From Pseudomonas sp. Q2-TVG4-2 (GTDB lineage: Bacteria > Pseudomonadota > Gammaproteobacteria > Pseudomonadales > Pseudomonadaceae): a stretch of DNA of 64,000 nucleotides. The notes beneath the pieces are model-generated. The model saw nothing but the letters and a program-made list of their open reading frames with translations. It had not been told where the DNA came from and searched no databases. Location of the stretch: positions 62,001 through 126,000 of the forward strand of contig NZ_LGLW01000007.1 in the NCBI RefSeq assembly GCF_013620795.1, read 5' to 3'. The position numbers were made by a program, and so were the translations under genes. Shown here one piece after another: positions 1 through 64,000 of the stretch (within the stretch, counting starts at the first letter, position 1; the number at the start of each line of letters is the position of its first letter).

Positions 1-162
1 TGTCAGACAAAGGTCGTAGTGCTCGCGGGCCAGGCACTCGCGGGCTTCCTTGAGATTGCGGGCGCTGCGGGTGTCGAGCTTCATGCGTCCAAGGGTGATC
101 TCCAGGAGCTCCCGGATATCGGGTTCGTCATCGATGATCAGCGCTTTCTGGCGGGCGGTCAT
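1..162 (-). CDS. pilR: PilR response regulator, N-terminal fragment (gene continues past window edge)
   Basis: The first 54 codons of an NtrC-type response regulator. The visible part starts MTARQKALIIDDEPDI, a receiver-domain start with the acidic pair (IDDE) that binds Mg2+ next to the phospho-acceptor Asp. The acceptor, the AAA+ sigma-54 activation domain and the HTH lie outside the window. PilR activates pilA transcription with sigma-54 after phosphorylation by PilS. It lies 113 bp downstream of pilS on the same strand, the usual Pseudomonas order. The identification leans on this context as well as on the receiver sequence. Confidence 0.88.
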   Translation of the reverse strand, partial: MTARQKALIIDDEPDIRELLEITLGRMKLDTRSARNLKEARECLAREHYDLCLT

Positions 163-275
163 GGTCTCGGTCTTTCAGTTGGCGTGGGTGGTGCGGAGGC
201 CCGCAATGTTAACGCTACCGTACGTGCTTTGTACCGCGACCGTGCCGATGTGTGACCCGTGCCGCCTCGATAGGC

Positions 276-1868
276 TCAGCTCAGCTTGCGCGGATGTGCA
301 AAAACGATGCGAAAGCAACTGCCGCCTTCGTCTCGCTCACGATAGTCCAGGCGAGCCTGATTGCTTTCACACAGCTCGCGCGAGATATAGAGGCCCAATC
401 CGGTGCCCTTGTTCTCCGTCGTGAAAAAGGGTTCGAAGATATTCTGCAGCTGCTCGGGCGGCACGCCCGGGCCGTCATCAAGTACTTCGAGTACAGGCAG
501 ATCGCTGGCCTGGTCACGGAATACCTGTAGCCATACCTGCGCCTGCCCATGTGTCTGGCCACTGTAGCGCAGGCCGTTCTGTACCAGGTTGGTCAGTACC
601 TGGATCAGCTGATTCGGGTCCATGCGGGTTTGCAGTGAACTGCCCCGGGTTTCCACATGCACGCTATGGGTAGGTGGCAGCGAACTTCGAAATTCGCTGG
701 CGAAGCGATGCACCCAATATTTCAGGTCCAGCAGCTGCGGTTCGGCCTGGCGTCGACGTGACAGCTGCAGCACGTTTTCGATGACCAGGTTCATGCGCCG
801 CGAATGATCCTGAATGATCTGCGTCAGCCGCAGATCGGCCGCGTCCAGTACCTCGGATTCCTGCAGCAGTTGGGCGGCGTGGCTGATGGCGCCGAGCGGA
901 TTGCGAATCTCGTGGGCGATGCTGGCGGTCAGTCGACCGAGCGAGGCGAGCTTGAGCTGCTGGGCCTTCTGCGCGATCTGCGAGATGTCTTCAAGAAATA
1001 CCAGGGTGTCCTGCTTTTCTCCATGCTGCAGTGTAGCGAAGCTCGGCTGCAACGTGGCGCCGTTGGGCGTTGCCTTGAAGTTGCGAGGGCGCAGGGTTGG
1101 ATTGTCGCGCCACAGCTGCAAGCCCTTGATCAGCTCAGGGCAGCGGGGCGCCAGTGGCTCGCCGGTCATTGCTTGTTGGCCGAGCAATTCGAGAGCACCC
1201 TGATTGGCGAGCAACACGCGTTCCTGAGTGTCGAGCACGAGGATCCCGGTGCGCATTCGCTGCAGGATCTGCGCGTTCAGCGCCTCAAGATTAGCGACTT
1301 CTTCTGCGCGTTGGCGGGCCAGACTTTCGCTGGCCTGCAGCCGTCGCGTCAGGCCTTGCACCAGCAGCGCAGCGGCGAAGCATAGCGTGCCGAGCGCTGC
1401 TGCCTGGACATACTGACGGCTCGCATTGGTGTCGCTGTAGCTGAGGTAGAAGGTCACGTAGATGAGGCCGGTCGCGGCAACCGCAGCGATGAAGAAGCCG
1501 ATGCGTCCATGCAACAGGATATTGGCGATGGCGACCGCGACAATCAACAGGTTGCCGATTCCACTGGGTGTGCCGCCCGCGAAGTAGAACAGCGTCGAGA
1601 GCAGCGTGACGTCCAGCAGCGCGAGGGCCAGAACCGGCAGTTCCCGCTTCGGGCTCTGCAGCAATACGGCGATAAGGGTGTTGAGGATCAGATAGAGCCA
1701 GGCGCCGTAGTGAAACGCCGCCGGGTTGATCATGCGCATCAGGTCGTTATGCAGATCGCTGCTGATGAGCAGAACCAGCACCAGGCCGATCGCGACGCGA
1801 TACAAATGGTAAAGCCGGAGGATTCGACTACCTTGGGAGCCGAGGAACGTCAGACGTTCAGTTGCCAC
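276..1868 (-). CDS. pilS: PilS sensor histidine kinase of type IV pili
   Basis: Membrane sensor kinase that phosphorylates PilR to control pilin transcription. Several hydrophobic segments fill roughly residues 20-175, followed by a PAS-like region (about 205-300), an H-box IAHEIRNPLGA with the phospho-His at residue 319, and a HATPase domain with N, G1 (DDGPGV) and G2 (GTGLGL) boxes. I chose the GTG at 1868, which gives 530 aa, the length I recall for P. aeruginosa PilS, and puts the His at 319. An upstream in-frame start at 1919 would add 17 residues lying inside the upstream gene. The chosen start overlaps that gene by 11 bp, which suggests translational coupling. pilR follows downstream. 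Confidence 0.93.
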   Translation of the reverse strand: MATERLTFLGSQGSRILRLYHLYRVAIGLVLVLLISSDLHNDLMRMINPAAFHYGAWLYLILNTLIAVLLQSPKRELPVLALALLDVTLLSTLFYFAGGTPSGIGNLLIVAVAIANILLHGRIGFFIAAVAATGLIYVTFYLSYSDTNASRQYVQAAALGTLCFAAALLVQGLTRRLQASESLARQRAEEVANLEALNAQILQRMRTGILVLDTQERVLLANQGALELLGQQAMTGEPLAPRCPELIKGLQLWRDNPTLRPRNFKATPNGATLQPSFATLQHGEKQDTLVFLEDISQIAQKAQQLKLASLGRLTASIAHEIRNPLGAISHAAQLLQESEVLDAADLRLTQIIQDHSRRMNLVIENVLQLSRRRQAEPQLLDLKYWVHRFASEFRSSLPPTHSVHVETRGSSLQTRMDPNQLIQVLTNLVQNGLRYSGQTHGQAQVWLQVFRDQASDLPVLEVLDDGPGVPPEQLQNIFEPFFTTENKGTGLGLYISRELCESNQARLDYRERDEGGSCFRIVFAHPRKLS

Positions 1869-2094
1869 CCGACTTGCTGCCCTGTTCCAGGTGGGCCTGA
1901 CTGCAGTACCACCGCTCATGGCTCTGCAGCGCCTGCTCGCGTGGCAGGTGGACGCCGCACTGAGCGCAGCGAACCGTCATTACGGTAGTCTCCTGCGGTT
2001 TGCTGGACGACGTGGGCTTGCTTGTCAGGCGACGCCAAAGCCAGAACGCTGCGGCAATCAGAATGATCCAGAACAACAGACGAAACAGACCCAT
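1858..2094 (-). CDS. PP0621-family small membrane protein with zinc-finger-like tail
   Basis: Small 78-aa protein with one N-terminal transmembrane segment (about residues 4-20, LFWIILIAAAFWLW). A cytoplasmic tail carries CAQCGVHLPR and a later YCS...H, which together look like a treble-clef or zinc-ribbon metal site. It matches the PP0621 family found just upstream of pilS in pseudomonads. It overlaps the chosen pilS start by 11 bp and is probably co-transcribed with pilS-pilR. The function is unknown, so a role in pilus signalling is only suggested by position. Confidence 0.8.
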   Translation of the reverse strand: MGLFRLLFWIILIAAAFWLWRRLTSKPTSSSKPQETTVMTVRCAQCGVHLPREQALQSHERWYCSQAHLEQGSKSGGN

Positions 2095-2190
2095 ATTTTA
2101 CTTCCTGGCTAAGCCATGCGGGCTTGCCGGTCTGGCAGGCTCCGTGTGGTAATACACCCTGATCGATGGATCCTGACGCCGGGCGTTATT

Positions 2191-3198
2191 TCAATCGAAC
2201 AGGCCGAAAGTCAGGTAGCTCCACCAGGAGCGGCCTTCGTCTTGCTGTTCGTTCTCCGCTTCGGCTTCTGCTTCCCTCAGCACGGGGCGCAATTCATCGG
2301 GTAGATCACGGGCGGCATTCTCATACTGACGGACCACGTCGCGGTTGGATTGTGAGCGGTCCGGGGTCTTGTTTTCCGTCTCGATCAGCCCGAGCGTGGC
2401 GCGGGACAGCCAGCCACGGTTGTCAGTTTCCTGCTGGCGTGGCACGAACTCGCCTTCTTCAAGGCTTGGATGTTCCGGGTAGTTGAGCTTGAGCGTTTCC
2501 AGACTGGTGCTGGCAAGGTCATCGAGCCCAAGGCGTTGGTAGGCTTCGGTCATCACCGCGAGACCATCGCCGACTGTCGGCGTGCCCTGGAAGTTCTCGA
2601 CTACGTAGCGCCCGCGGTTGGCGGCGGCAACATAGGCCTGACGACGTAGATAATAGTCGGCGACATGAATCTCGTTGGCGGCCAGCAGATTGCGAAGGTA
2701 GACCATTCGCGCTTTGGCATCCGGCGCGTAGCGGCTGTTCGGAAAGCGTGTGGTCAGTTGCGCGAACTCGTTGAACGAATCGCGCGCGGCACCCGGATCA
2801 CGCTTGGTCATGTCCAGCGGGAGAAACCGTGCAAGCAGCCCGCGGTCCTTGTCGAAGGAGGCCAGCCCCTTCAGGTAATAGGCGTAGTCGACGCTGGGGT
2901 GTTGCGGATGCAGGCGGATGAAGCGCTCGGCGGATGAGCGCGCGGCGTCGGCCTCGGTGTTGCGGTAGTACGCGTAGATCAGCTCCAGTTGCGCCTGTTC
3001 GGCAAAACGGCCGAAGGGATAGCGGGACTCCAAGGCTTTCAGTTTGTTGATGGCGCTGGTGTAGCTCTTATTGTCCAGGTCGGCCTGCGCCTGCCGGTAC
3101 AGTTCCGCTTCGCCGAGGTTCTCGCTAATGGTTTCGTTGGACGAACAGGCAGCGGTAAGGGCGAAAATGGCGATCAGCAGCAGGTGTTTCACTTGCAT
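2191..3198 (-). CDS. bamD: BamD (ComL) outer-membrane protein assembly lipoprotein
   Basis: Essential lipoprotein of the BAM complex, which folds beta-barrel proteins into the outer membrane. Residues 1-18 form a lipoprotein signal ending LTAAC, with Cys18 as the lipidation site. The rest is TPR-like helical repeats (for example [18 protein letters not shown] and [15 protein letters not shown]). The 335-aa length is close to the usual 340. The open frame extends upstream to 3441, but the start at 3198 gives a proper lipobox. It is divergent from rluD. The final about 40 residues are acidic and Gln/Glu rich. Confidence 0.93.
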
Positions 3199-3225
3199 GG
3201 CGGCTTGCGTCCCTGTGACGGCTGG

Positions 3226-3255
3226 CTGTCTCGCGCTGAGCCGTCCTGTTATGAT
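3226..3255 (+). promoter_or_regulatory. possible sigma-70 promoter for rluD and its leader
   Basis: A good -10 hexamer TATGAT lies at 3250-3255 with a poor -35 (CTGTCT, 3226-3231) and an 18-bp spacer. It would start transcription about 250 bases upstream of rluD and include the structured leader at 3364-3468. The -35 match is weak, so this is tentative. Confidence 0.3.
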
Positions 3256-3363
3256 GGGCGCCCCGGCTGGCCGGGACAAAGACGCCGTATTTAAACACAA
3301 GCGTGTTGCCGAAACCAAAGGCTCCACCTGTGCCGCCATCAATGGGATGTTCGCCTCCGGTAA

Positions 3364-3468
3364 GCGGCCCGGGCGGCAGCCCAGCCTGTGGCATGCCAGT
3401 CGGTCCTGAAGCATCGCGTCATTCGCGAATGCCACTGGCAAACGCCTGCCACCCCGGCCGTGGGCCGC
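3364..3468 (+). other. candidate structured RNA in the rluD leader
   Basis: Four nested, collinear helices can be drawn. GCGGCCC at 3364-3370 pairs with GGGCCGC at 3462-3468. GGCAG at 3375-3379 pairs with CTGCC at 3446-3450. TGCCAGT at 3394-3400 pairs with ACTGGCA at 3434-3440. An apical hairpin, GCAT-CGCG over CGCG-A-ATGC, spans 3411-3432. A CCTCC tract (anti-Shine-Dalgarno-like) follows at 3482-3486, just upstream of rluD, which has no clear ribosome binding site. I do not recognise the RNA as TPP, cobalamin, glycine, SRP or 6S. Strand and function are inferred; the same pairings also exist on the bamD strand. Confidence 0.4.
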
Positions 3469-3509
3469 ATTGTTGTCTCTTCCTCCTAATTTATGAAGCG
3501 CTCTTAATT

Positions 3510-4484
3510 ATGTCCACGATCACCACTCAGGCCATTCATCTCCGCGCCGAGGTGCCGTTCGACCTCGGCGGGCAGCGCCTCGATCAGGTCGCGGCTCAGT
3601 TGTTCTCGGAGCATTCCCGCTCGCGCCTGTCGGGCTGGATCAAGGAGGGGCTCCTCACCGTCGACGGCGCCGCGTTGCGCCCCCGTGACACGGTGCATGC
3701 TGGCGCGATTCTGGAGTTGTCCGCTGAGCAGCAGGCGCAGGGTGAGTGGGTGGCGCAGGATATTCCGCTGGATATCGTCTTCGAGGACGAGCACATCCTC
3801 GTCTTGAACAAGCCGTCCGGCTTGGTGGTGCACCCCGCAGCCGGGCATGCCGATGGCACGCTGCTCAACGCTCTGCTACATCACGTGCCGGACATCGTCA
3901 ATGTGCCGCGCGCCGGCATCGTGCATCGCCTGGACAAGGATACGACCGGCCTGATGGTCGTTGCCAAGACGCTGCAGGCACAGACGCGGCTGGTCGAGCA
4001 GCTGCAGGCGCGCAGCGTCAGTCGCATCTACGAGGCCATCGTCATCGGCGTGATCATTACTGGCGGTACGGTCGACGCACCCATCGGGCGCCACGGTCAG
4101 CAGCGCCAGCGCATGGCTGTTGTTGAAGGTGGCAAGCCTGCCGTCAGCCACTATCGGGTGCTTGAGCGCTTCCGTTCGCACACCCATGTTCGGGTCAAGC
4201 TGGAGACCGGTCGCACGCATCAGATTCGCGTGCACATGACGCATATCGGCTATCCACTGGTGGGCGACCCGCTGTACAGCGGGCGGTTCCGAATCCCGCC
4301 TGCGGCGAATCCAACCATGGTGCAAACGCTGCGCGATTTCCCCCGTCAGGCTCTGCATGCGCGCTTCCTTGAGCTGGATCATCCGATCAGCGGTGAGCGG
4401 CTGAAATGGGAGTCGCCATTGCCGGATGATTTCATCTGGTTGCTGACGTTGCTGCAGCAGGATCGCGAGGCGTTCGTCGGGTGA
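3510..4484 (+). CDS. rluD: RluD 23S rRNA pseudouridine synthase
   Basis: Makes pseudouridines 1911, 1915 and 1917 (E. coli numbering) in helix 69 of 23S rRNA. An N-terminal S4-like RNA-binding domain (about 15-80) precedes the RluA-type catalytic domain. The signature HRLDKDTTGL has the catalytic Asp near residue 142, and GRTHQIRVH lies downstream. The length of 324 aa is normal. I chose the ATG at 3510 (MSTITTQ) and discarded a 69-codon upstream extension without family resemblance. The stop overlaps the pgeF start (GTGA), so the two genes are an operon. Confidence 0.93.
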   Translation: MSTITTQAIHLRAEVPFDLGGQRLDQVAAQLFSEHSRSRLSGWIKEGLLTVDGAALRPRDTVHAGAILELSAEQQAQGEWVAQDIPLDIVFEDEHILVLNKPSGLVVHPAAGHADGTLLNALLHHVPDIVNVPRAGIVHRLDKDTTGLMVVAKTLQAQTRLVEQLQARSVSRIYEAIVIGVIITGGTVDAPIGRHGQQRQRMAVVEGGKPAVSHYRVLERFRSHTHVRVKLETGRTHQIRVHMTHIGYPLVGDPLYSGRFRIPPAANPTMVQTLRDFPRQALHARFLELDHPISGERLKWESPLPDDFIWLLTLLQQDREAFVG

Positions 4485-5215
4485 GTGGCTGGCCTGACGA
4501 TTGGGTCCTTCCCGACTGGCCTGCACCTATGGGGGTGAAGGCCTGCGTCACCACGCGCCAAGGCGGGACGAGTCAGGCCCCTTTCGATAGTTTCAACTTG
4601 GGCGATCACGTGAGCGATGCCCCGGAAGCGGTGGCTGTTAATCGGCAGCGGTTGCAGCAGGCGCTCGGTTGCCAGCCGGCCTGGATGAGCCAGGTCCATT
4701 CGAGCACCGTTGTGGAAGCCAGCCCGCAAGACTGCCCCACCGCGGATGCCTGCTGGACAGGCGCGAGAGGTGTTGGCTGTGCCGTGCTGACCGCTGATTG
4801 TCTGCCGGTGTTGTTCTGCAACCTCGCCGGGACCCGGGTGGCGGCTGCGCATGCCGGCTGGCGCGGGCTGGCGGCTGGCATACTGGAAACGACCGTGGCC
4901 GCAATGGAAACACCTGGGTCCCAACTGATGGCCTGGCTCGGTCCTGCCATCGGGCCAGCGGCATTCGAGGTCGGCGCCGAGGTGCGCGAGGTATTCGTTT
5001 CACGCCATGCCGCGGCGGTCGGAGCCTTTGCCCCCAGCCGCAACGCCGGCCGTTACATGGCCGATATCTACCAGCTTGCCCGGATCCGTCTTGCTGCCTG
5101 CGGCGTCTCTGCCGTGTTCGGTGGCGGCTTCTGTACTCTGGGTGACCCTCGTTTCTATTCCTACCGTCGCGCCGCTCGTACCGGACGCTTCGCAAGCCTG
5201 ATCTGGCTTGATTGA
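4481..5215 (+). CDS. pgeF: PgeF/YfiH multicopper-like peptidoglycan editing factor (polyphenol oxidase family)
   Basis: DUF152/YfiH (laccase-domain) protein of 244 aa. Family members have been assigned polyphenol oxidase, purine nucleoside phosphorylase and peptidoglycan editing activities. The Cys/His metal-site motifs are visible: VHSS near residue 69, then CAVLTADCLPVLF and AAHAGWRGL. The C-terminus GDPRFYSYRRAARTGR is also typical. The start is GTG, overlapping the rluD stop by 4 bp. The order rluD-pgeF-clpB is conserved in Pseudomonas. Confidence 0.9.
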   Translation: MSGWPDDWVLPDWPAPMGVKACVTTRQGGTSQAPFDSFNLGDHVSDAPEAVAVNRQRLQQALGCQPAWMSQVHSSTVVEASPQDCPTADACWTGARGVGCAVLTADCLPVLFCNLAGTRVAAAHAGWRGLAAGILETTVAAMETPGSQLMAWLGPAIGPAAFEVGAEVREVFVSRHAAAVGAFAPSRNAGRYMADIYQLARIRLAACGVSAVFGGGFCTLGDPRFYSYRRAARTGRFASLIWLD

Positions 5216-5296
5216 GCAGTAGATCCGCATCGATAGCTCGCGGACTCGTCAGCCCGCGCCAGCGAATCGCCTGAGATCTGGATCAATGCCATCCGG

Positions 5297-5325
5297 CTTG
5301 AATCTCCAACAATCAACCTCATCTA
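5297..5325 (+). promoter_or_regulatory. sigma-32 (RpoH) heat-shock promoter of clpB
   Basis: CTTGAA (5297-5302) is followed after 14 bp by CCTCATCTA (5317-5325), close to the RpoH consensus CTTGAAA-N11..16-CCCCATnT. It lies about 70 bp upstream of the clpB start, as expected for this heat-shock gene. Confidence 0.75.
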
Positions 5326-5396
5326 AGTTCCATCTCGCAGGCTTTTGTCGAGGTGCGATTGATTGCGCCGGCCTGCCTAACCAGAAAGGTGATTAC

Positions 5397-7967
5397 ATGC
5401 GTATCGATCGTCTGACCAGCAAGCTACAGCTTGCGCTCTCCGATGCCCAGTCCATCGCCGTGGGCCTTGATCATCCATCTATCGAACCGCTGCATCTGAT
5501 GCAGGCGCTGCTCGATCAGCAGGGCGGCTCAATTAGGCCACTGCTGATGCAGGTGGGCTTCGATATCAACGGCTTGCGCCAAGCGCTGACCAAAGAGCTG
5601 GATCAGCTTCCCAAGCTGCAGAATCCCACGGGCGATATGAACATGTCGCAGGAGCTGGCGCGCCTGCTCAATCAGGCCGACCGCCTGGCGCAGCAGAAGG
5701 GTGATCAATACATCTCCAGTGAGCTGGTCTTGCTCGCGGCGCTGGACAGCAGTACCCGTCTGGGCAAGCTGCTGCTGGCGCAGGGCGTCAGCAAGAAGGC
5801 GCTGGAGAACGCCATCAGCAATCTGCGCGGTAGCGATGCGGTGAACGATCCCAATGCCGAGGAATCGCGTCAGGCATTGGACAAATATACCGTCGACATG
5901 ACCAAACGGGCTGAGGACGGCAAGCTCGATCCGGTGATCGGCCGCGATGACGAGATCCGTCGGACTATCCAGGTACTGCAGCGGCGTACCAAGAACAATC
6001 CAGTGTTGATCGGTGAGCCCGGCGTCGGCAAGACCGCCATCGTCGAAGGGCTGGCCCAGCGCATCGTCAATGGCGAGGTGCCGGACGGGCTCAAAGACAA
6101 GCGCCTGCTGGCGCTGGACATGGGCTCGCTGATCGCTGGGGCCAAGTTTCGCGGCGAGTTCGAAGAACGCCTGAAGGCGGTGCTCAACGAACTGAGCAAG
6201 CAGGAAGGTCGGGTCATCCTGTTCATCGACGAATTGCACACCATGGTCGGCGCCGGCAAGGCCGAGGGCGCCATGGATGCGGGCAATATGCTCAAGCCAG
6301 CCCTGGCCCGTGGCGAGCTGCACTGCGTTGGCGCCACCACGCTCGATGAATATCGCCAGTACATCGAAAAGGATGCAGCGTTGGAGCGGCGTTTCCAGCG
6401 CGTGCAGGTCGACGAGCCGAGCGAGGAAGACACCATCGCCATCCTGCGCGGCCTAAAGGAACGCTACGAGGTGCACCACGGTGTCTCCATCACGGACGGC
6501 GCGATCATCGCGGCGGCGAAGCTCTCGCACCGCTACATCACGGACCGGCAGCTGCCGGACAAGGCAATCGACTTGATCGATGAGGCCGCCAGCCGTATCC
6601 GCATGGAAATCGACTCGAAGCCGGAGGCGCTGGATCGCCTTGATCGGCGCTTGATCCAGCTGAAGATCGAGCGTGAGGCGCTGAAGAACGAAGACGACGA
6701 GGCGACCAAGAAGCGCCTGGCCAAGCTCGACGAGGAAATCGTCAAGCTGGAGCGCGAATATGCCGATCTCGAGGAGATCTGGAAGTCAGAAAAGGCTGAG
6801 GTGCAGGGCTCCGCGCAGATGCAGCAGAAGATCGAGCAAGCCAAGGCCGATCTGGAGGCGGCGCGGCGCAAGGGCGACCTGGCGCGGATGGCTGAGCTGC
6901 AGTACGGCATCATCCCCGATCTCGAGCGCAGCCTGCAGATGGTCGATCAGCACGGCAAGACCGAGAACCAGCTGTTGCGCAACAAGGTGACCGATGAGGA
7001 AATCGCGGAAGTCGTCTCCAAGTGGACGGGTATCCCGGTCTCGAAGATGCTCGAAGGCGAGCGCGAAAAATTGCTGAAGATGGAAGACCTGTTGCACCAG
7101 CGGGTAATCGGCCAGCACGAGGCGGTGGTTTCGGTCGCCAATGCGGTGCGTCGATCACGCGCCGGGTTGGCCGACCCGAATCGGCCCAGTGGTTCCTTCC
7201 TGTTCCTTGGCCCGACCGGTGTGGGCAAGACCGAGCTGTGCAAGGCGCTGGCAGAGTTCCTCTTCGATACTGAGGAGGCGATGATCCGCATCGACATGTC
7301 CGAGTTCATGGAGAAGCACTCGGTGGCGCGTCTGATTGGCGCGCCTCCAGGTTACGTGGGGTACGAGGAGGGCGGTTACCTGACCGAGGCCGTGCGTCGC
7401 AAACCGTACTCGGTGGTGCTGCTGGATGAGGTCGAAAAGGCTCACCCAGACGTATTCAACATCCTCCTGCAGGTGCTCGAGGATGGGCGCCTGACCGACA
7501 GTCACGGGCGTACGGTGGATTTTCGCAACACCGTGATCGTGATGACGTCGAACTTGGGGTCGAGCCAGATTCAGGAACTGGTGGGCGATCCAGATGCGCA
7601 GCGTGCAGCAGTCATGGATGCCGTAAGCAGCCATTTCCGGCCGGAGTTCATCAACCGCATCGATGAGGTCGTGGTCTTCGATCCGCTGGCGCGCGAGCAG
7701 ATCGCGGGCATCGCTCAGATCCAGTTGGGGCGCTTGCGGCAACGTCTGGCGGAGCGCGACCTAAGTCTGGAGCTCAGCGATGAGGCCATGGATAAGCTGG
7801 TTGCCGTTGGTTACGACCCGGTCTATGGCGCGCGGCCGTTGAAACGCGCTATTCAGCGCTGGATCGAGAACCCGCTGGCCCAGAACATACTGTCTGGTAC
7901 GTTCGAGTCGGGTTCATCCATCGTCGGAAGGGTGGAGGGCGAAGAGATTCACTTCGCCAAAGCCTGA
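5397..7967 (+). CDS. clpB: ClpB protein disaggregase
   Basis: Hexameric AAA+ chaperone that resolubilises aggregated proteins with DnaK. Domains in order: N-terminal Clp repeat domain (about 1-145), NBD1 with Walker A GEPGVGKT near residue 206, the long coiled-coil middle domain (about 400-525, rich in Glu/Lys heptads), and NBD2 with Walker A GPTGVGKT near residue 605. The length of 856 aa is standard. The ATG at 5397 ([10 protein letters not shown]) follows AGAAAGGTGA; an upstream in-frame ATG at 5286 overlaps the promoter and is rejected. An RpoH promoter lies upstream. Confidence 0.97.
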
Positions 7968-7978
7968 CCAGGCTTGCG

Positions 7979-8000
7979 GGGCCGTCAGACGGGACGGCCC
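7979..8000 (+). terminator. possible clpB terminator hairpin
   Basis: An 8-bp GC stem, GGGCCGTC over GACGGCCC with a 6-nt loop, lies 12 bp after the clpB stop. No T-run follows, so intrinsic termination is uncertain. Confidence 0.35.
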
Positions 8001-8089
8001 TGGGGGCCGTTCCGGTAGGGGCTTCGCTGTGGTTCGGTGCGAAGACCGGGTCCACTCGCAACGCATTGTAGTAAATCGTGTTTTTTCTG

Positions 8090-8117
8090 TTGACAGGCGC
8101 GCCGAGAACCGTAAAAT
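8090..8117 (+). promoter_or_regulatory. sigma-70 promoter of the tRNA operon
   Basis: A perfect -35 TTGACA (8090-8095), 16-bp spacer and -10 TAAAAT (8112-8117), about 65 bp upstream of tRNA-Asn. A GGCGCGCC pair flanks the -10, and a T-rich stretch lies upstream of the -35. Confidence 0.75.
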
Positions 8118-8183
8118 GGCGCGCCTCTGAGGGGGGTTTGCAAAGCGACACAGCAAGCCACCCAAGGAGCTGGAAATGATAGT

Positions 8184-8259
8184 TCCGCGATAGCTCAGTC
8201 GGTAGAGCAAATGACTGTTAATCATTGGGTCCCAGGTTCGAGTCCTGGTCGCGGAGCCA
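8184..8259 (+). tRNA. tRNA-Asn (GTT)
   Basis: 76-nt cloverleaf with acceptor arms TCCGCGA/TCGCGGA, anticodon loop CTGTTAA with anticodon GTT, T-loop GGTTCGAGTCC and encoded CCA. First of three tRNAs in one operon. Confidence 0.97.
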
Positions 8260-8268
8260 ATTTCCAAT

Positions 8269-8345
8269 CGGGGTATAGCGCAGTCCGGTAGCGCGCCTGC
8301 TTTGGGAGCAGGATGTCGGGAGTTCGAATCCCCCTACCCCGACCA
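8269..8345 (+). tRNA. tRNA-Pro (TGG)
   Basis: 77-nt cloverleaf with acceptor CGGGGTA/TACCCCG, anticodon TGG in loop TTTGGGA, T-arm GAGTTCGAATC and encoded CCA. Second gene of the operon, 9 nt after tRNA-Asn. Confidence 0.97.
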
Positions 8346-8350
8346 ATTTT

Positions 8351-8426
8351 GGGTCGTTAGCTCAGTTGGTAGAGCAGTTGGCTTTTAACCAATTGGTCGT
8401 AGGTTCGAATCCTACACGACCCACCA
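8351..8426 (+). tRNA. tRNA-Lys (TTT)
   Basis: 76-nt cloverleaf with acceptor GGGTCGT/ACGACCC, anticodon TTT in loop CTTTTAA, T-arm AGGTTCGAATCCT and encoded CCA. Third gene of the operon, 5 nt after tRNA-Pro. Confidence 0.97.
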
Positions 8427-8450
8427 AACAGCCTTGCAAAAGGCGCAAGA

Positions 8451-8484
8451 AACCGGAAGATCCGAGCGGATCTTCCGGTTTTTT
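8451..8484 (+). terminator. Rho-independent terminator of the tRNA operon
   Basis: A perfect 13-bp stem (AACCGGAAGATCC and its complement), loop GAGC, then a six-T run at 8479-8484. It lies 24 bp after tRNA-Lys. Confidence 0.93.
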
Positions 8485-8589
8485 ATTGCCTGAATTTTGT
8501 CAGACACTGCTGCTCGTCTCGTCACATGTCTGCAGATTGTTCTGCCAGCGCCTTTCCTGTTCGGAGAGACGCTACTTAGATGTGCCCGG

Positions 8590-9885
8590 TCAGTGCAGCT
8601 TGAGGCGGGGCACCGTGCTGGTGCTGATCTTGTCGCCGATCATCATCAGTGCAGTGCGCGCAATTCCATACAGTGCGATCTGATGCATCCGGTACAGCGA
8701 GACATAAAACATCCGTGCGAGCCAGCCTTCGAGCATGACATTGCCGGTGAGGTTACCCATTAGGTTACCGACCGCGGAAAAGCTCGACAGGGAAATCAGG
8801 GAGCCGTAGTCGCGGTAACGGTAGCTGGGCAGGCTTTGGCCTTCTAGCCGTCGCGCAAGCGACTTGGCAAGCAGCGAGGCCTGCTGGTGCGCGGCCTGCG
8901 CCCGTGGTGGAACGTTGCGGTCGCTGTCCGCCTGCGGGCAGGCGGCGCAATCGCCGAAGGCGAATATGTTCTCGTCTCGGGTGGTCTGCAAAGTTGGCAA
9001 AACTTGCAGTTGGTTGATCCGGTTGGTCTCTAGTTCGTCTAGCTCATGCAGGAAGCTCGGCGCTCTGATGCCGGCTGCCCATACCTTAAGCGTGGCCGGA
9101 ACGAAGTCGCCGCTCTTGGTGTGCAAGCCTTCTTCGGTGACCTCGCTCACAGCGGCGTCTGTGAGTACGGTTACGCCCAGGTCGCGGAGCGTCTGATGTA
9201 CCGGCTGGCCGATGCGCTCTGGCAGCGCTGGAAGAACCCGGGGGCCTGCTTCGATGAGAGTGATACGGACATTTTCCGGCTTGATGCCATCCAGGCCATA
9301 GGCGGCGAGTTCGCGTGCGGCATGGTGCAGTTCCGCTGCCAGTTCGACGCCGGTCGCGCCGGCGCCAACGATGGCCATTTCAATGGTGCTGTGGTGGCCC
9401 TCGGTGGCGTGGGCGCGCATGTAATGGCTGAGCAAGCGGCGGTGGAAGCGTTCAGCCTGCTCACGCGTATCGAGAAAAATGCAGTGCTCAGCCGCGCCCT
9501 TGGTGCCGAAATCATTGGTCGTGCTGCCGACCGCTATCACTAGCGTGTCATAGTTGAGCGTGCGGGCTGGTACCAGCTCGACTCCATGCTCGTCGAACGA
9601 CGCAGCTAGATGTACGCATTTGCGTTCACGTTCCAGGCCGCTCATGCGGCCCATCTGGAACTCGAAGTGATTCCATTTGGCTTGGGCAACATAGTTGAGC
9701 TCATCGGCGGACGAATTCAATGACCCGGCCGCCACCTCGTGCAGGAGCGGTTTCCAGATATGGGTCAGATTGGCGTCGATCAGTGTGATGCGGGCCTTGC
9801 CGCGTTTGCCCAGGGTTCTACCCAGTCGGGTGGCGAGCTCCAGGCCGCCGGCGCCGCCGCCGACGATTACGATGCGATGTGTCAT
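8590..9885 (-). CDS. ndh: Type II NADH dehydrogenase (Ndh, NDH-2)
   Basis: Single-subunit, non-proton-pumping NADH:quinone oxidoreductase at the inner membrane face. An N-terminal FAD Rossmann motif (IVIVGGGAGGLELA) and an internal NADH Rossmann motif (MAIVGAGATGVELAAEL, about residues 170-187) are visible, plus FAFGDCAACPQ, the FAD-contact motif near residue 310. The C-terminal about 60 residues are amphipathic and serve membrane binding. The length of 431 aa is normal for Pseudomonas Ndh. It is convergent with the tRNA operon. Confidence 0.93.
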   Translation of the reverse strand: MTHRIVIVGGGAGGLELATRLGRTLGKRGKARITLIDANLTHIWKPLLHEVAAGSLNSSADELNYVAQAKWNHFEFQMGRMSGLERERKCVHLAASFDEHGVELVPARTLNYDTLVIAVGSTTNDFGTKGAAEHCIFLDTREQAERFHRRLLSHYMRAHATEGHHSTIEMAIVGAGATGVELAAELHHAARELAAYGLDGIKPENVRITLIEAGPRVLPALPERIGQPVHQTLRDLGVTVLTDAAVSEVTEEGLHTKSGDFVPATLKVWAAGIRAPSFLHELDELETNRINQLQVLPTLQTTRDENIFAFGDCAACPQADSDRNVPPRAQAAHQQASLLAKSLARRLEGQSLPSYRYRDYGSLISLSSFSAVGNLMGNLTGNVMLEGWLARMFYVSLYRMHQIALYGIARTALMMIGDKISTSTVPRLKLH

Positions 9886-9941
9886 GGAATGAACTCATAA
9901 GGCTTTACGGAATTCGATCAGGCGCCGAGAGGAGGGGCTAT

Positions 9942-10115
9942 TCATAGCACTAGGCGACTCAGGAGGCGGCTCAGCAGGCCCAGGCCGACAACCACTGCCA
10001 GCACCAACACAAGAAGCAGCCAGGGCCGAAAGGGACGGCGCTCGACTTGGTGCTGAGGCGTGCTGAGGTATTGGTCAACGCGTTTTTGGTCTTCGGGATT
10101 CAGGCGGCTAGGCAT
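9942..10115 (-). CDS. DUF3094 small membrane protein
   Basis: 57-aa protein starting MPSRLNPEDQKRV with a single C-terminal transmembrane helix (PWLLLVLVLAVVVGLGLL). This is the DUF3094 pattern of pseudomonads. The start at 10115 has GAGGTG 5 nt upstream; an in-frame start at 10142 has none. Function unknown. It lies upstream of ndh on the same strand with a 56-bp gap. Confidence 0.75.
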   Translation of the reverse strand: MPSRLNPEDQKRVDQYLSTPQHQVERRPFRPWLLLVLVLAVVVGLGLLSRLLSRLVL

Positions 10116-10280
10116 ACGCACCTCGAAAGGGGATGCAGGCATTCTAGCGGTGCGGTGGCAAAAGCCAAGCGTGGCAGCCGCTGATGGCGGCTACCGGCGG
10201 AGCAGAACGAGGCGAAATGGACATCTCTGTTGGGGGAAGCGTTGCGGCATGAAGAGCGCTGGCTCCTGCATGCCTAAGCG

Positions 10281-12575
10281 TTAGCGACCGCTGTGCTTCA
10301 GGCTGCGGAGGTTTCCGATTACCGACTCCAGCGCGCGGTCGAAAAGCAGCGCGTCGTTGAGCAGGCGTATGGCGCCGCGACGGAACTCGATAGCCAGTCC
10401 CATCCGGGTCTTTTCCAGGACTTTCATGCCGGTGCGGTTAACGAAGATGTATTTGCCCGTGGGCTTGATCACAGCGGCCAGTTTGCAGCGGAGCTTGTGA
10501 TCCTCGTCCTCTTGGAATTCAACCCAGCTGCCGACTCGCAGGTTGTCTACCTGAGTCAGTGCTTCATCATTGTCGGCCAGGTTGATTTCGGGCTCCTGCT
10601 CGCGGCTTTCACCCGGAGCCAGCAAGACGATCTCTTCATTAACTTCGACCATCGCTGGGGAGATGGGGTCATCTGCCTCATCCTCACGCGGAGGTAGCTC
10701 CAGCTTCTGCTCGGTGACGATCTCCCCGCGAGCAAGGGGGGCGTTGGTCGGGGCAGGCTGGGTCGGCTGGGTGAGCTGCTGCAGCGTCTGGACATGCAGC
10801 GCTTCGAGTCGAGTGAAGAAGTCACTTGTGGAGAACGGGTCAAACGCCGCGCTGACCAGTCCCTCACGAAGATTTTTCAGCAGGCTCGGAACCAGTTCCA
10901 GCAACTGCGCGCGGGACTCGGGGTCGTCGTGTGGCGTGACGCTCCAAATAAGGTCATCCATCGTTCCGAGCGCGGCTTGCCATTGTTCGGACTGCGTGCC
11001 GTGTTTCAGGCAGGTCAGCAACAAAACCTTGCTCCATGCCTCTTGCAGAAGCCGGACGACCACTTCCGGAAGGGTCTTGCCGAGCAGGCGCTGATTGAGT
11101 GCATGCTCGACTTCTTGACGCGCCATTTCAGCCTTGGCCCGTCCTTCTTCGGCATCCCGCGTGCGTTGTTCAAGCAACTCGCTGCGGCGACGCTCATCGC
11201 CCGTGAAGGCGAGGAAATCGGCAAGCAGCTCAGAGAAGATCGCCGGGTCATCTACGAAGTCGTTCAGCAGGCGAGACACGACCTGCTCGATCTTCTGATA
11301 CAGGCTGTCGCGTTGGGCTTCGTCCTGCTCACCCCATCCCATGGCAGCCGATGCGATCTCATTGAGCAGGCGCCGGGCCGGGTGGCTGCCGCGGCTGAAG
11401 AAGGTTTTGTCCAGAACGGCGACTTTCAATACCGGGATCTGCAGGCGACCGATCAGTGCCTTGAGCGAATCGGGCAGGGTGCGGTCGTCGAGGATGAACT
11501 CGAACAGCATCGACACCAAGTTTATGACGTCTTCGTCGACTTCGCCGACCACACGTGATTTACCGCTCTTGGCGCTGACCCGCTGCAGGAGCTGCTCGAG
11601 CTGGCCCGGCAGATCGTACTCATTAACCTGCTGGGGAGCGCGTGATTGAAGATGCGAGAGCAGCCGCATCAGGTCGTTGCTAGAGATCGGGACGGCATCG
11701 TTGGGCAGATTACGGGCGGGCAGTACGCTGCCACGCAGCTCGGAAAGCAGTGCCTGCAGTGCGGCAAACGCTTCATGAACGCCATCGTCGGCGTATGCCG
11801 ACGATTCACTGACACCTGTTCCCGCTCCTGATCGCGGTGCGCTGCTTCCCGTCGCAGCTGAACGGCTCGGGGAGCGGCGCGGCATCGCCGACTGCAGTTC
11901 TGGCAGGATGCCCGCAGCGACCAATGTCTGGTTCGATTCGGCGTAGAGCTGTTCGAGATCCGTGAGCACGTAACGCTCGAACAGCTTGAGAATGATCAGC
12001 TTGACCTTGATTTCGACGCCCAGACTGCGACAGGCCTCGAGGAAGTATTCGCACAGCTGCTGGGGGCTCAGTGGATTGTTCTTGTCGTCCAGCTTTTTGC
12101 TTACCAGCACATTCATGCGAGTGGTGAGGTGGCTGAGCGGTTGGCTGGCGCGGCTCATCACCTTGGCGACCATGGTGTCGATCGCGACCGATTCTTCCAG
12201 TTCGTCGTTTTGTACCAGCGCCAGGCTGTCAAATGACGCTTCCGGTTGCGCGGGCTTGCCTATTTCGTACTGATTGAGCTTGGCGAAGGATTCGAAAACC
12301 TGTTGCAGGAAGCCCCGCTCGATACCGCGGCGCTTCATGCGCAGGTCGCGCATGGCTTCAAAGAAGGCGTTCTGCTCGGCATTGCTGGTGGCGCGATCAG
12401 CGATCTCGAAGAGCGAGTCATCGGCGTTGTCGAACAGTGTCTGCAAGGCCAGGCGCAGCTGTTGAGCCGCTTTGTCACGCACGCTGATGAGCGCGACAGG
12501 TAGTCTACCTGCCGGCGAGGTCGGCTTTTGCTCAGGGGTGGCCTTCAGGTGCACCACTTTCGCATCGGTTCGCAT
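10281..12575 (-). CDS. DUF1631 family protein (large, function unknown)
   Basis: 764-aa cytoplasmic protein of the DUF1631 family. It is helix-rich and acidic with no membrane segment or catalytic motif that I recognise. A PilZ-like stretch may lie near the C-terminus (LRVGSWVEFQ, FVNRTGMKV), which in other families binds c-di-GMP or follows such a fold, but the key RxxxR motif is not clear. The start at 12575 (MRTDAKVVHL) has GGAGAG 7 nt upstream. The gene is divergent from nadC and alone in its transcription unit. Confidence 0.8.
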   Translation of the reverse strand: MRTDAKVVHLKATPEQKPTSPAGRLPVALISVRDKAAQQLRLALQTLFDNADDSLFEIADRATSNAEQNAFFEAMRDLRMKRRGIERGFLQQVFESFAKLNQYEIGKPAQPEASFDSLALVQNDELEESVAIDTMVAKVMSRASQPLSHLTTRMNVLVSKKLDDKNNPLSPQQLCEYFLEACRSLGVEIKVKLIILKLFERYVLTDLEQLYAESNQTLVAAGILPELQSAMPRRSPSRSAATGSSAPRSGAGTGVSESSAYADDGVHEAFAALQALLSELRGSVLPARNLPNDAVPISSNDLMRLLSHLQSRAPQQVNEYDLPGQLEQLLQRVSAKSGKSRVVGEVDEDVINLVSMLFEFILDDRTLPDSLKALIGRLQIPVLKVAVLDKTFFSRGSHPARRLLNEIASAAMGWGEQDEAQRDSLYQKIEQVVSRLLNDFVDDPAIFSELLADFLAFTGDERRRSELLEQRTRDAEEGRAKAEMARQEVEHALNQRLLGKTLPEVVVRLLQEAWSKVLLLTCLKHGTQSEQWQAALGTMDDLIWSVTPHDDPESRAQLLELVPSLLKNLREGLVSAAFDPFSTSDFFTRLEALHVQTLQQLTQPTQPAPTNAPLARGEIVTEQKLELPPREDEADDPISPAMVEVNEEIVLLAPGESREQEPEINLADNDEALTQVDNLRVGSWVEFQEDEDHKLRCKLAAVIKPTGKYIFVNRTGMKVLEKTRMGLAIEFRRGAIRLLNDALLFDRALESVIGNLRSLKHSGR

Positions 12576-12891
12576 CGAGAACTCTCCGGTCGCCTGCAAT
12601 ATTCAAGCGCTCAACAACGCGTAGCATGCCGCTGATCAGGGGCGGGGGCAACGGCTTGGCAATCATGGCAAGGTGCCGCCATTTCAATGGCGCCAATTTC
12701 TGACGCCATTATATGCATCTTGTTCATTAGCCTAGCGCGGTTTTGTTTTGGACATGACGCAGCTCACAGATACTTCTCGGGATCCTACAGGCGGTCGTCG
12801 TTGACAGAGTTGTCAGCGTCGTCCCAGGCCCATGTGCTGCCAAGCTTGTCTACGTCTTATACTCTCGCCCCGAATTCAATGGGAGCTCGTC
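12576..12891 (+). other. 316-bp intergenic region between DUF1631 gene and nadC
   Basis: No gene. It should hold the divergent promoters. Visible are a small hairpin GCCATT-TC-AATGGC at 12676-12689, an imperfect palindrome TTGACAGAGTTGTCA near 12802, and a TATACT -10-like hexamer about 35 bp upstream of nadC without a clear -35. Confidence 0.5.
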
Positions 12892-13740
12892 GTGGCCAAT
12901 ATCACCCTAGCGGATCTATCCGCCGAAATTGAAACCAATGTACGCAAAGCGCTGGCTGAGGATGTCGGCACGGGTGACATCACGGCGCAGCTGATCCCGG
13001 CCGAGCGGCTTGGCCATGCTACTGTCATCACTCGCGAGGCGGCGGTCATTAGCGGCACGGCCTGGGTCGACGCGGTGTTTCGACAGTTGGACCCGCGTGT
13101 TGCGGTGCATTGGCAAGTGGTCGATGGGGAGCAGGTTGCCGCCGATCGCGTTCTGTTTCATCTCGAAGGTCCGGCGCGTGCGTTACTTAGCGGCGAGCGC
13201 GCGGCGCTGAATTTCCTGCAGACGCTATCGGGTGTCGCGACCCGCTGCCGATACTATGCCGATCTTGTCGAAGGCACCGGTGTGCGACTGCTCGATACCC
13301 GCAAAACCATTCCCGGCTTACGCCTGGCGCAGAAGTACGCAGTCACCTGTGGCGGCTGCCATAACCATCGGATCGGTCTGTACGATGCCTTCCTGATCAA
13401 GGAAAACCATATCGCGGCTTGCGGCGGGATCGCCGAAGCCGTTGCGGCCGCTCATCGCATTGCACCGGGCAAGCCAGTGGAAGTCGAGGTAGAAAGCCTC
13501 GCGGAGCTGGAGCAGGCGCTGTGCGCCGGTGCTGATGTTGTAATGTTGGATGAGTTGAGTCTGGCTGACATGCGCACCGCAGTCGGTATTGCGACTGGTC
13601 GGGCGAAGCTGGAGGCGTCCGGCGGGATCGATGATGAGACGCTACGCGCGATCGCTGAAACCGGCGTGGACTACATTTCGATCGGTGCCCTGACCAAGCA
13701 TATCCGGGCAATCGATCTATCGATGCGCCTGAAGCAGTAG
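12892..13740 (+). CDS. nadC: NadC nicotinate-nucleotide pyrophosphorylase (quinolinate phosphoribosyltransferase)
   Basis: Converts quinolinate and PRPP to nicotinate mononucleotide, CO2 and PPi in de novo NAD synthesis. Family motifs include EDVGTGDIT near the N-terminus, [11 protein letters not shown] (substrate-binding Arg/Lys), [19 protein letters not shown], and the barrel end VMLDE and ISIGALTKH. The chosen GTG at 12892 follows GGGAG and gives 282 aa, the usual Pseudomonas length. The upstream in-frame ATG at 12832 adds 20 unlikely residues. Confidence 0.95.
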
Positions 13741-13750
13741 CGCAACGGGG

Positions 13751-13772
13751 GGCGGCACTCAAGCGTGCCGCC
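13751..13772. terminator. bidirectional hairpin between nadC and zapG-like gene
   Basis: Perfect 8-bp stem GGCGGCAC/GTGCCGCC with a 6-nt loop, between two convergent genes. No T-run, so termination strength is uncertain. Confidence 0.5.
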
Positions 13773-13780
13773 GCGATGAC

Positions 13781-14212
13781 TCAATGCCTGCTTTTCAGCC
13801 CGAAGTTCTCATCCAGCGTGCCGGGGACATCGGCATCCTTGGGCGCATAGTCTTTTGGCGGCTCGGTGAACGTCGGCGAATTCAAGCGCTCCCGGTGGCT
13901 ATGGGATTCTTCGCTGTGCAAGGCGGCGAGCAAACGTTGCCGGGTCTGCTCATCGAGCGCGAGCTTATCGGCGCCTTCGGACAGATGATTCTGCATGTCC
14001 TGGTAGCTGTTGGTCAGTTTACGCAGCAGGCTGGCGGTGGTGTTGAAATGCGTAACCACCTCGCTCTGATAGGCATCGAGGCGCTCCTGCAAGTCATCCA
14101 CCTGACGCTGCGTGCTGCTTGGTGCGCTGTTGCGCGCAATCAGATAACCAATGACGATGCCGGCGATCACGCCGACGATCGGGAGCAACCAGGTCGCGAG
14201 GGTCTGTTCCAC
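13781..14212 (-). CDS. zapG: ZapG/YhcB-like DUF1043 inner-membrane protein
   Basis: 143-aa protein with one N-terminal transmembrane helix (about residues 6-24, TWLLPIVGVIAGIVIGYLIA) and a cytoplasmic coiled coil (about 35-100: VDDLQERLDAYQSEVVTHFN, YQDMQNHLSEGADKL). This is the YhcB/ZapG layout, linked in E. coli to envelope growth and division. The start is GTG at 14212 behind AGAGGAAG. The open frame continues far upstream, but nothing there resembles the family. Disordered Pro/Asp-rich C-terminus. Confidence 0.82.
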   Translation of the reverse strand: MEQTLATWLLPIVGVIAGIVIGYLIARNSAPSSTQRQVDDLQERLDAYQSEVVTHFNTTASLLRKLTNSYQDMQNHLSEGADKLALDEQTRQRLLAALHSEESHSHRERLNSPTFTEPPKDYAPKDADVPGTLDENFGLKSRH

Positions 14213-14365
14213 GAGTACTTCCTCTAAATAACGGCTGTGCTGTGCAGCAGCGAAAAATCTTGCGGTGTTGGTCGGGCAGGGCGGCTGTCGAGCCAGAACA
14301 CAGCTGACCCCCGGGTTCTGCACCGTCTTATACGGTGGTTTTCCCACGGCCTGATACGTTAACGT

Positions 14366-14420
14366 CTCGTACCTGCCCTGTATACCGCAACGCGATATGG
14401 CGATCACTAGCAGGTACGAG
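14366..14420. repeat. 11-bp perfect inverted repeat upstream of hydrolase gene
   Basis: CTCGTACCTGC at 14366-14376 and GCAGGTACGAG at 14410-14420 can form a stem with a 33-nt loop. It ends 38 bp before the hydrolase start and could be a leader stem-loop or part of an operator. Confidence 0.6.
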
Positions 14421-14458
14421 CAAGACGAGTCGACGAGCCCCAAGGTCACGGAGTTACT

Positions 14459-15088
14459 TTGTTGAAACGTGAAAACCCCATATCCATCGCAGGTCCCGCC
14501 GGTGTACTGGAGGGTCTGCATTTCGATCTGCCCGATGCGCGCGGTTTGGCGCTCATCTGTCATCCCAATCCGGTCAAGGGCGGGACCATGCTCAACAAGG
14601 TGGTCTCGACGCTTCAGCGCACGGCTCGCGATGCGGGCTACACCACGCTTCGCTTCAACTATCGCGGCGTCGGCGGCAGCGCCGGTAGCCATGATATGAA
14701 CACTGGCGAGATCGACGATGCCGAGGCTGCGCTGCGCTGGTTCCAGACGCAGCACCCTGGGCTGCCGGTGACGCTGTTGGGCTTCTCCTTTGGCGGCTTC
14801 GTTGCGGCGGCGCTGGCAGGGCGGCTCGAGGCGCGTGGTGAGACGCTGGAGCGGTTGTTCATGGTAGCGCCGGCAGTTTCGCGGCTGGCTGACCAGCCAT
14901 TGGCGGAGCGCTGCACGTTGACCATCATTCAACCCGACGAGGATGAAGTCATTGACCCCGCTTCAGTGCATGGCTTTTCGGCCGGGCTCCAGCGCCCCCA
15001 TGAGCTGCTGAAAGTGGCAGAATGCAGCCACTTTTTCCACGGCAAACTGGTCGAGCTGAAAGAGCTGGTCGCCCCGCGCCTGGGCTAG
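14459..15088 (+). CDS. alpha/beta hydrolase (YsgA/COG2945-like)
   Basis: 209-aa cytoplasmic alpha/beta hydrolase of the short COG2945 type. Motifs: CHPNPVKGGTM after the first strands, FNYRGVGGSAG (oxyanion region), nucleophile elbow GFSFGGF with Ser near residue 117, acid region QPDEDEVIDP, and catalytic His in CSHFFHGK. The start is TTG (two adjacent TTG codons, 14459 or 14462) behind GGAG. The substrate is unknown. It is divergent from the zapG-like gene and 108 bp upstream of trpS. Confidence 0.82.
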   Translation: MLKRENPISIAGPAGVLEGLHFDLPDARGLALICHPNPVKGGTMLNKVVSTLQRTARDAGYTTLRFNYRGVGGSAGSHDMNTGEIDDAEAALRWFQTQHPGLPVTLLGFSFGGFVAAALAGRLEARGETLERLFMVAPAVSRLADQPLAERCTLTIIQPDEDEVIDPASVHGFSAGLQRPHELLKVAECSHFFHGKLVELKELVAPRLG

Positions 15089-15196
15089 TTCGCTGACTCC
15101 CACGCGTGCCACGCCGCCAGGTCTGGCACGCGGCTGGCTAACGACACGGTCCGACCACAGGCTCGCCGCTCGCTCTGATTGAATCGAGATGATTGT

Positions 15197-16555
15197 ATGA
15201 AAACCCGAATCCTCACCGGTATTACCACCACGGGCACGCCCCATCTGGGCAATTACGCTGGTGCCATCCGGCCGGCTATCGTGGCCAGTCGGGAAGCCGA
15301 CGCCGACTCCTTTTATTTCCTCGCCGATTACCACGCATTAATCAAATGCGACGATCCGCAGCGTATTCAACAATCGCGTCTTGAAATCGCCGCCACCTGG
15401 CTGGCCTGCGGCCTGGATGCTGAGCGAGTGACCTTCTATCGTCAGTCCGACATTCCCGAGATCCCTGAGCTGACCTGGCTGCTGACCTGCGTTGCCGGCA
15501 AGGGCTTATTGAACCGGGCACACGCCTACAAGGCGTCGGTGGACAAGAATGTCGAGCTAGGCGAGGACCCGGACGCCGGCATCACCATGGGGCTGTTCAG
15601 CTATCCGGTGTTAATGGCGGCGGACATCCTCATGTTCAACGCACACAAGGTACCGGTCGGGCGCGATCAGATTCAGCATGTGGAGATGGCCCGCGACATT
15701 GCCCAGCGTTTCAACCACCTGTTCGGCAGCGGCAAGGACCTGTTCACCCTACCGGCCGCGCTGATCGAGGAAAGCGTGGCGACCCTGCCTGGGCTCGACG
15801 GGCGCAAGATGTCCAAGAGCTACGACAACACCATCCCGCTGTTCGCCAGCGCTAAGGCGTTAAAGAGCACTATCGCGCGCATCGTCACCGACTCGAAGCT
15901 GCCTGGCGAGCCGAAAGATCCGGACAACTCCCATCTGTTCACCATCTACCAGGCCTTCGCCACGCCGACGCAGCTGGCCGAGTTCCGCGCCGAATTGATC
16001 GGCGGGCTGGCCTGGGGCGAGGCGAAGCAGCGTCTATTCCAGCTGCTCGACGACGAGCTCGGAGAGGCGCGCGAGCGCTACCACGCGTTGATGCAGCGCC
16101 CCGGTGATCTGGAGGACATTCTTCAGGCGGGTGCTGCCAAGGCGCGCAAGGTCGCTACGCCGTTTCTCGGCGAGCTGCGCGAGGCGGTCGGGCTGCGTAA
16201 TTTTCGCAGCGAAGCGCTGAGCACCGCGCCGGTCAAGAAGAAAGGCGGCAAGGCCGCTCGTTTCGCCAGTTTCCGGGAAAACGATGGCAGCTTCCGTTTC
16301 CGCTTTTTCGCCGCCGACGGTGAGGAGCTGCTACTTTCACGCCCGTTCGACGACCCGAAGGCAATCGGTATGATCAGCCAGCGCTTGATTGCTCAGGGTG
16401 TGGATGCGCTGGAACTTCGTGCTGACGAAGATAATCAATTCACCTTGTGGCTGGACGGCGAATGCATTGCCGACAGCCCTGGCTATGCCGATGAAGAAGC
16501 TCTGGAAGCCGCCATGCTGCGCCTGCGTCAGGCACTGGCGACACTTTCCGTGTAA
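15197..16555 (+). CDS. trpS: TrpS tryptophanyl-tRNA synthetase with C-terminal extension
   Basis: Class I synthetase charging tRNA-Trp. The HIGH-like motif is TPHLGNY (about residues 13-19) and the KMSKS motif is present in full (GRKMSKSYD near 215). The core ends near residue 340. An extra domain of about 100 residues follows a [10 protein letters not shown] linker and contains [16 protein letters not shown], resembling the YegP/DUF1508 repeat. This long form is the Pseudomonas type; E. coli TrpS is 334 aa. The ATG at 15197 is chosen over an in-frame start 6 codons upstream by family fit. Confidence 0.95.
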
Positions 16556-16710
16556 TCCCAGCAGAGGTTCGCCGATCGCTGCGCACCAGCGGACCCCTGC
16601 CGATCCCCTGATACCACCCGAGGCTCAAGCGCTTGAACGACCTGCGTAAATTGCCAACCACTGAGGGCGCGGCTAAAGTGTCGGCCCCGTTTCACTACCC
16701 AGACCCCGCC

Positions 16711-17805
16711 ATGACCCCTCTTGAGCGCTATCAGGAAGACCTGAAACGTCCCGACTTTTTTCACGATGCCGCCCAGGAAACTGCCGTGCGCCATCTGCAG
16801 CGTCTGTATGACGACCTGGTTGCTGACGACCGCAGTAAGTCCGGCCTGCTCGGTAAGCTGTTCGGCAAGAAACAGCAGGAACCGGTGAAAGGCCTGTATT
16901 TCTGGGGTGGTGTTGGCCGCGGCAAGACTTATCTGGTCGACACTTTTTTCGATGCGCTGCCGTTCGAGCGCAAGACGCGCACCCACTTTCACCGCTTCAT
17001 GAAGCGTGTGCACGAGGAAATGCGCACCCTCAAGGGCGAGAAGAACCCGCTCACGATCATCGGCAAGCGCTTCGCCGACGAGTCGCGAGTGATCTGCTTC
17101 GACGAGTTCTTCGTCTCCGACATCACCGACGCGATGATTCTGGCGACCCTGCTTGAGGAGTTGTTCAAGAACGGCGTGTGTTTGGTAGCGACCTCCAACA
17201 TCGTTCCGGATGGCCTGTACAAGGATGGCCTGCAACGCGCGCGCTTCCTGCCGGCGATCGAGCTGTTGAAGAAACATACCGAAATCGTCAACGTCGACAG
17301 CGGCATCGATTACCGCCTGCGCGCGCTTGAGCAGGCCGAGCTCTATCACTTCCCGCTCGATGCCGAGGCGGAGCAAAGCCTGGAGAAGAGCTTTCGTAGC
17401 CTGCTGCCGGAGCAGTGCCGGGTGCAGGAGAACGAAGCGTTGATGATCGAGAATCGCGAGATCGTCGCGCGCAAGGCGGCAGGCGGCGTCGCCTGGTTTG
17501 AGTTCCGCGAGCTCTGCGATGGTCCACGCAGCCAGAACGACTATATCGAACTGGGAAAGATCTTCGACGCGGTGCTGGTTGCCAACATCGAGCGGATGGA
17601 TGTCTCCAAGGACGACATGGCGCGTCGGTTCATTAACATGGTCGACGAGTTCTACGATCGCAACGTCAAGCTGATCCTCTCGGCCGAAGTCGAACTCAAG
17701 GATCTGTATGCCGGCGGGCGCCTGGAATTCGAATTCCAGCGCACCCTGAGTCGTCTGCTGGAAATGCAGTCGCACGAATACCTGGCGCGCCCACACAAAC
17801 CTTGA
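16711..17805 (+). CDS. zapE: ZapE (AFG1-like) cell-division ATPase
   Basis: AFG1-family AAA+ ATPase that in E. coli affects Z-ring stability at constriction. Walker A GGVGRGKTYLVD near residue 75, Walker B ICFDEFFVSDITDAM near residue 130, and sensor region LVATSN are visible. The start MTPLERYQEDLKRP at 16711 gives 364 aa, matching P. aeruginosa. A TTG start at 16633 would add 26 residues, and neither start has a strong ribosome binding site. It follows trpS by 155 bp. Confidence 0.92.
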   Translation: MTPLERYQEDLKRPDFFHDAAQETAVRHLQRLYDDLVADDRSKSGLLGKLFGKKQQEPVKGLYFWGGVGRGKTYLVDTFFDALPFERKTRTHFHRFMKRVHEEMRTLKGEKNPLTIIGKRFADESRVICFDEFFVSDITDAMILATLLEELFKNGVCLVATSNIVPDGLYKDGLQRARFLPAIELLKKHTEIVNVDSGIDYRLRALEQAELYHFPLDAEAEQSLEKSFRSLLPEQCRVQENEALMIENREIVARKAAGGVAWFEFRELCDGPRSQNDYIELGKIFDAVLVANIERMDVSKDDMARRFINMVDEFYDRNVKLILSAEVELKDLYAGGRLEFEFQRTLSRLLEMQSHEYLARPHKP

Positions 17806-17808
17806 AGA

Positions 17809-17867
17809 GGCAGCCTGAAGCTGAAGCTAAGCGCCCCATCCAGGCTAGCTTCCAGCTTCTAGCTGCC
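17809..17867. repeat. imperfect long hairpin between convergent genes
   Basis: Arms of about 20 bp: GGCAGCCTGAAGCTGAAGC on the left and the near-complement ending TAGCTGCC on the right, overlapping the stop codon of the GlxA-type gene. It probably ends both transcripts. The AAGCTGGAAGCT motif recurs near 60880 and looks like a genome-typical intergenic element. Confidence 0.5.
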
Positions 17868-18851
17868 CTTATGCCTGTACTGCTGCCGGTACTGATTCGG
17901 CGATAGCTCGGTGTGCTGGCGAAACAGTCGAGCGAAGAAGCTGGCATCGTCGTAGCCCACTTCGTAGCTGATGGTCTTGATGCTCTTGCGGGTGGTGGAG
18001 AGCAGTGTCTTGGCTGTCTCGATGCGCAACCGCTGCAAATAGTGCAGCGGTTTGTCGCCCGTGGCCGCCTGAAACCGCCGCATGAAGTTGCGAATGCTCA
18101 TGCCGTGGTCCCGCGCCACGTCCTCGAAGCGAAATTTTTCCGCGAAATGTTCCTCAAGCCACTCCTGAATCTGCAGGACGCGGGTATCCAGGTGAAGTTT
18201 CTGGCCGCCGAAGCCGATGCGTCCGGGGTTGTAGTTGCGCCGCACCTCGAAGAGCACATCACGGGCCATGCCCTGTGCGATGTGCGCACCGCAGAAGCGC
18301 TCGACCAGATGCATGTAGAGGTCGCAGGCTGAGGTGGTGCCACCTGCGCAGTACAGGTTGTCGCTATCGGTGAGATGCTTTTCCTGAGTGAAGAGCACAC
18401 GTGGGAACCTTTCGGCGAATTCGCGGGCGAAGCGCCAGTGCGTGGTCCCTTCGCGCTCATCGAGCAATCCTGCTGCGGCCATCCAGAACGCTCCCGAGGC
18501 TTCGCCGCAGATGATGCTGCCGGCCGCGTGTCGCGCCTGCAACCAGGGTGCGACCTGCGGGTATTGCCGACAGAGCACGTCGAAATCGGCCCAGAACGCC
18601 GGCAGAATCACCGCGTCGGCATCATCCAGCGGCCCGTCTACCTCAATGCGAGGACCGCTGAAGGTAGTGACAGGCCGACCATCGGGGCTTACCAGTACAG
18701 TCTCGAAGGCAGGGGTTAGATCCAGGCCCAGTTGTTTGCCGTAGCGCAGGCTGGCCATGTGAAAGAAATCCTTGGCGTGCAGCAGGGTGGATGCAAATAC
18801 CCCGTCAGTGGCCAGAATGCTGATACGTTTCAATGGTTGAGCGGTGGGCAT
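17859..18851 (-). CDS. GlxA-family transcriptional regulator (DJ-1/PfpI domain + AraC HTH)
   Basis: 330-aa regulator. An amidotransferase-like DJ-1/PfpI domain fills residues 1-185 (SILATDGVFASTLLHAKDFF, VILPAFWADF, GEASGAFWMAAAGLLD). The residue at the usual cysteine position in CGEASG is Glu-Ala, so it is probably not an enzyme. A C-terminal AraC domain with two HTH motifs follows (DVARDHGMSIRNFMRRFQ and ISYEVGYDDASFFARLFRQ). The start MPTAQPLKR at 18851 is chosen; an upstream extension to 18959 lacks resemblance. Targets and ligand are unknown. Confidence 0.85.
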   Translation of the reverse strand: MPTAQPLKRISILATDGVFASTLLHAKDFFHMASLRYGKQLGLDLTPAFETVLVSPDGRPVTTFSGPRIEVDGPLDDADAVILPAFWADFDVLCRQYPQVAPWLQARHAAGSIICGEASGAFWMAAAGLLDEREGTTHWRFAREFAERFPRVLFTQEKHLTDSDNLYCAGGTTSACDLYMHLVERFCGAHIAQGMARDVLFEVRRNYNPGRIGFGGQKLHLDTRVLQIQEWLEEHFAEKFRFEDVARDHGMSIRNFMRRFQAATGDKPLHYLQRLRIETAKTLLSTTRKSIKTISYEVGYDDASFFARLFRQHTELSPNQYRQQYRHKGS

Positions 18852-19022
18852 GCCTTGTCTTCCGGTGACTCTGATTATTTTTGTAGGGCAAAGCAGGGTA
18901 AAACTGCCGTAGCCCGGCGGGAGCGTCTTATTTTTTGCCTTGACTGTCCAGTCATCCATCCGTCTAACACGGCGGAACCGCTCAAGGCGCCGCCTATCTG
19001 AACAAGGACAGAGAGGACTTCC

Positions 19023-19751
19023 ATGATTACAAACACACCGCAGCCTAGGTCCGAAGCCTTCAGCGGGTGGGATGGCAGTCCCGCCGCCGCCCGAGAGATG
19101 CAGAAACAGCTGGCCAGCAAGGTCGTACTGAAGGATGACTTTGGGCCGCTACGGCTGATCGCTGGGGTCGATGTCGGCTTCGAAGAGGGTGGCAAAATTA
19201 CCCGCGCGGCGGTCGTACTGCTCGATGCCGACACCCTTGAACCGCTGGAGCAGACGCTGGCGCGGATTCCGACCAGCATGCCTTATATCCCCGGACTGCT
19301 GTCCTTTCGCGAGCTGCCTGCCGTGTTGCAGGCGCTCGACTCGCTCGGGCAGACGCCGGATCTGATCTTCTCCGACGGGCACGGTATCGCGCACCCGCGG
19401 GGCCTCGGTATCGCCGCGCATCTGGGCGTCATTACCGGCCTGCCAACCATCGGCGTTGCCAAGAAGATCCTCACCGGCCAGCATGATGCGCTCGGCGAGC
19501 GGCGTGGCGATCAGGTTGATCTGCTGGACAAGGGCGGCAAGCTTATCGGCACCGTACTGCGCAGCAAGGACAAGGTTCGGCCGCTGATCATCTCGCCGGG
19601 CAATCGGGTCAGTCTGGCGACTGCGCCGCTACTTGTGATGCGCTATGTCACGCGCTATCGCCTGCCGGAGCCGACGCGGCTGGCCGATCGCCTTGCCTCG
19701 TGCCGCGATGAAAAGCGCGCCGACAGCCAGCAGGCCATGGATCTCGAATAG
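19023..19751 (+). CDS. nfi: Endonuclease V (deoxyinosine 3' endonuclease)
   Basis: Cleaves DNA one nucleotide 3' to deoxyinosine to begin repair of deaminated adenine. Catalytic and structural motifs: GVDVGF with Asp near residue 50, the [11 protein letters not shown] motif with the catalytic Glu, and [14 protein letters not shown] with the second Asp. The last about 20 residues are variable. The length of 242 aa is typical. It runs in the same direction as ampD, 72 bp upstream of it, and may share a transcript. Confidence 0.93.
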
Positions 19752-19823
19752 GCAGGCAAGCTTGCAGCCGGCCGCCCGCAGGCGCTAGCCTGCAAACCCG
19801 CAGATTACCCAGGTGTCGCCCCG

Positions 19824-20375
19824 ATGCAGCTGGATCATGCGACAGGCTGGTGCCGAGGCATTCATCACTGTCCCTCGCCCAACTTCAACCAGCGTCCGGA
19901 TGGCGAGATTTCGCTGTTGGTCATCCACAACATCAGCCTGCCGCCTGGATGCTTCGGGACCGGCAAGGTTCAGCAATTCTTTCAGAACTGCCTTCCCACA
20001 GACGAGCACCCTTTTTTCGAGGAGATCGCGAGTCTGCAGGTGTCGGCGCATTTCCTCATCGAGCGTGATGGCGCGATTACCCAGTTCGTGTCTTGTCTGG
20101 ATCGCGCCTGGCACGCCGGAATCTCGCGCTTCGGTGAGCGTGAAAGCTGCAATGACTTTTCCCTCGGTATCGAACTCGAAGGCACTGATGAGGCACCCTA
20201 CAGTGAGGCTCAGTACGACAGTCTGATTCGCCTCTGTCAGGTGCTTCAGCAAGCCTATCCGGCGATTACGCCCGAGCGGGTCCGTGGCCACAGCGATATC
20301 GCGCCGGGGCGCAAGACCGACCCGGGCCCTGCGTTCGACTGGCAGCGTCTGCGCTCGACCTCGATCGTTGTCTGA
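19824..20375 (+). CDS. ampD: AmpD 1,6-anhydro-N-acetylmuramyl-L-alanine amidase
   Basis: Cytosolic zinc amidase of cell-wall recycling; its loss derepresses AmpC beta-lactamase through AmpR. Zn ligands and catalytic residues are in place: His35 in LVIHNIS, Glu117 in LGIELEG, His156 in RGHSDIAPGRKTDPG with Lys164 and Asp166. The length of 183 aa is typical. ampE follows after 23 bp, forming the standard ampDE operon. Confidence 0.95.
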   Translation: MQLDHATGWCRGIHHCPSPNFNQRPDGEISLLVIHNISLPPGCFGTGKVQQFFQNCLPTDEHPFFEEIASLQVSAHFLIERDGAITQFVSCLDRAWHAGISRFGERESCNDFSLGIELEGTDEAPYSEAQYDSLIRLCQVLQQAYPAITPERVRGHSDIAPGRKTDPGPAFDWQRLRSTSIVV

Positions 20376-20398
20376 AACCGCCCATACAGGATGTCGAA

Positions 20399-21235
20399 AT
20401 GACCTTTCTCGTAGTGCTGCTGGCGCTCCTCATAGACAAGCTCACCGATTGGCGGCGTGACGTGCAGCAGGATGGGCCCTGGCTGCAACTGCTGCGGCGG
20501 ATCGAAGGGCACGCGGGTATGTCCTCCAGGCCATGGCTGGGCTTATCGCTGTTAGTGCTCTTGCCGGTGTTGTTGCTCGGGCTGCTGCTGATTGCACTCA
20601 AGCCGTTGGCCTACGGTTGGCTCAGCCTGCCCCTACATCTGCTGGTGCTGCTCTACAGCCTGGGTCGCGGGCAAGGTAAGCGGGAATTCGGCGCGTTCCG
20701 CGATGCCTGGCGCCGGGGCGATAGCGAAGCGGCCACGCTGGTAGCCGAGCGCGATCTGGGGCTTAGCGCGTCGGATGCGCCGAGCCTGCTGCGTGCCGTC
20801 GAGGCGCAACTGCTCTGGCGTAGCCACCAGGGTTTCTTTGCAGTCATCTTCTGGTACGTGTTGCTTGGCCCCGTGGCCGCACTGGCCTACCGGCTGCTTG
20901 CGCTGACTATCGAACATTCTCGAAGTGAAAACACCCATGAACGGGCCGCACAGCTGCGGCACGCCTTCGATTGGCTGCCGGTGCGGGTCCTGCTCGCCAG
21001 CTTCGGACTGGTTGGCAATTTCGTCGCGGTTAATCGCGTCTTGCTGCAGGAGGTGCTGCACTGGGAAATTCCCGCTTCACGATTGCTGGCAGAGGTTGGT
21101 CCGGTTGCGGCTGACCTGAGCGAGTCGTATGAAGGCGAGGCGGGTATCGTCCGGCTCGATAGTCTCGCCGCTTTGCTGGTGCGCACTCGCATGCTCTGGT
21201 ACGCGGCCATTGCCCTCTGGGTTCTTCTTCTCTAG
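20399..21235 (+). CDS. ampE: AmpE regulatory signalling membrane protein
   Basis: 278-aa inner-membrane protein of the AmpE family, co-transcribed with ampD. Hydrophobic segments lie near residues 1-13, 45-70 (LSLLVLLPVLLLGLLLIAL), 76-90, 145-165 and at the C-terminus (AAIALWVLLL). The cytoplasmic loop holds the conserved SDAPSLLRAVEAQLLWR region. Its exact biochemical role is unsettled; it has been proposed to sense or transport in beta-lactamase control. Confidence 0.92.
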   Translation: MTFLVVLLALLIDKLTDWRRDVQQDGPWLQLLRRIEGHAGMSSRPWLGLSLLVLLPVLLLGLLLIALKPLAYGWLSLPLHLLVLLYSLGRGQGKREFGAFRDAWRRGDSEAATLVAERDLGLSASDAPSLLRAVEAQLLWRSHQGFFAVIFWYVLLGPVAALAYRLLALTIEHSRSENTHERAAQLRHAFDWLPVRVLLASFGLVGNFVAVNRVLLQEVLHWEIPASRLLAEVGPVAADLSESYEGEAGIVRLDSLAALLVRTRMLWYAAIALWVLLL

Positions 21236-21495
21236 CCCTTCTCGGTCATTCCAGAAGGCCGCCTCGCATCGCGCCTGATTGCAGCGCGCGCCGGCAGCCA
21301 GGCGTCGGATAAGCACGCTGGATATGCCGGGATCGGTGTGCCTTCTGTCGCTTGCCTGGCCATCATCATGCCATTACCTTAAGTTACATAAACAACGACC
21401 GATATCCCGTATAAGTTTCTCGCGCCACTCTCTGACGAGCCCTGCTGCTGCCCTCGATGCTGCCGGCAATAAAACAAGAAATTGGGAGACGTCTT

Positions 21496-23526
21496 TTGAA
21501 CAGTCTGTTGTATCCCGCGATTGCATTGATGAACCGCTTGAGCTTCGGGATGAAGTTCAGCCTGATCAGCGTCCTCTTCTTTGTTCCCATGTTGCTGACC
21601 AACTTCTATCTGGTGCGTGACTCGTACCGGGAGTTCGTTGGTACCCGCACCGAGCTGCAGAGCCTGGAGCTGTTGGGCACGGCGTTGCAACTACGCCGCG
21701 AGATGGAAGACTGGAAAGATCTGGTCGAGATCGAGGGCATCATCGGCCAGACTGGCGAGGTGCAGGCACTGGTGAGTCGGCTGGATGATGCCGAGCGAGA
21801 GCTTTCCGCTCGAATGCAAGCGCTGGAGCCGGTCAGCGACAATCCCGAGCAGGTGGCTGAATTCAACACCCGTCGAGACGAGCTCGGCGCTGCCCTGCGC
21901 GAGGCCCAGGGACAGCAGTCATTGCAGGCCAAGGCGGCGATGGCGCGAGCGTTGCTGGGCAAGGCTCAGGTGATGATCAAGCTGATCGCCAGTCAGTCGG
22001 GGCTGAGCCAGGACAGCCAGCGGGATGTACGGATGCTCGCCGAACTGCTGACCTCGGTCACGCCATCGATTACTGCGGCGCTCGGCGAAGGCCGGGCGGT
22101 CGGTTCCTACACGTTTGGTCAGGGCTTTCTGAACTCCGATGCCAGCAATAAGCTGGACGAGCTGTTGCTTGAACTGGAGAAGCAGCAGGCTCAATACAGC
22201 GCCCAGTTGCAGGACGTTCTCGGCGGCAGTGCCGCCGCGTTGCGTCAGCTCGAAAGCTACACCGAAGCCAGCCGCGGCTCCCTTCAGATCAGCAGCGATA
22301 TTTTTCAGGATCAGGTGATCATGGCCGAAGCGCTAGATCGCCCCTGGGATGAGTTCTACGACCTGATCAGCGCCGAGATGGCAAAGACCTATGCGCTCAA
22401 CGATGCCATTCTCGGCTTTCTTGGTGATGAGCTCGAGCTGCGCCTGGAGCAGAAACGCCTATTGATGGTCTTGTTGCTGGCCGCGCTGGCGCTGGTTTTC
22501 CTGCTGGTGGTCTACCTCTACAGCGCCTTCTACATGTCTACTCGCGCGTCGCTGCGCAGCCTCGGCGCCACCATGGGCCGAGTGGCCGCGGGGGATATGA
22601 CGGCACGTTTCGAGGTGCAGAGCCGTGACGAGCTGGGCGAGCTGGGACAGGTCTTCAACGAGACCGTGGCAAAGATTCGCGAGCTGATCGAACGCGTCGG
22701 TCAGACGGTGGGCGAGGTGGAGCGTCAGGCGTCGCGAGTCGAAACCATTTCCGGCGAGAGCAACCAGACGGTCTCCGAACAGCGCGGTCAGATCGAGCAG
22801 GTCGCCACCGCCATGAACGAGATGTCGGCAACCGCTCAGGGCGTCGCGACCAGCGCAGAAGCCGCGGTCGGCAGTGCTCAGGGTGTCAACGATGAAACAG
22901 CGAACGGACGTAGTCTGGTGGAGGCGCAGGTCGACGGCATCGGGCGGTTGGCAGCGGAGATCGAGCAGTCGGTCAACGTGATCAATCAGTTGGCCAGCGA
23001 TAGCAAAGCCATCAGTCAGGTTCTGGATGTGATCAAGGGCGTTGCAGAACAGACCAACCTGCTGGCGCTCAACGCGGCGATTGAGGCGGCGCGTGCTGGC
23101 GAGCAGGGCCGCGGCTTCGCTGTGGTCGCCGATGAGGTGCGTAACCTGGCCAAACGCACCCAGCAGTCCACCGAGGAGATCGAACAAATGATCGGCCGGC
23201 TGCAGGGCGGTGTCGGAGCGGCGGTCAAGACTATGCATTCCAGCCACTCGATGGCCGAAGAAACCGTCAGCCAGTCGGCTCAGGTCCAACAGGCCCTAGA
23301 GAACATCCTCGGTGCGGTCGGCATCATCGTCGATCAGAACCAGCAGATCGCCGCGGCTGCCGAAGAGCAGACGGCCGTCGCGCATGATATCGATCGCAAC
23401 ATCGTCGCCATCAACGAGGCCGGCCAACGCACCGCCGAAGGCGCAGGGCACACCGAACAGGCCAGTCGCGAGCTCACCGAGCTGGTCGGGCGCCTGCAAC
23501 AGCTGATCGGGGCATTCCGCGTCTAA
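21496..23526 (+). CDS. methyl-accepting chemotaxis protein
   Basis: 676-aa chemoreceptor. TM1 lies near residues 20-38 (FSLISVLFFVPMLLTNF), then a long, helical periplasmic sensing domain of about 270 residues, TM2 (LLMVLLLAALALVFLLVVYL), a HAMP domain, and a cytoplasmic signalling domain with the hairpin tip EQTNLLALNAAIEAARAGEQ and VVADEVRNLA. It matches the PA4520-type receptor next to ampDE in Pseudomonas. The start chosen is a TTG at 21496 behind GGGAG; an ATG at 21457 lacks a ribosome binding site. The ligand is unknown. Confidence 0.9.
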   Translation: MNSLLYPAIALMNRLSFGMKFSLISVLFFVPMLLTNFYLVRDSYREFVGTRTELQSLELLGTALQLRREMEDWKDLVEIEGIIGQTGEVQALVSRLDDAERELSARMQALEPVSDNPEQVAEFNTRRDELGAALREAQGQQSLQAKAAMARALLGKAQVMIKLIASQSGLSQDSQRDVRMLAELLTSVTPSITAALGEGRAVGSYTFGQGFLNSDASNKLDELLLELEKQQAQYSAQLQDVLGGSAAALRQLESYTEASRGSLQISSDIFQDQVIMAEALDRPWDEFYDLISAEMAKTYALNDAILGFLGDELELRLEQKRLLMVLLLAALALVFLLVVYLYSAFYMSTRASLRSLGATMGRVAAGDMTARFEVQSRDELGELGQVFNETVAKIRELIERVGQTVGEVERQASRVETISGESNQTVSEQRGQIEQVATAMNEMSATAQGVATSAEAAVGSAQGVNDETANGRSLVEAQVDGIGRLAAEIEQSVNVINQLASDSKAISQVLDVIKGVAEQTNLLALNAAIEAARAGEQGRGFAVVADEVRNLAKRTQQSTEEIEQMIGRLQGGVGAAVKTMHSSHSMAEETVSQSAQVQQALENILGAVGIIVDQNQQIAAAAEEQTAVAHDIDRNIVAINEAGQRTAEGAGHTEQASRELTELVGRLQQLIGAFRV

Positions 23527-23540
23527 CGAGGATTGATGGC

Positions 23541-24320
23541 TCAGCTCCAGCCAAACAGTTCGCAGCTGTTACGGTAACTGGCGTCTGCCAGTTCCTCGGG
23601 GCTGATGCCGCGAAGCTCGGCCAGCTCGCGGCAGATATCAGGGAGAAACTCGGGGCTGTTGCGCTGGCCGGCGTGGCTGTGAGGCGCAATATCCGGCGCA
23701 TCAGTCTCAAGCACGATACTTTCCAGCGGTAGTTGTCGCAGCACGCGATGCATGCGGTGCGCCTGGGGCCAGGTGCCGGCACCGCCGAGGCCGAGCTTGT
23801 AGCCCATCCGGATATATTCGCGTGCCTCTTCCCAACTGCCACTGAAAGCATGGGCGATGCCGGTGCGCTTGATTTTGCGTTGCTTCAGCGTTGCGATCAT
23901 CGGCGCGTGGGCGCGGCGAACATGCAGCAGGACCGGCAGCTCGAATTCGTCAGCCATGTCCAGCTGGGCTTCGAGCAGGTGCTGCTGGCGCTCCTTGTCG
24001 GGATCAACGATGTAGTAATCCAGACCGATCTCGCCGATGGCGCAGAGCTTGTCTTCGCCGCGCAACTGCCGCAGCCACTCGCGCAGGCTGTCGATATGCT
24101 CGGGTCGATGGTCCTTCAGAAACACCGGATGCAGCCCCAGCGCGGCGTAAACTGCCGGCAGGTCCTGGGCCAGCTGCCAGACCCTTGCCCAATTCGCCTG
24201 ATGCACACCCAACACCAGAATGCGCTCGACGCCGGCCGCTTTGCTGCGAGCCAGTACCTCACCGCGGTCGGCATCGAAGGGGTCGAAGTCGAGATGGGTG
24301 TGGGTATCAATCAGGCGCAC
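23541..24320 (-). CDS. TatD-family metal-dependent hydrolase (DNase-like)
   Basis: 259-aa TIM-barrel metallohydrolase. Metal-site motifs: DTHTHLDFDPFD at the N-terminus, GEIGLDYY near residue 93, LLHVRRAHAP (His), HAFSGSWEEA and ETDAPDI near 205. TatD members act as 3'-5' exonucleases or DNases. Convergent with the chemoreceptor gene. The substrate of this paralogue (YjjV-like) is not established by sequence. Confidence 0.9.
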   Translation of the reverse strand: MRLIDTHTHLDFDPFDADRGEVLARSKAAGVERILVLGVHQANWARVWQLAQDLPAVYAALGLHPVFLKDHRPEHIDSLREWLRQLRGEDKLCAIGEIGLDYYIVDPDKERQQHLLEAQLDMADEFELPVLLHVRRAHAPMIATLKQRKIKRTGIAHAFSGSWEEAREYIRMGYKLGLGGAGTWPQAHRMHRVLRQLPLESIVLETDAPDIAPHSHAGQRNSPEFLPDICRELAELRGISPEELADASYRNSCELFGWS

Positions 24321-24365
24321 GGCCGGTTTCTCCTGGTCAGAGCTGGATACGGATGAAGTGGCAGT

Positions 24366-24611
24366 TCAGCGGCTCGGCTCTTCTTCGATCTGGATATCGC
24401 TGACCCCCAACTCCGCTATGCGGCTGTCCTCGCTAGGGCGCTCCGGATTCTCCCAAGGCGCATCGGTCGCCGCGCGTGGCTCGCGAACATGATGCAGCAG
24501 AATCTCCAGTTCGGCCTGCTCGATGTCCGGCTCTTCGAAGGAGCTGAGCGTCAGCGAGGCTGGATTGCCGTTGATCAGATAGTGGATACGGTAGCGTTTC
24601 AGGTCGGTCAT
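24366..24611 (-). CDS. conserved hypothetical small protein
   Basis: 81-aa protein starting MTDLKRYRIHYLINGNPASL. It is acidic, with no transmembrane segment and no recognisable domain. The start at 24611 is preferred over 24641 because MTDLKRY fits the family pattern I recall from pseudomonads. It sits between ada and the TatD gene on the same strand with gaps of 48 and 45 bp, so it is probably in one operon. Function unknown. Confidence 0.6.
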   Translation of the reverse strand: MTDLKRYRIHYLINGNPASLTLSSFEEPDIEQAELEILLHHVREPRAATDAPWENPERPSEDSRIAELGVSDIQIEEEPSR

Positions 24612-24659
24612 GGCGGCTCTCGAGTCCAGGTTGTGGAACATCGGACCGCCAAATCGCCG

Positions 24660-25697
24660 TCAGGCTCCCGAGTCTTCACGCTCCGATTCAAGCAACGCCG
24701 CTTTGCGCTCGATGCCCCAGCGATAGCCGGTCAGCGACTGATTGGCGCCCACCACGCGGTGGCAGGGCACCAGAAGCCCGACTGGATTGCTCGCACAGGC
24801 ACGAGCGACGGCGCGGGCGTGGCTGCCGAGGCTTTCGGCCAGCTCGCCATAACGTCGGGTTTGGCCCGGGGGAATCTCTTGCAGCGCCTGCCAGACCCGT
24901 TGCTGAAACGCGCTGCCACGCAGGTCGAGCGGCAGCCGGGCGGCGCGTGAAGGTTCTTCCAGCTGCGCCAAGATCGAATGCAACCACTCGCCCAAGCCCT
25001 CCTGATCACGCTGCAATTGCGCTGCGGCGAAGCGCGATTGCAATTCGCTCAGCAGCGTTTGTTCATCGTCACCGAACAGCAGCGCGCAGATCCCGCGGTC
25101 ACTGGCGGCGATCAACAGCAGGCCCAGCGGGCACGCGCCGATGGCATAGCGCAGCGACTCGCCGGCCCCCTTGCGACGTCGCTGAGCCGGGCTCAGCGCC
25201 GTGACATCCTGATAAGCGCCGCGGGTGCTTCCGTAGCCTGCATCCAAGGCTGCGCTCAACACCGAATCGGCTGCAGGTAAGCGCGTCTCCAGTCGCTCCC
25301 GGCGGCGCGCTGCAGCCCAGGCGCGTGGGGTAAGGCCGGTGCGGGCCTTGAACGCGCGGGCCAGGTGCGATGAGGACAGACCGATACGTGCTGCAAGCTG
25401 ATCCAGCGTCATCGGCTCAGGGCTTTCATCCAGCAGGCGACAGGCGGCGATGACCAAGGCGTCGAGCTGTTCGGCTGGGCTTTGCCCCTGTGGCGAGCAG
25501 CGCCTGCATGCACGATAGCCGGCGGCTTCGGCATCTGCGGCATTGCTGAAGAAACTGACGCCGTCACGTCGTGGGCGGCGAGCCGGGCAACTTGGACGGC
25601 AGAAGATTCGGGTCGAGCGGACGGCGAATACGAAGCGACCATCAAAGCCTGCGTCGCGGTCGCAGAGGGCGTGCCAGCAGCGGTCGAAATCGAGCAT
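24660..25697 (-). CDS. ada: Ada bifunctional methylphosphotriester/O6-methylguanine-DNA methyltransferase and activator
   Basis: 345-aa adaptive-response protein. The N-terminal zinc domain has the Cys cluster IFCRPSCPAR and RACRRC; the first Cys accepts methyl groups from phosphotriesters. An AraC HTH follows (IGLSSSHLARAFKARTGLTP). The C-terminal methyltransferase has the active-site PCHRV near residue 320 and RAVARACASNP. The start MLDFDRCWHAL at 25697 fits the family. As in E. coli, the methylated form should activate its own and other alkylation-repair promoters. Divergent from the RIO kinase gene. Confidence 0.92.
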   Translation of the reverse strand: MLDFDRCWHALCDRDAGFDGRFVFAVRSTRIFCRPSCPARRPRRDGVSFFSNAADAEAAGYRACRRCSPQGQSPAEQLDALVIAACRLLDESPEPMTLDQLAARIGLSSSHLARAFKARTGLTPRAWAAARRRERLETRLPAADSVLSAALDAGYGSTRGAYQDVTALSPAQRRRKGAGESLRYAIGACPLGLLLIAASDRGICALLFGDDEQTLLSELQSRFAAAQLQRDQEGLGEWLHSILAQLEEPSRAARLPLDLRGSAFQQRVWQALQEIPPGQTRRYGELAESLGSHARAVARACASNPVGLLVPCHRVVGANQSLTGYRWGIERKAALLESEREDSGA

Positions 25698-25855
25698 TGG
25701 GGCGCTCCATGAGTGAGTGATTTCGATTGTCCGTCCTGCTCGCCTGCGATGCCAATCCACAACGCGCTTTTAAACTTGCGGACGAGCATGGAAGCCCGTT
25801 GACGATTACCGTAACCTGCAGGCCTGCATAGTCGAAAAGGGTCTGTAAGTCGCTG

Positions 25856-26746
25856 ATGAAAACGCCAAAACGACTCGAGTCGCTGGTCGAGGATGGGCTG
25901 ATCGACGAAGTGCTGCGGCCGCTGATGAGCGGCAAGGAAGCAGCGGTCTATGTGGTGCGCTGTGGTGACGAGCTGCGTTGCGCGAAGGTCTACAAGGAAG
26001 CCAACAACCGTAGTTTCCGCCAGGCGGTGAAGTACCAGGAAGGTCGCAAGGTGCGCAGTAGCCGCGACGCCCGCGCCATGGCCAAGGGCTCCAAGCACGG
26101 GCGCAAGGAAAAGGAAGAGAACTGGCAAAACGCCGAAGTCGCGGCATTGTTCCGTCTGGCGGATGCCGGCGTTCGTGTCCCGAAGCCGTACGACTTCCTC
26201 GACGGCGTGCTGCTGATGGAGATGGTTACCGGGGAAGATGGGGATGCCGCACCGCGCCTCAATGACGTCGACCTCCACCCTGACGATGCCCGTGAATTTC
26301 ATGCGTTCATGATCGGCGAGGTGGTGAAGATGCTCTGCGCCGGCCTGGTTCATGGTGATCTTTCCGAATTCAACGTGCTGCTCGATGAACACGGGCCGGT
26401 CATCATCGACCTGCCCCAGGCGGTGGATGCGGCCGGCAACAACCATGCGTTCGAGATGCTCGAGCGTGACGTGGGCAACATGTCGGCCTATTTCGGCCAG
26501 TTCGCGCCGGAACTGAAGTTCACCCGCTACGCCAAGGAAATGTGGGCACTTTACGAAGATGGCAAGCTGACGCCGGACTCCGAGCTGACCGGTGAATTTG
26601 CCGAACCGGAAGATGCCGCCGATCTCGACGCGGTGATGCGCGAAATCAAGGCTACCCTGGCCGATCAGGCGCGCAAGGAAGCGTTGCGCAATGCAACGGA
26701 CGAGCCCAGCGACGAACCGCCCACCCCGCCGTGGATGCGTAACTGA
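25856..26746 (+). CDS. RIO1-family serine/threonine protein kinase
   Basis: 296-aa atypical kinase of the RIO1 type. N-terminal SGKEAAVYVVRC stands in for the P-loop, ELRCAKVYKE carries the ATP-binding Lys, and the catalytic loop is VHGDLSEFNVLL with catalytic Asp near 170. IIDLPQAVD gives the metal-binding Asp. Pseudomonas homologues exist (PA4780 type). The Lys/Arg-rich loop (SSRDARAMAKGSKHGRKEKE) is typical. Its cellular target is unknown. Confidence 0.9.
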   Translation: MKTPKRLESLVEDGLIDEVLRPLMSGKEAAVYVVRCGDELRCAKVYKEANNRSFRQAVKYQEGRKVRSSRDARAMAKGSKHGRKEKEENWQNAEVAALFRLADAGVRVPKPYDFLDGVLLMEMVTGEDGDAAPRLNDVDLHPDDAREFHAFMIGEVVKMLCAGLVHGDLSEFNVLLDEHGPVIIDLPQAVDAAGNNHAFEMLERDVGNMSAYFGQFAPELKFTRYAKEMWALYEDGKLTPDSELTGEFAEPEDAADLDAVMREIKATLADQARKEALRNATDEPSDEPPTPPWMRN

Positions 26747-26761
26747 GGCTCAAGCGCAGAA

Positions 26762-26781
26762 GGGCTCGCCTCTACGAGCCC
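26762..26781 (+). terminator. possible terminator hairpin after RIO kinase
   Basis: GGGCTCG/CGAGCCC 7-bp stem with a CCTCTA loop, 15 bp after the stop codon, without a T-run. Confidence 0.4.
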
Positions 26782-26955
26782 GCTGACTCGAGGGTTTACG
26801 CTGCGCCTCGTCTCTGACCGCGCCCATGCGCCGGCTCGGCGTTCAGCCTATGCTGGCCAGCCAATCGCGATCGGCGGCAACGGCCAGCGGTTCGTGAACT
26901 CGCGATTGGGCGTATCATTGCCTGGCGTTTCAATGTCAGTGCAGGAGAAGTTGCA

Positions 26956-27420
26956 ATGCAAGGTCAGCCACAGGTCATCGAATATCTGAAAGAACTACTG
27001 CGCGGAGAGCTGGCGGCGCGCGATCAGTATTTCCTGCACTCGCGGATGTATGCCGATTGGGGTTTCACCAAGCTCTACGAGCGGATCAATCACGAGATGG
27101 AAGAAGAAACCCAGCACGCGGATGCGCTGCTCAAGCGCATCCTGTTCCTCGAAGGCACGCCGGACATGGTCCCTGATGCGATGACTCCCGGGGATACCGT
27201 GCCGGAAATGTTACGCAGCGATCTGGCGCTGGAATACAAGGTGCGTGAAGCGCTGGCCAGAGGCATCGAACTGGCCGAGTCGCACGGCGACTACCCGACT
27301 CGCGACATTCTGGCGGCGCAACTGATGGATACGGAGGAAGATCACGCCTACTGGCTGGAACAGCAGCTTGGCATGATCGACCGCATCGGTTTGCAAAATT
27401 ATCTGCAGTCGCAGGCCTGA
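26956..27420 (+). CDS. bfr: Bacterioferritin-type ferritin, likely without heme ligand
   Basis: 154-aa four-helix ferritin of the Bfr type ([38 protein letters not shown]-terminal GLQNYLQSQ). The diiron ferroxidase ligands are all visible: Glu18, Glu51, His54, Glu93, Glu127 and His130. At the position aligned to the heme-ligating Met52 of E. coli Bfr there is Thr52, with the nearest Met at 48. It may therefore be a heme-free subunit, or assemble with another Bfr. It stores iron in the cytoplasm. AGGAGAAG precedes the ATG. Confidence 0.9.
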
Positions 27421-27516
27421 CGACAGCCAGATCTTTTTTCGTATTTTGGGAACCGGGTCGCTCCAGCGAGATCAATACGCCAGTATGCAAATCCTAACGT
27501 CGCAGGGAGGTGGCGG

Positions 27517-27717
27517 ATGATGAGGCGCTGGAGAGGAGTCGTTCAAGGTACTGCTGTATTCATGGGCGCGCTGGCCCTCTTGCTGTTGGTGGCCTACCTG
27601 CTGAATCAGGACCGGGGCGTCCTGCATCAGCTGCTTGCCGCGCCGTTGATGCTCGAGATGAGCATCATGACCGCGCTGATCTGCGTCCTGGTCTGGACTG
27701 CGCACCGCCGACGATAG
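27517..27717 (+). CDS. small two-helix membrane protein
   Basis: 66-aa protein with two hydrophobic helices (about residues 10-29 and 44-61), a basic N-terminus (MMRRWR) and basic C-terminus (HRRR). GGGAGGTGG sits just upstream of the ATG, a strong ribosome binding site that supports translation. No family recognised. It lies 96 bp downstream of bfr, before the convergent cueR. Confidence 0.6.
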   Translation: MMRRWRGVVQGTAVFMGALALLLLVAYLLNQDRGVLHQLLAAPLMLEMSIMTALICVLVWTAHRRR

Positions 27718-27768
27718 CCGGGTTGGTTGTTCCCTGAGAACATTACCTGTGATGAGTGCACCGCGCTT

Positions 27769-28167
27769 TCAACAGCATCCGCCTGACTCTAAATCCTTGA
27801 GAATCGGACAGTCCGGCCGGTCATCGCCTTGGCAGGTGTCGACCAGTTCCTGAAGGGTGTCACGTAACCCCACCAACTCGGCAATCTTCTGGTTCAGGGC
27901 GTCGATATGCGCGCCGGCAAGTGCTTTCACGTCCGCGCTGGCTCGCTGGCGGTCCTGCCAGAGCGTGAGCAGCTTGCTCACTTCCTCCAGTGAGAAACCC
28001 ATGTCGCGCGCTCTCTTGATGAAGGCGAGGCGGTGCAGGTCTTCGTCACCGTAATGACGGTAGCCATTGGCGCTACGCCCCGCGGGCGAGATCAGGTCAA
28101 TGGACTCGTAGTAGCGGATCATCTTTGCCGACAACCCGCTTTTCTTTGCTGCTTGGCCAATGTTCAT
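27769..28167 (-). CDS. cueR: CueR copper(I)-responsive MerR-family activator
   Basis: 132-aa MerR-type regulator. The N-terminal winged HTH is MNIGQAAKKSGLSAKMIRYY, followed by a dimerisation helix and the metal loop with Cys112 and Cys120 (TCQGDDRPDC), the Cu(I) ligand pair and spacing of CueR. The CC-rich end (GGCC) is common in the family. It lies 110 bp downstream of copA on the same strand. Its targets are very probably the two dyads in front of copA and copZ. Confidence 0.93.
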   Translation of the reverse strand: MNIGQAAKKSGLSAKMIRYYESIDLISPAGRSANGYRHYGDEDLHRLAFIKRARDMGFSLEEVSKLLTLWQDRQRASADVKALAGAHIDALNQKIAELVGLRDTLQELVDTCQGDDRPDCPILKDLESGGCC

Positions 28168-28277
28168 GCGGTATCCACACGTGTTGAATCGGATGAAGAA
28201 GCTGAATGACGATGGGTATCGCTGTGCTCAACCACATGCGAGGGGGTGAGCGCAGCGACAAGCGTCGGAACCGGCCA

Positions 28278-30659
<2,382 letters not shown>

Positions 30660-30687
30660 GATTCGCTCCGAATAGCCTATCGTCGCA

Positions 30688-30718
30688 ATGCTCAACCTTT
30701 ACCTTATGGGAAGGTCAA
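30688..30718 (-). promoter_or_regulatory. CueR-type promoter of copA
   Basis: On the minus strand: -35 TTGACC, a 19-bp spacer and -10 GAGCAT. The spacer contains a dyad ACCTT-N11-AAGGT with the same spacing as the E. coli copA promoter. The overlong 19-bp spacer is the hallmark of MerR-family promoters. Confidence 0.75.
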
Positions 30719-30745
30719 GGGCCAGGTCGTTCGTAGCTAACGCCA

Positions 30746-30776
30746 TTGACCTTATCCGCATGACAAGCTTGAACCT
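30746..30776 (+). promoter_or_regulatory. CueR-type promoter of copZ
   Basis: -35 TTGACC (30746-30751), 19-bp spacer, -10 GAACCT (30771-30776). ACCTT and AAGCT half-sites are 11 bp apart, a slightly weaker dyad than at copA. It starts about 30 bp upstream of the copZ ATG. Confidence 0.65.
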
Positions 30777-30805
30777 ACCTATAGGACAAACACCGGGAGT
30801 CATCG

Positions 30806-30997
30806 ATGCAAACATTCAAGGTAACAGGCATGACCTGCGCCCATTGCGAGCGCGCCGTGACCAGAGCAATCCAGGCGAGTGATGCGCAGGCCAGGGTTCG
30901 AGTCGATCTGCAGGCAGGGGTGGTGGAGGTCGAAGGGGATCTGAGCGATGCGGCGATTCGTGAGGCCATCGAGGAAGAAGGGTATCAACTGCAGTGA
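30806..30997 (+). CDS. copZ: CopZ-like copper chaperone (heavy-metal-associated domain)
   Basis: 63-aa single HMA domain with the Cu(I)-binding motif GMTCAHC (residues 8-14), beta-alpha-beta-beta-alpha-beta pattern and C-terminal GYQLQ. It should carry Cu(I) in the cytoplasm to CopA or CueR. Divergent from copA, and the CueR-type promoter in front links it to copper induction. Confidence 0.9.
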   Translation: MQTFKVTGMTCAHCERAVTRAIQASDAQARVRVDLQAGVVEVEGDLSDAAIREAIEEEGYQLQ

Positions 30998-31044
30998 GCC
31001 AGCAGCGGCAACAGCGGTTTGCCGCATGCATGGACAAGGACCGG

Positions 31045-31680
31045 TCAGCTGCTCGCCTTGCCTGCGGTGTCCCAGTCACGGACCAGTCCTCTGAACAGCG
31101 GATCGACCAGCGCCGGGCCATCGATTTCCGGATCGAACAGGTTAGGGTCGCGGGTCCAGTCGCTGAACAGGCCGACAATCAGCGCATGGATCGTGCGCGC
31201 GGCAAGACGTGGTGTCACACCCGGGTACAGGCTACCGGCGGCGCGCTCCAGCAGCTTTTCGCAGAGGTCGATAAACATGTTGATGAACGCATGGTGGCGC
31301 TCTTCGGCTTCGCGCAGTTCCTCGGTGAACTCGCAGCGATGCAGCAAAATGGTCATCACGCGGCGTTTCTGCTCATCACGGGCCAGCGCACCGATTCCTT
31401 CGATGCAAAGGTCGCGCAGCGTCCGTAGGGGCTGCTGCTGGGTGCAGCCGCAGAGTCGCTCGGTCATCTGTTCTGGCGGCAGCCGCACCTGGTTGAGCAT
31501 TTCATGAAACAAGTGAGCCTTGTTCTGAAAGTGCCAATACACCGCTCCACGCGTCACGCCAGCGTCGCGGGCGATCTGATCGAGGCTGGTGTGCGCCACA
31601 CCCTTGTCCAGGAATAACCGCTCGGCGGACGCGAGCAGCGTAATACGGGTCTTTTCGGCGTCTTCTTTGGTTCTTCGCAT
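31045..31680 (-). CDS. TetR-family repressor of the AcrR/TtgR type
   Basis: 211-aa regulator with an N-terminal HTH (TSLDQIARDAGVTRGAVYWHFQNK, residues about 30-53) and an AcrR/TtgR-like ligand domain (FEHLTEE-type region, ERHHAFINMFIDLCEKLL, ARTIHALIVGLFSDW). It is divergent from a Bcr/CflA-type MFS gene. A TtgR/AcrR-like palindrome lies between them, so it probably represses both genes until a drug-like ligand binds. Confidence 0.87.
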   Translation of the reverse strand: MRRTKEDAEKTRITLLASAERLFLDKGVAHTSLDQIARDAGVTRGAVYWHFQNKAHLFHEMLNQVRLPPEQMTERLCGCTQQQPLRTLRDLCIEGIGALARDEQKRRVMTILLHRCEFTEELREAEERHHAFINMFIDLCEKLLERAAGSLYPGVTPRLAARTIHALIVGLFSDWTRDPNLFDPEIDGPALVDPLFRGLVRDWDTAGKASS

Positions 31681-31767
31681 ATCTGGCTACGGCAGCTTCG
31701 GGCTGCGTTGGGACCCTTAAGGGCGGGCGATGCGGCGCTGATCCTTCAACCTGCTGCAACTTTGGTT

Positions 31768-31792
31768 GTTTACAATCGTCCGTGTATGTAAC
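31768..31792. promoter_or_regulatory. TtgR/AcrR-like operator
   Basis: GTTTACA (31768-31774) and ATGTAAC (31786-31792) form a palindrome of the TTTACA-N11-ATGTAA type, as in known AcrR and TtgR operators. It sits 88 bp upstream of the tetR start and 89 bp upstream of the MFS start. Confidence 0.6.
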
Positions 31793-31880
31793 AGCATCTT
31801 ACCTTCTCTGTAAATGTTCGATGTCAATCACGACGCTGTCGTGCGCTGGCGAATCGATTTTCTGCTCTCGAGTTTTTCCA

Positions 31881-33071
31881 ATGCGCCTCCCGCTTCTTTT
31901 GATACTGGGTGCTCTCAGCGCCTTTGGCCCGCTGGCCATCGATTTCTATCTGCCCGCGTTTCCAGCAATGGCACGGGCGTTTTCCACCGACGTCGAGCAT
32001 GTGCAACTGTCTCTGGCGGCCTATTTCATTGGGCTCGCCCTCGGTCAGCTGATTTATGGTCCCTTGGCGGATCGCTACGGGCGGCGCTGGCCGCTGCTGA
32101 TTGGCGTGACGCTGTTTACCCTGGCGTCGCTGGCCTGCTCCTTCGCGCCAACGCTGGATTGGCTGATTGCCGCGCGATTCGTTCAGGCACTAGGCGGATG
32201 CGCCGGTATTGTGGTGACGCGCGCCGTGGTACGCGACAGCTGTGATCCGGTGCAGGCCGCAAAGGTTTTTTCGCAGCTGATGCTGGTGATGGGGCTGGCG
32301 CCAATTCTCGCGCCGCTGGCCGGCGGGCTGTTGATGAATGCGTTCGGCTGGCAATCGATATTCGTCTCGCTGACGGTCTTCAGCGCCCTGTGCGGCCTTG
32401 CGGTCGCGCTGTGGTTGCCGGAAACGCTGCCGGCCGATGCGCCGAAGCACCCGCTCGGTGGCACGCTAGGACGTTATGTTGGCTTGTTCCGCGACCGCGA
32501 GTTCATCGCGTTCGCGCTCTGCGGTGGTGTTTCGATGGCAGGCATGTTTGCCTACATCGCGGGCTCTCCGTTCGTGTTTATTGAGCTGTATGGCGTCCCG
32601 GCCGAACACTACGGCTGGCTGTTTGGTAGTAATGCGGCGGGCTTTATCCTGGTGTCGCAGATCAACGCGCGACTGCTAAGGCTGCGCGGGCCGGGTTTCT
32701 GGCTGCGGCGTTTCGTCTGGTTTTATTTCGCTTGCAGCGCTGCCTTACTGGTGATCGCCTGGAACCAGCCGGAATCGCTCTGGCCGCTGCTGATCCCATT
32801 GTTCATGGGGCTGGGAAGCCTTGGCAGCATTCTGCCGAACGCGACTGCCTGCGCGATGGCGCGCCAGGGCCAGCAGGCGGGACTGGCTTCGGCCCTGATG
32901 GGCAGCCTGCAATTCGGCGTTGCAGCCGCCGCGTCAGCGGCAGTCGGTGCGCTGCATAACGGCACGGCGGTACCGATGGCGCTGGTGATTACTGTCTGCG
33001 CGCTGGCGGCCGGCTGTCTGGCTTGGTACACCGGTCAGCAAACGATTGCGCAGCGGGCCCCATCCTCCTGA
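31881..33071 (+). CDS. Bcr/CflA-family MFS drug efflux transporter
   Basis: 396-aa, 12-helix major facilitator. The N-terminal motif LILGALSAFGPLAIDFYLPA and GLALGQLIYGPLADRYGRR (loop 2-3 motif A) match drug/H+ antiporters of the Bcr/CflA type (bicyclomycin, chloramphenicol). ALGGCAGIVVTRAVVRD resembles motif C/D. The start MRLPLLLILG at 31881 is chosen, since an upstream in-frame ATG at 31782 lies within the operator. Likely repressed by the divergent TetR protein. Confidence 0.88.
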   Translation: MRLPLLLILGALSAFGPLAIDFYLPAFPAMARAFSTDVEHVQLSLAAYFIGLALGQLIYGPLADRYGRRWPLLIGVTLFTLASLACSFAPTLDWLIAARFVQALGGCAGIVVTRAVVRDSCDPVQAAKVFSQLMLVMGLAPILAPLAGGLLMNAFGWQSIFVSLTVFSALCGLAVALWLPETLPADAPKHPLGGTLGRYVGLFRDREFIAFALCGGVSMAGMFAYIAGSPFVFIELYGVPAEHYGWLFGSNAAGFILVSQINARLLRLRGPGFWLRRFVWFYFACSAALLVIAWNQPESLWPLLIPLFMGLGSLGSILPNATACAMARQGQQAGLASALMGSLQFGVAAAASAAVGALHNGTAVPMALVITVCALAAGCLAWYTGQQTIAQRAPSS

Positions 33072-33076
33072 CGACG

Positions 33077-33099
33077 CAACCCGCTGCGCAGCGGGGTTG
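33077..33099. terminator. bidirectional terminator between MFS and dehydrogenase genes
   Basis: CAACCCGCTGC/GCAGCGGGGTTG stem (one bulge) between two convergent genes, 6 bp after the MFS stop. Confidence 0.6.
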
Positions 33100-33101
33100 G
33101 T

Positions 33102-34115
33102 TCAGAACCCTTCGAGGACGATCTTGCCCTTGGCCTTGCCGCTTTCGATAAAACCGTGGGCGCGGCGCAGGTTTTCCGCATTGATCGTGCCGTAATGCTC
33201 ACCCAATGTGGTCTTCAGCACGCCCTTGTCGACCAACTCGGCAACGCGGTTGAGCAGTTGGTGCTGAGCGATCATGTCCGGCGTCTGGTACAGCGAGCGG
33301 GTGTACATGAACTCCCAGTGCAGCGACAGGCTCTTGCGCTTGAGCAGGCTGACGTCGAGGCTCGCCGGGTCATCGATCAGGGCCAGGCGACCTTGTGGCT
33401 GCAACGCCTCGACGATCTGCGGCAGATGCAGGTCGGTGTGGGTCAGGCTGGCAACATGGGTGACGTCGGCGATGCCCAGGCGCTGCAGTTCGGCGGCCAG
33501 CGGCTGGCTGTGGTCGATCACGTCATGAGCGCCCAGCTCACGCACCCAGGTGTGGGTATCGCTGCGAGAGGCCGTACCGATGACCTGCAGCCCGGTCAGC
33601 TGGCGCGCCAGTTGCGTGAGGATGGAGCCCACGCCGCCCGCTGCGCCGATGATGAGCAGACGTTGGTTTCGGTCTTCCTTTCCTTCGCCTATCTGCAAGC
33701 GCTCGAACAGCAGCTCCCAAGCAGTGATCGACGTCAGCGGTAGCGCCGCTGCTGCAGCGAAGTCGAGGCTGGCCGGCTTGCGGCCAACGATGCGCTCGTC
33801 CACCAGGTGCAGTTCGCTATTGGCGCCGGGGCGGTCCAGCGCGCCGGCGTAGAACACCTCGTCGCCGGGCTTGAACAGGCTGACCTCACTGCCCACTTCG
33901 CGCACCACGCCGGCCACATCCCAGCCAAGCACCTTGTACTGACCGTCTTCCGGCTGCGCGCGCATACGGATCTTGGTATCGACCGGGTTCACTGAGATGG
34001 CTCGCACCTCAACCAGTAGATCGCGTGGGCCGGGCGTGGGCTCGGGCAGCTCGATGTCGAGTAGCGATTGCGGATCGTCGATGGATCGGGATTGCTGGTA
34101 GCCAATAGCTTTCAT
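33102..34115 (-). CDS. zinc-type alcohol dehydrogenase-like / NADPH:quinone oxidoreductase family protein
   Basis: 337-aa MDR-superfamily oxidoreductase. GroES-like N-terminus (GYQQSRSIDDPQSLLDIELP, GWDVAGVVREVGSEV) and a Rossmann domain with IIGAAGGVGSILTQLARQ. The catalytic Zn cysteine is absent, which fits a quinone-reductase or zinc-independent type. The start at 34115 (MKAIGYQQ) is chosen over a 103-codon upstream extension. Divergent from a LysR gene whose product may control it. Confidence 0.87.
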   Translation of the reverse strand: MKAIGYQQSRSIDDPQSLLDIELPEPTPGPRDLLVEVRAISVNPVDTKIRMRAQPEDGQYKVLGWDVAGVVREVGSEVSLFKPGDEVFYAGALDRPGANSELHLVDERIVGRKPASLDFAAAAALPLTSITAWELLFERLQIGEGKEDRNQRLLIIGAAGGVGSILTQLARQLTGLQVIGTASRSDTHTWVRELGAHDVIDHSQPLAAELQRLGIADVTHVASLTHTDLHLPQIVEALQPQGRLALIDDPASLDVSLLKRKSLSLHWEFMYTRSLYQTPDMIAQHQLLNRVAELVDKGVLKTTLGEHYGTINAENLRRAHGFIESGKAKGKIVLEGF

Positions 34116-34220
34116 GATGCGCTCCGTTATAGGGAAGAGAAGAATCTGAGCATTGTCGGCTTTCGCGTTATGGAGAAAAACAGCATATTCGGCAGAGGCT
34201 CTTTCAATGGATTCTTGAAA

Positions 34221-35138
34221 ATGCTGCGCAGCGATGACCTGCAAATATTCGTTCTGACCGCTGAACTGGGCAGCCTGTCCGCCGCTGCCCGGCGCCTGGA
34301 GATATCGCCCGCGGTGGCCAGCGCGGCCCTCAAACGGCTGGAAGCAGAACTGGGCTGCCGCCTGCTGGTACGTTCGACCCGCAGCCTGAGGCTGACAGGT
34401 GAGGGCGAGCAGTATTTGCCCCATGCCCGCTCTGCCTTGCAGAGCCTTGTCGACGGTCAGCAGGTGCTGGTCGGTGGCAAGGCGACCATCAGTGGCGCCC
34501 TTCAGCTATCGGCTCCGTCGGATTTCGGCCGCAATGTGCTCTTGCCCTGGCTGGACGAGTTCCAGCTGCAGCATCCGCTCTTGAGCCTGCGATTGTTGTT
34601 GGCTGATCGTAATGCCGATCTGTTTCGGCAGCCGGTGGATATCGCGCTGCGCTACGGTCAGCCAGAGGACTCTAGCCTGGTGGCGCTGCCCGTGGCGGTG
34701 ACTAATCGGCGGGTGCTCTGCGCCGCGCCAGGCTACCTCGCGACACATGGGGCGCCGCGTTCGCTTACCGACCTTTCCGACCACAACTGCCTGCGCTTCA
34801 TGCTGGCGGGGCGGGTGCACGAACGCTGGTGCTTTCACGACGGCCGACGTGAGCTGGAGCAGGTCGTGAGCGGTGATCGCATCAGCGACGATGCCGACGT
34901 GGTGCGGCGCTGGGCGCTGGCGGGGCAAGGGCTGGTATACAAATCCTGGCTCGACATCGCTCAGGACGTGCAGGCAGGGCGACTGGTCGCGCTGCTGCCG
35001 GAGCTTTTGGGCGAACCGGCGCCGCTGAACCTGATCTGCGCCCATCGTGCACATATGGGTGAAAGGGTGCGGCTGTTGCGTGAACATCTGGTCGGGCGAT
35101 GCCAGCGGCTGATTCAGCTGGCTCCGTTCGCGCATTGA
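34221..35138 (+). CDS. LysR-family transcriptional regulator
   Basis: 305-aa LTTR. The N-terminal winged HTH is LQIFVLTAELGSLSAAARRL with SPAVASAALKRLEAELG, followed by an effector-binding domain (LSAPSDFGRNVLLPWLDEF, VSGDRISDDADVVRRWALAGQG). The start MLRSDDLQIF at 34221 is chosen; ATG at 34170 is possible. It resembles CrgA/DsdC-like LTTRs next to quinone reductases and is divergent from the oxidoreductase gene. Inducer unknown. Confidence 0.88.
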   Translation: MLRSDDLQIFVLTAELGSLSAAARRLEISPAVASAALKRLEAELGCRLLVRSTRSLRLTGEGEQYLPHARSALQSLVDGQQVLVGGKATISGALQLSAPSDFGRNVLLPWLDEFQLQHPLLSLRLLLADRNADLFRQPVDIALRYGQPEDSSLVALPVAVTNRRVLCAAPGYLATHGAPRSLTDLSDHNCLRFMLAGRVHERWCFHDGRRELEQVVSGDRISDDADVVRRWALAGQGLVYKSWLDIAQDVQAGRLVALLPELLGEPAPLNLICAHRAHMGERVRLLREHLVGRCQRLIQLAPFAH

Positions 35139-35167
35139 TGCGGGGCCGCACCTGGCGGCCCCATCGA

Positions 35168-36547
<1,380 letters not shown>

Positions 36548-36583
36548 TAAAAAAGCCATGCTCGACTAGGTCGGCATGGCTTT
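36548..36583 (-). terminator. Rho-independent terminator of the small lipoprotein gene
   Basis: 10-bp perfect stem AAAGCCATGC/GCATGGCTTT; read on the minus strand it is followed by a T-rich run. It lies 28 bp after the stop of the lipoprotein gene. Confidence 0.85.
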
Positions 36584-36610
36584 GAGGTGGACCGGATCCA
36601 CGCGAGCATG

Positions 36611-36907
36611 TCAGTTCTGTTGGGCAGGCTCAGGCGCCGGTGCAGGAGCGCGAGGTTCTACGGGCTCGCCGACGTCTGGCTCATTATCGTCAGGCGCGGT
36701 GACGTCTACGTCGGGTACGGTGATGGTCTTCTCCTTGGAGCCCACATCCACTTCCGGCGCATCCACGTCATATTCGGGCATGTTGCCGCCTTCCACTTCC
36801 ACGTCCGGCAGCGAACCTTCTTCGGTTTTCTCCACATCGCAGCCGGCAAGGCCTAGCGATGCGAGCAATACGGCTCCTGGAATAAGCCACTTGTAATTGC
36901 TTTTCAT
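36611..36907 (-). CDS. small acidic lipoprotein
   Basis: 98-aa protein with a lipoprotein signal ending LAGC (lipid Cys at residue 23). The mature part is low complexity, rich in Glu, Asp, Val and Pro: repeated VDV/PDV units and a PAPAPEP tail. Aspartate after the Cys (CD) would favour inner-membrane retention under the E. coli +2 rule. Monocistronic with its own terminator. No function known. Confidence 0.75.
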   Translation of the reverse strand: MKSNYKWLIPGAVLLASLGLAGCDVEKTEEGSLPDVEVEGGNMPEYDVDAPEVDVGSKEKTITVPDVDVTAPDDNEPDVGEPVEPRAPAPAPEPAQQN

Positions 36908-37056
36908 GGTTGACTCCTCTATCGCAACGGAATGCGCGTTTCGGCACTGCCACGATTCGCCGGGCCAAAGCGAGCAATAGACATTGCGGACCCAACGGCA
37001 AGTGCCGTTGTAATAGGGACTTCCCGCGTTGCACGCAGTTCAACACAGAGGGCTGG

Positions 37057-37647
37057 TCAGAGGCTCAGCAAGCGCAGTTCCATCCGCCCACGGCTGATAT
37101 CAGCGAGCGTTTGCTGCAGTCGTCGTCGATGTTCCGGCGGCAGCGCCAACACCAGCTGCGCGCCTTCTGCGTCGAAAATCTCGCTTTCGATCAGGGCGTC
37201 GAATTCACCCAGGCGCGCCTTCAGCAGGGCCAGCTCGGCGAAGCGGCAATGGCAGCTATAACGGTCTCGCCTCACCAGCTCGATGCGCTCACCTGACTGC
37301 AGGCATTTCGCCGCAGAGCCGCCGTAGGCGCGGGCTAGGCCGCCGGTGCCGAGTTGGATGCCGCCGAACCAGCGAATCACCACGACCATGACCCGATCAC
37401 AGTCCTGGCCCTCGATCGCGGTGAGCATCGGCCGGCCTGCGGTACCGCCCGGCTCACCGTCATCGCTGAAGCGATACTGATTGCCTATCTTCCAGGCCCA
37501 GCAGTTGTGAGTCGCGGTGGGGTCGTAGACGGCCTGAAGGAACGCCTGGGCTTCTTCCGGGCTGGATACGGGCGCCGCCTTGGCCAGAAAGCGGCTCTTG
37601 CAGACGGTTTCGTGATATTCACAAGGCGCGGCGAGGGTGAATGTCAT
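37057..37647 (-). CDS. YigZ/IMPACT-family protein
   Basis: 196-aa protein of the UPF0029/IMPACT family. Conserved N-terminal motif KSRFLA, then HNCWAWKIG, SDDGEPGGTAGRPML and the WFGGIQLGTGGLARAYG block, all characteristic. The C-terminal domain is ferredoxin-like. Members bind nucleic acids or ribosome-associated factors; the precise function is unknown in Pseudomonas. Start MTFTLAAP at 37647, preferred over 37659. Confidence 0.9.
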   Translation of the reverse strand: MTFTLAAPCEYHETVCKSRFLAKAAPVSSPEEAQAFLQAVYDPTATHNCWAWKIGNQYRFSDDGEPGGTAGRPMLTAIEGQDCDRVMVVVIRWFGGIQLGTGGLARAYGGSAAKCLQSGERIELVRRDRYSCHCRFAELALLKARLGEFDALIESEIFDAEGAQLVLALPPEHRRRLQQTLADISRGRMELRLLSL

Positions 37648-37843
37648 CGAGGCGGGCATGCGTGGTCGGGTGGGCGGACATTGTAGCGGCGGTGCGCGAT
37701 CGGCACATTGCTGGCACGCCGGATAGCGGTGCCATTCGGTGGATCAGGTTGAACTTTAAGACGCAGGGCCGCCTCAACGAATAACGACCTGCCCGTCGGG
37801 AAGTGCTCAATCTTTAGGCAGCAACCACTGAGGAGGAATGGCG

Positions 37844-38173
37844 ATGCTCAACTCCAAATATCAGGCGTGTATTCAGGCTTGCTCGAACTGTGCACAGGTC
37901 TGCGAGACCTGCGCCGCGTCCTGTCTGCGCGAGGACGACGTGAAGATGATGGCTCGCTGCATCGAGCTGGACCGCGACTGCGCTGACATGTGCGCCATGG
38001 CTGCGATGTTGATGGCCCGTGACAGCGCTTATGCTCAGGCCTTTTGCAAGCTCTGCGCTCAAGTCTGCCGCGACTGCGGCGAAGAATGCGCCAAGCATCA
38101 GGCGGACCACTGCCAAGCCTGCGCCGAGGCCTGCCGCAAGTGTGCCGAAGAGTGCGAAAAGATGGCGGCCTGA
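37844..38173 (+). CDS. four-helix-bundle copper-binding protein (DUF326, Csp-like)
   Basis: 109-aa protein with 19 Cys, mostly in CxxC, CxxxC and CxxxxC spacing along helices (CIQACSNCAQVCETC). This matches DUF326 and the Csp3-type copper storage proteins, which hold many Cu(I) ions inside a four-helix bundle. No signal peptide, so cytosolic (Csp3-like) rather than exported (Csp1-like). GGAGG lies 7 nt upstream of the ATG at 37844. An earlier ATG (37838) is only 1 nt from it. A role in copper buffering fits the CueR system about 7 kb upstream. Confidence 0.85.
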   Translation: MLNSKYQACIQACSNCAQVCETCAASCLREDDVKMMARCIELDRDCADMCAMAAMLMARDSAYAQAFCKLCAQVCRDCGEECAKHQADHCQACAEACRKCAEECEKMAA

Positions 38174-38191
38174 TGACCACGCCGCCAATCC

Positions 38192-38225
38192 AAAGGGTCG
38201 CGTAGCCATTGCTGCCGACCCTTTT
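38192..38225. terminator. bidirectional terminator between Csp-like and DUF1826 genes
   Basis: AAAGGGTCG (38192-38200) pairs with CGACCCTTT (38216-38224), 9 bp, and a short T-run follows on the plus strand. The two flanking genes converge. Confidence 0.75.
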
Positions 38226-38868
38226 AGGCCAGCCAGTCCAGCGTAAGGATCAGCCGACGTTCACCCGGCCTAGGCTGCGGCGAACGATGGATGATTCCAG
38301 CCCCTTCGTTGCCCTGCCAGTTTTCTCCCTTGAACAGTGCGACTTCGCCTACCTTGAGCTGCTCGATGAGTTTGGCTTCGGTGGGTTCAGCGGCCGGCTC
38401 GCCCAATCGGTGGCGGTCCATCGCGCCTTCCCTCAGCCACTGGCTGCCGGCACCGGCATACGTGGTGATCAGCCGCAGGGGCACGTGATCAATGTGAAAG
38501 CGGGGGCACATCGCCTTATCCAGCGCTCGGAGGCGAAGCCCAATACGGTGTGCTTCGACCAAACAGGCAAACGCGCCCACCAGCCAGGCGACATCAGCAA
38601 CGAATCCCGCATGGCCTAGAAGGTCCCGGTAACGCGCCGCCAGATCCGGTATATGCACGTCGCCGTCAGTATCCAGCTCAATCGTCAGTGATTCGGCCAG
38701 CGGCTCGCCCAGCGCCAGCAGCGTCTGGGCAAAACCATCGAGGTGCAGCGGTAGCTGGCGCTGCCATACCGCGAGATTGATTAGGTCATTCAACGACTCG
38801 CCCAGCACAGCAGGCTTATCGCCGAAAACCTGCGTCGGCCTGGGTTGCGCGAGTTGCTGCGCCAGCAT
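38224..38868 (-). CDS. DUF1826 protein of the zinc-starvation operon
   Basis: 214-aa protein of the DUF1826 family, typically next to a COG0523 GTPase. The motif FHIDHVPLRLITTYAG.GSQWL is reminiscent of a 2-oxoglutarate/cupin-like fold but is unproven. The ATG at 38868 overlaps the zigA stop (TAATG), showing translational coupling. It is the last gene of a Zur-controlled operon. Function unknown. Confidence 0.85.
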   Translation of the reverse strand: MLAQQLAQPRPTQVFGDKPAVLGESLNDLINLAVWQRQLPLHLDGFAQTLLALGEPLAESLTIELDTDGDVHIPDLAARYRDLLGHAGFVADVAWLVGAFACLVEAHRIGLRLRALDKAMCPRFHIDHVPLRLITTYAGAGSQWLREGAMDRHRLGEPAAEPTEAKLIEQLKVGEVALFKGENWQGNEGAGIIHRSPQPRPGERRLILTLDWLA

Positions 38869-40067
38869 TACGCGACCTCCGGATGCCAGGAGCCGAAGGG
38901 GTCGGGCATTCGCAGCCAGCGCTCGGCACCGAGGTTCCACTCAATGTCGCTGAGTAAGCATTCATCGAGTTCAGCGCGTAGCCGACCGAAGTCGATGGTC
39001 TGTCCAATAAAAACCAGCTCTTGCCGGCAGTCGCCGCACGCGTCATCCCATTTGTCGCGTATGGCTGCACGCGCCTCATCGTCTTCCGGCCATTGGTCCT
39101 CAGGTGTGAAGCGCCACCAGCGTCCGGCATAGCTGTAGCGCATCAAGCCGCCGGCCTGCGACCAGCTGCCGGCTTCCTGTGGGCGGCTAGCCAGCCAGAA
39201 ATACCCTTTCGAGCGTAGCAGGCGGCCGTTGGTCCACTCACGATTGAGCAAATCGTGAAAACGCTGCGGGTGAAAAGGCCGACGTGCCAGATAAGCCATC
39301 GAAGCGATACCGTATTCGGCACTCTCGGGCACGTGTTCGCCGCGCATCTCCTTCAGCCAGCCAGGTGCCTGGGCGGCGTGCTCGAAATCGAAGCGGCCTG
39401 TATCGAGAATCAGGCCCAGCGGCACGTTGCCCATGCTCATCGGCAGAACGTCGGCGTGGGGGTTCAAGCGGCTCAGGATGGCGGCGAGCTCTTCGCGCTC
39501 GGCCCTGGAGATCAGATCGATCTTGCTGATCAGGATGACATCGGCGAACTCGACCTGCTCGATCAGCAGATCGGTGATCGAGCGCTCGTCCTCTTCAAGC
39601 GCTTCGCCGCGGCTCGCCAGGTTCTCGGCCTCGTGAAAGTCGCGCAGGAAATTAACCCCGTCGACTACCGTGACCATGGTATCCAGCCGCGCCAAGTCGG
39701 ACAGACTCTGCCCCTGTTCGTCGCGAAAGGTGAAGGTTTCGGCCACGGGTAACGGCTCGGATATCCCGGTGGATTCGATCAGCAGATAATCGAAGCGACC
39801 TTCGCGGGCCAGCTTGCCGACTTCATCGAGCAGGTCCTCGCGCAAGGTGCAGCAGATGCAGCCGTTGCTCATCTCCACCAACTTTTCTTCGGCGCGGTTC
39901 AGATGAACGCCCCGTTGGACCTCGCCGGCATCGATGTTGATTTCGCTCATGTCGTTGACGATGACCGCGACGCGACGGCCCTCTCGGTTCTTCAGGATGT
40001 GATTAAGCAAGGTGCTCTTGCCGGCGCCAAGAAAGCCGGACAGCACGGTGACGGGAAGGCGTTTCAT
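38868..40067 (-). CDS. zigA: COG0523 GTPase ZigA (zinc metallochaperone)
   Basis: 399-aa G3E-family GTPase. Walker A is [15 protein letters not shown], switch II with the metal-binding CxCC is SNGCICCTL, and the guanine specificity motif is SKIDL. The C-terminal CobW domain ([12 protein letters not shown]) is present. The family delivers zinc to client enzymes when zinc is scarce. It lies 9 bp after dksA2 with its stop overlapping the DUF1826 start. The Zur box upstream of dksA2 predicts induction by zinc deprivation. Confidence 0.93.
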
Positions 40068-40076
40068 GAGGGCCTC

Positions 40077-40481
40077 TCAGGCGGTTCGTTGATGTTTCTC
40101 GCGCTGTTCCTGGCGCTCTTTCGCCTCAATGCACAGTGTTGTGGTGGGGCGCAGCAGTAGCCGTTGCAGGCCGATGGGCTCGCCGGTCTCGGCGCACCAG
40201 CCGTATTCGCCGCGGGCGAGGCTGTCGAGCGAATCGTCAATTTTGTCGAGCAGCTTCTTTTCCCGTTCGAGCAGTCGCAGCTGCCAGTGGCGCTGTTCTT
40301 CGGCGGTGCCGATGTCGGACGGGTCGCTGCTGGGTTCCTGCTCACGCAGTGCCTGAAATTCCTCGGCGATCCGCGCCTGTAATTCCGCGCGTTGGCGCAG
40401 CAGCAGGTTTCGAAAAAAAGCCTGCTGCGCCTCGTTCATATAGTCATCGATTGGTTGGGCGAGGAGTTCGGCTTCGGTCAT
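40077..40481 (-). CDS. dksA2: DksA2, zinc-independent DksA paralogue
   Basis: 134-aa TraR/DksA-family transcription factor acting with ppGpp on RNA polymerase. The coiled-coil region is EAQQAFFRNLLLRQRAEL to EKKLLDKIDDSL, with the tip Asp pair. The C-terminal zinc finger is replaced: only one Cys per pair remains (WCAETGEPIG, TLCIEAKE), as in P. aeruginosa DksA2, which works without zinc. It heads an operon with zigA and DUF1826 behind a Zur box, the classic zinc-sparing arrangement. Confidence 0.92.
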   Translation of the reverse strand: MTEAELLAQPIDDYMNEAQQAFFRNLLLRQRAELQARIAEEFQALREQEPSSDPSDIGTAEEQRHWQLRLLEREKKLLDKIDDSLDSLARGEYGWCAETGEPIGLQRLLLRPTTTLCIEAKERQEQREKHQRTA

Positions 40482-40512
40482 GACGGTGCGTGCGGGTAAT
40501 GGGTGTGTTGTA

Positions 40513-40525
40513 GTTATAACATAAC
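40513..40525. promoter_or_regulatory. Zur box
   Basis: GTTATAACATAAC core, matching the Pseudomonas Zur consensus GTTATA-N2-ATAAC, 32 bp upstream of the dksA2 start. It predicts derepression of dksA2-zigA-DUF1826 at low zinc. Confidence 0.8.
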
Positions 40526-40613
40526 ATTAACTTGATTGTGCAGATCGCTGCTAGCTATGGGAACGCAAGCATCCACAGAAACCCGCTCCCAGCGAGTCGC
40601 GAGCGAGCGCTTT

Positions 40614-40669
40614 GTAGGGCGGGCTTGAGCCCACCGCATTCGGAGCGGAGAAGCTAAAGCCCACCCTAC
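40614..40669. repeat. REP/REPIN-like palindromic repeat
   Basis: GTAGGGCGGGCT at 40614-40625 with AGCCCACCCTAC at 40658-40669, facing inversely with about 32 bp between. Each arm contains GGGCTTNAGCCC-type palindromes, the usual Pseudomonas intergenic REP form. It lies in the 505-bp gene-poor stretch between dksA2 (start 40481) and lysE (40987), which otherwise holds only the Zur box; a 88-codon ORF at 40551-40817 is a shadow of the repeat. Confidence 0.6.
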
Positions 40670-40986
40670 GAGCCAGCGGGGTAGTGGCTTTGAGCCGATG
40701 GTTCAGAACTAGGCTCAGCGGGTTCACGGCCCGGGCCTCGCACGGTCTAAATATTAGAAGGACCAACAGCTGTGGCGCGTTGGAGTCTGGCGCACCAGCC
40801 AGAACGTCCATCTTCAAGCTGCTGACTTGTAGCTCGGTGGCGTTCTGGTAGCAGGTTTGACGACGCGCGCCCGGCAGCGGTTATGGCTGCTCGCCGTACT
40901 GCCTCTCGCAGCGCTACTGTTATGGGACGCCAGCGAAGCCTGTAGCCATTTAACTCCAGGCAACCGGGTACCACGAGAGACACGGC

Positions 40987-41607
40987 ATGAACTTAACGAC
41001 GCTATTGCTATTTCTACCGGCATGTTTTGCATTGAACATGGCGCCTGGGCCGAACAATCTGCTTTCAATGGCCAACGCGAAGCGCTACGGCGTCCGTGTT
41101 GCTTGCTATGCAGGTATCGGTCGGCTCGTTGCATTTGTCGGCATGCTTACCCTCGCGGCCACAGGGCTTGCGTCGATTCTTTACGCATCAGAGAAACTGT
41201 TTTTTGCGATCAAGTTAGTCGGCGGTCTTTATTTGCTCTGGCTGGCCATCCAGCTATGGAACGCTGACCCTTCGGATAGCAGTAGCGGCTCATCGACGCA
41301 CAAGAGTCTTTTTGGTCTTGCCAAGCAGGAGTTCTTGCTGGCAGTCGGCAACCCCAAGGCCATATTGATCTTCACAGCGTTCCTCCCACAGTTCGTCGAC
41401 CCTTCCGGCAACGTAGGCTTTCAGTTCTTTGTGCTTGGCGCTTGCTTTCTGATACTCGAGTGGGTGGCGATTGCTGGCTATGCCTATTTTGGCAGCGCGC
41501 TGCGTCACTGGTTTTCCCGTCCTTCAATGAGGCGGATCTTCAACAGGACCTGTGCGGCACTGCTTGCCAGCGCCGGCGTTGGGCTGCTGTTTGCGCGTAA
41601 GGGTTGA
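40987..41607 (+). CDS. LysE/RhtB-family amino-acid exporter
   Basis: 206-aa inner-membrane exporter with about six hydrophobic helices. The N-terminal FALNMAPGPNNLLSMANA and GVRVACYAGIGRL are the LysE-family signature. Members export lysine, homoserine, threonine or related compounds; the substrate cannot be told from sequence. No operon partner; upstream is the REP-containing gap and downstream a VOC gene on the same strand 184 bp away. Confidence 0.9.
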   Translation: MNLTTLLLFLPACFALNMAPGPNNLLSMANAKRYGVRVACYAGIGRLVAFVGMLTLAATGLASILYASEKLFFAIKLVGGLYLLWLAIQLWNADPSDSSSGSSTHKSLFGLAKQEFLLAVGNPKAILIFTAFLPQFVDPSGNVGFQFFVLGACFLILEWVAIAGYAYFGSALRHWFSRPSMRRIFNRTCAALLASAGVGLLFARKG

Positions 41608-41791
41608 TTGCGCCTTGGCAGGATTGTCTAGGGGCGGCGCCGGGTACCAAACAAGCAGCAGCGGTCCCGGTTTCATCATGTCTTCTAGCGACTCGTGACA
41701 CGCGATGGCCGGCTGCACCGAGCGCGTCGCAGCTTCCAACCATTGCGCTTGTTAGCTGGGATTCCCATGCTTCTATTCGTTAAGGAACGTC

Positions 41792-42175
41792 ATGTCATTT
41801 CAAGTAAAGGCAACCCAGCATGTTCTGGCGGTGAGGGATCTGGAAAAGACCGAGCAGTACTTTGTGGACATGCTCGGCTTTTCCGTTCGGTTTCGTGTGG
41901 AGGGTTGGTCGTTCATCAGCCTAGGCGACTTTCATGTGATGCTGGGGCGCTGTCCGGACGAGATGCCGGCGTCCGATACCCGTGAGCATTCCTACTTCGC
42001 TTATGTGAATTGCGAGGACATCGACGACCTTTACGCGGCGTACCAGCAGCGCGGAGCGGACATCTTTCAGCCGCTGTGTGACAAACCCCGGGGCATGCGC
42101 GAGTTTGGTGTGGCGACGCCAGATGGACATCGAATGATGTTCGGAGAAGACACCGAGCAAGCTGGCGGGCGGTGA
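41792..42175 (+). CDS. VOC-superfamily (glyoxalase/bleomycin-resistance-like) protein
   Basis: 127-aa protein with the paired beta-alpha-beta-beta-beta VOC modules (QHVLAVRDLEKTEQYFVDML, YAYVNCEDIDDLY...GADIF, DPDGH-like TPDGHRMMFGE). The C-terminal GVATPDGH and MMFGE supply metal-site positions. The role is unknown. It directly abuts a truncated GlxA-type fragment on the opposite strand, so this neighbourhood has been rearranged. Confidence 0.85.
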   Translation: MSFQVKATQHVLAVRDLEKTEQYFVDMLGFSVRFRVEGWSFISLGDFHVMLGRCPDEMPASDTREHSYFAYVNCEDIDDLYAAYQQRGADIFQPLCDKPRGMREFGVATPDGHRMMFGEDTEQAGGR

Positions 42176-42214
42176 CGGAAGGGCGAGTATGCCGAGTTGC
42201 TTTGCACAAACCCA

Positions 42215-42496
42215 CATTGCCCGCCGCACCTCTACGCCGTTGCCTCCTGGAACCAGCAGCGTGTCCAACGTTGCCGAATCCATGCTGGACCACTCGGCAT
42301 CAGCGACCAGCTTCAATCCTGCAGACGTAGCAAAGGGACCGGCTGTTTCGCCAATCAACCGGAGTTCGTAGTGGGGCGGCAGGCCCTGGCGTTGACGCTC
42401 GACATTGGCTGAGGCGAACACCTGCATTGGTCCGGTGACGTCGAGGCTCATGACATCGGGGTAAACAAGACAGGCAATGATGCGGGTGACGTCCAT
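42215..42496 (-). pseudogene. truncated GlxA-type regulator (DJ-1/PfpI domain start only)
   Basis: The first about 94 codons (MDVTRIIACLVYPDVMSLDV... TLLVPGGNGVEVRRAM) match the start of a GlxA/PfpI-type AraC regulator, including the DxSGP-like DVTGPMQVF and LLVPGGNG. After that the reading frame runs on as antisense of the VOC gene with no family resemblance, and no HTH is present. About 230 residues are therefore missing, presumably deleted when the VOC region was joined. An earlier gene-calling could report 191 aa here, which would be misleading. Confidence 0.75.
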
Positions 42497-42617
42497 GGTG
42501 CACCTCTACAGGGAAGTGCAGGCAGTCTGCGGCGGCTGCGCTCATGTCGCAATGACAAGGCTCCCACGAATCTTGCCATGGCAAGCAACCTTCAAGGGCC
42601 GGTCAATGAGGGTTCGG

Positions 42618-43469
42618 TCATCCCGCGTGCGGATCTGACTCCGTTGTCGCCGCGGGACGCGTTAATTTGCCTGCGGCTTTGGCTCGAAGCCGGTATTGCC
42701 CCGGTGTCATGCCGACCACTGTCTTGAAGTCGTGAATGAAGTGCGCCTGATCGCTGTATCCGCACGTCAACGCGGTATCCAGCAGGGGTTCGCCTTGTTG
42801 CAGCTGACGGCGGACCAGCGCCACACGTTGGATGCGGCTGAACTGCTTGGGTGTCAGCCCCACCTGGTAGCGGAAGAGGCGTTCCAATTGTCGCTGCCCA
42901 AGCGGTACCGCTTGCAGCAGGTCGGCCAGGCGTGCCCGGCCATGGCTGGCGGCGATCTGGGTCAGGAGCTGCTGTACGGGCGAGCGACGCGCTTGCGCCT
43001 CCCTGAGGCGTCCGAGCAATTCGCGTTCAACCAACGCTTGTTGCGCGTCCCGGCTCAGTTCGGCTAGCTGATCGACCAGAGCCGCCAGCCCCAGCCGGGG
43101 CCAGTCGGCGTCATGAAAGCCGGACAGCTCGTCCAGGCCCATGCCGAAGAAAGCGGCACCCATGCCCGGGCGAAAACGTACCCCCATCAGTTTCACCTGA
43201 CCGGCCAGCTGCAGGCGGGTGCTGGCAAGCTGCGGGCCGGCGATCAAGGCGCGCGGCCTACGCGCGGTGCCATCGAAGTTCAGCGGATCAGCAAAGTTGA
43301 AGATGACACCGCTACCACCGTCCGGATGCAGCATCTGCTCGTCATAGACACGCGTGGTATCGCCCTCCAACCACCAGAATCGCTGCACGTAAGCTGCCAG
43401 CGCCGGGCTAGGCAAGCGGGCGGCGAATCCCTGAAGGCAGGGCAGGCGTTCAAGCAAGGAAGCGGGCAT
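42618..43469 (-). CDS. AraC-family transcriptional regulator (DUF6597-like)
   Basis: 283-aa regulator. The N-terminal domain (LPSPALAAYVQRFWWLEGD, MLHPDGGSGVIFNFA, GVRFRPGMGAAFFG) is the DUF6597/AraC ligand-like type. The C-terminal HTH pair is LADLLQAVPLGQRQLERLFRYQVGLTPKQF and CGYSDQAHFIHDFKTVVGMTPGQYR. The start MPASLLERL at 43469 is chosen. Divergent from the AhpD-like gene, which it may control. Confidence 0.88.
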   Translation of the reverse strand: MPASLLERLPCLQGFAARLPSPALAAYVQRFWWLEGDTTRVYDEQMLHPDGGSGVIFNFADPLNFDGTARRPRALIAGPQLASTRLQLAGQVKLMGVRFRPGMGAAFFGMGLDELSGFHDADWPRLGLAALVDQLAELSRDAQQALVERELLGRLREAQARRSPVQQLLTQIAASHGRARLADLLQAVPLGQRQLERLFRYQVGLTPKQFSRIQRVALVRRQLQQGEPLLDTALTCGYSDQAHFIHDFKTVVGMTPGQYRLRAKAAGKLTRPAATTESDPHAG

Positions 43470-43561
43470 GGCGGCCCCAGCGTTCAAATGTCGAAAATCT
43501 ACAATAGCGCAGGTCGGCCGCTGCGTAATCTGGGCTCCATTCAAACCGAGGAGACACCACC

Positions 43562-44020
43562 ATGCGCATGAACTACCAAGCGGCCGCACCCGAGGCGGTC
43601 AAGGCAATGATCGGGCTGGAAACCTACCTGGCGCGTCAGAGCCGCAGCGAAGACGGCATCGACAAACCCCTGATGGATCTGGTGAATATCCGCGTCTCGC
43701 AGATCAACGGGTGCGCGTTCTGCATCGACATGCACACCAAGGACGCTCGCGCATTGGGCGATACCGAACAACGTCTCTACGCGCTGAGCGCCTGGCGAGA
43801 GACGCCGTTCTTCACTGGCCGCGAGCGCGCCGCACTGGCCTGGGCCGAAGCCAACACGCTACTGCCCCAAGGCGTATCGCAAGCGCTGTTCGACGAGGCG
43901 CGCCAGCATTTCTCCGAGGCCCAGCTCACCAACCTGACGCTGGCCATCGCGACCATCAATGCGTGGAATCGCTTCGGCGTATCCTTCGCGCCGGTGCCGG
44001 GCAGCTATCAGTCGGCTTGA
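43562..44020 (+). CDS. carboxymuconolactone decarboxylase / AhpD-like alkylhydroperoxidase protein
   Basis: 152-aa CMD-family protein. The active-site motif is NGCAFCIDMH near residue 50, with CxxC plus His for thiol peroxidase-type chemistry. Followed by the helices LYALSAWRET.FFTGRERAALAWAE. Divergent from an AraC-type regulator, as many CMD genes are. It likely reduces peroxides or guards against oxidative stress, but the substrate is unknown. Confidence 0.88.
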   Translation: MRMNYQAAAPEAVKAMIGLETYLARQSRSEDGIDKPLMDLVNIRVSQINGCAFCIDMHTKDARALGDTEQRLYALSAWRETPFFTGRERAALAWAEANTLLPQGVSQALFDEARQHFSEAQLTNLTLAIATINAWNRFGVSFAPVPGSYQSA

Positions 44021-44101
44021 TAGCAAACTGAAGTAGCCGCCCCGATGCTTCACGCCTGCAGGCGCGAGGGGATGCCGGCCTTGCTCGCGAATAGCTTTGA
44101 A

Positions 44102-44129
44102 AGCTTCGCCAGCAAGCTGGCTCCTACAG
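44102..44129. repeat. Pseudomonas REP element
   Basis: GCTTCGCCAGCAAGCTGGCT followed by CCTACAG is the classic Pseudomonas REP (GTAGGAGCCAGCTTGCTGGCGA in reverse). It lies between convergent genes, and a partial inverted partner (GCCGGCCTTGCTCGCGA, near 44074) suggests a doublet (REPIN). Confidence 0.75.
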
Positions 44130-44174
44130 GGAACGGTGTTGGTACTTGGTTACTGGATCGTTTCCGTCTTCGCC

Positions 44175-46403
44175 TTAGCGCTTGACCGTCCCGAGCCGCA
44201 TAAAGCGCGTTTCGCCGCTGGCATCTTCCACGCCGTCGTTGTCGGTGACGACGAGGAGGCGGCCATGTTTGTCGACCGCAGCGCCTTCGACCTTGTCCAG
44301 CACCCAACCGCCGGTGTTCTTCAGGTCAGGCAGCAGATCGCGTTCCAGGCGCTTGGTCACCAGCGGGAAGGCCTGGCCTTCAGCGGCGGGCTGCATACCG
44401 CTCAGGTCGATGCGATAGAGGCGCTTGACCGCGGCTGCCGGCCCCTGCTGATTGTCGCGCTCGATTACCAGAAACTGGCCGTTGCCGATCGATGTCAATT
44501 CAGAAAGCCCGACCCATGCGTCATCAGGTGCTGCGTCGAGCGGATAGTGGTAGAAGCTCCACTCGCCGCTTGCAGGGTTGAACACCCCGAGGCGTACCTT
44601 GCCGGCGGGGTCGTTCTTCCATTCCCGTTGGAACGCCACATAAACGCGCGTGCTGGCGCCTTCGCCCACCACCGAAACGCCCTCGAAGCCATTGCTGGTC
44701 TGTTGCGCCGCGACAGCCGCCGGTAGCGGATACTCGGCTAGCACGTCACCTTGCGCGCTGGCATGGATCAGCAGGTTCGGCTTGGCTTTGCCATTGCCTT
44801 CCGACGCGAGCCAGAAGTCACCATTGGCACCCTGGGCGATGCCTTCGAGGTCGTAATCGACGGTGCTGCCTGACTTGCGCAATTCAATCTGCCCATCGAT
44901 GACCGCCGGCGTCTTGCTCGCGTCGATGTTGAAGATGCGCGAGGCCTTGTAGTAACTGTCCGGCACCGCATAGAGGCGGTTGCTCTGCGCACGGTCTGCG
45001 ACCATACCGCTCAATGCGCCCCAGGGGATCAGCGCGCTGCCGGTGGAATGGATTTCCGGATACGACGCGGTTTTCGCGCCGTACTGATAGATCGAAATCG
45101 TCGAGCGGTAGCCGTCTTCGGCTGAATCTTCTTCGCTGCTGACGACCAGCAGGTTACGGGATGGAATGGGCAGAATCCCTTCCGGTCCCATGCCAGCCGG
45201 CAGCAATTGGTGCATGACCGGCGCCCACGGGCGGGCGACGTCGTAGACGGCTACCGCGTTGCCGCGCTCGCTGCCGACAAACAGGAAATCCTGCTTGCGG
45301 AAGCTGGCCGAGGCGATGCCCTCGGGCTCGATGCCTTTGTTTTCAGAGCGGTTTTCCGGGTAATGGCCTGCGCGGATAAACGCGTGCTCCATCGAGGCGC
45401 CGGCTTCATGCCAGACGCTGCCGTTGTAGTCGAACAAGGTGAAGCTGCGACTGCCGCCTTCTTCGCCGTTGGCGTCTTCGTAATCCCCTTCGTTGGCGGT
45501 CGCCAGCAGCGGACCGACCCAGGCGATCGAATCCGGCTCGCGGCGTTTGCCAGCAAGCACGCCGACCGGTTCGATAAGGTCGTTCTCTCCCACATCGACG
45601 CCTTCAAGGTCGACCTGGCCGGCGCTGAAATGGCGCAGCACGCGGCCACGACGCAGGTCGACCAGCACGATGTGGTTGTTTTCCTGCAGCGTGACGGCAG
45701 CGACGTCCTGGTCATTGATGCTGACGTATTCAGGTTCAGGATCGCCCGGCGCCACCTCGGCGAGGCCGGTCAGGTCGACGTCCCGCGCGGCCCAGCGCGA
45801 GGGCTGACCCTTGAGGTCGACGATGCGCAGAAAACCGGCCGGCAGCTGCGGAATCAGTCCGTCGTTCAGATCCTCGTCACGCTCGTTCTCGATCGCCACG
45901 GCGGCATAACGGCCCTTAGGGCTGATGGCGATCGAATCAGGCTGACCACCCATGGGAAGGGTAGCAACGCGCTTGGGCTGCGCGGGGTTGCGAATGTCGA
46001 ACACCGCCAGCACGCCATCGGGCTGGGCGAAGCTGAGCGAGGTGTTTACGGCGACGAGCGCATAGTGCTGGTGAACGGCCACTGACGTCGGCTCACCTTC
46101 GAGCTGGACGAATCCCGCCGGCTTTGGTGATTTCGGTTCACGAATGTCCACCAAACCAATTCGCTCGCCGGGGCTGTCGGTGTAGATCAACGTGCGGCCA
46201 TCGCGGCTCACGGCAGTGATTTCGGCAACGGTCTGCCGCGTAACGTCCTCGTCCGCGCCCAGGTTGCGGTACACCGGAAAGGTCGCGACCCGCTCGAAAT
46301 ACTCCGCAGCACGCGATGACGCGGCCTGCGAGGCCAACGGCAGCAGAGCCAAAGTAAGCGCGGTCGATAGCGCAGTGCGGGTCAGGCGGGTCGGTGATCT
46401 CAT
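44175..46403 (-). CDS. secreted esterase-like/phytase-type beta-propeller protein
   Basis: 742-aa protein with a Sec signal (about residues 1-27, cleavage after SQA). It is propeller-like, with WD/NHL-like repeats (for example DGRTLIYTDSP, PKGRYAAVAIENE, IHASAQGDVLAEY). The C-terminal part matches the esterase-like activity of phytase family (TVDYDLEGIAQGANGDFWLASEGNG, GFEGVSVVGEG, FLVIERDNQQG). Periplasmic or exported. The natural substrate, possibly phosphate esters, is not known. Convergent with the REP element region. Confidence 0.8.
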   Translation of the reverse strand: MRSPTRLTRTALSTALTLALLPLASQAASSRAAEYFERVATFPVYRNLGADEDVTRQTVAEITAVSRDGRTLIYTDSPGERIGLVDIREPKSPKPAGFVQLEGEPTSVAVHQHYALVAVNTSLSFAQPDGVLAVFDIRNPAQPKRVATLPMGGQPDSIAISPKGRYAAVAIENERDEDLNDGLIPQLPAGFLRIVDLKGQPSRWAARDVDLTGLAEVAPGDPEPEYVSINDQDVAAVTLQENNHIVLVDLRRGRVLRHFSAGQVDLEGVDVGENDLIEPVGVLAGKRREPDSIAWVGPLLATANEGDYEDANGEEGGSRSFTLFDYNGSVWHEAGASMEHAFIRAGHYPENRSENKGIEPEGIASASFRKQDFLFVGSERGNAVAVYDVARPWAPVMHQLLPAGMGPEGILPIPSRNLLVVSSEEDSAEDGYRSTISIYQYGAKTASYPEIHSTGSALIPWGALSGMVADRAQSNRLYAVPDSYYKASRIFNIDASKTPAVIDGQIELRKSGSTVDYDLEGIAQGANGDFWLASEGNGKAKPNLLIHASAQGDVLAEYPLPAAVAAQQTSNGFEGVSVVGEGASTRVYVAFQREWKNDPAGKVRLGVFNPASGEWSFYHYPLDAAPDDAWVGLSELTSIGNGQFLVIERDNQQGPAAAVKRLYRIDLSGMQPAAEGQAFPLVTKRLERDLLPDLKNTGGWVLDKVEGAAVDKHGRLLVVTDNDGVEDASGETRFMRLGTVKR

Positions 46404-46488
46404 GCGGGCCTCGGCGTTCGATGATTGGGGTTAGCCAAAACACGCTAGGCTGGGTTTCTTACAGGACGATGACGGGGGCTCGTTGCGC

Positions 46489-47278
46489 TCAGATGCAATG
46501 ATCTGTTTCGGAAATGGCCGACAAAGCGGAGATCGTGGTTCCGGCGAAGCGTATAAACGCCGTCGTCTTCTCTGCACGAGTAGCCAGATTATCCGGCAGG
46601 CCACTGAGGTAGGCGTGCCGAGCCTCATGCAGTACCGGCTGATGCTAGGGGGTAGGCGATCCAGCAGCCAGGCAGCCGCAGCATCCTTAGGCGCGATCCG
46701 GCCGGTCGAGGCGCTGTACCAGATCCGAGCCAATGCGAGCACGACATTTCGTTCATCACCCGCCCAATCCGCAGGGGCGTTCCACTGCCTGAGGGTATCG
46801 GCGAGCGCGGAGTAGAAGTCTTCCTTGGGTACAGGTTCGAAAAGCCTGTCCGCCGCCGGGCCAGCCAACGCAAGGCTTTGCTGTCTCGCCTTCGTCAATA
46901 GGATCGCAAGATCAATATCCAGAGCGGGCGGCTCGAAGACACCCGCCAGAAGGTCCTGTCGCAGCCACTCCCCGAACTGAAGGGCGCACAGGGCCGGGTA
47001 GCGCCAGGGCATCGCTTCACTGAGCGAAACAACGGTCATCTCCAGCGGCCGTTGCGCTTCGCTGTGAGCTCAAGCGAGAGTGCCCGCCGGATAGCCTCGT
47101 CGGGCGGAGCATTGACGGTAACCAGCAGATCAATGTCGCTATGCGGCTTCAGTCCACCATCATGCGCAGAGCCGAACAGGTGTATGGCCCGGAGCGTTGA
47201 TGCCAGGTGACGTTCTATGACAGCGCATGCCTGTGACACCTGTTCTTTAATCTTCACAGTGGACGTGACGTCGGTCAT
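46489..47278 (-). pseudogene. aadA-like aminoglycoside nucleotidyltransferase relic, two frameshifts
   Basis: Three segments align to AadA (aminoglycoside 3''-nucleotidyltransferase). The N-part (ATG at 47278) has the nucleotide-binding motif HLFGSA..GGLKPHSDIDLL. The middle part, from the other frame (46630-47039), has MPWRYP, FGEWLRQDLLAG, DERNVVLALARIWYS and IAPKD. The C-part, again shifted near 46640, reads QPVLHEARHAYL and ends at TGA 46489. The junction at about 47036 lacks some 7-8 codons of the family, so small deletions are the likely cause. Its start is 9 bp from an attC-like core (47282-47288), which suggests an old integron cassette. It is probably not functional. Confidence 0.82.
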
Positions 47279-47281
47279 GGT

Positions 47282-47315
47282 ACCCAACGTTGGAATTGGT
47301 GGGCTGAAGCCCACC
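47282..47315 (-). repeat. degenerate attC/REP-like half site
   Basis: ACCCAAC (47282-47288) is a valid attC core (minus strand GTTGGGT). It is followed by GGTGGGCTGAAGCCCACC, a palindrome aligned to the conserved attC stem (AAGGGGCGGGCTTTAGCCCG). The matching second core (GTTAGGC) is absent, so the cassette at 47404-47793 has no complete attC. Confidence 0.4.
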
Positions 47316-47403
47316 AAGAAACCTACACCCTCGGGTGCGATGAAATTGCGCTATGCATCAGCATAACGGCTCAGCCTCGGTGTCGGGCTTCGCCGCTTCT
47401 GCA

Positions 47404-47793
47404 TTAATCACGCGCTTGCGCGGGCCGCACCATAGCAGCACCAGCACCCACCGCAAGGCAGACGAGTGCCACCCAATCCGCCGACACCACCCGAGCAACC
47501 CCTGAGTTATAGCCGCCGATTGAATGAGCGAGGGCTAGAAAGGATGCAGCACTCACGAATCCCGCCATGAAGGCGACCCGTTGAAAGGACGGACGAAACG
47601 CCGCATAGATGAGAAAAAGCCCGAGCAAGCCGAACAAGATCGCACGGTGGCGCATGAGAATGCAGTTGGTAAGCTTGCTTAACTCAAAGCGAGCTTTGAA
47701 GAATTTGAATTTTCGGAAGCTCTCTCGATCCTTTGTCAGATTTCTCCAATCTACATTGCTGTTGTCTGGCCGACTTTTACTTTTATTGCGCAT
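47404..47793 (-). CDS. integron cassette protein, multi-pass membrane
   Basis: 129-aa cassette gene. It starts 16 bp from the cassette junction behind AAAGGA. N-terminal about 45 residues are basic and hydrophilic (MRNKSKSRPDN, FRKFKFFKAR); the rest has three hydrophobic helices (AILFGLLGLFLIYAA, FMAGFVSAASFLALA, VALVCLAVGAGAAMV). The C-terminal GGYN.GVARVVSADWVAL motif recalls cassette proteins of other integrons. Function unknown. Its own attC is degenerate. Confidence 0.7.
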   Translation of the reverse strand: MRNKSKSRPDNSNVDWRNLTKDRESFRKFKFFKARFELSKLTNCILMRHRAILFGLLGLFLIYAAFRPSFQRVAFMAGFVSAASFLALAHSIGGYNSGVARVVSADWVALVCLAVGAGAAMVRPAQARD

Positions 47794-47808
47794 GAGTTTT
47801 CCTTTAAG

Positions 47809-47884
47809 GCCTAACGTTTGGTTAAGGGGCGGGCTTTAGCCCGTCCCAGCGAACGGAGTGAGCGGCTTGAACCGCTTGTTAGGC
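47809..47884 (-). repeat. integron attC site A
   Basis: 76-bp site with cores GCCTAAC (47809-47815) and GTTAGGC (47878-47884), and internal stem AAGGGGCGGGCTTTAGCCCG. Belongs to the 47885-48125 cassette. Confidence 0.9.
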
Positions 47885-48092
47885 AGCGGAGCAAAGCGGG
47901 CCTCATTGCCTGATGCCGCACAGTGGCCGAATGCCTTCGATGGTTCAAGCAAGCACGTGACGACTGAATCACACCGCTGCATGCCTCTGGTCGCCAGACC
48001 CGGAGCCAGGGCGAGCACAGACGACGCGCTAGATAGAAACGCAACGAACGCATATTAAAAGAGGTACAGGCGGCGGCGGGACAAACTTCCAT
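47811..48092 (-). CDS. small cassette ORF reading into attC (paralogue 1)
   Basis: 93-codon ORF, the only one in this GC-rich cassette. Its C-terminal 22 codons are encoded by attC itself (LTSGSSRSLRSLGRA, then KARPLTKR), ending at the attC core. The cassette at 51422-51656 encodes an ORF of exactly the same length that aligns without gaps (MEVC-AAA, PEACSGV-QSSR, HSATVRHQ). Conserved frame and length suggest a real protein, but the sequence between conserved blocks is divergent and no ribosome binding site is obvious. It may be a non-coding cassette. Confidence 0.3.
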   Translation of the reverse strand: MEVCPAAACTSFNMRSLRFYLARRLCSPWLRVWRPEACSGVIQSSRACLNHRRHSATVRHQAMRPALLRCLTSGSSRSLRSLGRAKARPLTKR

Positions 48093-48119
48093 GTATGCAC
48101 GAGCCTAAAAAGGAATGAC

Positions 48120-48195
48120 GCCTAACGTTTGGTTAAGGGGCGGGCTTTAGCCCGTCCCAGTGAGCGAAGCGAGCGATTTGAGCCGATTGTTAGGC
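48120..48195 (-). repeat. integron attC site B
   Basis: 76 bp. GCCTAAC (48120-48126), GTTAGGC (48189-48195). Stem AAGGGGCGGGCTTTAGCCCG. Belongs to the 48199-48651 gene cassette. Confidence 0.9.
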
Positions 48196-48198
48196 TTT

Positions 48199-48651
48199 TC
48201 AGGAGAACTCATGGAGTTCACCTTCTGTAACGTTCCACTCTAGAACCTCATGCCTCAGCTCAGCAAATGTTCGGAGTAATTTGCCAAGCCTATTTATCTG
48301 TGATGGTTCAGCACGAATACAAAAATCAAATATCTCTCGATCCGGCAGGCTCTGATTATTATTGAAGCGAAGCTGGATTGCACAGCCTCCGGCTGAGTTT
48401 GTGTTGAAAACGCGTAGTCGAAAGTAGTAAGCGGTGCGATCTTCTGGAATTTCTGAGCCGATTTCGTGAAGAAAAACATCGCTACTATGGCGCGGGAACT
48501 TCTCTAACACGCTTGCCCATTCATGAATGGCTCTCGCATTTTCATAGTATTCAAACCCGGCAGACAAGTTGCCGTTTGACGCGCTCACTACCAGATTTAA
48601 ATGGTAAGGCTCTTCATACGGATGCCTTACGATGCGGAGGTGTGGTTTCAT
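48199..48651 (-). CDS. integron cassette protein, hypothetical (150 aa)
   Basis: 150-aa soluble protein, start ATG 48651, 13 nt after the attC junction of the next cassette. No transmembrane segment. It looks like a beta-rich fold (LNLVVSASNGNLSAGFEYYE, AIQLRFNNNQSL), with no motif I recognise. The codon use is more AT-rich than in the neighbouring chromosome, as expected for a cassette of foreign origin. Its stop is 4 bp from the attC B core. Function unknown. Confidence 0.75.
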   Translation of the reverse strand: MKPHLRIVRHPYEEPYHLNLVVSASNGNLSAGFEYYENARAIHEWASVLEKFPRHSSDVFLHEIGSEIPEDRTAYYFRLRVFNTNSAGGCAIQLRFNNNQSLPDREIFDFCIRAEPSQINRLGKLLRTFAELRHEVLEWNVTEGELHEFS

Positions 48652-48657
48652 TGTTAC

Positions 48658-48746
48658 GCCTAACGATTAAGCTAACGGGCAGACAAAAGCGTAGCTTTTG
48701 GCTGTCCAGCGAACGAAGTGAGCGGCAGTTGAGCGCATTGTTAGGG
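48658..48746 (-). repeat. integron attC site C (divergent, 89 bp)
   Basis: Cores GCCTAAC (48658-48664) and GTTAGGG (48740-48746). The internal sequence (AAGCTAACGGGCAGACAAAA, GCTTTTGGCTGTCC) differs from the other seven sites, which are alike. This cassette came from another source array. Confidence 0.88.
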
Positions 48747-49325
48747 GAATATCCGCTCGTTGCCAGTAAGTGCTTTGTAGGCGTCTTTTAGCTCATTTTC
48801 AATTCTTTCTCTTTCGTGTGGTAGAAAGTCAATAAGTGAGCCGGCGCACATTCTTAAGAATGAATTGAGTTCGCCTGCCATAAGAGAGGCAAGCATATTT
48901 CTCTTTTCGGATAGAAAACTCAGTGAGTCGTATGCCTTCTCTATTTTCTCGGCAATCTCAGGCTCTTGCTCAGATAGCTCCATGAGAAATTTCGCATACC
49001 ATTCCGATTTGAATATTGGAATTGGCATTTCAAGGCGTGATTTATCTGTTGCGATTACACATGATTCATAGCCGTGTTTTAAGCATATGAATTGAAGCTC
49101 TAGGTTGGGGTGGCCTCGGTGCTCTTCTAGAAATTCAATGATTTTAAAAAATGAATCTATTGATGCGTAATTTTCTTTTATTTCCTTCCCTATAACGCGG
49201 GCATAGGCTTCTTTCCTGGATTTTTTTGATTTCTTCTTTCTTTTCCATTCGAGAATCTCTTTTGTTGCAAACAGCAAAACTGTTGCAATTACAGAGGCGG
49301 GAAGTATTTGAGTAAGGCTGAGCAC
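48741..49325 (-). CDS. integron cassette protein, membrane-anchored (194 aa)
   Basis: 194-aa protein with GTG start behind AGGA. One N-terminal transmembrane helix (about residues 4-24, LTQILPASVIATVLLFATKE), then a very basic stretch (EWKRKKKSKKSRKEAYAR) and an acidic, helical cytoplasmic part (SFFKIIEFLEEHRGHPN, LSEQEPEIAEKIEKAYDSL). The stop codon lies inside its own attC core. No known family. Low GC, unlike the host. Confidence 0.75.
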   Translation of the reverse strand: MLSLTQILPASVIATVLLFATKEILEWKRKKKSKKSRKEAYARVIGKEIKENYASIDSFFKIIEFLEEHRGHPNLELQFICLKHGYESCVIATDKSRLEMPIPIFKSEWYAKFLMELSEQEPEIAEKIEKAYDSLSFLSEKRNMLASLMAGELNSFLRMCAGSLIDFLPHERERIENELKDAYKALTGNERIFP

Positions 49326-49341
49326 GATGATTCCTATATTT

Positions 49342-49418
49342 CCCTAACGTTTGGTTAAGGGGCCGGCTTTAGCCGGTCCCGAGAGAGCGAAGCGAACGAC
49401 TTGAACCAGTAGTTAGGA
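49342..49418 (-). repeat. integron attC site D
   Basis: 77 bp. CCCTAAC (49342-49348, left core, derived from the next cassette) and GTTAGGA (49412-49418). Internal stem AAGGGGCCGGCTTTAGCCGG. Belongs to the 49413-49904 gene. Confidence 0.9.
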
Positions 49419-49904
49419 GCCATTTTTCAGGAGCTCATTGTATTCTTTAAGGGCTTGCTGCATGCGCTCTTCGGTGAATCCGCTTTTGATCATTACGGGC
49501 ATTACGAATTTATCAAGACTTTGGTCTGTTTCCTCGAAGAAGCTCCGGTAGTTCTCTAGGCTCTCAATGACTTCCTCATATTTTCCCGCCGCCAGCATGT
49601 CCATGGCCTCTCTGAAGAAATGATGAGCTAGATATGCTCGTTTGTTTCTTGATCCGGTGAGTTTTTCTTCAAGGTCTGCTGGTAAAGTGGAAACTGACTT
49701 AAGTGCTTTTATTAAATTCCCAAGAGTTTTATCAAAATTGGATGCGTAGTAATTCTCGTATTCTTCGCCAGTCCATTTTCCTTTAGTGCGAGGAATTAGG
49801 TCTAAGAAAATCATGGCGTTAGCAATACCGTGCTCTAAGCATTGAGCAAAGTACATTGCTGCTCCGTAATAGGCACATACTTCCTTGAAGTCCTCTCCGT
49901 CCAC
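49413..49904 (-). CDS. integron cassette protein, HEPN-like (163 aa)
   Basis: Helical 163-aa protein. The motif RNKRAYLAHHFF contains R86-NKRAYLA-H94 and R89-AYLA-H94, the R-x4-6-H type that in HEPN ribonucleases forms the active site. Flanking helices (GAAMYFAQCLEHGIANAMIF) fit. The chosen start is GTG at 49904, 8 nt downstream of TTAGGAG, so the attC junction itself supplies the Shine-Dalgarno. A TTG two codons upstream is only 2-3 nt from it. HEPN identity is inferred from one motif and helical pattern; it may instead be a binding domain. Confidence 0.65.
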   Translation of the reverse strand: MDGEDFKEVCAYYGAAMYFAQCLEHGIANAMIFLDLIPRTKGKWTGEEYENYYASNFDKTLGNLIKALKSVSTLPADLEEKLTGSRNKRAYLAHHFFREAMDMLAAGKYEEVIESLENYRSFFEETDQSLDKFVMPVMIKSGFTEERMQQALKEYNELLKNGS

Positions 49905-49913
49905 AGGCAATGC

Positions 49914-49989
49914 TCCTAACGTTTGGTTAAGGGGCCGGCTTTAGCCGGTCCCAGTGAGCAAAGCGAACGGTTTGAACCAGTTGTTAGGC
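49914..49989 (-). repeat. integron attC site E
   Basis: 76 bp. TCCTAAC (49914-49920), GTTAGGC (49983-49989). Stem AAGGGGCCGGCTTTAGCCGG. Belongs to the 49984-50664 gene. Confidence 0.9.
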
Positions 49990-50664
49990 GATTTCAAAGC
50001 TGTCTGCGTGATAAGCGCCAAACAAGACCTCTTCGGCTGTTTCTTCTTCATGGTTATCAAAAAAGGCGTAGTGCGTAGCGCCAGCTTCTTTGGCGATTTC
50101 TATTATGTAATTGCTGACTTGCTTTGGTAAATACTCGGAAATGGCAACCGCGAATTTTGGTGGTGGAAGATCAGGATTACCAAATGACGACACTCCTAGA
50201 ATGTCTTTACCTCTTAAAACAGATTTGACTTCGTCACGGCCGGGTAAGAATTCGTTGACTCCGAAGAGTACTCCGTTCAAAAGTTCACCACTAGATCCCG
50301 GCGCTTGTCTTTCAGTGACTGCTACTTCTAGGCTAGCAATTTTCTGGGAAAGCTCAGTAAGCCGGGCGTCTTCTTTTCTGACGGAGATTGGTTCATTTGT
50401 TTTCTGGGATAGATACGTTGAATAATACGAGTCTTCCTGTAGCTCTGGGCGAAACCTGGTTTGCAAGAGGAACACTGCTATAAGAAATATAGGGACATTT
50501 ACAATTGCAGCACCAACTAGTGCCAAGGACTCAAAAGATCCTGTGGGCATCTGTGATGCGGCGAAGAGAAAACAAGATTCGACTGAAAAAAGGCCTGCAA
50601 GCCAAGCGCCAAGTAGCTGTATTGGTTTGTTTATTTTTTCTGGAATTATAGTTTGCTTGCTCAA
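49984..50664 (-). CDS. integron cassette protein, two-helix membrane (226 aa)
   Basis: 226-aa protein with two N-terminal transmembrane helices (about 18-38 and 45-68) followed by a cytoplasmic part: a short coiled coil (LTELSQKIASLEVAV) and a globular C-terminus (VSNYIIEIAKEAGATHYAFF, NHEEETAEEVLFGA). The start is a TTG; a five-codon mini-ORF ATG...TGA upstream overlaps it (TTGA), suggesting re-initiation. The stop lies in the attC E core. Low GC. No family recognised. Confidence 0.7.
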   Translation of the reverse strand: MSKQTIIPEKINKPIQLLGAWLAGLFSVESCFLFAASQMPTGSFESLALVGAAIVNVPIFLIAVFLLQTRFRPELQEDSYYSTYLSQKTNEPISVRKEDARLTELSQKIASLEVAVTERQAPGSSGELLNGVLFGVNEFLPGRDEVKSVLRGKDILGVSSFGNPDLPPPKFAVAISEYLPKQVSNYIIEIAKEAGATHYAFFDNHEEETAEEVLFGAYHADSFEIA

Positions 50665-50684
50665 TACTTTAATCTCATGATTTC

Positions 50685-50760
50685 GCCTAACGTTTGGTTA
50701 AGGGGCGGGCTTTAGCCCGTCCCAGTGAGCGAAGCGAACGGTTTGAACCAGTTGTTAGGT
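50685..50760 (-). repeat. integron attC site F
   Basis: 76 bp. GCCTAAC (50685-50691), GTTAGGT (50754-50760). Stem AAGGGGCGGGCTTTAGCCCG. Belongs to the 50766-51323 gene. Confidence 0.9.
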
Positions 50761-50765
50761 GGCAA

Positions 50766-51323
50766 CTACGCCGCTCTTATATGAGCGGTTAGCGCTGAAG
50801 CCAACTCGACATAAGCTCTTGCATCATTCTCGCTAAGGTTCAAATCCTCTGCATGCGCAGCTTTATTGCGAAGTTGCTTTAACTTTTTGAATGTTTCTAG
50901 TTGCTTATGATTAATAACCTTGCATTGGAGCAAGTATTCGCCAAGCTTTGGGTAGTTCCTGACGGCTTCGTTTGGTGGTGCGCTCCAGAACGAACTTGCA
51001 ACCGCCGTTGCTGCGGACTCAACCTCTAACCAAGCTTCCATTACCGCTGCGCGCGTTGAGAAGTTTACTAGTTGAAGTAGCCGATTCTCTGACGCGGCTT
51101 CTGTGGTTGTTTGGTGCTCTTTTGTAGGTGTTGTGATGGTTGCGTCGGCCTTTAGCTCTGCTACCTCTCTGGAAAACTCTAATTCTAGCTCTTTATATTT
51201 TAGCTTTCTAAGAAATGGGATTAGTTCTGCAATAGGCTTTTTAAGCATGAGTGCAAGAAGAACTACGGCCGCAGGCCATGCCGCTGACTCGATTGCTTTG
51301 GAAATGAAAGTGAGGGCGTCCAT
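50766..51323 (-). CDS. integron cassette protein, membrane-anchored HEPN/DUF4145-like (185 aa)
   Basis: 185-aa protein. One N-terminal transmembrane helix (about 12-28, AAWPAAVVLLALML), a charged linker, and a helical C-terminal domain. The sequence LKQLRNKAAHAEDLNLS carries R152-NKAA-H157, an R-x4-H motif like the HEPN active site and typical of DUF4145-like domains. GGAG sits just upstream of the ATG. HEPN domains in defence modules are commonly RNases, but here the function is inferred from motif and helical pattern only. Confidence 0.7.
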   Translation of the reverse strand: MDALTFISKAIESAAWPAAVVLLALMLKKPIAELIPFLRKLKYKELELEFSREVAELKADATITTPTKEHQTTTEAASENRLLQLVNFSTRAAVMEAWLEVESAATAVASSFWSAPPNEAVRNYPKLGEYLLQCKVINHKQLETFKKLKQLRNKAAHAEDLNLSENDARAYVELASALTAHIRAA

Positions 51324-51345
51324 GTCTCCAATTTTTCCTTTTGCT

Positions 51346-51421
51346 ACCTAACGTTTGGTTAAGGGGCGGGCGTTAGCCCGTCCCAGCGAACGGAGTGAGC
51401 GGCTTGAACCGCTTGTTAGGC
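51346..51421 (-). repeat. integron attC site G
   Basis: 76 bp. ACCTAAC (51346-51352, left core) and GTTAGGC (51415-51421). Stem AAGGGGCGGGCGTTAGCCCG. Belongs to the 51422-51662 cassette. Confidence 0.9.
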
Positions 51422-51629
51422 AGCGGAGCAAGCTGGGCCTCGCTGGCTGATGCCGCACAGTGGCCGAATGGCTTCGAGGGTTCAAGCCGGTACGTGATGA
51501 CTGATTCACACCGCTGCATGCTTCTGGTTGCCGGGCTCGGAGCCTAGGCAAGCACAGACGACGCGCTGGTTGGCATTGCGACGGTTGAGTACTTAAAGCG
51601 GAATGAGCGGCGGCAATACAAACTTCCAT
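51348..51629 (-). CDS. small cassette ORF reading into attC (paralogue 2)
   Basis: 93-codon ORF starting MEVCIAAAHS, the counterpart of 47811-48092. Same length, no gaps, conserved blocks ARRLC, PEACSGV, SHSATVRHQ and the attC-encoded tail. The open frame extends further upstream to 51722 through attC H, but the shared part begins here. No convincing ribosome binding site. Could be a non-coding cassette. The whole cassette is homologous to that at 47885-48119 at DNA level. Confidence 0.3.
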   Translation of the reverse strand: MEVCIAAAHSALSTQPSQCQPARRLCLPRLRARQPEACSGVNQSSRTGLNPRSHSATVRHQPARPSLLRCLTSGSSRSLRSLGRANARPLTKR

Positions 51630-51656
51630 GTGTGCACGAGCCTTAAAAAGAATGAC

Positions 51657-51731
51657 GCCTAACGTTTGGTTAAGGGGCGGGCTTAGCCCGTCCCAGTGAG
51701 CGAAGCGAACGGTTTGAATCATTTGTTAGCC
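51657..51731 (-). repeat. integron attC site H
   Basis: 75 bp. GCCTAAC (51657-51663), GTTAGCC (51725-51731). Stem AAGGGGCGGGCTTAGCCCG, one T shorter than the others. Belongs to the first (integrase-proximal) cassette, whose junction on attI is GGCTAAC. Confidence 0.9.
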
Positions 51732-51735
51732 GGGC

Positions 51736-52164
51736 TCAAAGATTCCATGTAATTGCAAATATTTTTCTTTTGCTAGGTTGCAGGTTTCTGACCATGTTTT
51801 GCCAGTGAAGGTATCGCTGACTGTATACATCGATAGAGATTCGTCCATATTCTGCTTCTTGGTTTGTTTCTAAAACTGCCGCTGATAGTGTGACGATGCT
51901 ATCTGCAGCTCTGCGATGCTTAAGGAAGAATAGATCGCTGGAAATTAGTGTGAGTTTAGGGAGATCATTTTTCTCACTTACGACTATCTTTTTTTCTTCC
52001 TGTGTATAGTTGATTGTGCGGATTATACGAAGTGCTTCGTTTCGAAGTTCAGAAAACCTCGAATATCTTGTAACTATAAGGCCAGAATAAAGGCCAGCAA
52101 TCACGCCTATTGGGAGGCTGAGTGTGAGACCGATTATGAGGCTGAGTTGGGCTTCTTCTGTCAT
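51736..52164 (-). CDS. first integron cassette protein, membrane-anchored (142 aa)
   Basis: 142-aa protein. One N-terminal hydrophobic segment (about 8-31, LSLIIGLTLSLPIGVIAGL), then a mixed charged domain (YSRFSELRNEALRIIRTINY, FFLKHRRAADSIVTL). It starts 7 nt from the attI crossover with no room for its own ribosome binding site. Its ATG overlaps the stop of the attI leader ORF (ATGA), so translation is probably coupled. AT-rich. No family recognised. Confidence 0.75.
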   Translation of the reverse strand: MTEEAQLSLIIGLTLSLPIGVIAGLYSGLIVTRYSRFSELRNEALRIIRTINYTQEEKKIVVSEKNDLPKLTLISSDLFFLKHRRAADSIVTLSAAVLETNQEAEYGRISIDVYSQRYLHWQNMVRNLQPSKRKIFAITWNL

Positions 52165-52235
52165 AGGCTAACTATAATTAGACACCAAGTGGTGTAAGAC
52201 GCCGAACAGGCTTGGTGTATAACGTCCCTTGTCAT
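52161..52235 (-). CDS. attI leader ORF (24 aa)
   Basis: ATG at 52235, with AAGGAG 7 nt upstream, reads [20 protein letters not shown] to a TGA at 52161-52163. It crosses the attI crossover point and ends by overlapping the ATG of the first cassette (ATGA). This is the arrangement of ORF-11 in class 1 integrons, which supplies translation to cassettes that lack a ribosome binding site. It is below most gene-caller length limits. Confidence 0.6.
52166..52224 (-). other. attI recombination site
   Basis: The crossover core on the minus strand is GTTAGCC (plus GGCTAAC, 52166-52172). Adjacent are two direct repeats GGTGTAAGACG (52191-52201) and GGTGTATAACG (52214-52224), and the palindrome ACACC-AAGT-GGTGT (52182-52195). 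They are plausible IntI-binding direct repeats like those of attI1. Confidence 0.65.
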
Positions 52236-52301
52236 CGAGACTCTCCTTGTCTAGGCTGGGCGCTTCCGAGGGACGATGAATGTATAAGGGAGTTATACAC
52301 C
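52214..52301. repeat. 10-bp inverted repeat flanking the integrase start region
   Basis: GGTGTATAAC (52214-52223) and its perfect complement GTTATACACC (52292-52301), the latter ending at the intI start codon. The region should hold the integrase and cassette promoters. No LexA box (CTGT-N8-ACAG) is seen. Confidence 0.5.
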
Positions 52302-52302
52302 A

Positions 52303-53265
52303 TGGATGGAAAACCGAGATTACTGGATCAGGTGCGCGAGCAGATCAGGCTCAAACACTACTCGATCAGAACTGAGCGTGTCTATTGCGAGTGGGTTAAG
52401 CGCTACATCCGCTTTCACCAGTATCAACATCCGGTAGAGATGGGTGCGCCAGAGGTAGAAGCTTTTCTATCCGATCTTGCTGTTCGCCGTGATGTCTCGG
52501 CCTCGACGCAGAACCAGGCGCTGGCTGCGTTGCTTTTTCTGTACAAGCAAGTTCTCAAGCATGACCTGCCATGGTTGGGGGAAATTGTGCGCGCCAAGAA
52601 GCCGGCCCGCTTACCGGTGGTGCTTTCGATAGACGAGGTGCAGCAGATACTTGGGCTGCTGGATGGCCAGGTCGGGCTTGTGGCGCGGCTTCTATACGGT
52701 GGAGGAATGCGCCTGATGGAGGGGGTTCGCCTTCGCGTTAAGGATGTTGATTTTGCTCGTAACGAATCATCATTCGCGACGGTAAGGGCCAGAAGGACCG
52801 CGTCACAGTGATGCCTGCGAGTCTGGTCGGGTCGCTCAAGCAGCACATCGCCCGTACCCGAGCTATCCATGATCTGGAATTGTCCGAGGGCAGAGGAGAC
52901 GTCTACCTGCCCGATGCCTTGGCGCGCAAATATCCCAAGGCGCCTTGGGAGTGGGCGTGGCAATACGTATTTCCCGCATCTAGTCTTTCGGTGACCCGCG
53001 CAGCGGCGCGGTGCGCCGGCATCATCTTGACGAGAAGCGAGTGCAACGCGCGTTCAAGCGCGCGGTAAAAACATCTGGAATAGCCAAGCTCGCAACTCCG
53101 CATACTTTGAGGCACAGCTTCGCTACTCATTTGTTGGAAAGCGGGCAAGACATCCGCACCGTGCAGGAATTGCTGGGGCACGCTGACGTGAAGACGACGA
53201 TGATTTATACGCATGTACTCAATCGTGGCGGCTTGGCGGTATTGAGCCCTCTGGATCGAATGTAA
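52303..53265 (+). pseudogene. intI: integron integrase, two frameshifts
   Basis: Tyrosine recombinase of the IntI family, identifiable by N-terminal [29 protein letters not shown] with catalytic Arg, [13 protein letters not shown], the [14 protein letters not shown] box with catalytic His and Tyr, and the integron-specific extra region (WEWAWQYVFPA). The first frameshift is near 52765 (frame 1 ends ARNE; the real continuation [12 protein letters not shown] is in another frame). The second is near 52988 (SSLS to GDPRSG). Both fit single-base deletions outside homopolymers. Each catalytic motif is intact in its own frame, so the loss seems recent. Confidence 0.9.
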
Positions 53266-53428
53266 TCGCGCAAACAAAGAAATATGCCGCTCAGAAGACG
53301 AGCGTCCCGCAGCAAGCGCTCTCAAGTCCGAGGGCACGCATCCGTCGCGAGCTGAAAGCCTAGGCGAGTGCAACGAAAACCGTTACGCGGATTAAAGCTG
53401 TCCTCGCAACGGGTATTACTGCGCAATT

Positions 53429-53459
53429 AAAGCCAACGACCATATCGGTCGTTGGCTTT
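53429..53459. terminator. bidirectional terminator between intI and the sugar dehydrogenase gene
   Basis: Perfect 13-bp stem AAAGCCAACGACC/GGTCGTTGGCTTT with a 5-nt loop, and T-run in both directions. It lies 164 bp after the integrase end and may mark the integron boundary. Confidence 0.85.
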
Positions 53460-53481
53460 ACTCGGGCGGCTGGCTAACCGG

Positions 53482-54774
53482 TCACTGAGTGCGGATCACC
53501 CTCCACACGGTATTTGCCAGGTCGTCCGCGACGATCAGTGCACCACTTGGGTCGACGGTTACCCCGACGGGGCGGCCGCGGGTCTTACCGTCGGATGAGC
53601 GAAAGCCCGTGACGAAATCCACCGGCTCGCCTGAAGGGCGCCCATCGCTGAATGGCACGAAAACGACCTTGTAGCCAACCGGGTTTTCGCGGTTCCAGCT
53701 GCCATGTTCGCCAATGAACACGCCTTCGGCATACTCGCTGCCCATGACGTCCGAGGAAAAGTCCAGGCCGAGCGCGGCGACGTGTGAGCCCAGGGCGTAG
53801 TCAGGCTTGATCGCGGCCGCGACCTTGTCCGGGTTCTGAGGGCGCACGCGGTCGTCAACGTTCTGGCCCCAATAGCTGTAAGGCCAGCCGTAGAAGCCGT
53901 CTTCCTGGACCGACGTCAGGTAGTCCGGCACCAGATCCGGGCCTAGCTCGTCCCGTTCATTTACCACCGCCCACAACTGACCGGACCCGGGCTGAATCGC
54001 CAGTGCCGTAGGATTTCTCAGGCCGGTTGCGTAGGGCTTGTGGGCGCCTGTCTCGGCGTCGATTTGCCAGACCATCGCCCGGTCGGCTTCGGCCTCCATT
54101 CCGCGCTCGGTGATATTGCTGTTCGAACCGATGCCGACATACAGAAAGCGCCCGTCGGGGCTGATGGTCATCGCCTTGGTCCAGTGGTGGTTTATTTCCG
54201 ACGGCAGATCGGTGACCTTGGTCGGTGGGCCGCTGGCCTCGGTCTGGCCCTCCTGATAATCGAAGCGCACCAGCGCATCCTGGTTGGCCACGTATAGATT
54301 GCCCTCGAACAGCGCCAGCCCGTACGGCGCGTTGAGGTTGTCGGCGAACACGGTTTGTAGCTCGTAGCTGCCGTCGCCGTCGGCATCTCGCAGCAGTGTC
54401 AGGCGATTCCCACTTTTGACCGAGGTGTTGCCCTGGGCTTTGATGTAACCGGCGATCACATCCTTCGGCTTGAGCTTCCCGGCGCTGCCTCCTCGGCCTT
54501 CCGCTACGAGGATGTCGCCATTAGGCAGGACGAGCGTCTGTCGCGGGATCTTCAGATCAGTCGCGATCGCCGTGACGGTGAAATTCTCCGGCACGGTAGG
54601 CGTCTGATCGCCCCACTGCGCCGGATCAGCAATCGTCATGCTGGGCAACAGGCCGCGCTGGGGGTCGGGAAGCTTGGGCTCGGCACCGAGCGACTGGGTG
54701 TTGTCGTCGGCGCCACCGCACGCGCTGAGCAGCAGCGAAATCGTCAGAACGGAAAGTGCGCTCGTCGGTTTCAT
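53482..54774 (-). CDS. PQQ-dependent sugar dehydrogenase-like lipoprotein (sorbosone dehydrogenase type)
   Basis: 430-aa protein with a lipoprotein signal ending LSAC (Cys19). Beta-propeller of the glucose/sorbosone dehydrogenase family: LPNGDILVAEGRGG, HHWTKAMTISPDGRFLYVGIGS, ATGLRNPTALAIQP, VFIGEHGSWNREN and RGRPVGVTVDPSGALIVADD. Cofactor PQQ is expected. Located in the periplasm, oxidising aldoses or similar. The start ATG overlaps the DUF2231 stop by 4 bp (ATGA), so they are an operon. Confidence 0.9.
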   Translation of the reverse strand: MKPTSALSVLTISLLLSACGGADDNTQSLGAEPKLPDPQRGLLPSMTIADPAQWGDQTPTVPENFTVTAIATDLKIPRQTLVLPNGDILVAEGRGGSAGKLKPKDVIAGYIKAQGNTSVKSGNRLTLLRDADGDGSYELQTVFADNLNAPYGLALFEGNLYVANQDALVRFDYQEGQTEASGPPTKVTDLPSEINHHWTKAMTISPDGRFLYVGIGSNSNITERGMEAEADRAMVWQIDAETGAHKPYATGLRNPTALAIQPGSGQLWAVVNERDELGPDLVPDYLTSVQEDGFYGWPYSYWGQNVDDRVRPQNPDKVAAAIKPDYALGSHVAALGLDFSSDVMGSEYAEGVFIGEHGSWNRENPVGYKVVFVPFSDGRPSGEPVDFVTGFRSSDGKTRGRPVGVTVDPSGALIVADDLANTVWRVIRTQ

Positions 54775-55220
54775 GATTCACCTCCTGCGCGAAGGTTGGT
54801 TAAGCCGATCCAGGTGGCCGCGCAGGCCAGCAGCGTCACGATTACCGACAGAATCAGGCCCAAGGGCATGGTCGCCCATGCGTCCTTGGCGTGCTCGAGA
54901 GCATTGATGAAGCCCAGTACCCAGGTCGCCAGCAGCAGAAGAAGGTAAACCAGCGGCCTCCCTTTCTTCTGGTTGGCTCGGATCAGGTTGGCTAGCGCAA
55001 ACAGTAGCGCCAGGCCGCAGAAAACCAGGCCGCCGGCGATCAACCATGAGGAGAAGTTGCTCCACTGAATCTGGTAAGTGCGAAAGTAGGCGATATCACT
55101 CAGCAGGCCGCCAAGAAACAAGGGGATGGTCCCGGCCAGCAGCGCGGCATGCAGCGGGTTTGGCACGTGGCGGGAGATGCTGTGTGTCGTGTGGTGAGTG
55201 CTTTGGGTGATAACGGTCAC
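54771..55220 (-). CDS. DUF2231 inner-membrane protein
   Basis: 149-aa protein with four hydrophobic helices (LLAGTIPLFLGGLLSDIAY, LIAGGLVFCGLALLFALANLI, LVYLLLLLATWVLGFI, LGLILSVIVTLLACAATWI) and a His-rich N-terminus (STHHTTHSISRHVPNPLH). DUF2231 proteins sit beside PQQ/heme dehydrogenases and may take electrons from them; that role is inferred from pairing here, with the downstream dehydrogenase overlapping by ATGA. Confidence 0.85.
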   Translation of the reverse strand: MTVITQSTHHTTHSISRHVPNPLHAALLAGTIPLFLGGLLSDIAYFRTYQIQWSNFSSWLIAGGLVFCGLALLFALANLIRANQKKGRPLVYLLLLLATWVLGFINALEHAKDAWATMPLGLILSVIVTLLACAATWIGLTNLRAGGES

Positions 55221-55536
55221 GGCGGATCCTCATCGCTGGGCGACCCTGGCCGGATGCTCGGCGCGGATGCTTTGCCGCCAGGCTCGCTCTGAGTGTGCTT
55301 AAAAGGGGATCGTACAGCTGGCCTATAGTTCACTCCGATTGGCTGCCAAGGCCGCCGCCCAGAGCGTTGAAGCAGGCTTGGAATCCTCAGATGCGCCAGA
55401 GAAGGGCGCATGATTAAAGAGGGTGCCGTGTTGTTATCAGGCGGGATCGGTCGAGCGCGCGGACGAATCCTTTCATTTCGCCAAGGGCGGTGCTGGTCCG
55501 CTTTGCGGATGCTGCTGTCCGACCGGAGGCCTGCGC
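55221..55536. other. 316-bp gene-free region upstream of DUF2231-dehydrogenase operon
   Basis: No supported gene. Contains a small hairpin ATGCGCC-AGAGAAG-GGCGCAT at 55391-55411, and should contain the promoter for the leftward operon. Plus-strand ORFs here (55410-55664 and overlapping frames) have no resemblance to known proteins and are antisense to the 55537 gene. Confidence 0.45.
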
Positions 55537-56046
55537 TCAACGTTCGCGGCTGGATTCTCCGCGAGATCGAATCGCGCCGTCATCTTCGGCGCCAGGCGTA
55601 CCCGGCGCTACCGGTTCGGCAGTTGGAGCAGCTTCGGCACCGGGCTCGCTGGACGGCACCGTAGACGACGTACCGATGCTCTGGCTGGCGGCACGGCAGG
55701 TCAGCTCTGCAAAAGGCTTATCGGGCGAATAGTCGCCTGGCACCCGTTCGACTCGCTGGCTGTTTGAGGTGACGGTGAAGACCGGCGGCGCGGAGGTATC
55801 CGCTCGCGCTTCGTCCGGTACATGAAATTCACAGGTCACGGTCTCTTCGCTCTTGTTCATCACCCGAATTGCCCGGATTCCCACTAGCTCGACACCGGCC
55901 TCGGCGCTCGAAGTCGGCACGCCCATGGCACTGACTTCGACATCGAGCCCGTTCAAGTGCGTGACGACCTCGGGTTTTGGCGTCTGGGCGAAGGCCATCG
56001 GCACGCAGAGGGCGATGCCGCAGGCGATGAGAAGTGGCTTGGTCAT
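55537..56046 (-). CDS. periplasmic hypothetical protein (169 aa)
   Basis: Sec signal peptide (MTKPLLIACGIALCVPMAFA, cleavage after AFA). The mature part has a compact beta-like region (VVTHLNGLDVEVSAMG, VTCEFHVPDEA) and a disordered Pro/Ala/Glu tail (SEPGAEAAPTAEPVAPGTPG). Two Cys (VTCEF, LTCRA) could form a disulphide. Start ATG at 56046, preferred over 56106. Conserved in pseudomonads, function unknown. Confidence 0.75.
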   Translation of the reverse strand: MTKPLLIACGIALCVPMAFAQTPKPEVVTHLNGLDVEVSAMGVPTSSAEAGVELVGIRAIRVMNKSEETVTCEFHVPDEARADTSAPPVFTVTSNSQRVERVPGDYSPDKPFAELTCRAASQSIGTSSTVPSSEPGAEAAPTAEPVAPGTPGAEDDGAIRSRGESSRER

Positions 56047-56147
56047 GGGTGCCTCCTTGAGTCGTGTCTGCTTAGAAGGGCTCGGAGGGCGAGGGTTCGG
56101 TTCCATGTTCCCGATTTGGTTGCAAGATGCTTGGAGCCCGTTACGGC

Positions 56148-56978
56148 CTACCTTGAAAGCTTTAGGTTGCGGGCATAAAACGACTTGCCGCCGGTGGATG
56201 TCGTGCCGCGAGCTTCGAGTTCGAAGCGCTTTGGCTGGGATTTGATCAGGTCGCTGAGTTTCTTGAACCCGTAGAGCCGGGGGTCGAAGGCGGGGCGGAG
56301 TTTGCTGATATTGGAACCAAGCTCGCCGAGCTGGACCCAGTCATCCTCGTCATCGGCTATGTCGGCGAGCACCTTGGCGATGAAGTCCACCGGGACCTTC
56401 TGTGATTTGACCTGAACGCTCTTGTCGGTGGCCTTGGTGTCTTCCTTGGTATCGTCAGTCGTGATCTGTACCGACGGCTTTTCTCCATTGATCGGCGGCT
56501 CCTGTGACGTTTTGGGTGCATCGGCACGGAGGATTTCGGTGTAGATGAACTTGTCGCAGGCGGAGACGAAGGGCGAGGGCGTCTTCTGTTCGCCGAAACC
56601 GTAGACGGTCAGGCCTTCCTCGCGCAGACGCGCGGCCAGGCGGGTGAAGTCGCTGTCGCTGGAAACCAGGCAGAAGCCATCGAAACGCCGGGTATAGAGC
56701 AGATCCATTGCATCAATGATCAGCGAACTGTCGGTGGCATTCTTGCCCGAGGTATAGGCGAACTGCTGGATCGGCTGGATGGAGTAATCGAGCAGTACCT
56801 TTTTCCAGCTGCCCAGGTTGGGTTTGGTCCAGTCGCCGTAGATGCGCTTGACGCTGGCGACGCCGTACTTGGCGATTTCCTCGAACAACCCTTCAACGAT
56901 GGCGGCGGGCGCGTTGTCGGCGTCGATGAGTACGGCGAGATGAATCTGTTGACGGGTATTGCTGGGTTTGCTGGCCAT
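56148..56978 (-). CDS. NYN-domain/OST-HTH (LOTUS) protein, LabA-like
   Basis: 276-aa cytoplasmic protein. The N-terminal NYN (PIN-like) domain has the acidic metal motifs LIDADNAPA and SSDSDFTRLA, with TDSSLIIDAMDLLY between them, so it is probably an RNase. A C-terminal OST-HTH/LOTUS domain (about 195-265, FIAKVLADIADDEDDWVQL, FDPRLYGFKKLSDLI) should bind RNA. The linker is charged and flexible. Similar to DUF88/LabA proteins. Natural substrate unknown. Confidence 0.87.
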   Translation of the reverse strand: MASKPSNTRQQIHLAVLIDADNAPAAIVEGLFEEIAKYGVASVKRIYGDWTKPNLGSWKKVLLDYSIQPIQQFAYTSGKNATDSSLIIDAMDLLYTRRFDGFCLVSSDSDFTRLAARLREEGLTVYGFGEQKTPSPFVSACDKFIYTEILRADAPKTSQEPPINGEKPSVQITTDDTKEDTKATDKSVQVKSQKVPVDFIAKVLADIADDEDDWVQLGELGSNISKLRPAFDPRLYGFKKLSDLIKSQPKRFELEARGTTSTGGKSFYARNLKLSR

Positions 56979-57295
56979 GACTCTTCCCTGGGTGGATGTG
57001 TGACGACCTTAACGCCAGTCGCGCCCGTGCGGCCATAGTCAGCTGCCGCCGATGAGGGCGGGTTGCGATATAGCGGCCGGATCGAGCCACCGCGACCGGC
57101 GGTTCACCACCGACCTGTCGTGGTCGATGGAACCCTCACAGCGAAGACGTTTCTGACCTTGCGTCTGATCCCGCTGTGCGCAAGCGGTCTCATCCGCATG
57201 ACGGTTCCGATCGATGCGGCGCTCTGCGGGTACTTTCCAGGCCTGGTTGCTTGAGGTAGCCCTACACACCCATCCCTAATCACAAGGCGTTTCCC
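56979..57295. other. 317-bp gene-free region between NYN and symporter genes
   Basis: Divergent promoter region. No RNA gene, repeat or clear promoter motif was found. Short ORFs here (57039-57269 and 57063-57254) have no ribosome binding site and no resemblance. Confidence 0.45.
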
Positions 57296-58708
57296 ATGAC
57301 CGCGATCATCGACTTCCTCAACACGATCTTCTGGGGCTATGTCCTTATTTACGGTCTGCTCGCGGTCGGGGTGTTCTTCACGGTCCGCCTGGGATTCCTG
57401 CAGTTCGTGCATTTTGGCGAAATGGTGCGCGCCATTAGGGGAGCGCGGCAGAGCGATGCATCCGGGATTTCCCCGTTTCAGGCGTTGTGTACCAGCCTTG
57501 CTTCGCGAGTGGGCACCGGGAACCTGGCGGGTGTCGCGGTTGCCCTGTATCTCGGTGGCGCTGGGGCGATCTTCTGGATGTGGATGGTGGCGTTGGTGGG
57601 GATGGCGACGGCCTACGCCGAGAGCTCGCTCGCTCAGCTCTACAAAGTCCGTGACGGTGAGGGCCAGTATCGTGGCGGCCCGGCGTTCTACATCGCCACG
57701 GGTCTGAAAGCGCCGTGGGCCGGAGGGGTGTTTTCCGTTGCGCTGATCATCTCCTTCGGGTTGGTGTTCAACGCCGTGCAGGCCAACTCGATTGCCGATG
57801 CGATGGAAGGGGCGTTCGGCATTCCCAAGCTGTGGGTGGGTATCGCTGTCGCGATTCTCGCGGGGATGGTGATCTTTGGCGGGCTGCGCTCGATCGCACG
57901 ATTCGCTGAACTGGTGGTGCCGTTGATGGCAGGTATTTACGTGCTCATGGCGCTGATCGTGCTAGCGATCAACATTACCGAGGTGCCTGGTGTGCTGATG
58001 ACCATTATCCGCAGCGCCTTTGGTCTTGAAGAGGCTGCCGGCGGTGTGGCCGGCTCGGTGACCGCGGCGATGCTAAACGGAATCAAGCGCGGGCTGTTCT
58101 CCAACGAGGCGGGCATGGGATCGGCGCCCAACGTGGCGGCGACCGCAACCCCCGCGCCGCATCATCCGTCGTCGCAGGGCCTGGTGCAGGCGATGGGTGT
58201 ATTCATCGATACCATCGTGATCTGCACCGCTACGGCGGTGATGATTCTGCTGGCGGGTGTGCTCGAGCCGGGCTCGGGCGTGACCGGCACGCAACTCACC
58301 CAGCAGGCGATGGAGAGCCATATCGGCGTGGCCGGAACCTACTTCATCGCCATTGCGATCCTGTTCTTCGCCTTCACCTCGATCGTTGCCAACTATTCCT
58401 ATGCGGAGAACGCGCTGATCTTCCTCGGTGCCGGCAACAAGCTCGGGTTGACCCTGCTGCGTCTGGCCGCGTTGGGGATGGTTATCTGGGGCGCTTATGA
58501 GGCGGTGACCACCGTGTTCAACGCCGCCGATGCCTCCATGGGCCTGATGGCGACAATCAACCTGATCGCCATCGTGCTGCTCTCGGGCACGGTGGTGAAG
58601 CTCACCAAGGACTACATGGCGCAGATCAAGGCGGGCGACGTGCCGACCTTCAAGGCGGCGGATTACCCGGAGCTGAAGGCGAAGATCAACAACGACATCT
58701 GGCGATAA
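57296..58708 (+). CDS. sodium:alanine symporter (AGCS family)
   Basis: 470-aa transporter with about 11 helices. Signature motifs: QALCTSLASRVGTGNLAGVA (conserved N-x-x-G region), GGPAFYIATGL, GLFSNEAGMGSAPNVAA (the family signature), and AFTSIVANYSYAENAL near the C-terminus. It imports alanine or glycine with Na+. The start ATG follows AAGGCG. No operon partner. Confidence 0.93.
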   Translation: MTAIIDFLNTIFWGYVLIYGLLAVGVFFTVRLGFLQFVHFGEMVRAIRGARQSDASGISPFQALCTSLASRVGTGNLAGVAVALYLGGAGAIFWMWMVALVGMATAYAESSLAQLYKVRDGEGQYRGGPAFYIATGLKAPWAGGVFSVALIISFGLVFNAVQANSIADAMEGAFGIPKLWVGIAVAILAGMVIFGGLRSIARFAELVVPLMAGIYVLMALIVLAINITEVPGVLMTIIRSAFGLEEAAGGVAGSVTAAMLNGIKRGLFSNEAGMGSAPNVAATATPAPHHPSSQGLVQAMGVFIDTIVICTATAVMILLAGVLEPGSGVTGTQLTQQAMESHIGVAGTYFIAIAILFFAFTSIVANYSYAENALIFLGAGNKLGLTLLRLAALGMVIWGAYEAVTTVFNAADASMGLMATINLIAIVLLSGTVVKLTKDYMAQIKAGDVPTFKAADYPELKAKINNDIWR

Positions 58709-58870
58709 TGGATGCGGATGGGCGCCCCGGCACCATGCTGGGGCGAAGCCACTCAGCCAGATGGCTGGTTCGGGCCATGCATCGGACAGCCGATGGGTGT
58801 TTTTCAGGTCGCCGCTTTTGTTGCAGCTGCGGCAGCATTCTGTCGGACGGGCCGTTTGCGACGCCGTGCT

Positions 58871-59329
58871 CTACAGCGGAATCACCCCGAACCCCCGCGC
58901 CATCAGCGTGGCAAACAGAGGAATCAGCAGCAGGGCTAGCAGTTCGACGCGGATGATCAGCCGAACCCAGCGCGCACTGGCCGGGCTGATGGTCGGGACC
59001 TGGCCTGCTTTCAGGGCCGGACGCCATTTGAGAAAGGTCACAGTCGGGTAGATGGACAATAAGGCGACGACCACGAACAGCGTGATCTTGGCGTGAAAGA
59101 AACTGTTATTGAGGTAGTAGTCCATGCCCTTGCCATAGCGCATGGCGCGGGCGAGGCCGGTGACGAGCACCAGGCCGGCGACGATGCCGAATGCGATATC
59201 GGTGCGGAACAGACTGCGCGCTCGCTTGAAATCCAGCGGCTGGCTGAACAGCTGGTGCTCCAGTGCCAACAAGGCGAAGAGCAGGAAGATCGCCACAAAA
59301 TGTAGGTAGGCGGCGACGGCGTAGGCCAT
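58871..59329 (-). CDS. DUF2214 inner-membrane protein
   Basis: 152-aa protein with four transmembrane helices (AVAAYLHFVAIFLLFALLAL, FGIVAGLVLVTGLARAM, KITLFVVVALLSIYPTVTFL and VELLALLLIPLFATLMARG). His in the first helix (YLHF) and in SFFHAKIT could bind heme, as in the DUF2214/CopD-like group. One nucleotide separates it from the MATE gene upstream, so they are co-transcribed. Function unknown. Confidence 0.83.
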   Translation of the reverse strand: MAYAVAAYLHFVAIFLLFALLALEHQLFSQPLDFKRARSLFRTDIAFGIVAGLVLVTGLARAMRYGKGMDYYLNNSFFHAKITLFVVVALLSIYPTVTFLKWRPALKAGQVPTISPASARWVRLIIRVELLALLLIPLFATLMARGFGVIPL

Positions 59330-59330
59330 T

Positions 59331-60710
59331 TCAGTGTCCTTTAGGTGGGGTTGCTACGGCTGCGGCATGGGTCGAACGGAACCATTGCTGCTGGTGCTGC
59401 AGCCTGCGGGCGATGCTGCCGAGACAGATGCCCCGCAGCAGCATGAAGGCGAGAAAGGCCAACCACAATCCATGATTGCCCATTGCGCGCAGCAGCCAGC
59501 CCAATGGTAGCGAAATCAGCACGGCCAGCAGCATCGCATTTCGCATTTCCCGCGCGCGGGTGGCGCCGATGAACAGGCCATCGAGCAAATAGCTCCAGAC
59601 GGCCACCAGCGGCAGCGCCGCCAGATAAGGCAGGTAGGCGATAGCGGTTTCGCGTACTGCGGGGATGTCGGTTTGAAGGCTGATGAACAGCTCGCCGCCG
59701 AGCAGGAAGAACAGGCCGAAGGCTAGGCTGGCGAGCAGTGACCAGCCTCCGGCGACTGTCAGGATCCGGCGCAGCTCGGTGCGGTTCTGCGCACCGATGG
59801 CATGACCGCTCAAGGCTTCCACCGCGTGAGCCAGCCCATCCAGTGCGTGGGCGGTGAGCATCAGGCCATTGAGCAGCAGCGCGTTAGCGGCGACTGTGGC
59901 ATCGCCCAGTCGCGTGCCCTGCACCGTGACCAGGAAAAACACCAACTGCAGCGCCAGCGAGCGCAGGAAAATATCCCGATTGACCGATATCAACGGTTTC
60001 CAGCTGGCCCAACGGCGCATCGCATGGCGATCCAGCCGGCCCGGATAGCGCAACAGGGCACCGCGGGTCAGCGTCAGGCCGACGAGCACGCCGCTCCATT
60101 CGGCAATCACCGAGGCGCGTGCGGCACCGGCCACGCCCCAATCCAGGCCGATGACGAACCAGAGGTCCAGCCCAACGTTGATCAGGTTGGTGGTCAGCAG
60201 GATTGCCAAAGGCGCGCGAGCGTTCTGGGTGCCGAGAAACCAGCCGATGAGGGCTAGATTCGCCAGGGCGGCGGGTAGGCCGAACAGGCGCGTATGGAAA
60301 TAGCTTTGGGTGAGCGCGTCGAGTTCCGCCGAGGGTTGCATCAGCTGCAATGCGTAGTCCTTGAGCGGTAACGCGACGATGCTCAGCAACAGGGCGAAGC
60401 CGAGTGCCAGCAGCAATCCTTGTAGCAGTACCTGGCGCAGCGCACCGCCATCTTCGCGTCCGGCCGCTTGCGCTGCGAAACCGGTGGTGCCCATGCGTAG
60501 AAAGCCCATGACCCAGACCAACAGGGTGTAGAGGCTGCCGCCCACTGCGACCGAGGCCAGTTGATGGGCGTGCGGCAGATGACCGATCACCGCGCTGTCG
60601 ACCAGGGCCACCAGCGGCACGGACAGATTCGACAGGATCATTGGCGCAGCGAGCGCCCAGACCCGTTTATGGGTGGGCGCGTGCTGCCAGGCGGTCATCA
60701 AGCGAGACAT
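59331..60710 (-). CDS. MATE-family efflux transporter (DinF-type)
   Basis: 459-aa, 12-helix multidrug and toxin extrusion transporter. The N-terminal ALAAPMILSNLSVPLVALVD, GFLRMGTTGFAAQAAGRED and GWFLGTQNARAPLAI regions match the DinF subgroup. It couples proton or Na+ flow to export of cationic drugs. The start MSRLMTAWQ at 60710 is chosen over 60734. It shares an operon with DUF2214. Confidence 0.92.
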   Translation of the reverse strand: MSRLMTAWQHAPTHKRVWALAAPMILSNLSVPLVALVDSAVIGHLPHAHQLASVAVGGSLYTLLVWVMGFLRMGTTGFAAQAAGREDGGALRQVLLQGLLLALGFALLLSIVALPLKDYALQLMQPSAELDALTQSYFHTRLFGLPAALANLALIGWFLGTQNARAPLAILLTTNLINVGLDLWFVIGLDWGVAGAARASVIAEWSGVLVGLTLTRGALLRYPGRLDRHAMRRWASWKPLISVNRDIFLRSLALQLVFFLVTVQGTRLGDATVAANALLLNGLMLTAHALDGLAHAVEALSGHAIGAQNRTELRRILTVAGGWSLLASLAFGLFFLLGGELFISLQTDIPAVRETAIAYLPYLAALPLVAVWSYLLDGLFIGATRAREMRNAMLLAVLISLPLGWLLRAMGNHGLWLAFLAFMLLRGICLGSIARRLQHQQQWFRSTHAAAVATPPKGH

Positions 60711-60891
60711 GAGGGCTCCAGAGCAGCCCGGCATGATACGCCGTAACGCAAGCGACCAGCGAGAGGTCCGGGGGTGAGGTGGCGCCGCGACGGTGCAGAG
60801 CAGGACTGTGGATACTTCGCGTCGGTGCCGGAAAGAGTTCGAACGCCTACTGCTTGCCCAGCGTTAGGCTTTTATTTCCAGCTTCCAGCGC

Positions 60892-61185
60892 CTAGTGAAT
60901 CAGCCAGCTCAACAACCAGAGCCCCAGAAACAGATAGATCACCCCGGCGATGAACGAGCGTCGGAAGAACGCGCGGAACGCGCCAACCAGCAGCATCAGG
61001 CCGATCGCCAAGGCGATCAGGCTAATCAGCGAGCGGTCCATGCCTAGGGTCCGCGACAGGCCCTCGAGAAAGTTGGCACCGGCGTCGGCAAATAATCCGA
61101 AGAAGCCGCTCAACGCATCGACGATGTACCGAATCACCGTGCCGAGCGCCTGGCCCAACCATTCGAAAAAGCTTTCCACCCGCAT
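60892..61185 (-). CDS. small membrane protein, conserved hypothetical
   Basis: 97-aa protein with an N-terminal amphipathic part (VESFFEWLGQALGTVIRYIV) and two hydrophobic helices (SLISLIALAIGLMLLVGAF and FIAGVIYLFLGLWLLSWL). GGAGAG precedes the ATG at 61185. Divergent from the SdiA-regulated gene. A similar protein occurs in other pseudomonads as I recall, with no known function. Confidence 0.75.
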   Translation of the reverse strand: MRVESFFEWLGQALGTVIRYIVDALSGFFGLFADAGANFLEGLSRTLGMDRSLISLIALAIGLMLLVGAFRAFFRRSFIAGVIYLFLGLWLLSWLIH

Positions 61186-61394
61186 GTTGCTCTCCTGCTA
61201 TACGATCCGAGGCTGAAAGCGCAGCCGTTTCCTGGGGCATTGGGCTACCAATCCGCTTGGCAGTTCCCATGGCCGATTGAACCCGCCTGCGGCGGGTGGG
61301 TCTGTACACGGCTGTCGGCGTCGGGATTTGCGCCGTCATGCAATTGCAATCCGTCCCGATCAGGCTGTGTGCCATTGTTCTGAGAGAAAAGACG

Positions 61395-62330
61395 ATGTCG
61401 ATTGTTACCGAACTGCAATCTCAGTGGTTGTCAGGTACGCGCCCCCGACTCTGGGCGCTGGGTATGTTGGTCGCCGGTGCGTTCTATGCAGCCGCCGCCC
61501 TTCATCTTGATGAAAGAGTTTTCTACTCGCTGAAATCGGCCTGGCACGAGAACAGTTGGGAATCGCGCAGCCTGTGGTTGCCCGAGTACCAGGTGCGTGT
61601 CGAGGCTTTGCCGGTGGCATCGGTTGCGAACAACCTTTCGGGATTGACCTTTGATGAGCAGCGCAACCATCTCTGGGCGGTGGTGAACAACCCCGAGGAA
61701 CTGATTGCGCTGGACCAGGATGGCCAATTCCTCGCGCGCTACCCGTTGAAGGGATTCGAAGATGTCGAAGGTATTACCTACCTGGGCGACAACCTGCTTG
61801 CGGTCGTCGAGGAGCGAAGCCAATCGATCGTGATCATGCCTGTGCCGGCGGAGCCCGGTGAGCTGCAGCGTGACGACTATGCGTCGGTCTCGCTGGGGCT
61901 GGGGGAAGGAGATAATGCCGGCTTCGAGGGGCTTGGCTACGATCGCGCCGGTGACCGGCTATTTGTGGTCAAAGAGCATACGCCGCGCAAGCTCTACGAA
62001 ATCCAGGGCATCAAGGCCAGCCTGCACGGCCAGCTGAACCTGAACGTTATCGACCGTGAGGCCTGGATAGAAGACAAGGACATGGCCAGCGATCTGGCTT
62101 CGGTGCATTTCGACGAGCGCACCGGCCATCTGGTGCTGCTCAGCGACGAAGCGAAGATGATGCTGGAGCTCGACAGCCAGGGTGAGATGGTCAGCTTTCG
62201 TTCGCTATGGAGCGGTTTCGCAGGACTGAAAAGCAGCGTGCCGCAGGCCGAGGGCATGACCTTCGATGCGCAGGGCAGTCTCTATCTGGTCAGCGAACCC
62301 AACCTGTTCTACGCCTTCGAGCGCAAGTAG
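61395..62330 (+). CDS. SdiA-regulated-domain protein (YjiK-like)
   Basis: 311-aa protein with an N-terminal hydrophobic anchor (LWALGMLVAGAFYAAAALHL) and a beta-propeller-like domain with SdiA-regulated family motifs (NNLSGLTFDEQRNHLWAVVN, GFEDVEGITYLGDNLLAVVE, GNAGFEGLGYD-like NAGFEGLGYDRAGDR). Exported or membrane bound. Start MSIVTELQS at 61395 is preferred over 61296. Role unknown. Confidence 0.83.
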   Translation: MSIVTELQSQWLSGTRPRLWALGMLVAGAFYAAAALHLDERVFYSLKSAWHENSWESRSLWLPEYQVRVEALPVASVANNLSGLTFDEQRNHLWAVVNNPEELIALDQDGQFLARYPLKGFEDVEGITYLGDNLLAVVEERSQSIVIMPVPAEPGELQRDDYASVSLGLGEGDNAGFEGLGYDRAGDRLFVVKEHTPRKLYEIQGIKASLHGQLNLNVIDREAWIEDKDMASDLASVHFDERTGHLVLLSDEAKMMLELDSQGEMVSFRSLWSGFAGLKSSVPQAEGMTFDAQGSLYLVSEPNLFYAFERK

Positions 62331-62349
62331 CCGCTCTCGGTCCGTCGCC

Positions 62350-62799
62350 TCAGCCGCGACGGATCATCCACACGCCGCCGACGATCAGCAGCAGCCCGGC
62401 AATCTTGCCGAGGCTCACCGAGGACTGTCGGAACCCCGCCCAGCCGAAGTGATCGAGCAGCAGCGCCATGCCCAGCTGCCCGGCCAAGACCAGCGCCATG
62501 AACAGCAGTGCGCCGATACGCGGACCGGCAAAGGCCGCCGTGGCGATGAAGAACATACCCAGCAGACCGGCGCACCAGTGCCACCAGTTCAGGCCACGCA
62601 GCGCCTGCAGTCCCGGTACTTCCCGCTGGAACAGCACGATACAGAGCAGTGCCATGGTGCCCACCGCGAAGGACAGCATCGCCGCGCTCATGACACTGCC
62701 GAAGTGCTTGGCCACTTGCCCATTGATGCCGGCCTGTAGCGGCAAGAATGCCCCGGCAATCAAGGGCAGAACGAGAAGCCACCACGCTACGACGGGCAT
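62350..62799 (-). CDS. YdcZ/DMT-family inner-membrane transporter
   Basis: 149-aa protein of the DMT_YdcZ type with five hydrophobic helices (WWLLVLPLIAGAFLPLQAG, MSAAMLSFAVGTMALLCIV, WWHWCAGLLGMFFIATAAF, LLFMALVLAGQLGMALLLDH, and IAGLLLIVGGVWMI). The conserved GIN motif (LQAGINGQVAK) is present. The start MPVVAWWLL at 62799 is chosen over 62856. Usually acts as a half-size transporter; substrate unknown. Confidence 0.87.
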   Translation of the reverse strand: MPVVAWWLLVLPLIAGAFLPLQAGINGQVAKHFGSVMSAAMLSFAVGTMALLCIVLFQREVPGLQALRGLNWWHWCAGLLGMFFIATAAFAGPRIGALLFMALVLAGQLGMALLLDHFGWAGFRQSSVSLGKIAGLLLIVGGVWMIRRG

Positions 62800-62868
62800 G
62801 CGAATTACTCCGATACGGGACAAAAGAAAGCCCGCCAGGACGGCGGGCGGGATCAACTGGCGGCCAGT

Positions 62869-63429
62869 TTAGTGCGGCGGGTATTGCGAAAGTACCTCGG
62901 TGACCGTTTCGCGGAACATCCCGGCTCGGTCCTGAGGGCCGCCGGGATTGTTGCGCAGCACCTGTTCGGCACTGCCACGCCAAACCAGCTTGCCATCATC
63001 GGCGTCATAGAAGTCGATCTGCAGGGTTCCGACCTGGTAATGGATGGTCCGTGTATCGGCGAAGGTTGGCCCGCCCCAGAAACCATGCCAAGGACTGCCC
63101 CAAGCGCTCATTGAGGTGGTGGTGTACTGCTGGCTGCGCTCATCGATGATGAACCAGGCCTGAATCAGCACGTCCGGCTGAGCGCCGGGCTGGGCTTGGC
63201 GCAGGCCACGCTGATCCAGTTGCTCGCTGATCGCGCTGCGAATGCGCTGCTCGGTGAGGTCGCTCTTGATGCGCGGGTCATCCGGGCGGTACTGCAGCGC
63301 CGGCTCTTTCCAGTTCCAGCTGCGATAGGCAGAAAAGTCCCGCTGCGGATCGAAATCCCGCTGCACCTGCGTGGTCTGGCAGGCGGTCAGCAACACCAGC
63401 AAGGGAAGCATCAGTAGTGAGCGGAACAT
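62869..63429 (-). CDS. DUF4136 lipoprotein
   Basis: 186-aa lipoprotein with lipobox LLTAC (Cys17). DUF4136 domain: FSAYRSWNWKEP, RIRSAISEQLDQRGLRQAQ, VLIQAWFIIDERSQQYTT and IDFYDADDGKLVWRGSAEQ. It has a paralogue immediately upstream on the same strand. Function unknown; located in the envelope. Confidence 0.85.
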   Translation of the reverse strand: MFRSLLMLPLLVLLTACQTTQVQRDFDPQRDFSAYRSWNWKEPALQYRPDDPRIKSDLTEQRIRSAISEQLDQRGLRQAQPGAQPDVLIQAWFIIDERSQQYTTTSMSAWGSPWHGFWGGPTFADTRTIHYQVGTLQIDFYDADDGKLVWRGSAEQVLRNNPGGPQDRAGMFRETVTEVLSQYPPH

Positions 63430-63456
63430 GGCGGTTCTCCTCGCAGGGCCGCGCGA

Positions 63457-64000
63457 TCAGCGCGGCGGATAGTCGGCGAGCGCGCGGTTCACTGCATCGC
63501 GTGCTGCGTCTTTGCGTTCGGCCTGGCTGCTGCCGCTAAGGGCTTCGGCGCGGTTGCTCCACACGGTCTGGCCGGACGCGCTATCGATCATCTCGATGCG
63601 CACCGTGATGACCTCCTCTTCGTAGTTGCGCACCAGCGGCGCGCTGGCCCCGATACCGACGCCCGAGCCGTAACCGGGACCGTATCCGCCATAGCGACCG
63701 GCGCCGACGCGGGTGCCATAGTCATCGTAGACCTGCCGCACCCGCGTCTCCATGCTGGCGCTGGCACTGATCTGCACATCACCCCTGGCGCCTTCGGGCG
63801 CCGGGCGCAGGCCGCGTTGATCGAGGGCGCCGGACACCATGTCCTGCAGCTCCTCGGCGGCGAGCGAAGCCGTTCCAGCCGGCGGGTTGCGCCAGCTCCA
63901 GTTCTGATAGCTGGAAAAGTCCCGCGGTGCGGCCGGGTAGGTTGGCGACTGCACCTGCTCGACCGGTGGCGCCGGCGGGATTGGGTTGGATTCGCTGGTA
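63457..64000 (-). CDS. DUF4136 protein, 5' part beyond window
   Basis: Open to the window end. The visible C-terminal about 181 residues include a Pro-rich stretch (NPIPPAPPVEQVQ), FSSYQNWSWRNP, LDQRGLRPAPEGARGDVQIS and IEMIDSASGQTVWSNRAEAL, the DUF4136 pattern. A Gly/Tyr-rich loop (GAGRYGGYGPGYGSGVGIG) is distinctive. An internal GTG start at 63954 would give 165 aa, but the frame continues upstream and the signal/lipobox is presumably outside. Paralogous to the 62869 gene, 27 bp away. Confidence 0.8.
   Translation of the reverse strand, partial: TSESNPIPPAPPVEQVQSPTYPAAPRDFSSYQNWSWRNPPAGTASLAAEELQDMVSGALDQRGLRPAPEGARGDVQISASASMETRVRQVYDDYGTRVGAGRYGGYGPGYGSGVGIGASAPLVRNYEEEVITVRIEMIDSASGQTVWSNRAEALSGSSQAERKDAARDAVNRALADYPPR

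Follow-up and report, generated by a model that had tools for sequence, protein, structure and literature searches.

Two HEPN-like proteins on separate integron gene cassettes, one soluble and one membrane-tethered, are probable stand-alone endoribonucleases

Introduction

HEPN domains that keep an intact R-x4-H motif, which is located at the end of a helix, are typically dimeric RNases (PMC3710099). Two kinds of HEPN protein described by Anantharaman in 2013 bear directly on the locus considered here. The first comprises DUF4145-type proteins that combine a single membrane helix with a strict WP signature, including an example from V. cholerae, in which the WP-TM segment is proposed to sense stimuli at the cell surface and to alter the HEPN domain; the second is a separate family carried on integron cassettes (PDB 3jrt), whose members were suggested to be RNases that induce dormancy under stress (PMC3710099). 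Two further points of comparison are HepT (DUF86), the HEPN toxin of the type VII HepT-MntA toxin-antitoxin systems, with its RX4HXY motif, and HepS, a HEPN protein of the Gifsy-1 prophage (9oij).

We analysed a stretch of 64,000 nucleotides from Pseudomonas sp. Q2-TVG4-2, referred to below as the window, in which an integron carries the genes of two HEPN-like proteins, A and B, with that of a membrane protein, M, between them. Integrons have come to be regarded as reservoirs of genes for defence against phages, and for the majority of their cassettes no function has been assigned.

Results

The cassettes of the integron lie on the minus strand, from about position 52171 down to 47.4 kb or below, and their borders can be read from the sequence as G|TTAGx junctions, with seven copies of an attC family of 76 nt between 47808 and 51730. 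The gene for protein A (163 aa, 49413-49904) occupies a cassette at 49348-49919 with G|TTAGG junctions and an attC at 49342-49417, and that for protein B (185 aa, 50766-51323) a cassette at 50691-51351 with an attC at 50684-50759, which separates it from M (226 aa, 49984-50664). Further members of the repeat family lie between M and A (49913-49988) and upstream of B (51345-51420), and all of these features are on the minus strand. A, M and B are three separate cassettes with one attC each, the third to fifth of the array, and for A and B an open reading frame within attC junctions, with an integrase nearby, identifies an integron gene cassette. The gene positions and lengths given in the original prediction agree with our check of the open reading frames, and its placement of the genes in an integron is borne out by the attC copies, the junctions and the integrase gene alongside. 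Its description of a membrane-anchored B and a two-helix M also stands, as a single hydrophobic stretch was seen in B (about residues 17-38), and M has two predicted membrane helices (17-36 and 43-71) plus a C-terminal part. Family scans of M gave nothing above cut-off.

The integron integrase gene (IntI, 52212-53265, plus strand) has its coding sequence in three frames, with two frame breaks as assembled, and uninterrupted copies are present at two loci from the same genus (L105 and L094). At the distal end of the array an aadA-like (ANT(3'')) nucleotidyltransferase gene (46431-47317, minus strand) is split between two ORFs that do not share a frame. With these two genes broken, the array would be frozen in this strain, unless the assembly is in error there; the reading frames of A, M and B are intact, unlike those of the integrase and aadA-like genes. 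The product of the cassette that follows that of A (48741-49325, minus strand) is a protein of 194 aa whose N-terminus is hydrophobic; its matches to NsnC in PADLOC (E 0.0017) and to GapS2 in NCBIfam (E 0.034) are weak.

As A, M and B are adjacent, they could be read as one functional defence module, an RNase pair with a membrane partner, and the original prediction had indeed treated A and B as a pair. Their distribution makes such a module scarcely credible. A survey of 328 genomes from the same taxonomic family found A in 5 and B in 9, and the two together in the window's own genome and in none of the other 327. In a sister species, the orthologous integron, which occupies the corresponding chromosomal site, has a copy of M (94% identical) for its first cassette, with neither A nor B beside it, and the B relative (74%) of that species lies 3 Mb away. 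The cassette of A recurs at 96% identity in Pseudomonas alcaligenes MB-090714, in another array order and without adjacent M or B, and a relative at 62% is present in an integron of P. ullengensis, again without M or B. Furthermore, profile-profile comparison of A with B gave a probability of 3.5%, with an alignment confined to the motif region, which places them in different HEPN families. We therefore rejected both the RNase pair and the three-gene module in favour of separately distributed cassettes.

The integrase genes of the window and of P. alcaligenes MB-090714 are only 68% identical at the DNA level, and the 96% identity of the A cassettes despite this, together with the different array order, points to transfer of the A cassette. 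Close A relatives were found in genomes of a genus other than that of the window, and arrays of Pseudoxanthomonas and Vibrio likewise include A relatives as cassettes. Three more species of the window's genus have integron cassettes for B-type proteins that bear the WP signature. In P. alcaligenes, the cassette upstream of A (L024:2961-3914) has, by eye, the look of a restriction endonuclease, and no PADLOC model matched it.

Protein B consists of an N-terminal TM segment, a linker and a C-terminal HEPN domain. W16-P17 is invariant in the 13 aligned sequences of its family, giving the N-terminal TM helix the strict WP signature. An AlphaFold2 model built with these 13 sequences has an N-terminal helix at residues 3-61 and a C-terminal domain at 73-184, with a mean pLDDT of 80, and nearly all of its best 27 structural matches are HEPN or HEPN-superfamily entries. 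The top match is 2hsb (Z 10.8, 110 aligned, 3.4 Å), and others include MtlR (second, Z 9.8), sacsin (9.3), HepS (8.8), HepT (8.2-8.0, with 8.0 for 7bxo), Csm6 and AbiV. The predicted fold of residues 69-185 is the four-helix HEPN bundle, as seen in the first 22 matches, which run from Z 10.8 to 7, with unrelated entries at about 5. The single R-x4-H of the protein, R152-NKAA-H157, falls at the end of helix 139-157, which is the position of R-x4-6-H at the end of helix 3. DUF4145 (PF13643) was matched by eight of the nine B members scanned, at E values up to 1 (best 1.5e-7); the window protein itself gave no PF13643 match, and its genome none above cut-off.

The HEPN identity of B is therefore strong, and B shares with the WP-TM DUF4145-like proteins the single N-terminal TM helix, the invariant W-P and a HEPN domain with R-x4-H, while differing from them in being an integron cassette and, in the window, in scoring below the DUF4145 cut-off. 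HepS resembles the HEPN domain of B in structure, and B relatives likewise occur on phage contigs, but the sequence match is marginal (E 0.87) and B is TM-anchored, unlike HepS. A Csx28-like pore was also considered as a model for B on account of the TM-HEPN layout; Csx28 figured neither among the structural matches listed nor in the PADLOC lists, an absence that is compatible with Csx28 likeness.

Protein A is soluble and all-helical. Its gene starts with GTG, 8 nt downstream of AGGAG, and an alternative upstream TTG would give 165 aa. The structure predicted from 22 aligned sequences (pLDDT 92, pTM 0.82) places the only R-x4-H, R89-AYLA-H94, at the C-terminal end of helix 76-94, again the position of R-x4-6-H at the end of helix 3. 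The best structural match is the HEPN protein TM0613 (1o3u, Z 7.7, 102 aligned, 3.0 Å), a score that, like any Z below 13, is indecisive for helical bundles; HepT (7bxo) follows at Z 6.0. Single-protein sequence searches of the PDB returned nothing useful, nor did searches of a viral structure library and of phage records with A. The Foldseek E-values of the model, taken alone, are not significant and mixed helical bundles stand among its matches, as would be expected if A were a generic bundle unrelated to HEPN with a coincidental R-x4-H. We regard this as unlikely given that R89 and H94 are kept across several phyla, that models of the HEPN clan recur among the weak Pfam matches of the family (HepT-like in 9 of 22 members, and elsewhere Apea, DUF4145 and LA2681 HEPN models), and that the motif aligns in register with the R-x4-H of HepT better than a reversed control does. 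In these profile alignments A and B gave E values of 0.005 and 0.0023, against 0.17 and 0.44 for their reversed controls. On the strength of its best structural match, the recurrent HEPN-clan matches and the motif at a helix end, the HEPN identity of A is good.

Two of the described HEPN groups were examined as homes for A. A sequence relationship to the 3jrt family, which likewise places a HEPN domain on an integron cassette, was not found: a PDB-wide profile search with the 22 A members returned no HEPN chain up to E 5, so that A is not a close relative of 3jrt, and we rejected membership on this ground. 3jrt is also missing from the structural match lists, which proves nothing. As for HepT, the A motif extends to R-x4-H-x-[YF], in register with RX4HXY, and no Pfam model is matched more often in the A family than HepT-like, so that A and B might be taken for HEPN toxins of HepT/MntA-type (type VII) systems. 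This assignment is very improbable. Window A falls under the Pfam cut-off of HepT-like, and the tyrosine position is F in window A (F96) and E in B, with Y in 12 and F in 10 of the 22 A members. Moreover, no MntA-like antitoxin was found in or beside the cassettes, whereas HepT-MntA systems have MntA, and the sole nucleotidyltransferase nearby is the frame-broken aadA-like resistance gene. With no partner gene and no conserved tyrosine, we rejected a HepT-MntA toxin-antitoxin system and retain stand-alone HEPN proteins as the better description.

The presence of a motif as short as R-x4-H is weak evidence, as 10.4% of shuffles of A composition and 15.3% of those of B composition contain one, and it is the conservation of the motif that counts. 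In the A family R89 is kept in 21 of 22 sequences and H94 in all 22; in the B family R152 is kept in 13 of 13 and H157 in 12 of 13. The A sequences come from Pseudomonadota, Sulfuricurvum, Nitrospirota, Nitrospinaceae, Firmicutes, Ktedonobacteria, planctomycetes and phage contigs, and further relatives of A are present on plasmids of Vibrio, Emticicia and Streptomyces. The motif begins R-A in the window's subgroup of the A family and R-N in most members. A dN/dS of 0.08 between two Pseudomonas copies of A indicates purifying selection. The original observation of an R-x4-H in each of the two HEPN-like proteins held, and neither of the outcomes that it had named as refuting, another fold or non-conserved Arg and His, emerged when we looked for them.

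The HEPN domains could also lack catalytic activity and serve to bind RNA or protein, in the manner of MtlR or of the substrate domains of nucleotidyltransferases, with a role in regulation or in envelope stress. The second place of MtlR among the structural matches of B is in keeping with this, as is the loss of R in one A relative (L040) and of H in one B relative (L049), from which we conclude that some members of either family may be non-catalytic. For the families as a whole we think such a role improbable, though less so than a chance bundle in the case of A, as R and H persist in almost every relative despite divergence of the remaining sequence to about 25% identity. In a Nitrospirota MAG (L031:3968-5034), two A-family-like genes stand in tandem, as read by eye from the translations.

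A PADLOC scan of A, M and B gave no meaningful match to a defence model. Qat, AbiL, AbiP, Septu PtuA, type I R-M and a type II methyltransferase lie near A relatives, as do Drt8 with a type III methyltransferase and, on a viral contig, a DRT UG17-SLATT pair. At least 8 of about 27 distinct loci with A relatives have such defence neighbours, a count of proteins picked by eye that is not an enrichment figure. Near B relatives we found AbiE, an OLD/AriA-like ATPase and AbiTii, also picked by eye. As these neighbours were chosen by eye and without a baseline, they are support and not proof, and they make an anti-phage role for A and B plausible. Phage contigs, too, carry B relatives, one of which is flanked by genes that resemble tail genes (read by eye). 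On one phage contig a B relative of 53% identity is placed like an accessory gene among tail-like genes (L016:1044-2319), next to a gene on the opposite strand for a 221-aa membrane-protein-like product. Of the phage protein families, PHROG 12893 was matched by 21 of 22 A members and PHROG 18019 by 13 of 13 B members, and neither group is annotated with a function.

Discussion

We propose, with a probability of about 0.7, that A and B are independently acquired cassettes and that the product of each is a stand-alone endoribonuclease with a HEPN fold, that of A soluble and that of B membrane-tethered and of the WP-TM/DUF4145 type. In this model the HEPN domains would dimerise and the R/H pair would cleave RNA. 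The membrane helix of B would keep its HEPN domain on the membrane's inner face and probably senses disturbance of the envelope. Both proteins may be activated by stress or infection, and the benefit to the cell would be growth arrest or phage defence. The two cassettes thereby gain a biochemical hypothesis that can be tested, namely R/H-dependent cleavage of RNA.

The original prediction presented the two proteins as a candidate undescribed pair, and as to novelty this is only partly right. The architecture of B, the WP-TM DUF4145-like HEPN protein, and the carriage of HEPN domains by integron cassettes were both described in 2013 (PMC3710099); for A, family scans found no Pfam or NCBIfam name, and its family has no curated one. 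Both proteins are a known kind of effector, with a function that we infer. What is new for B is the repeated use of the WP-TM HEPN type as a cassette, seen in at least four species within a single genus. Integrons, phages and the vicinity of defence genes are recurrent settings of both families. More tentatively, the A family may be an unnamed, antitoxin-free, single-gene HEPN RNase defence family that crosses phyla by way of integrons, plasmids, prophages and defence islands. Should A prove to be a defence RNase, a function would be gained for a family that lacks a curated name and extends from Bacteroidota to Streptomyces.

Expression of the A and B cassettes is uncertain, as we sought a strong promoter for them and found none, and promoter-like sites are no commoner than chance (6 matches, with 4.6 expected). 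An Rfam scan gave no match within the array. A cassette of about 310 bp that holds no convincing gene is present twice in the array (51347-51735 and 47809-48200, minus strand; 83% identical) and also in integrons from two further species of the window's genus (L096 and L097), with a mean column identity of 86% over the four copies. It stands directly upstream of a B-type cassette both in the window and in L097, and could be a promoter or small-RNA cassette.
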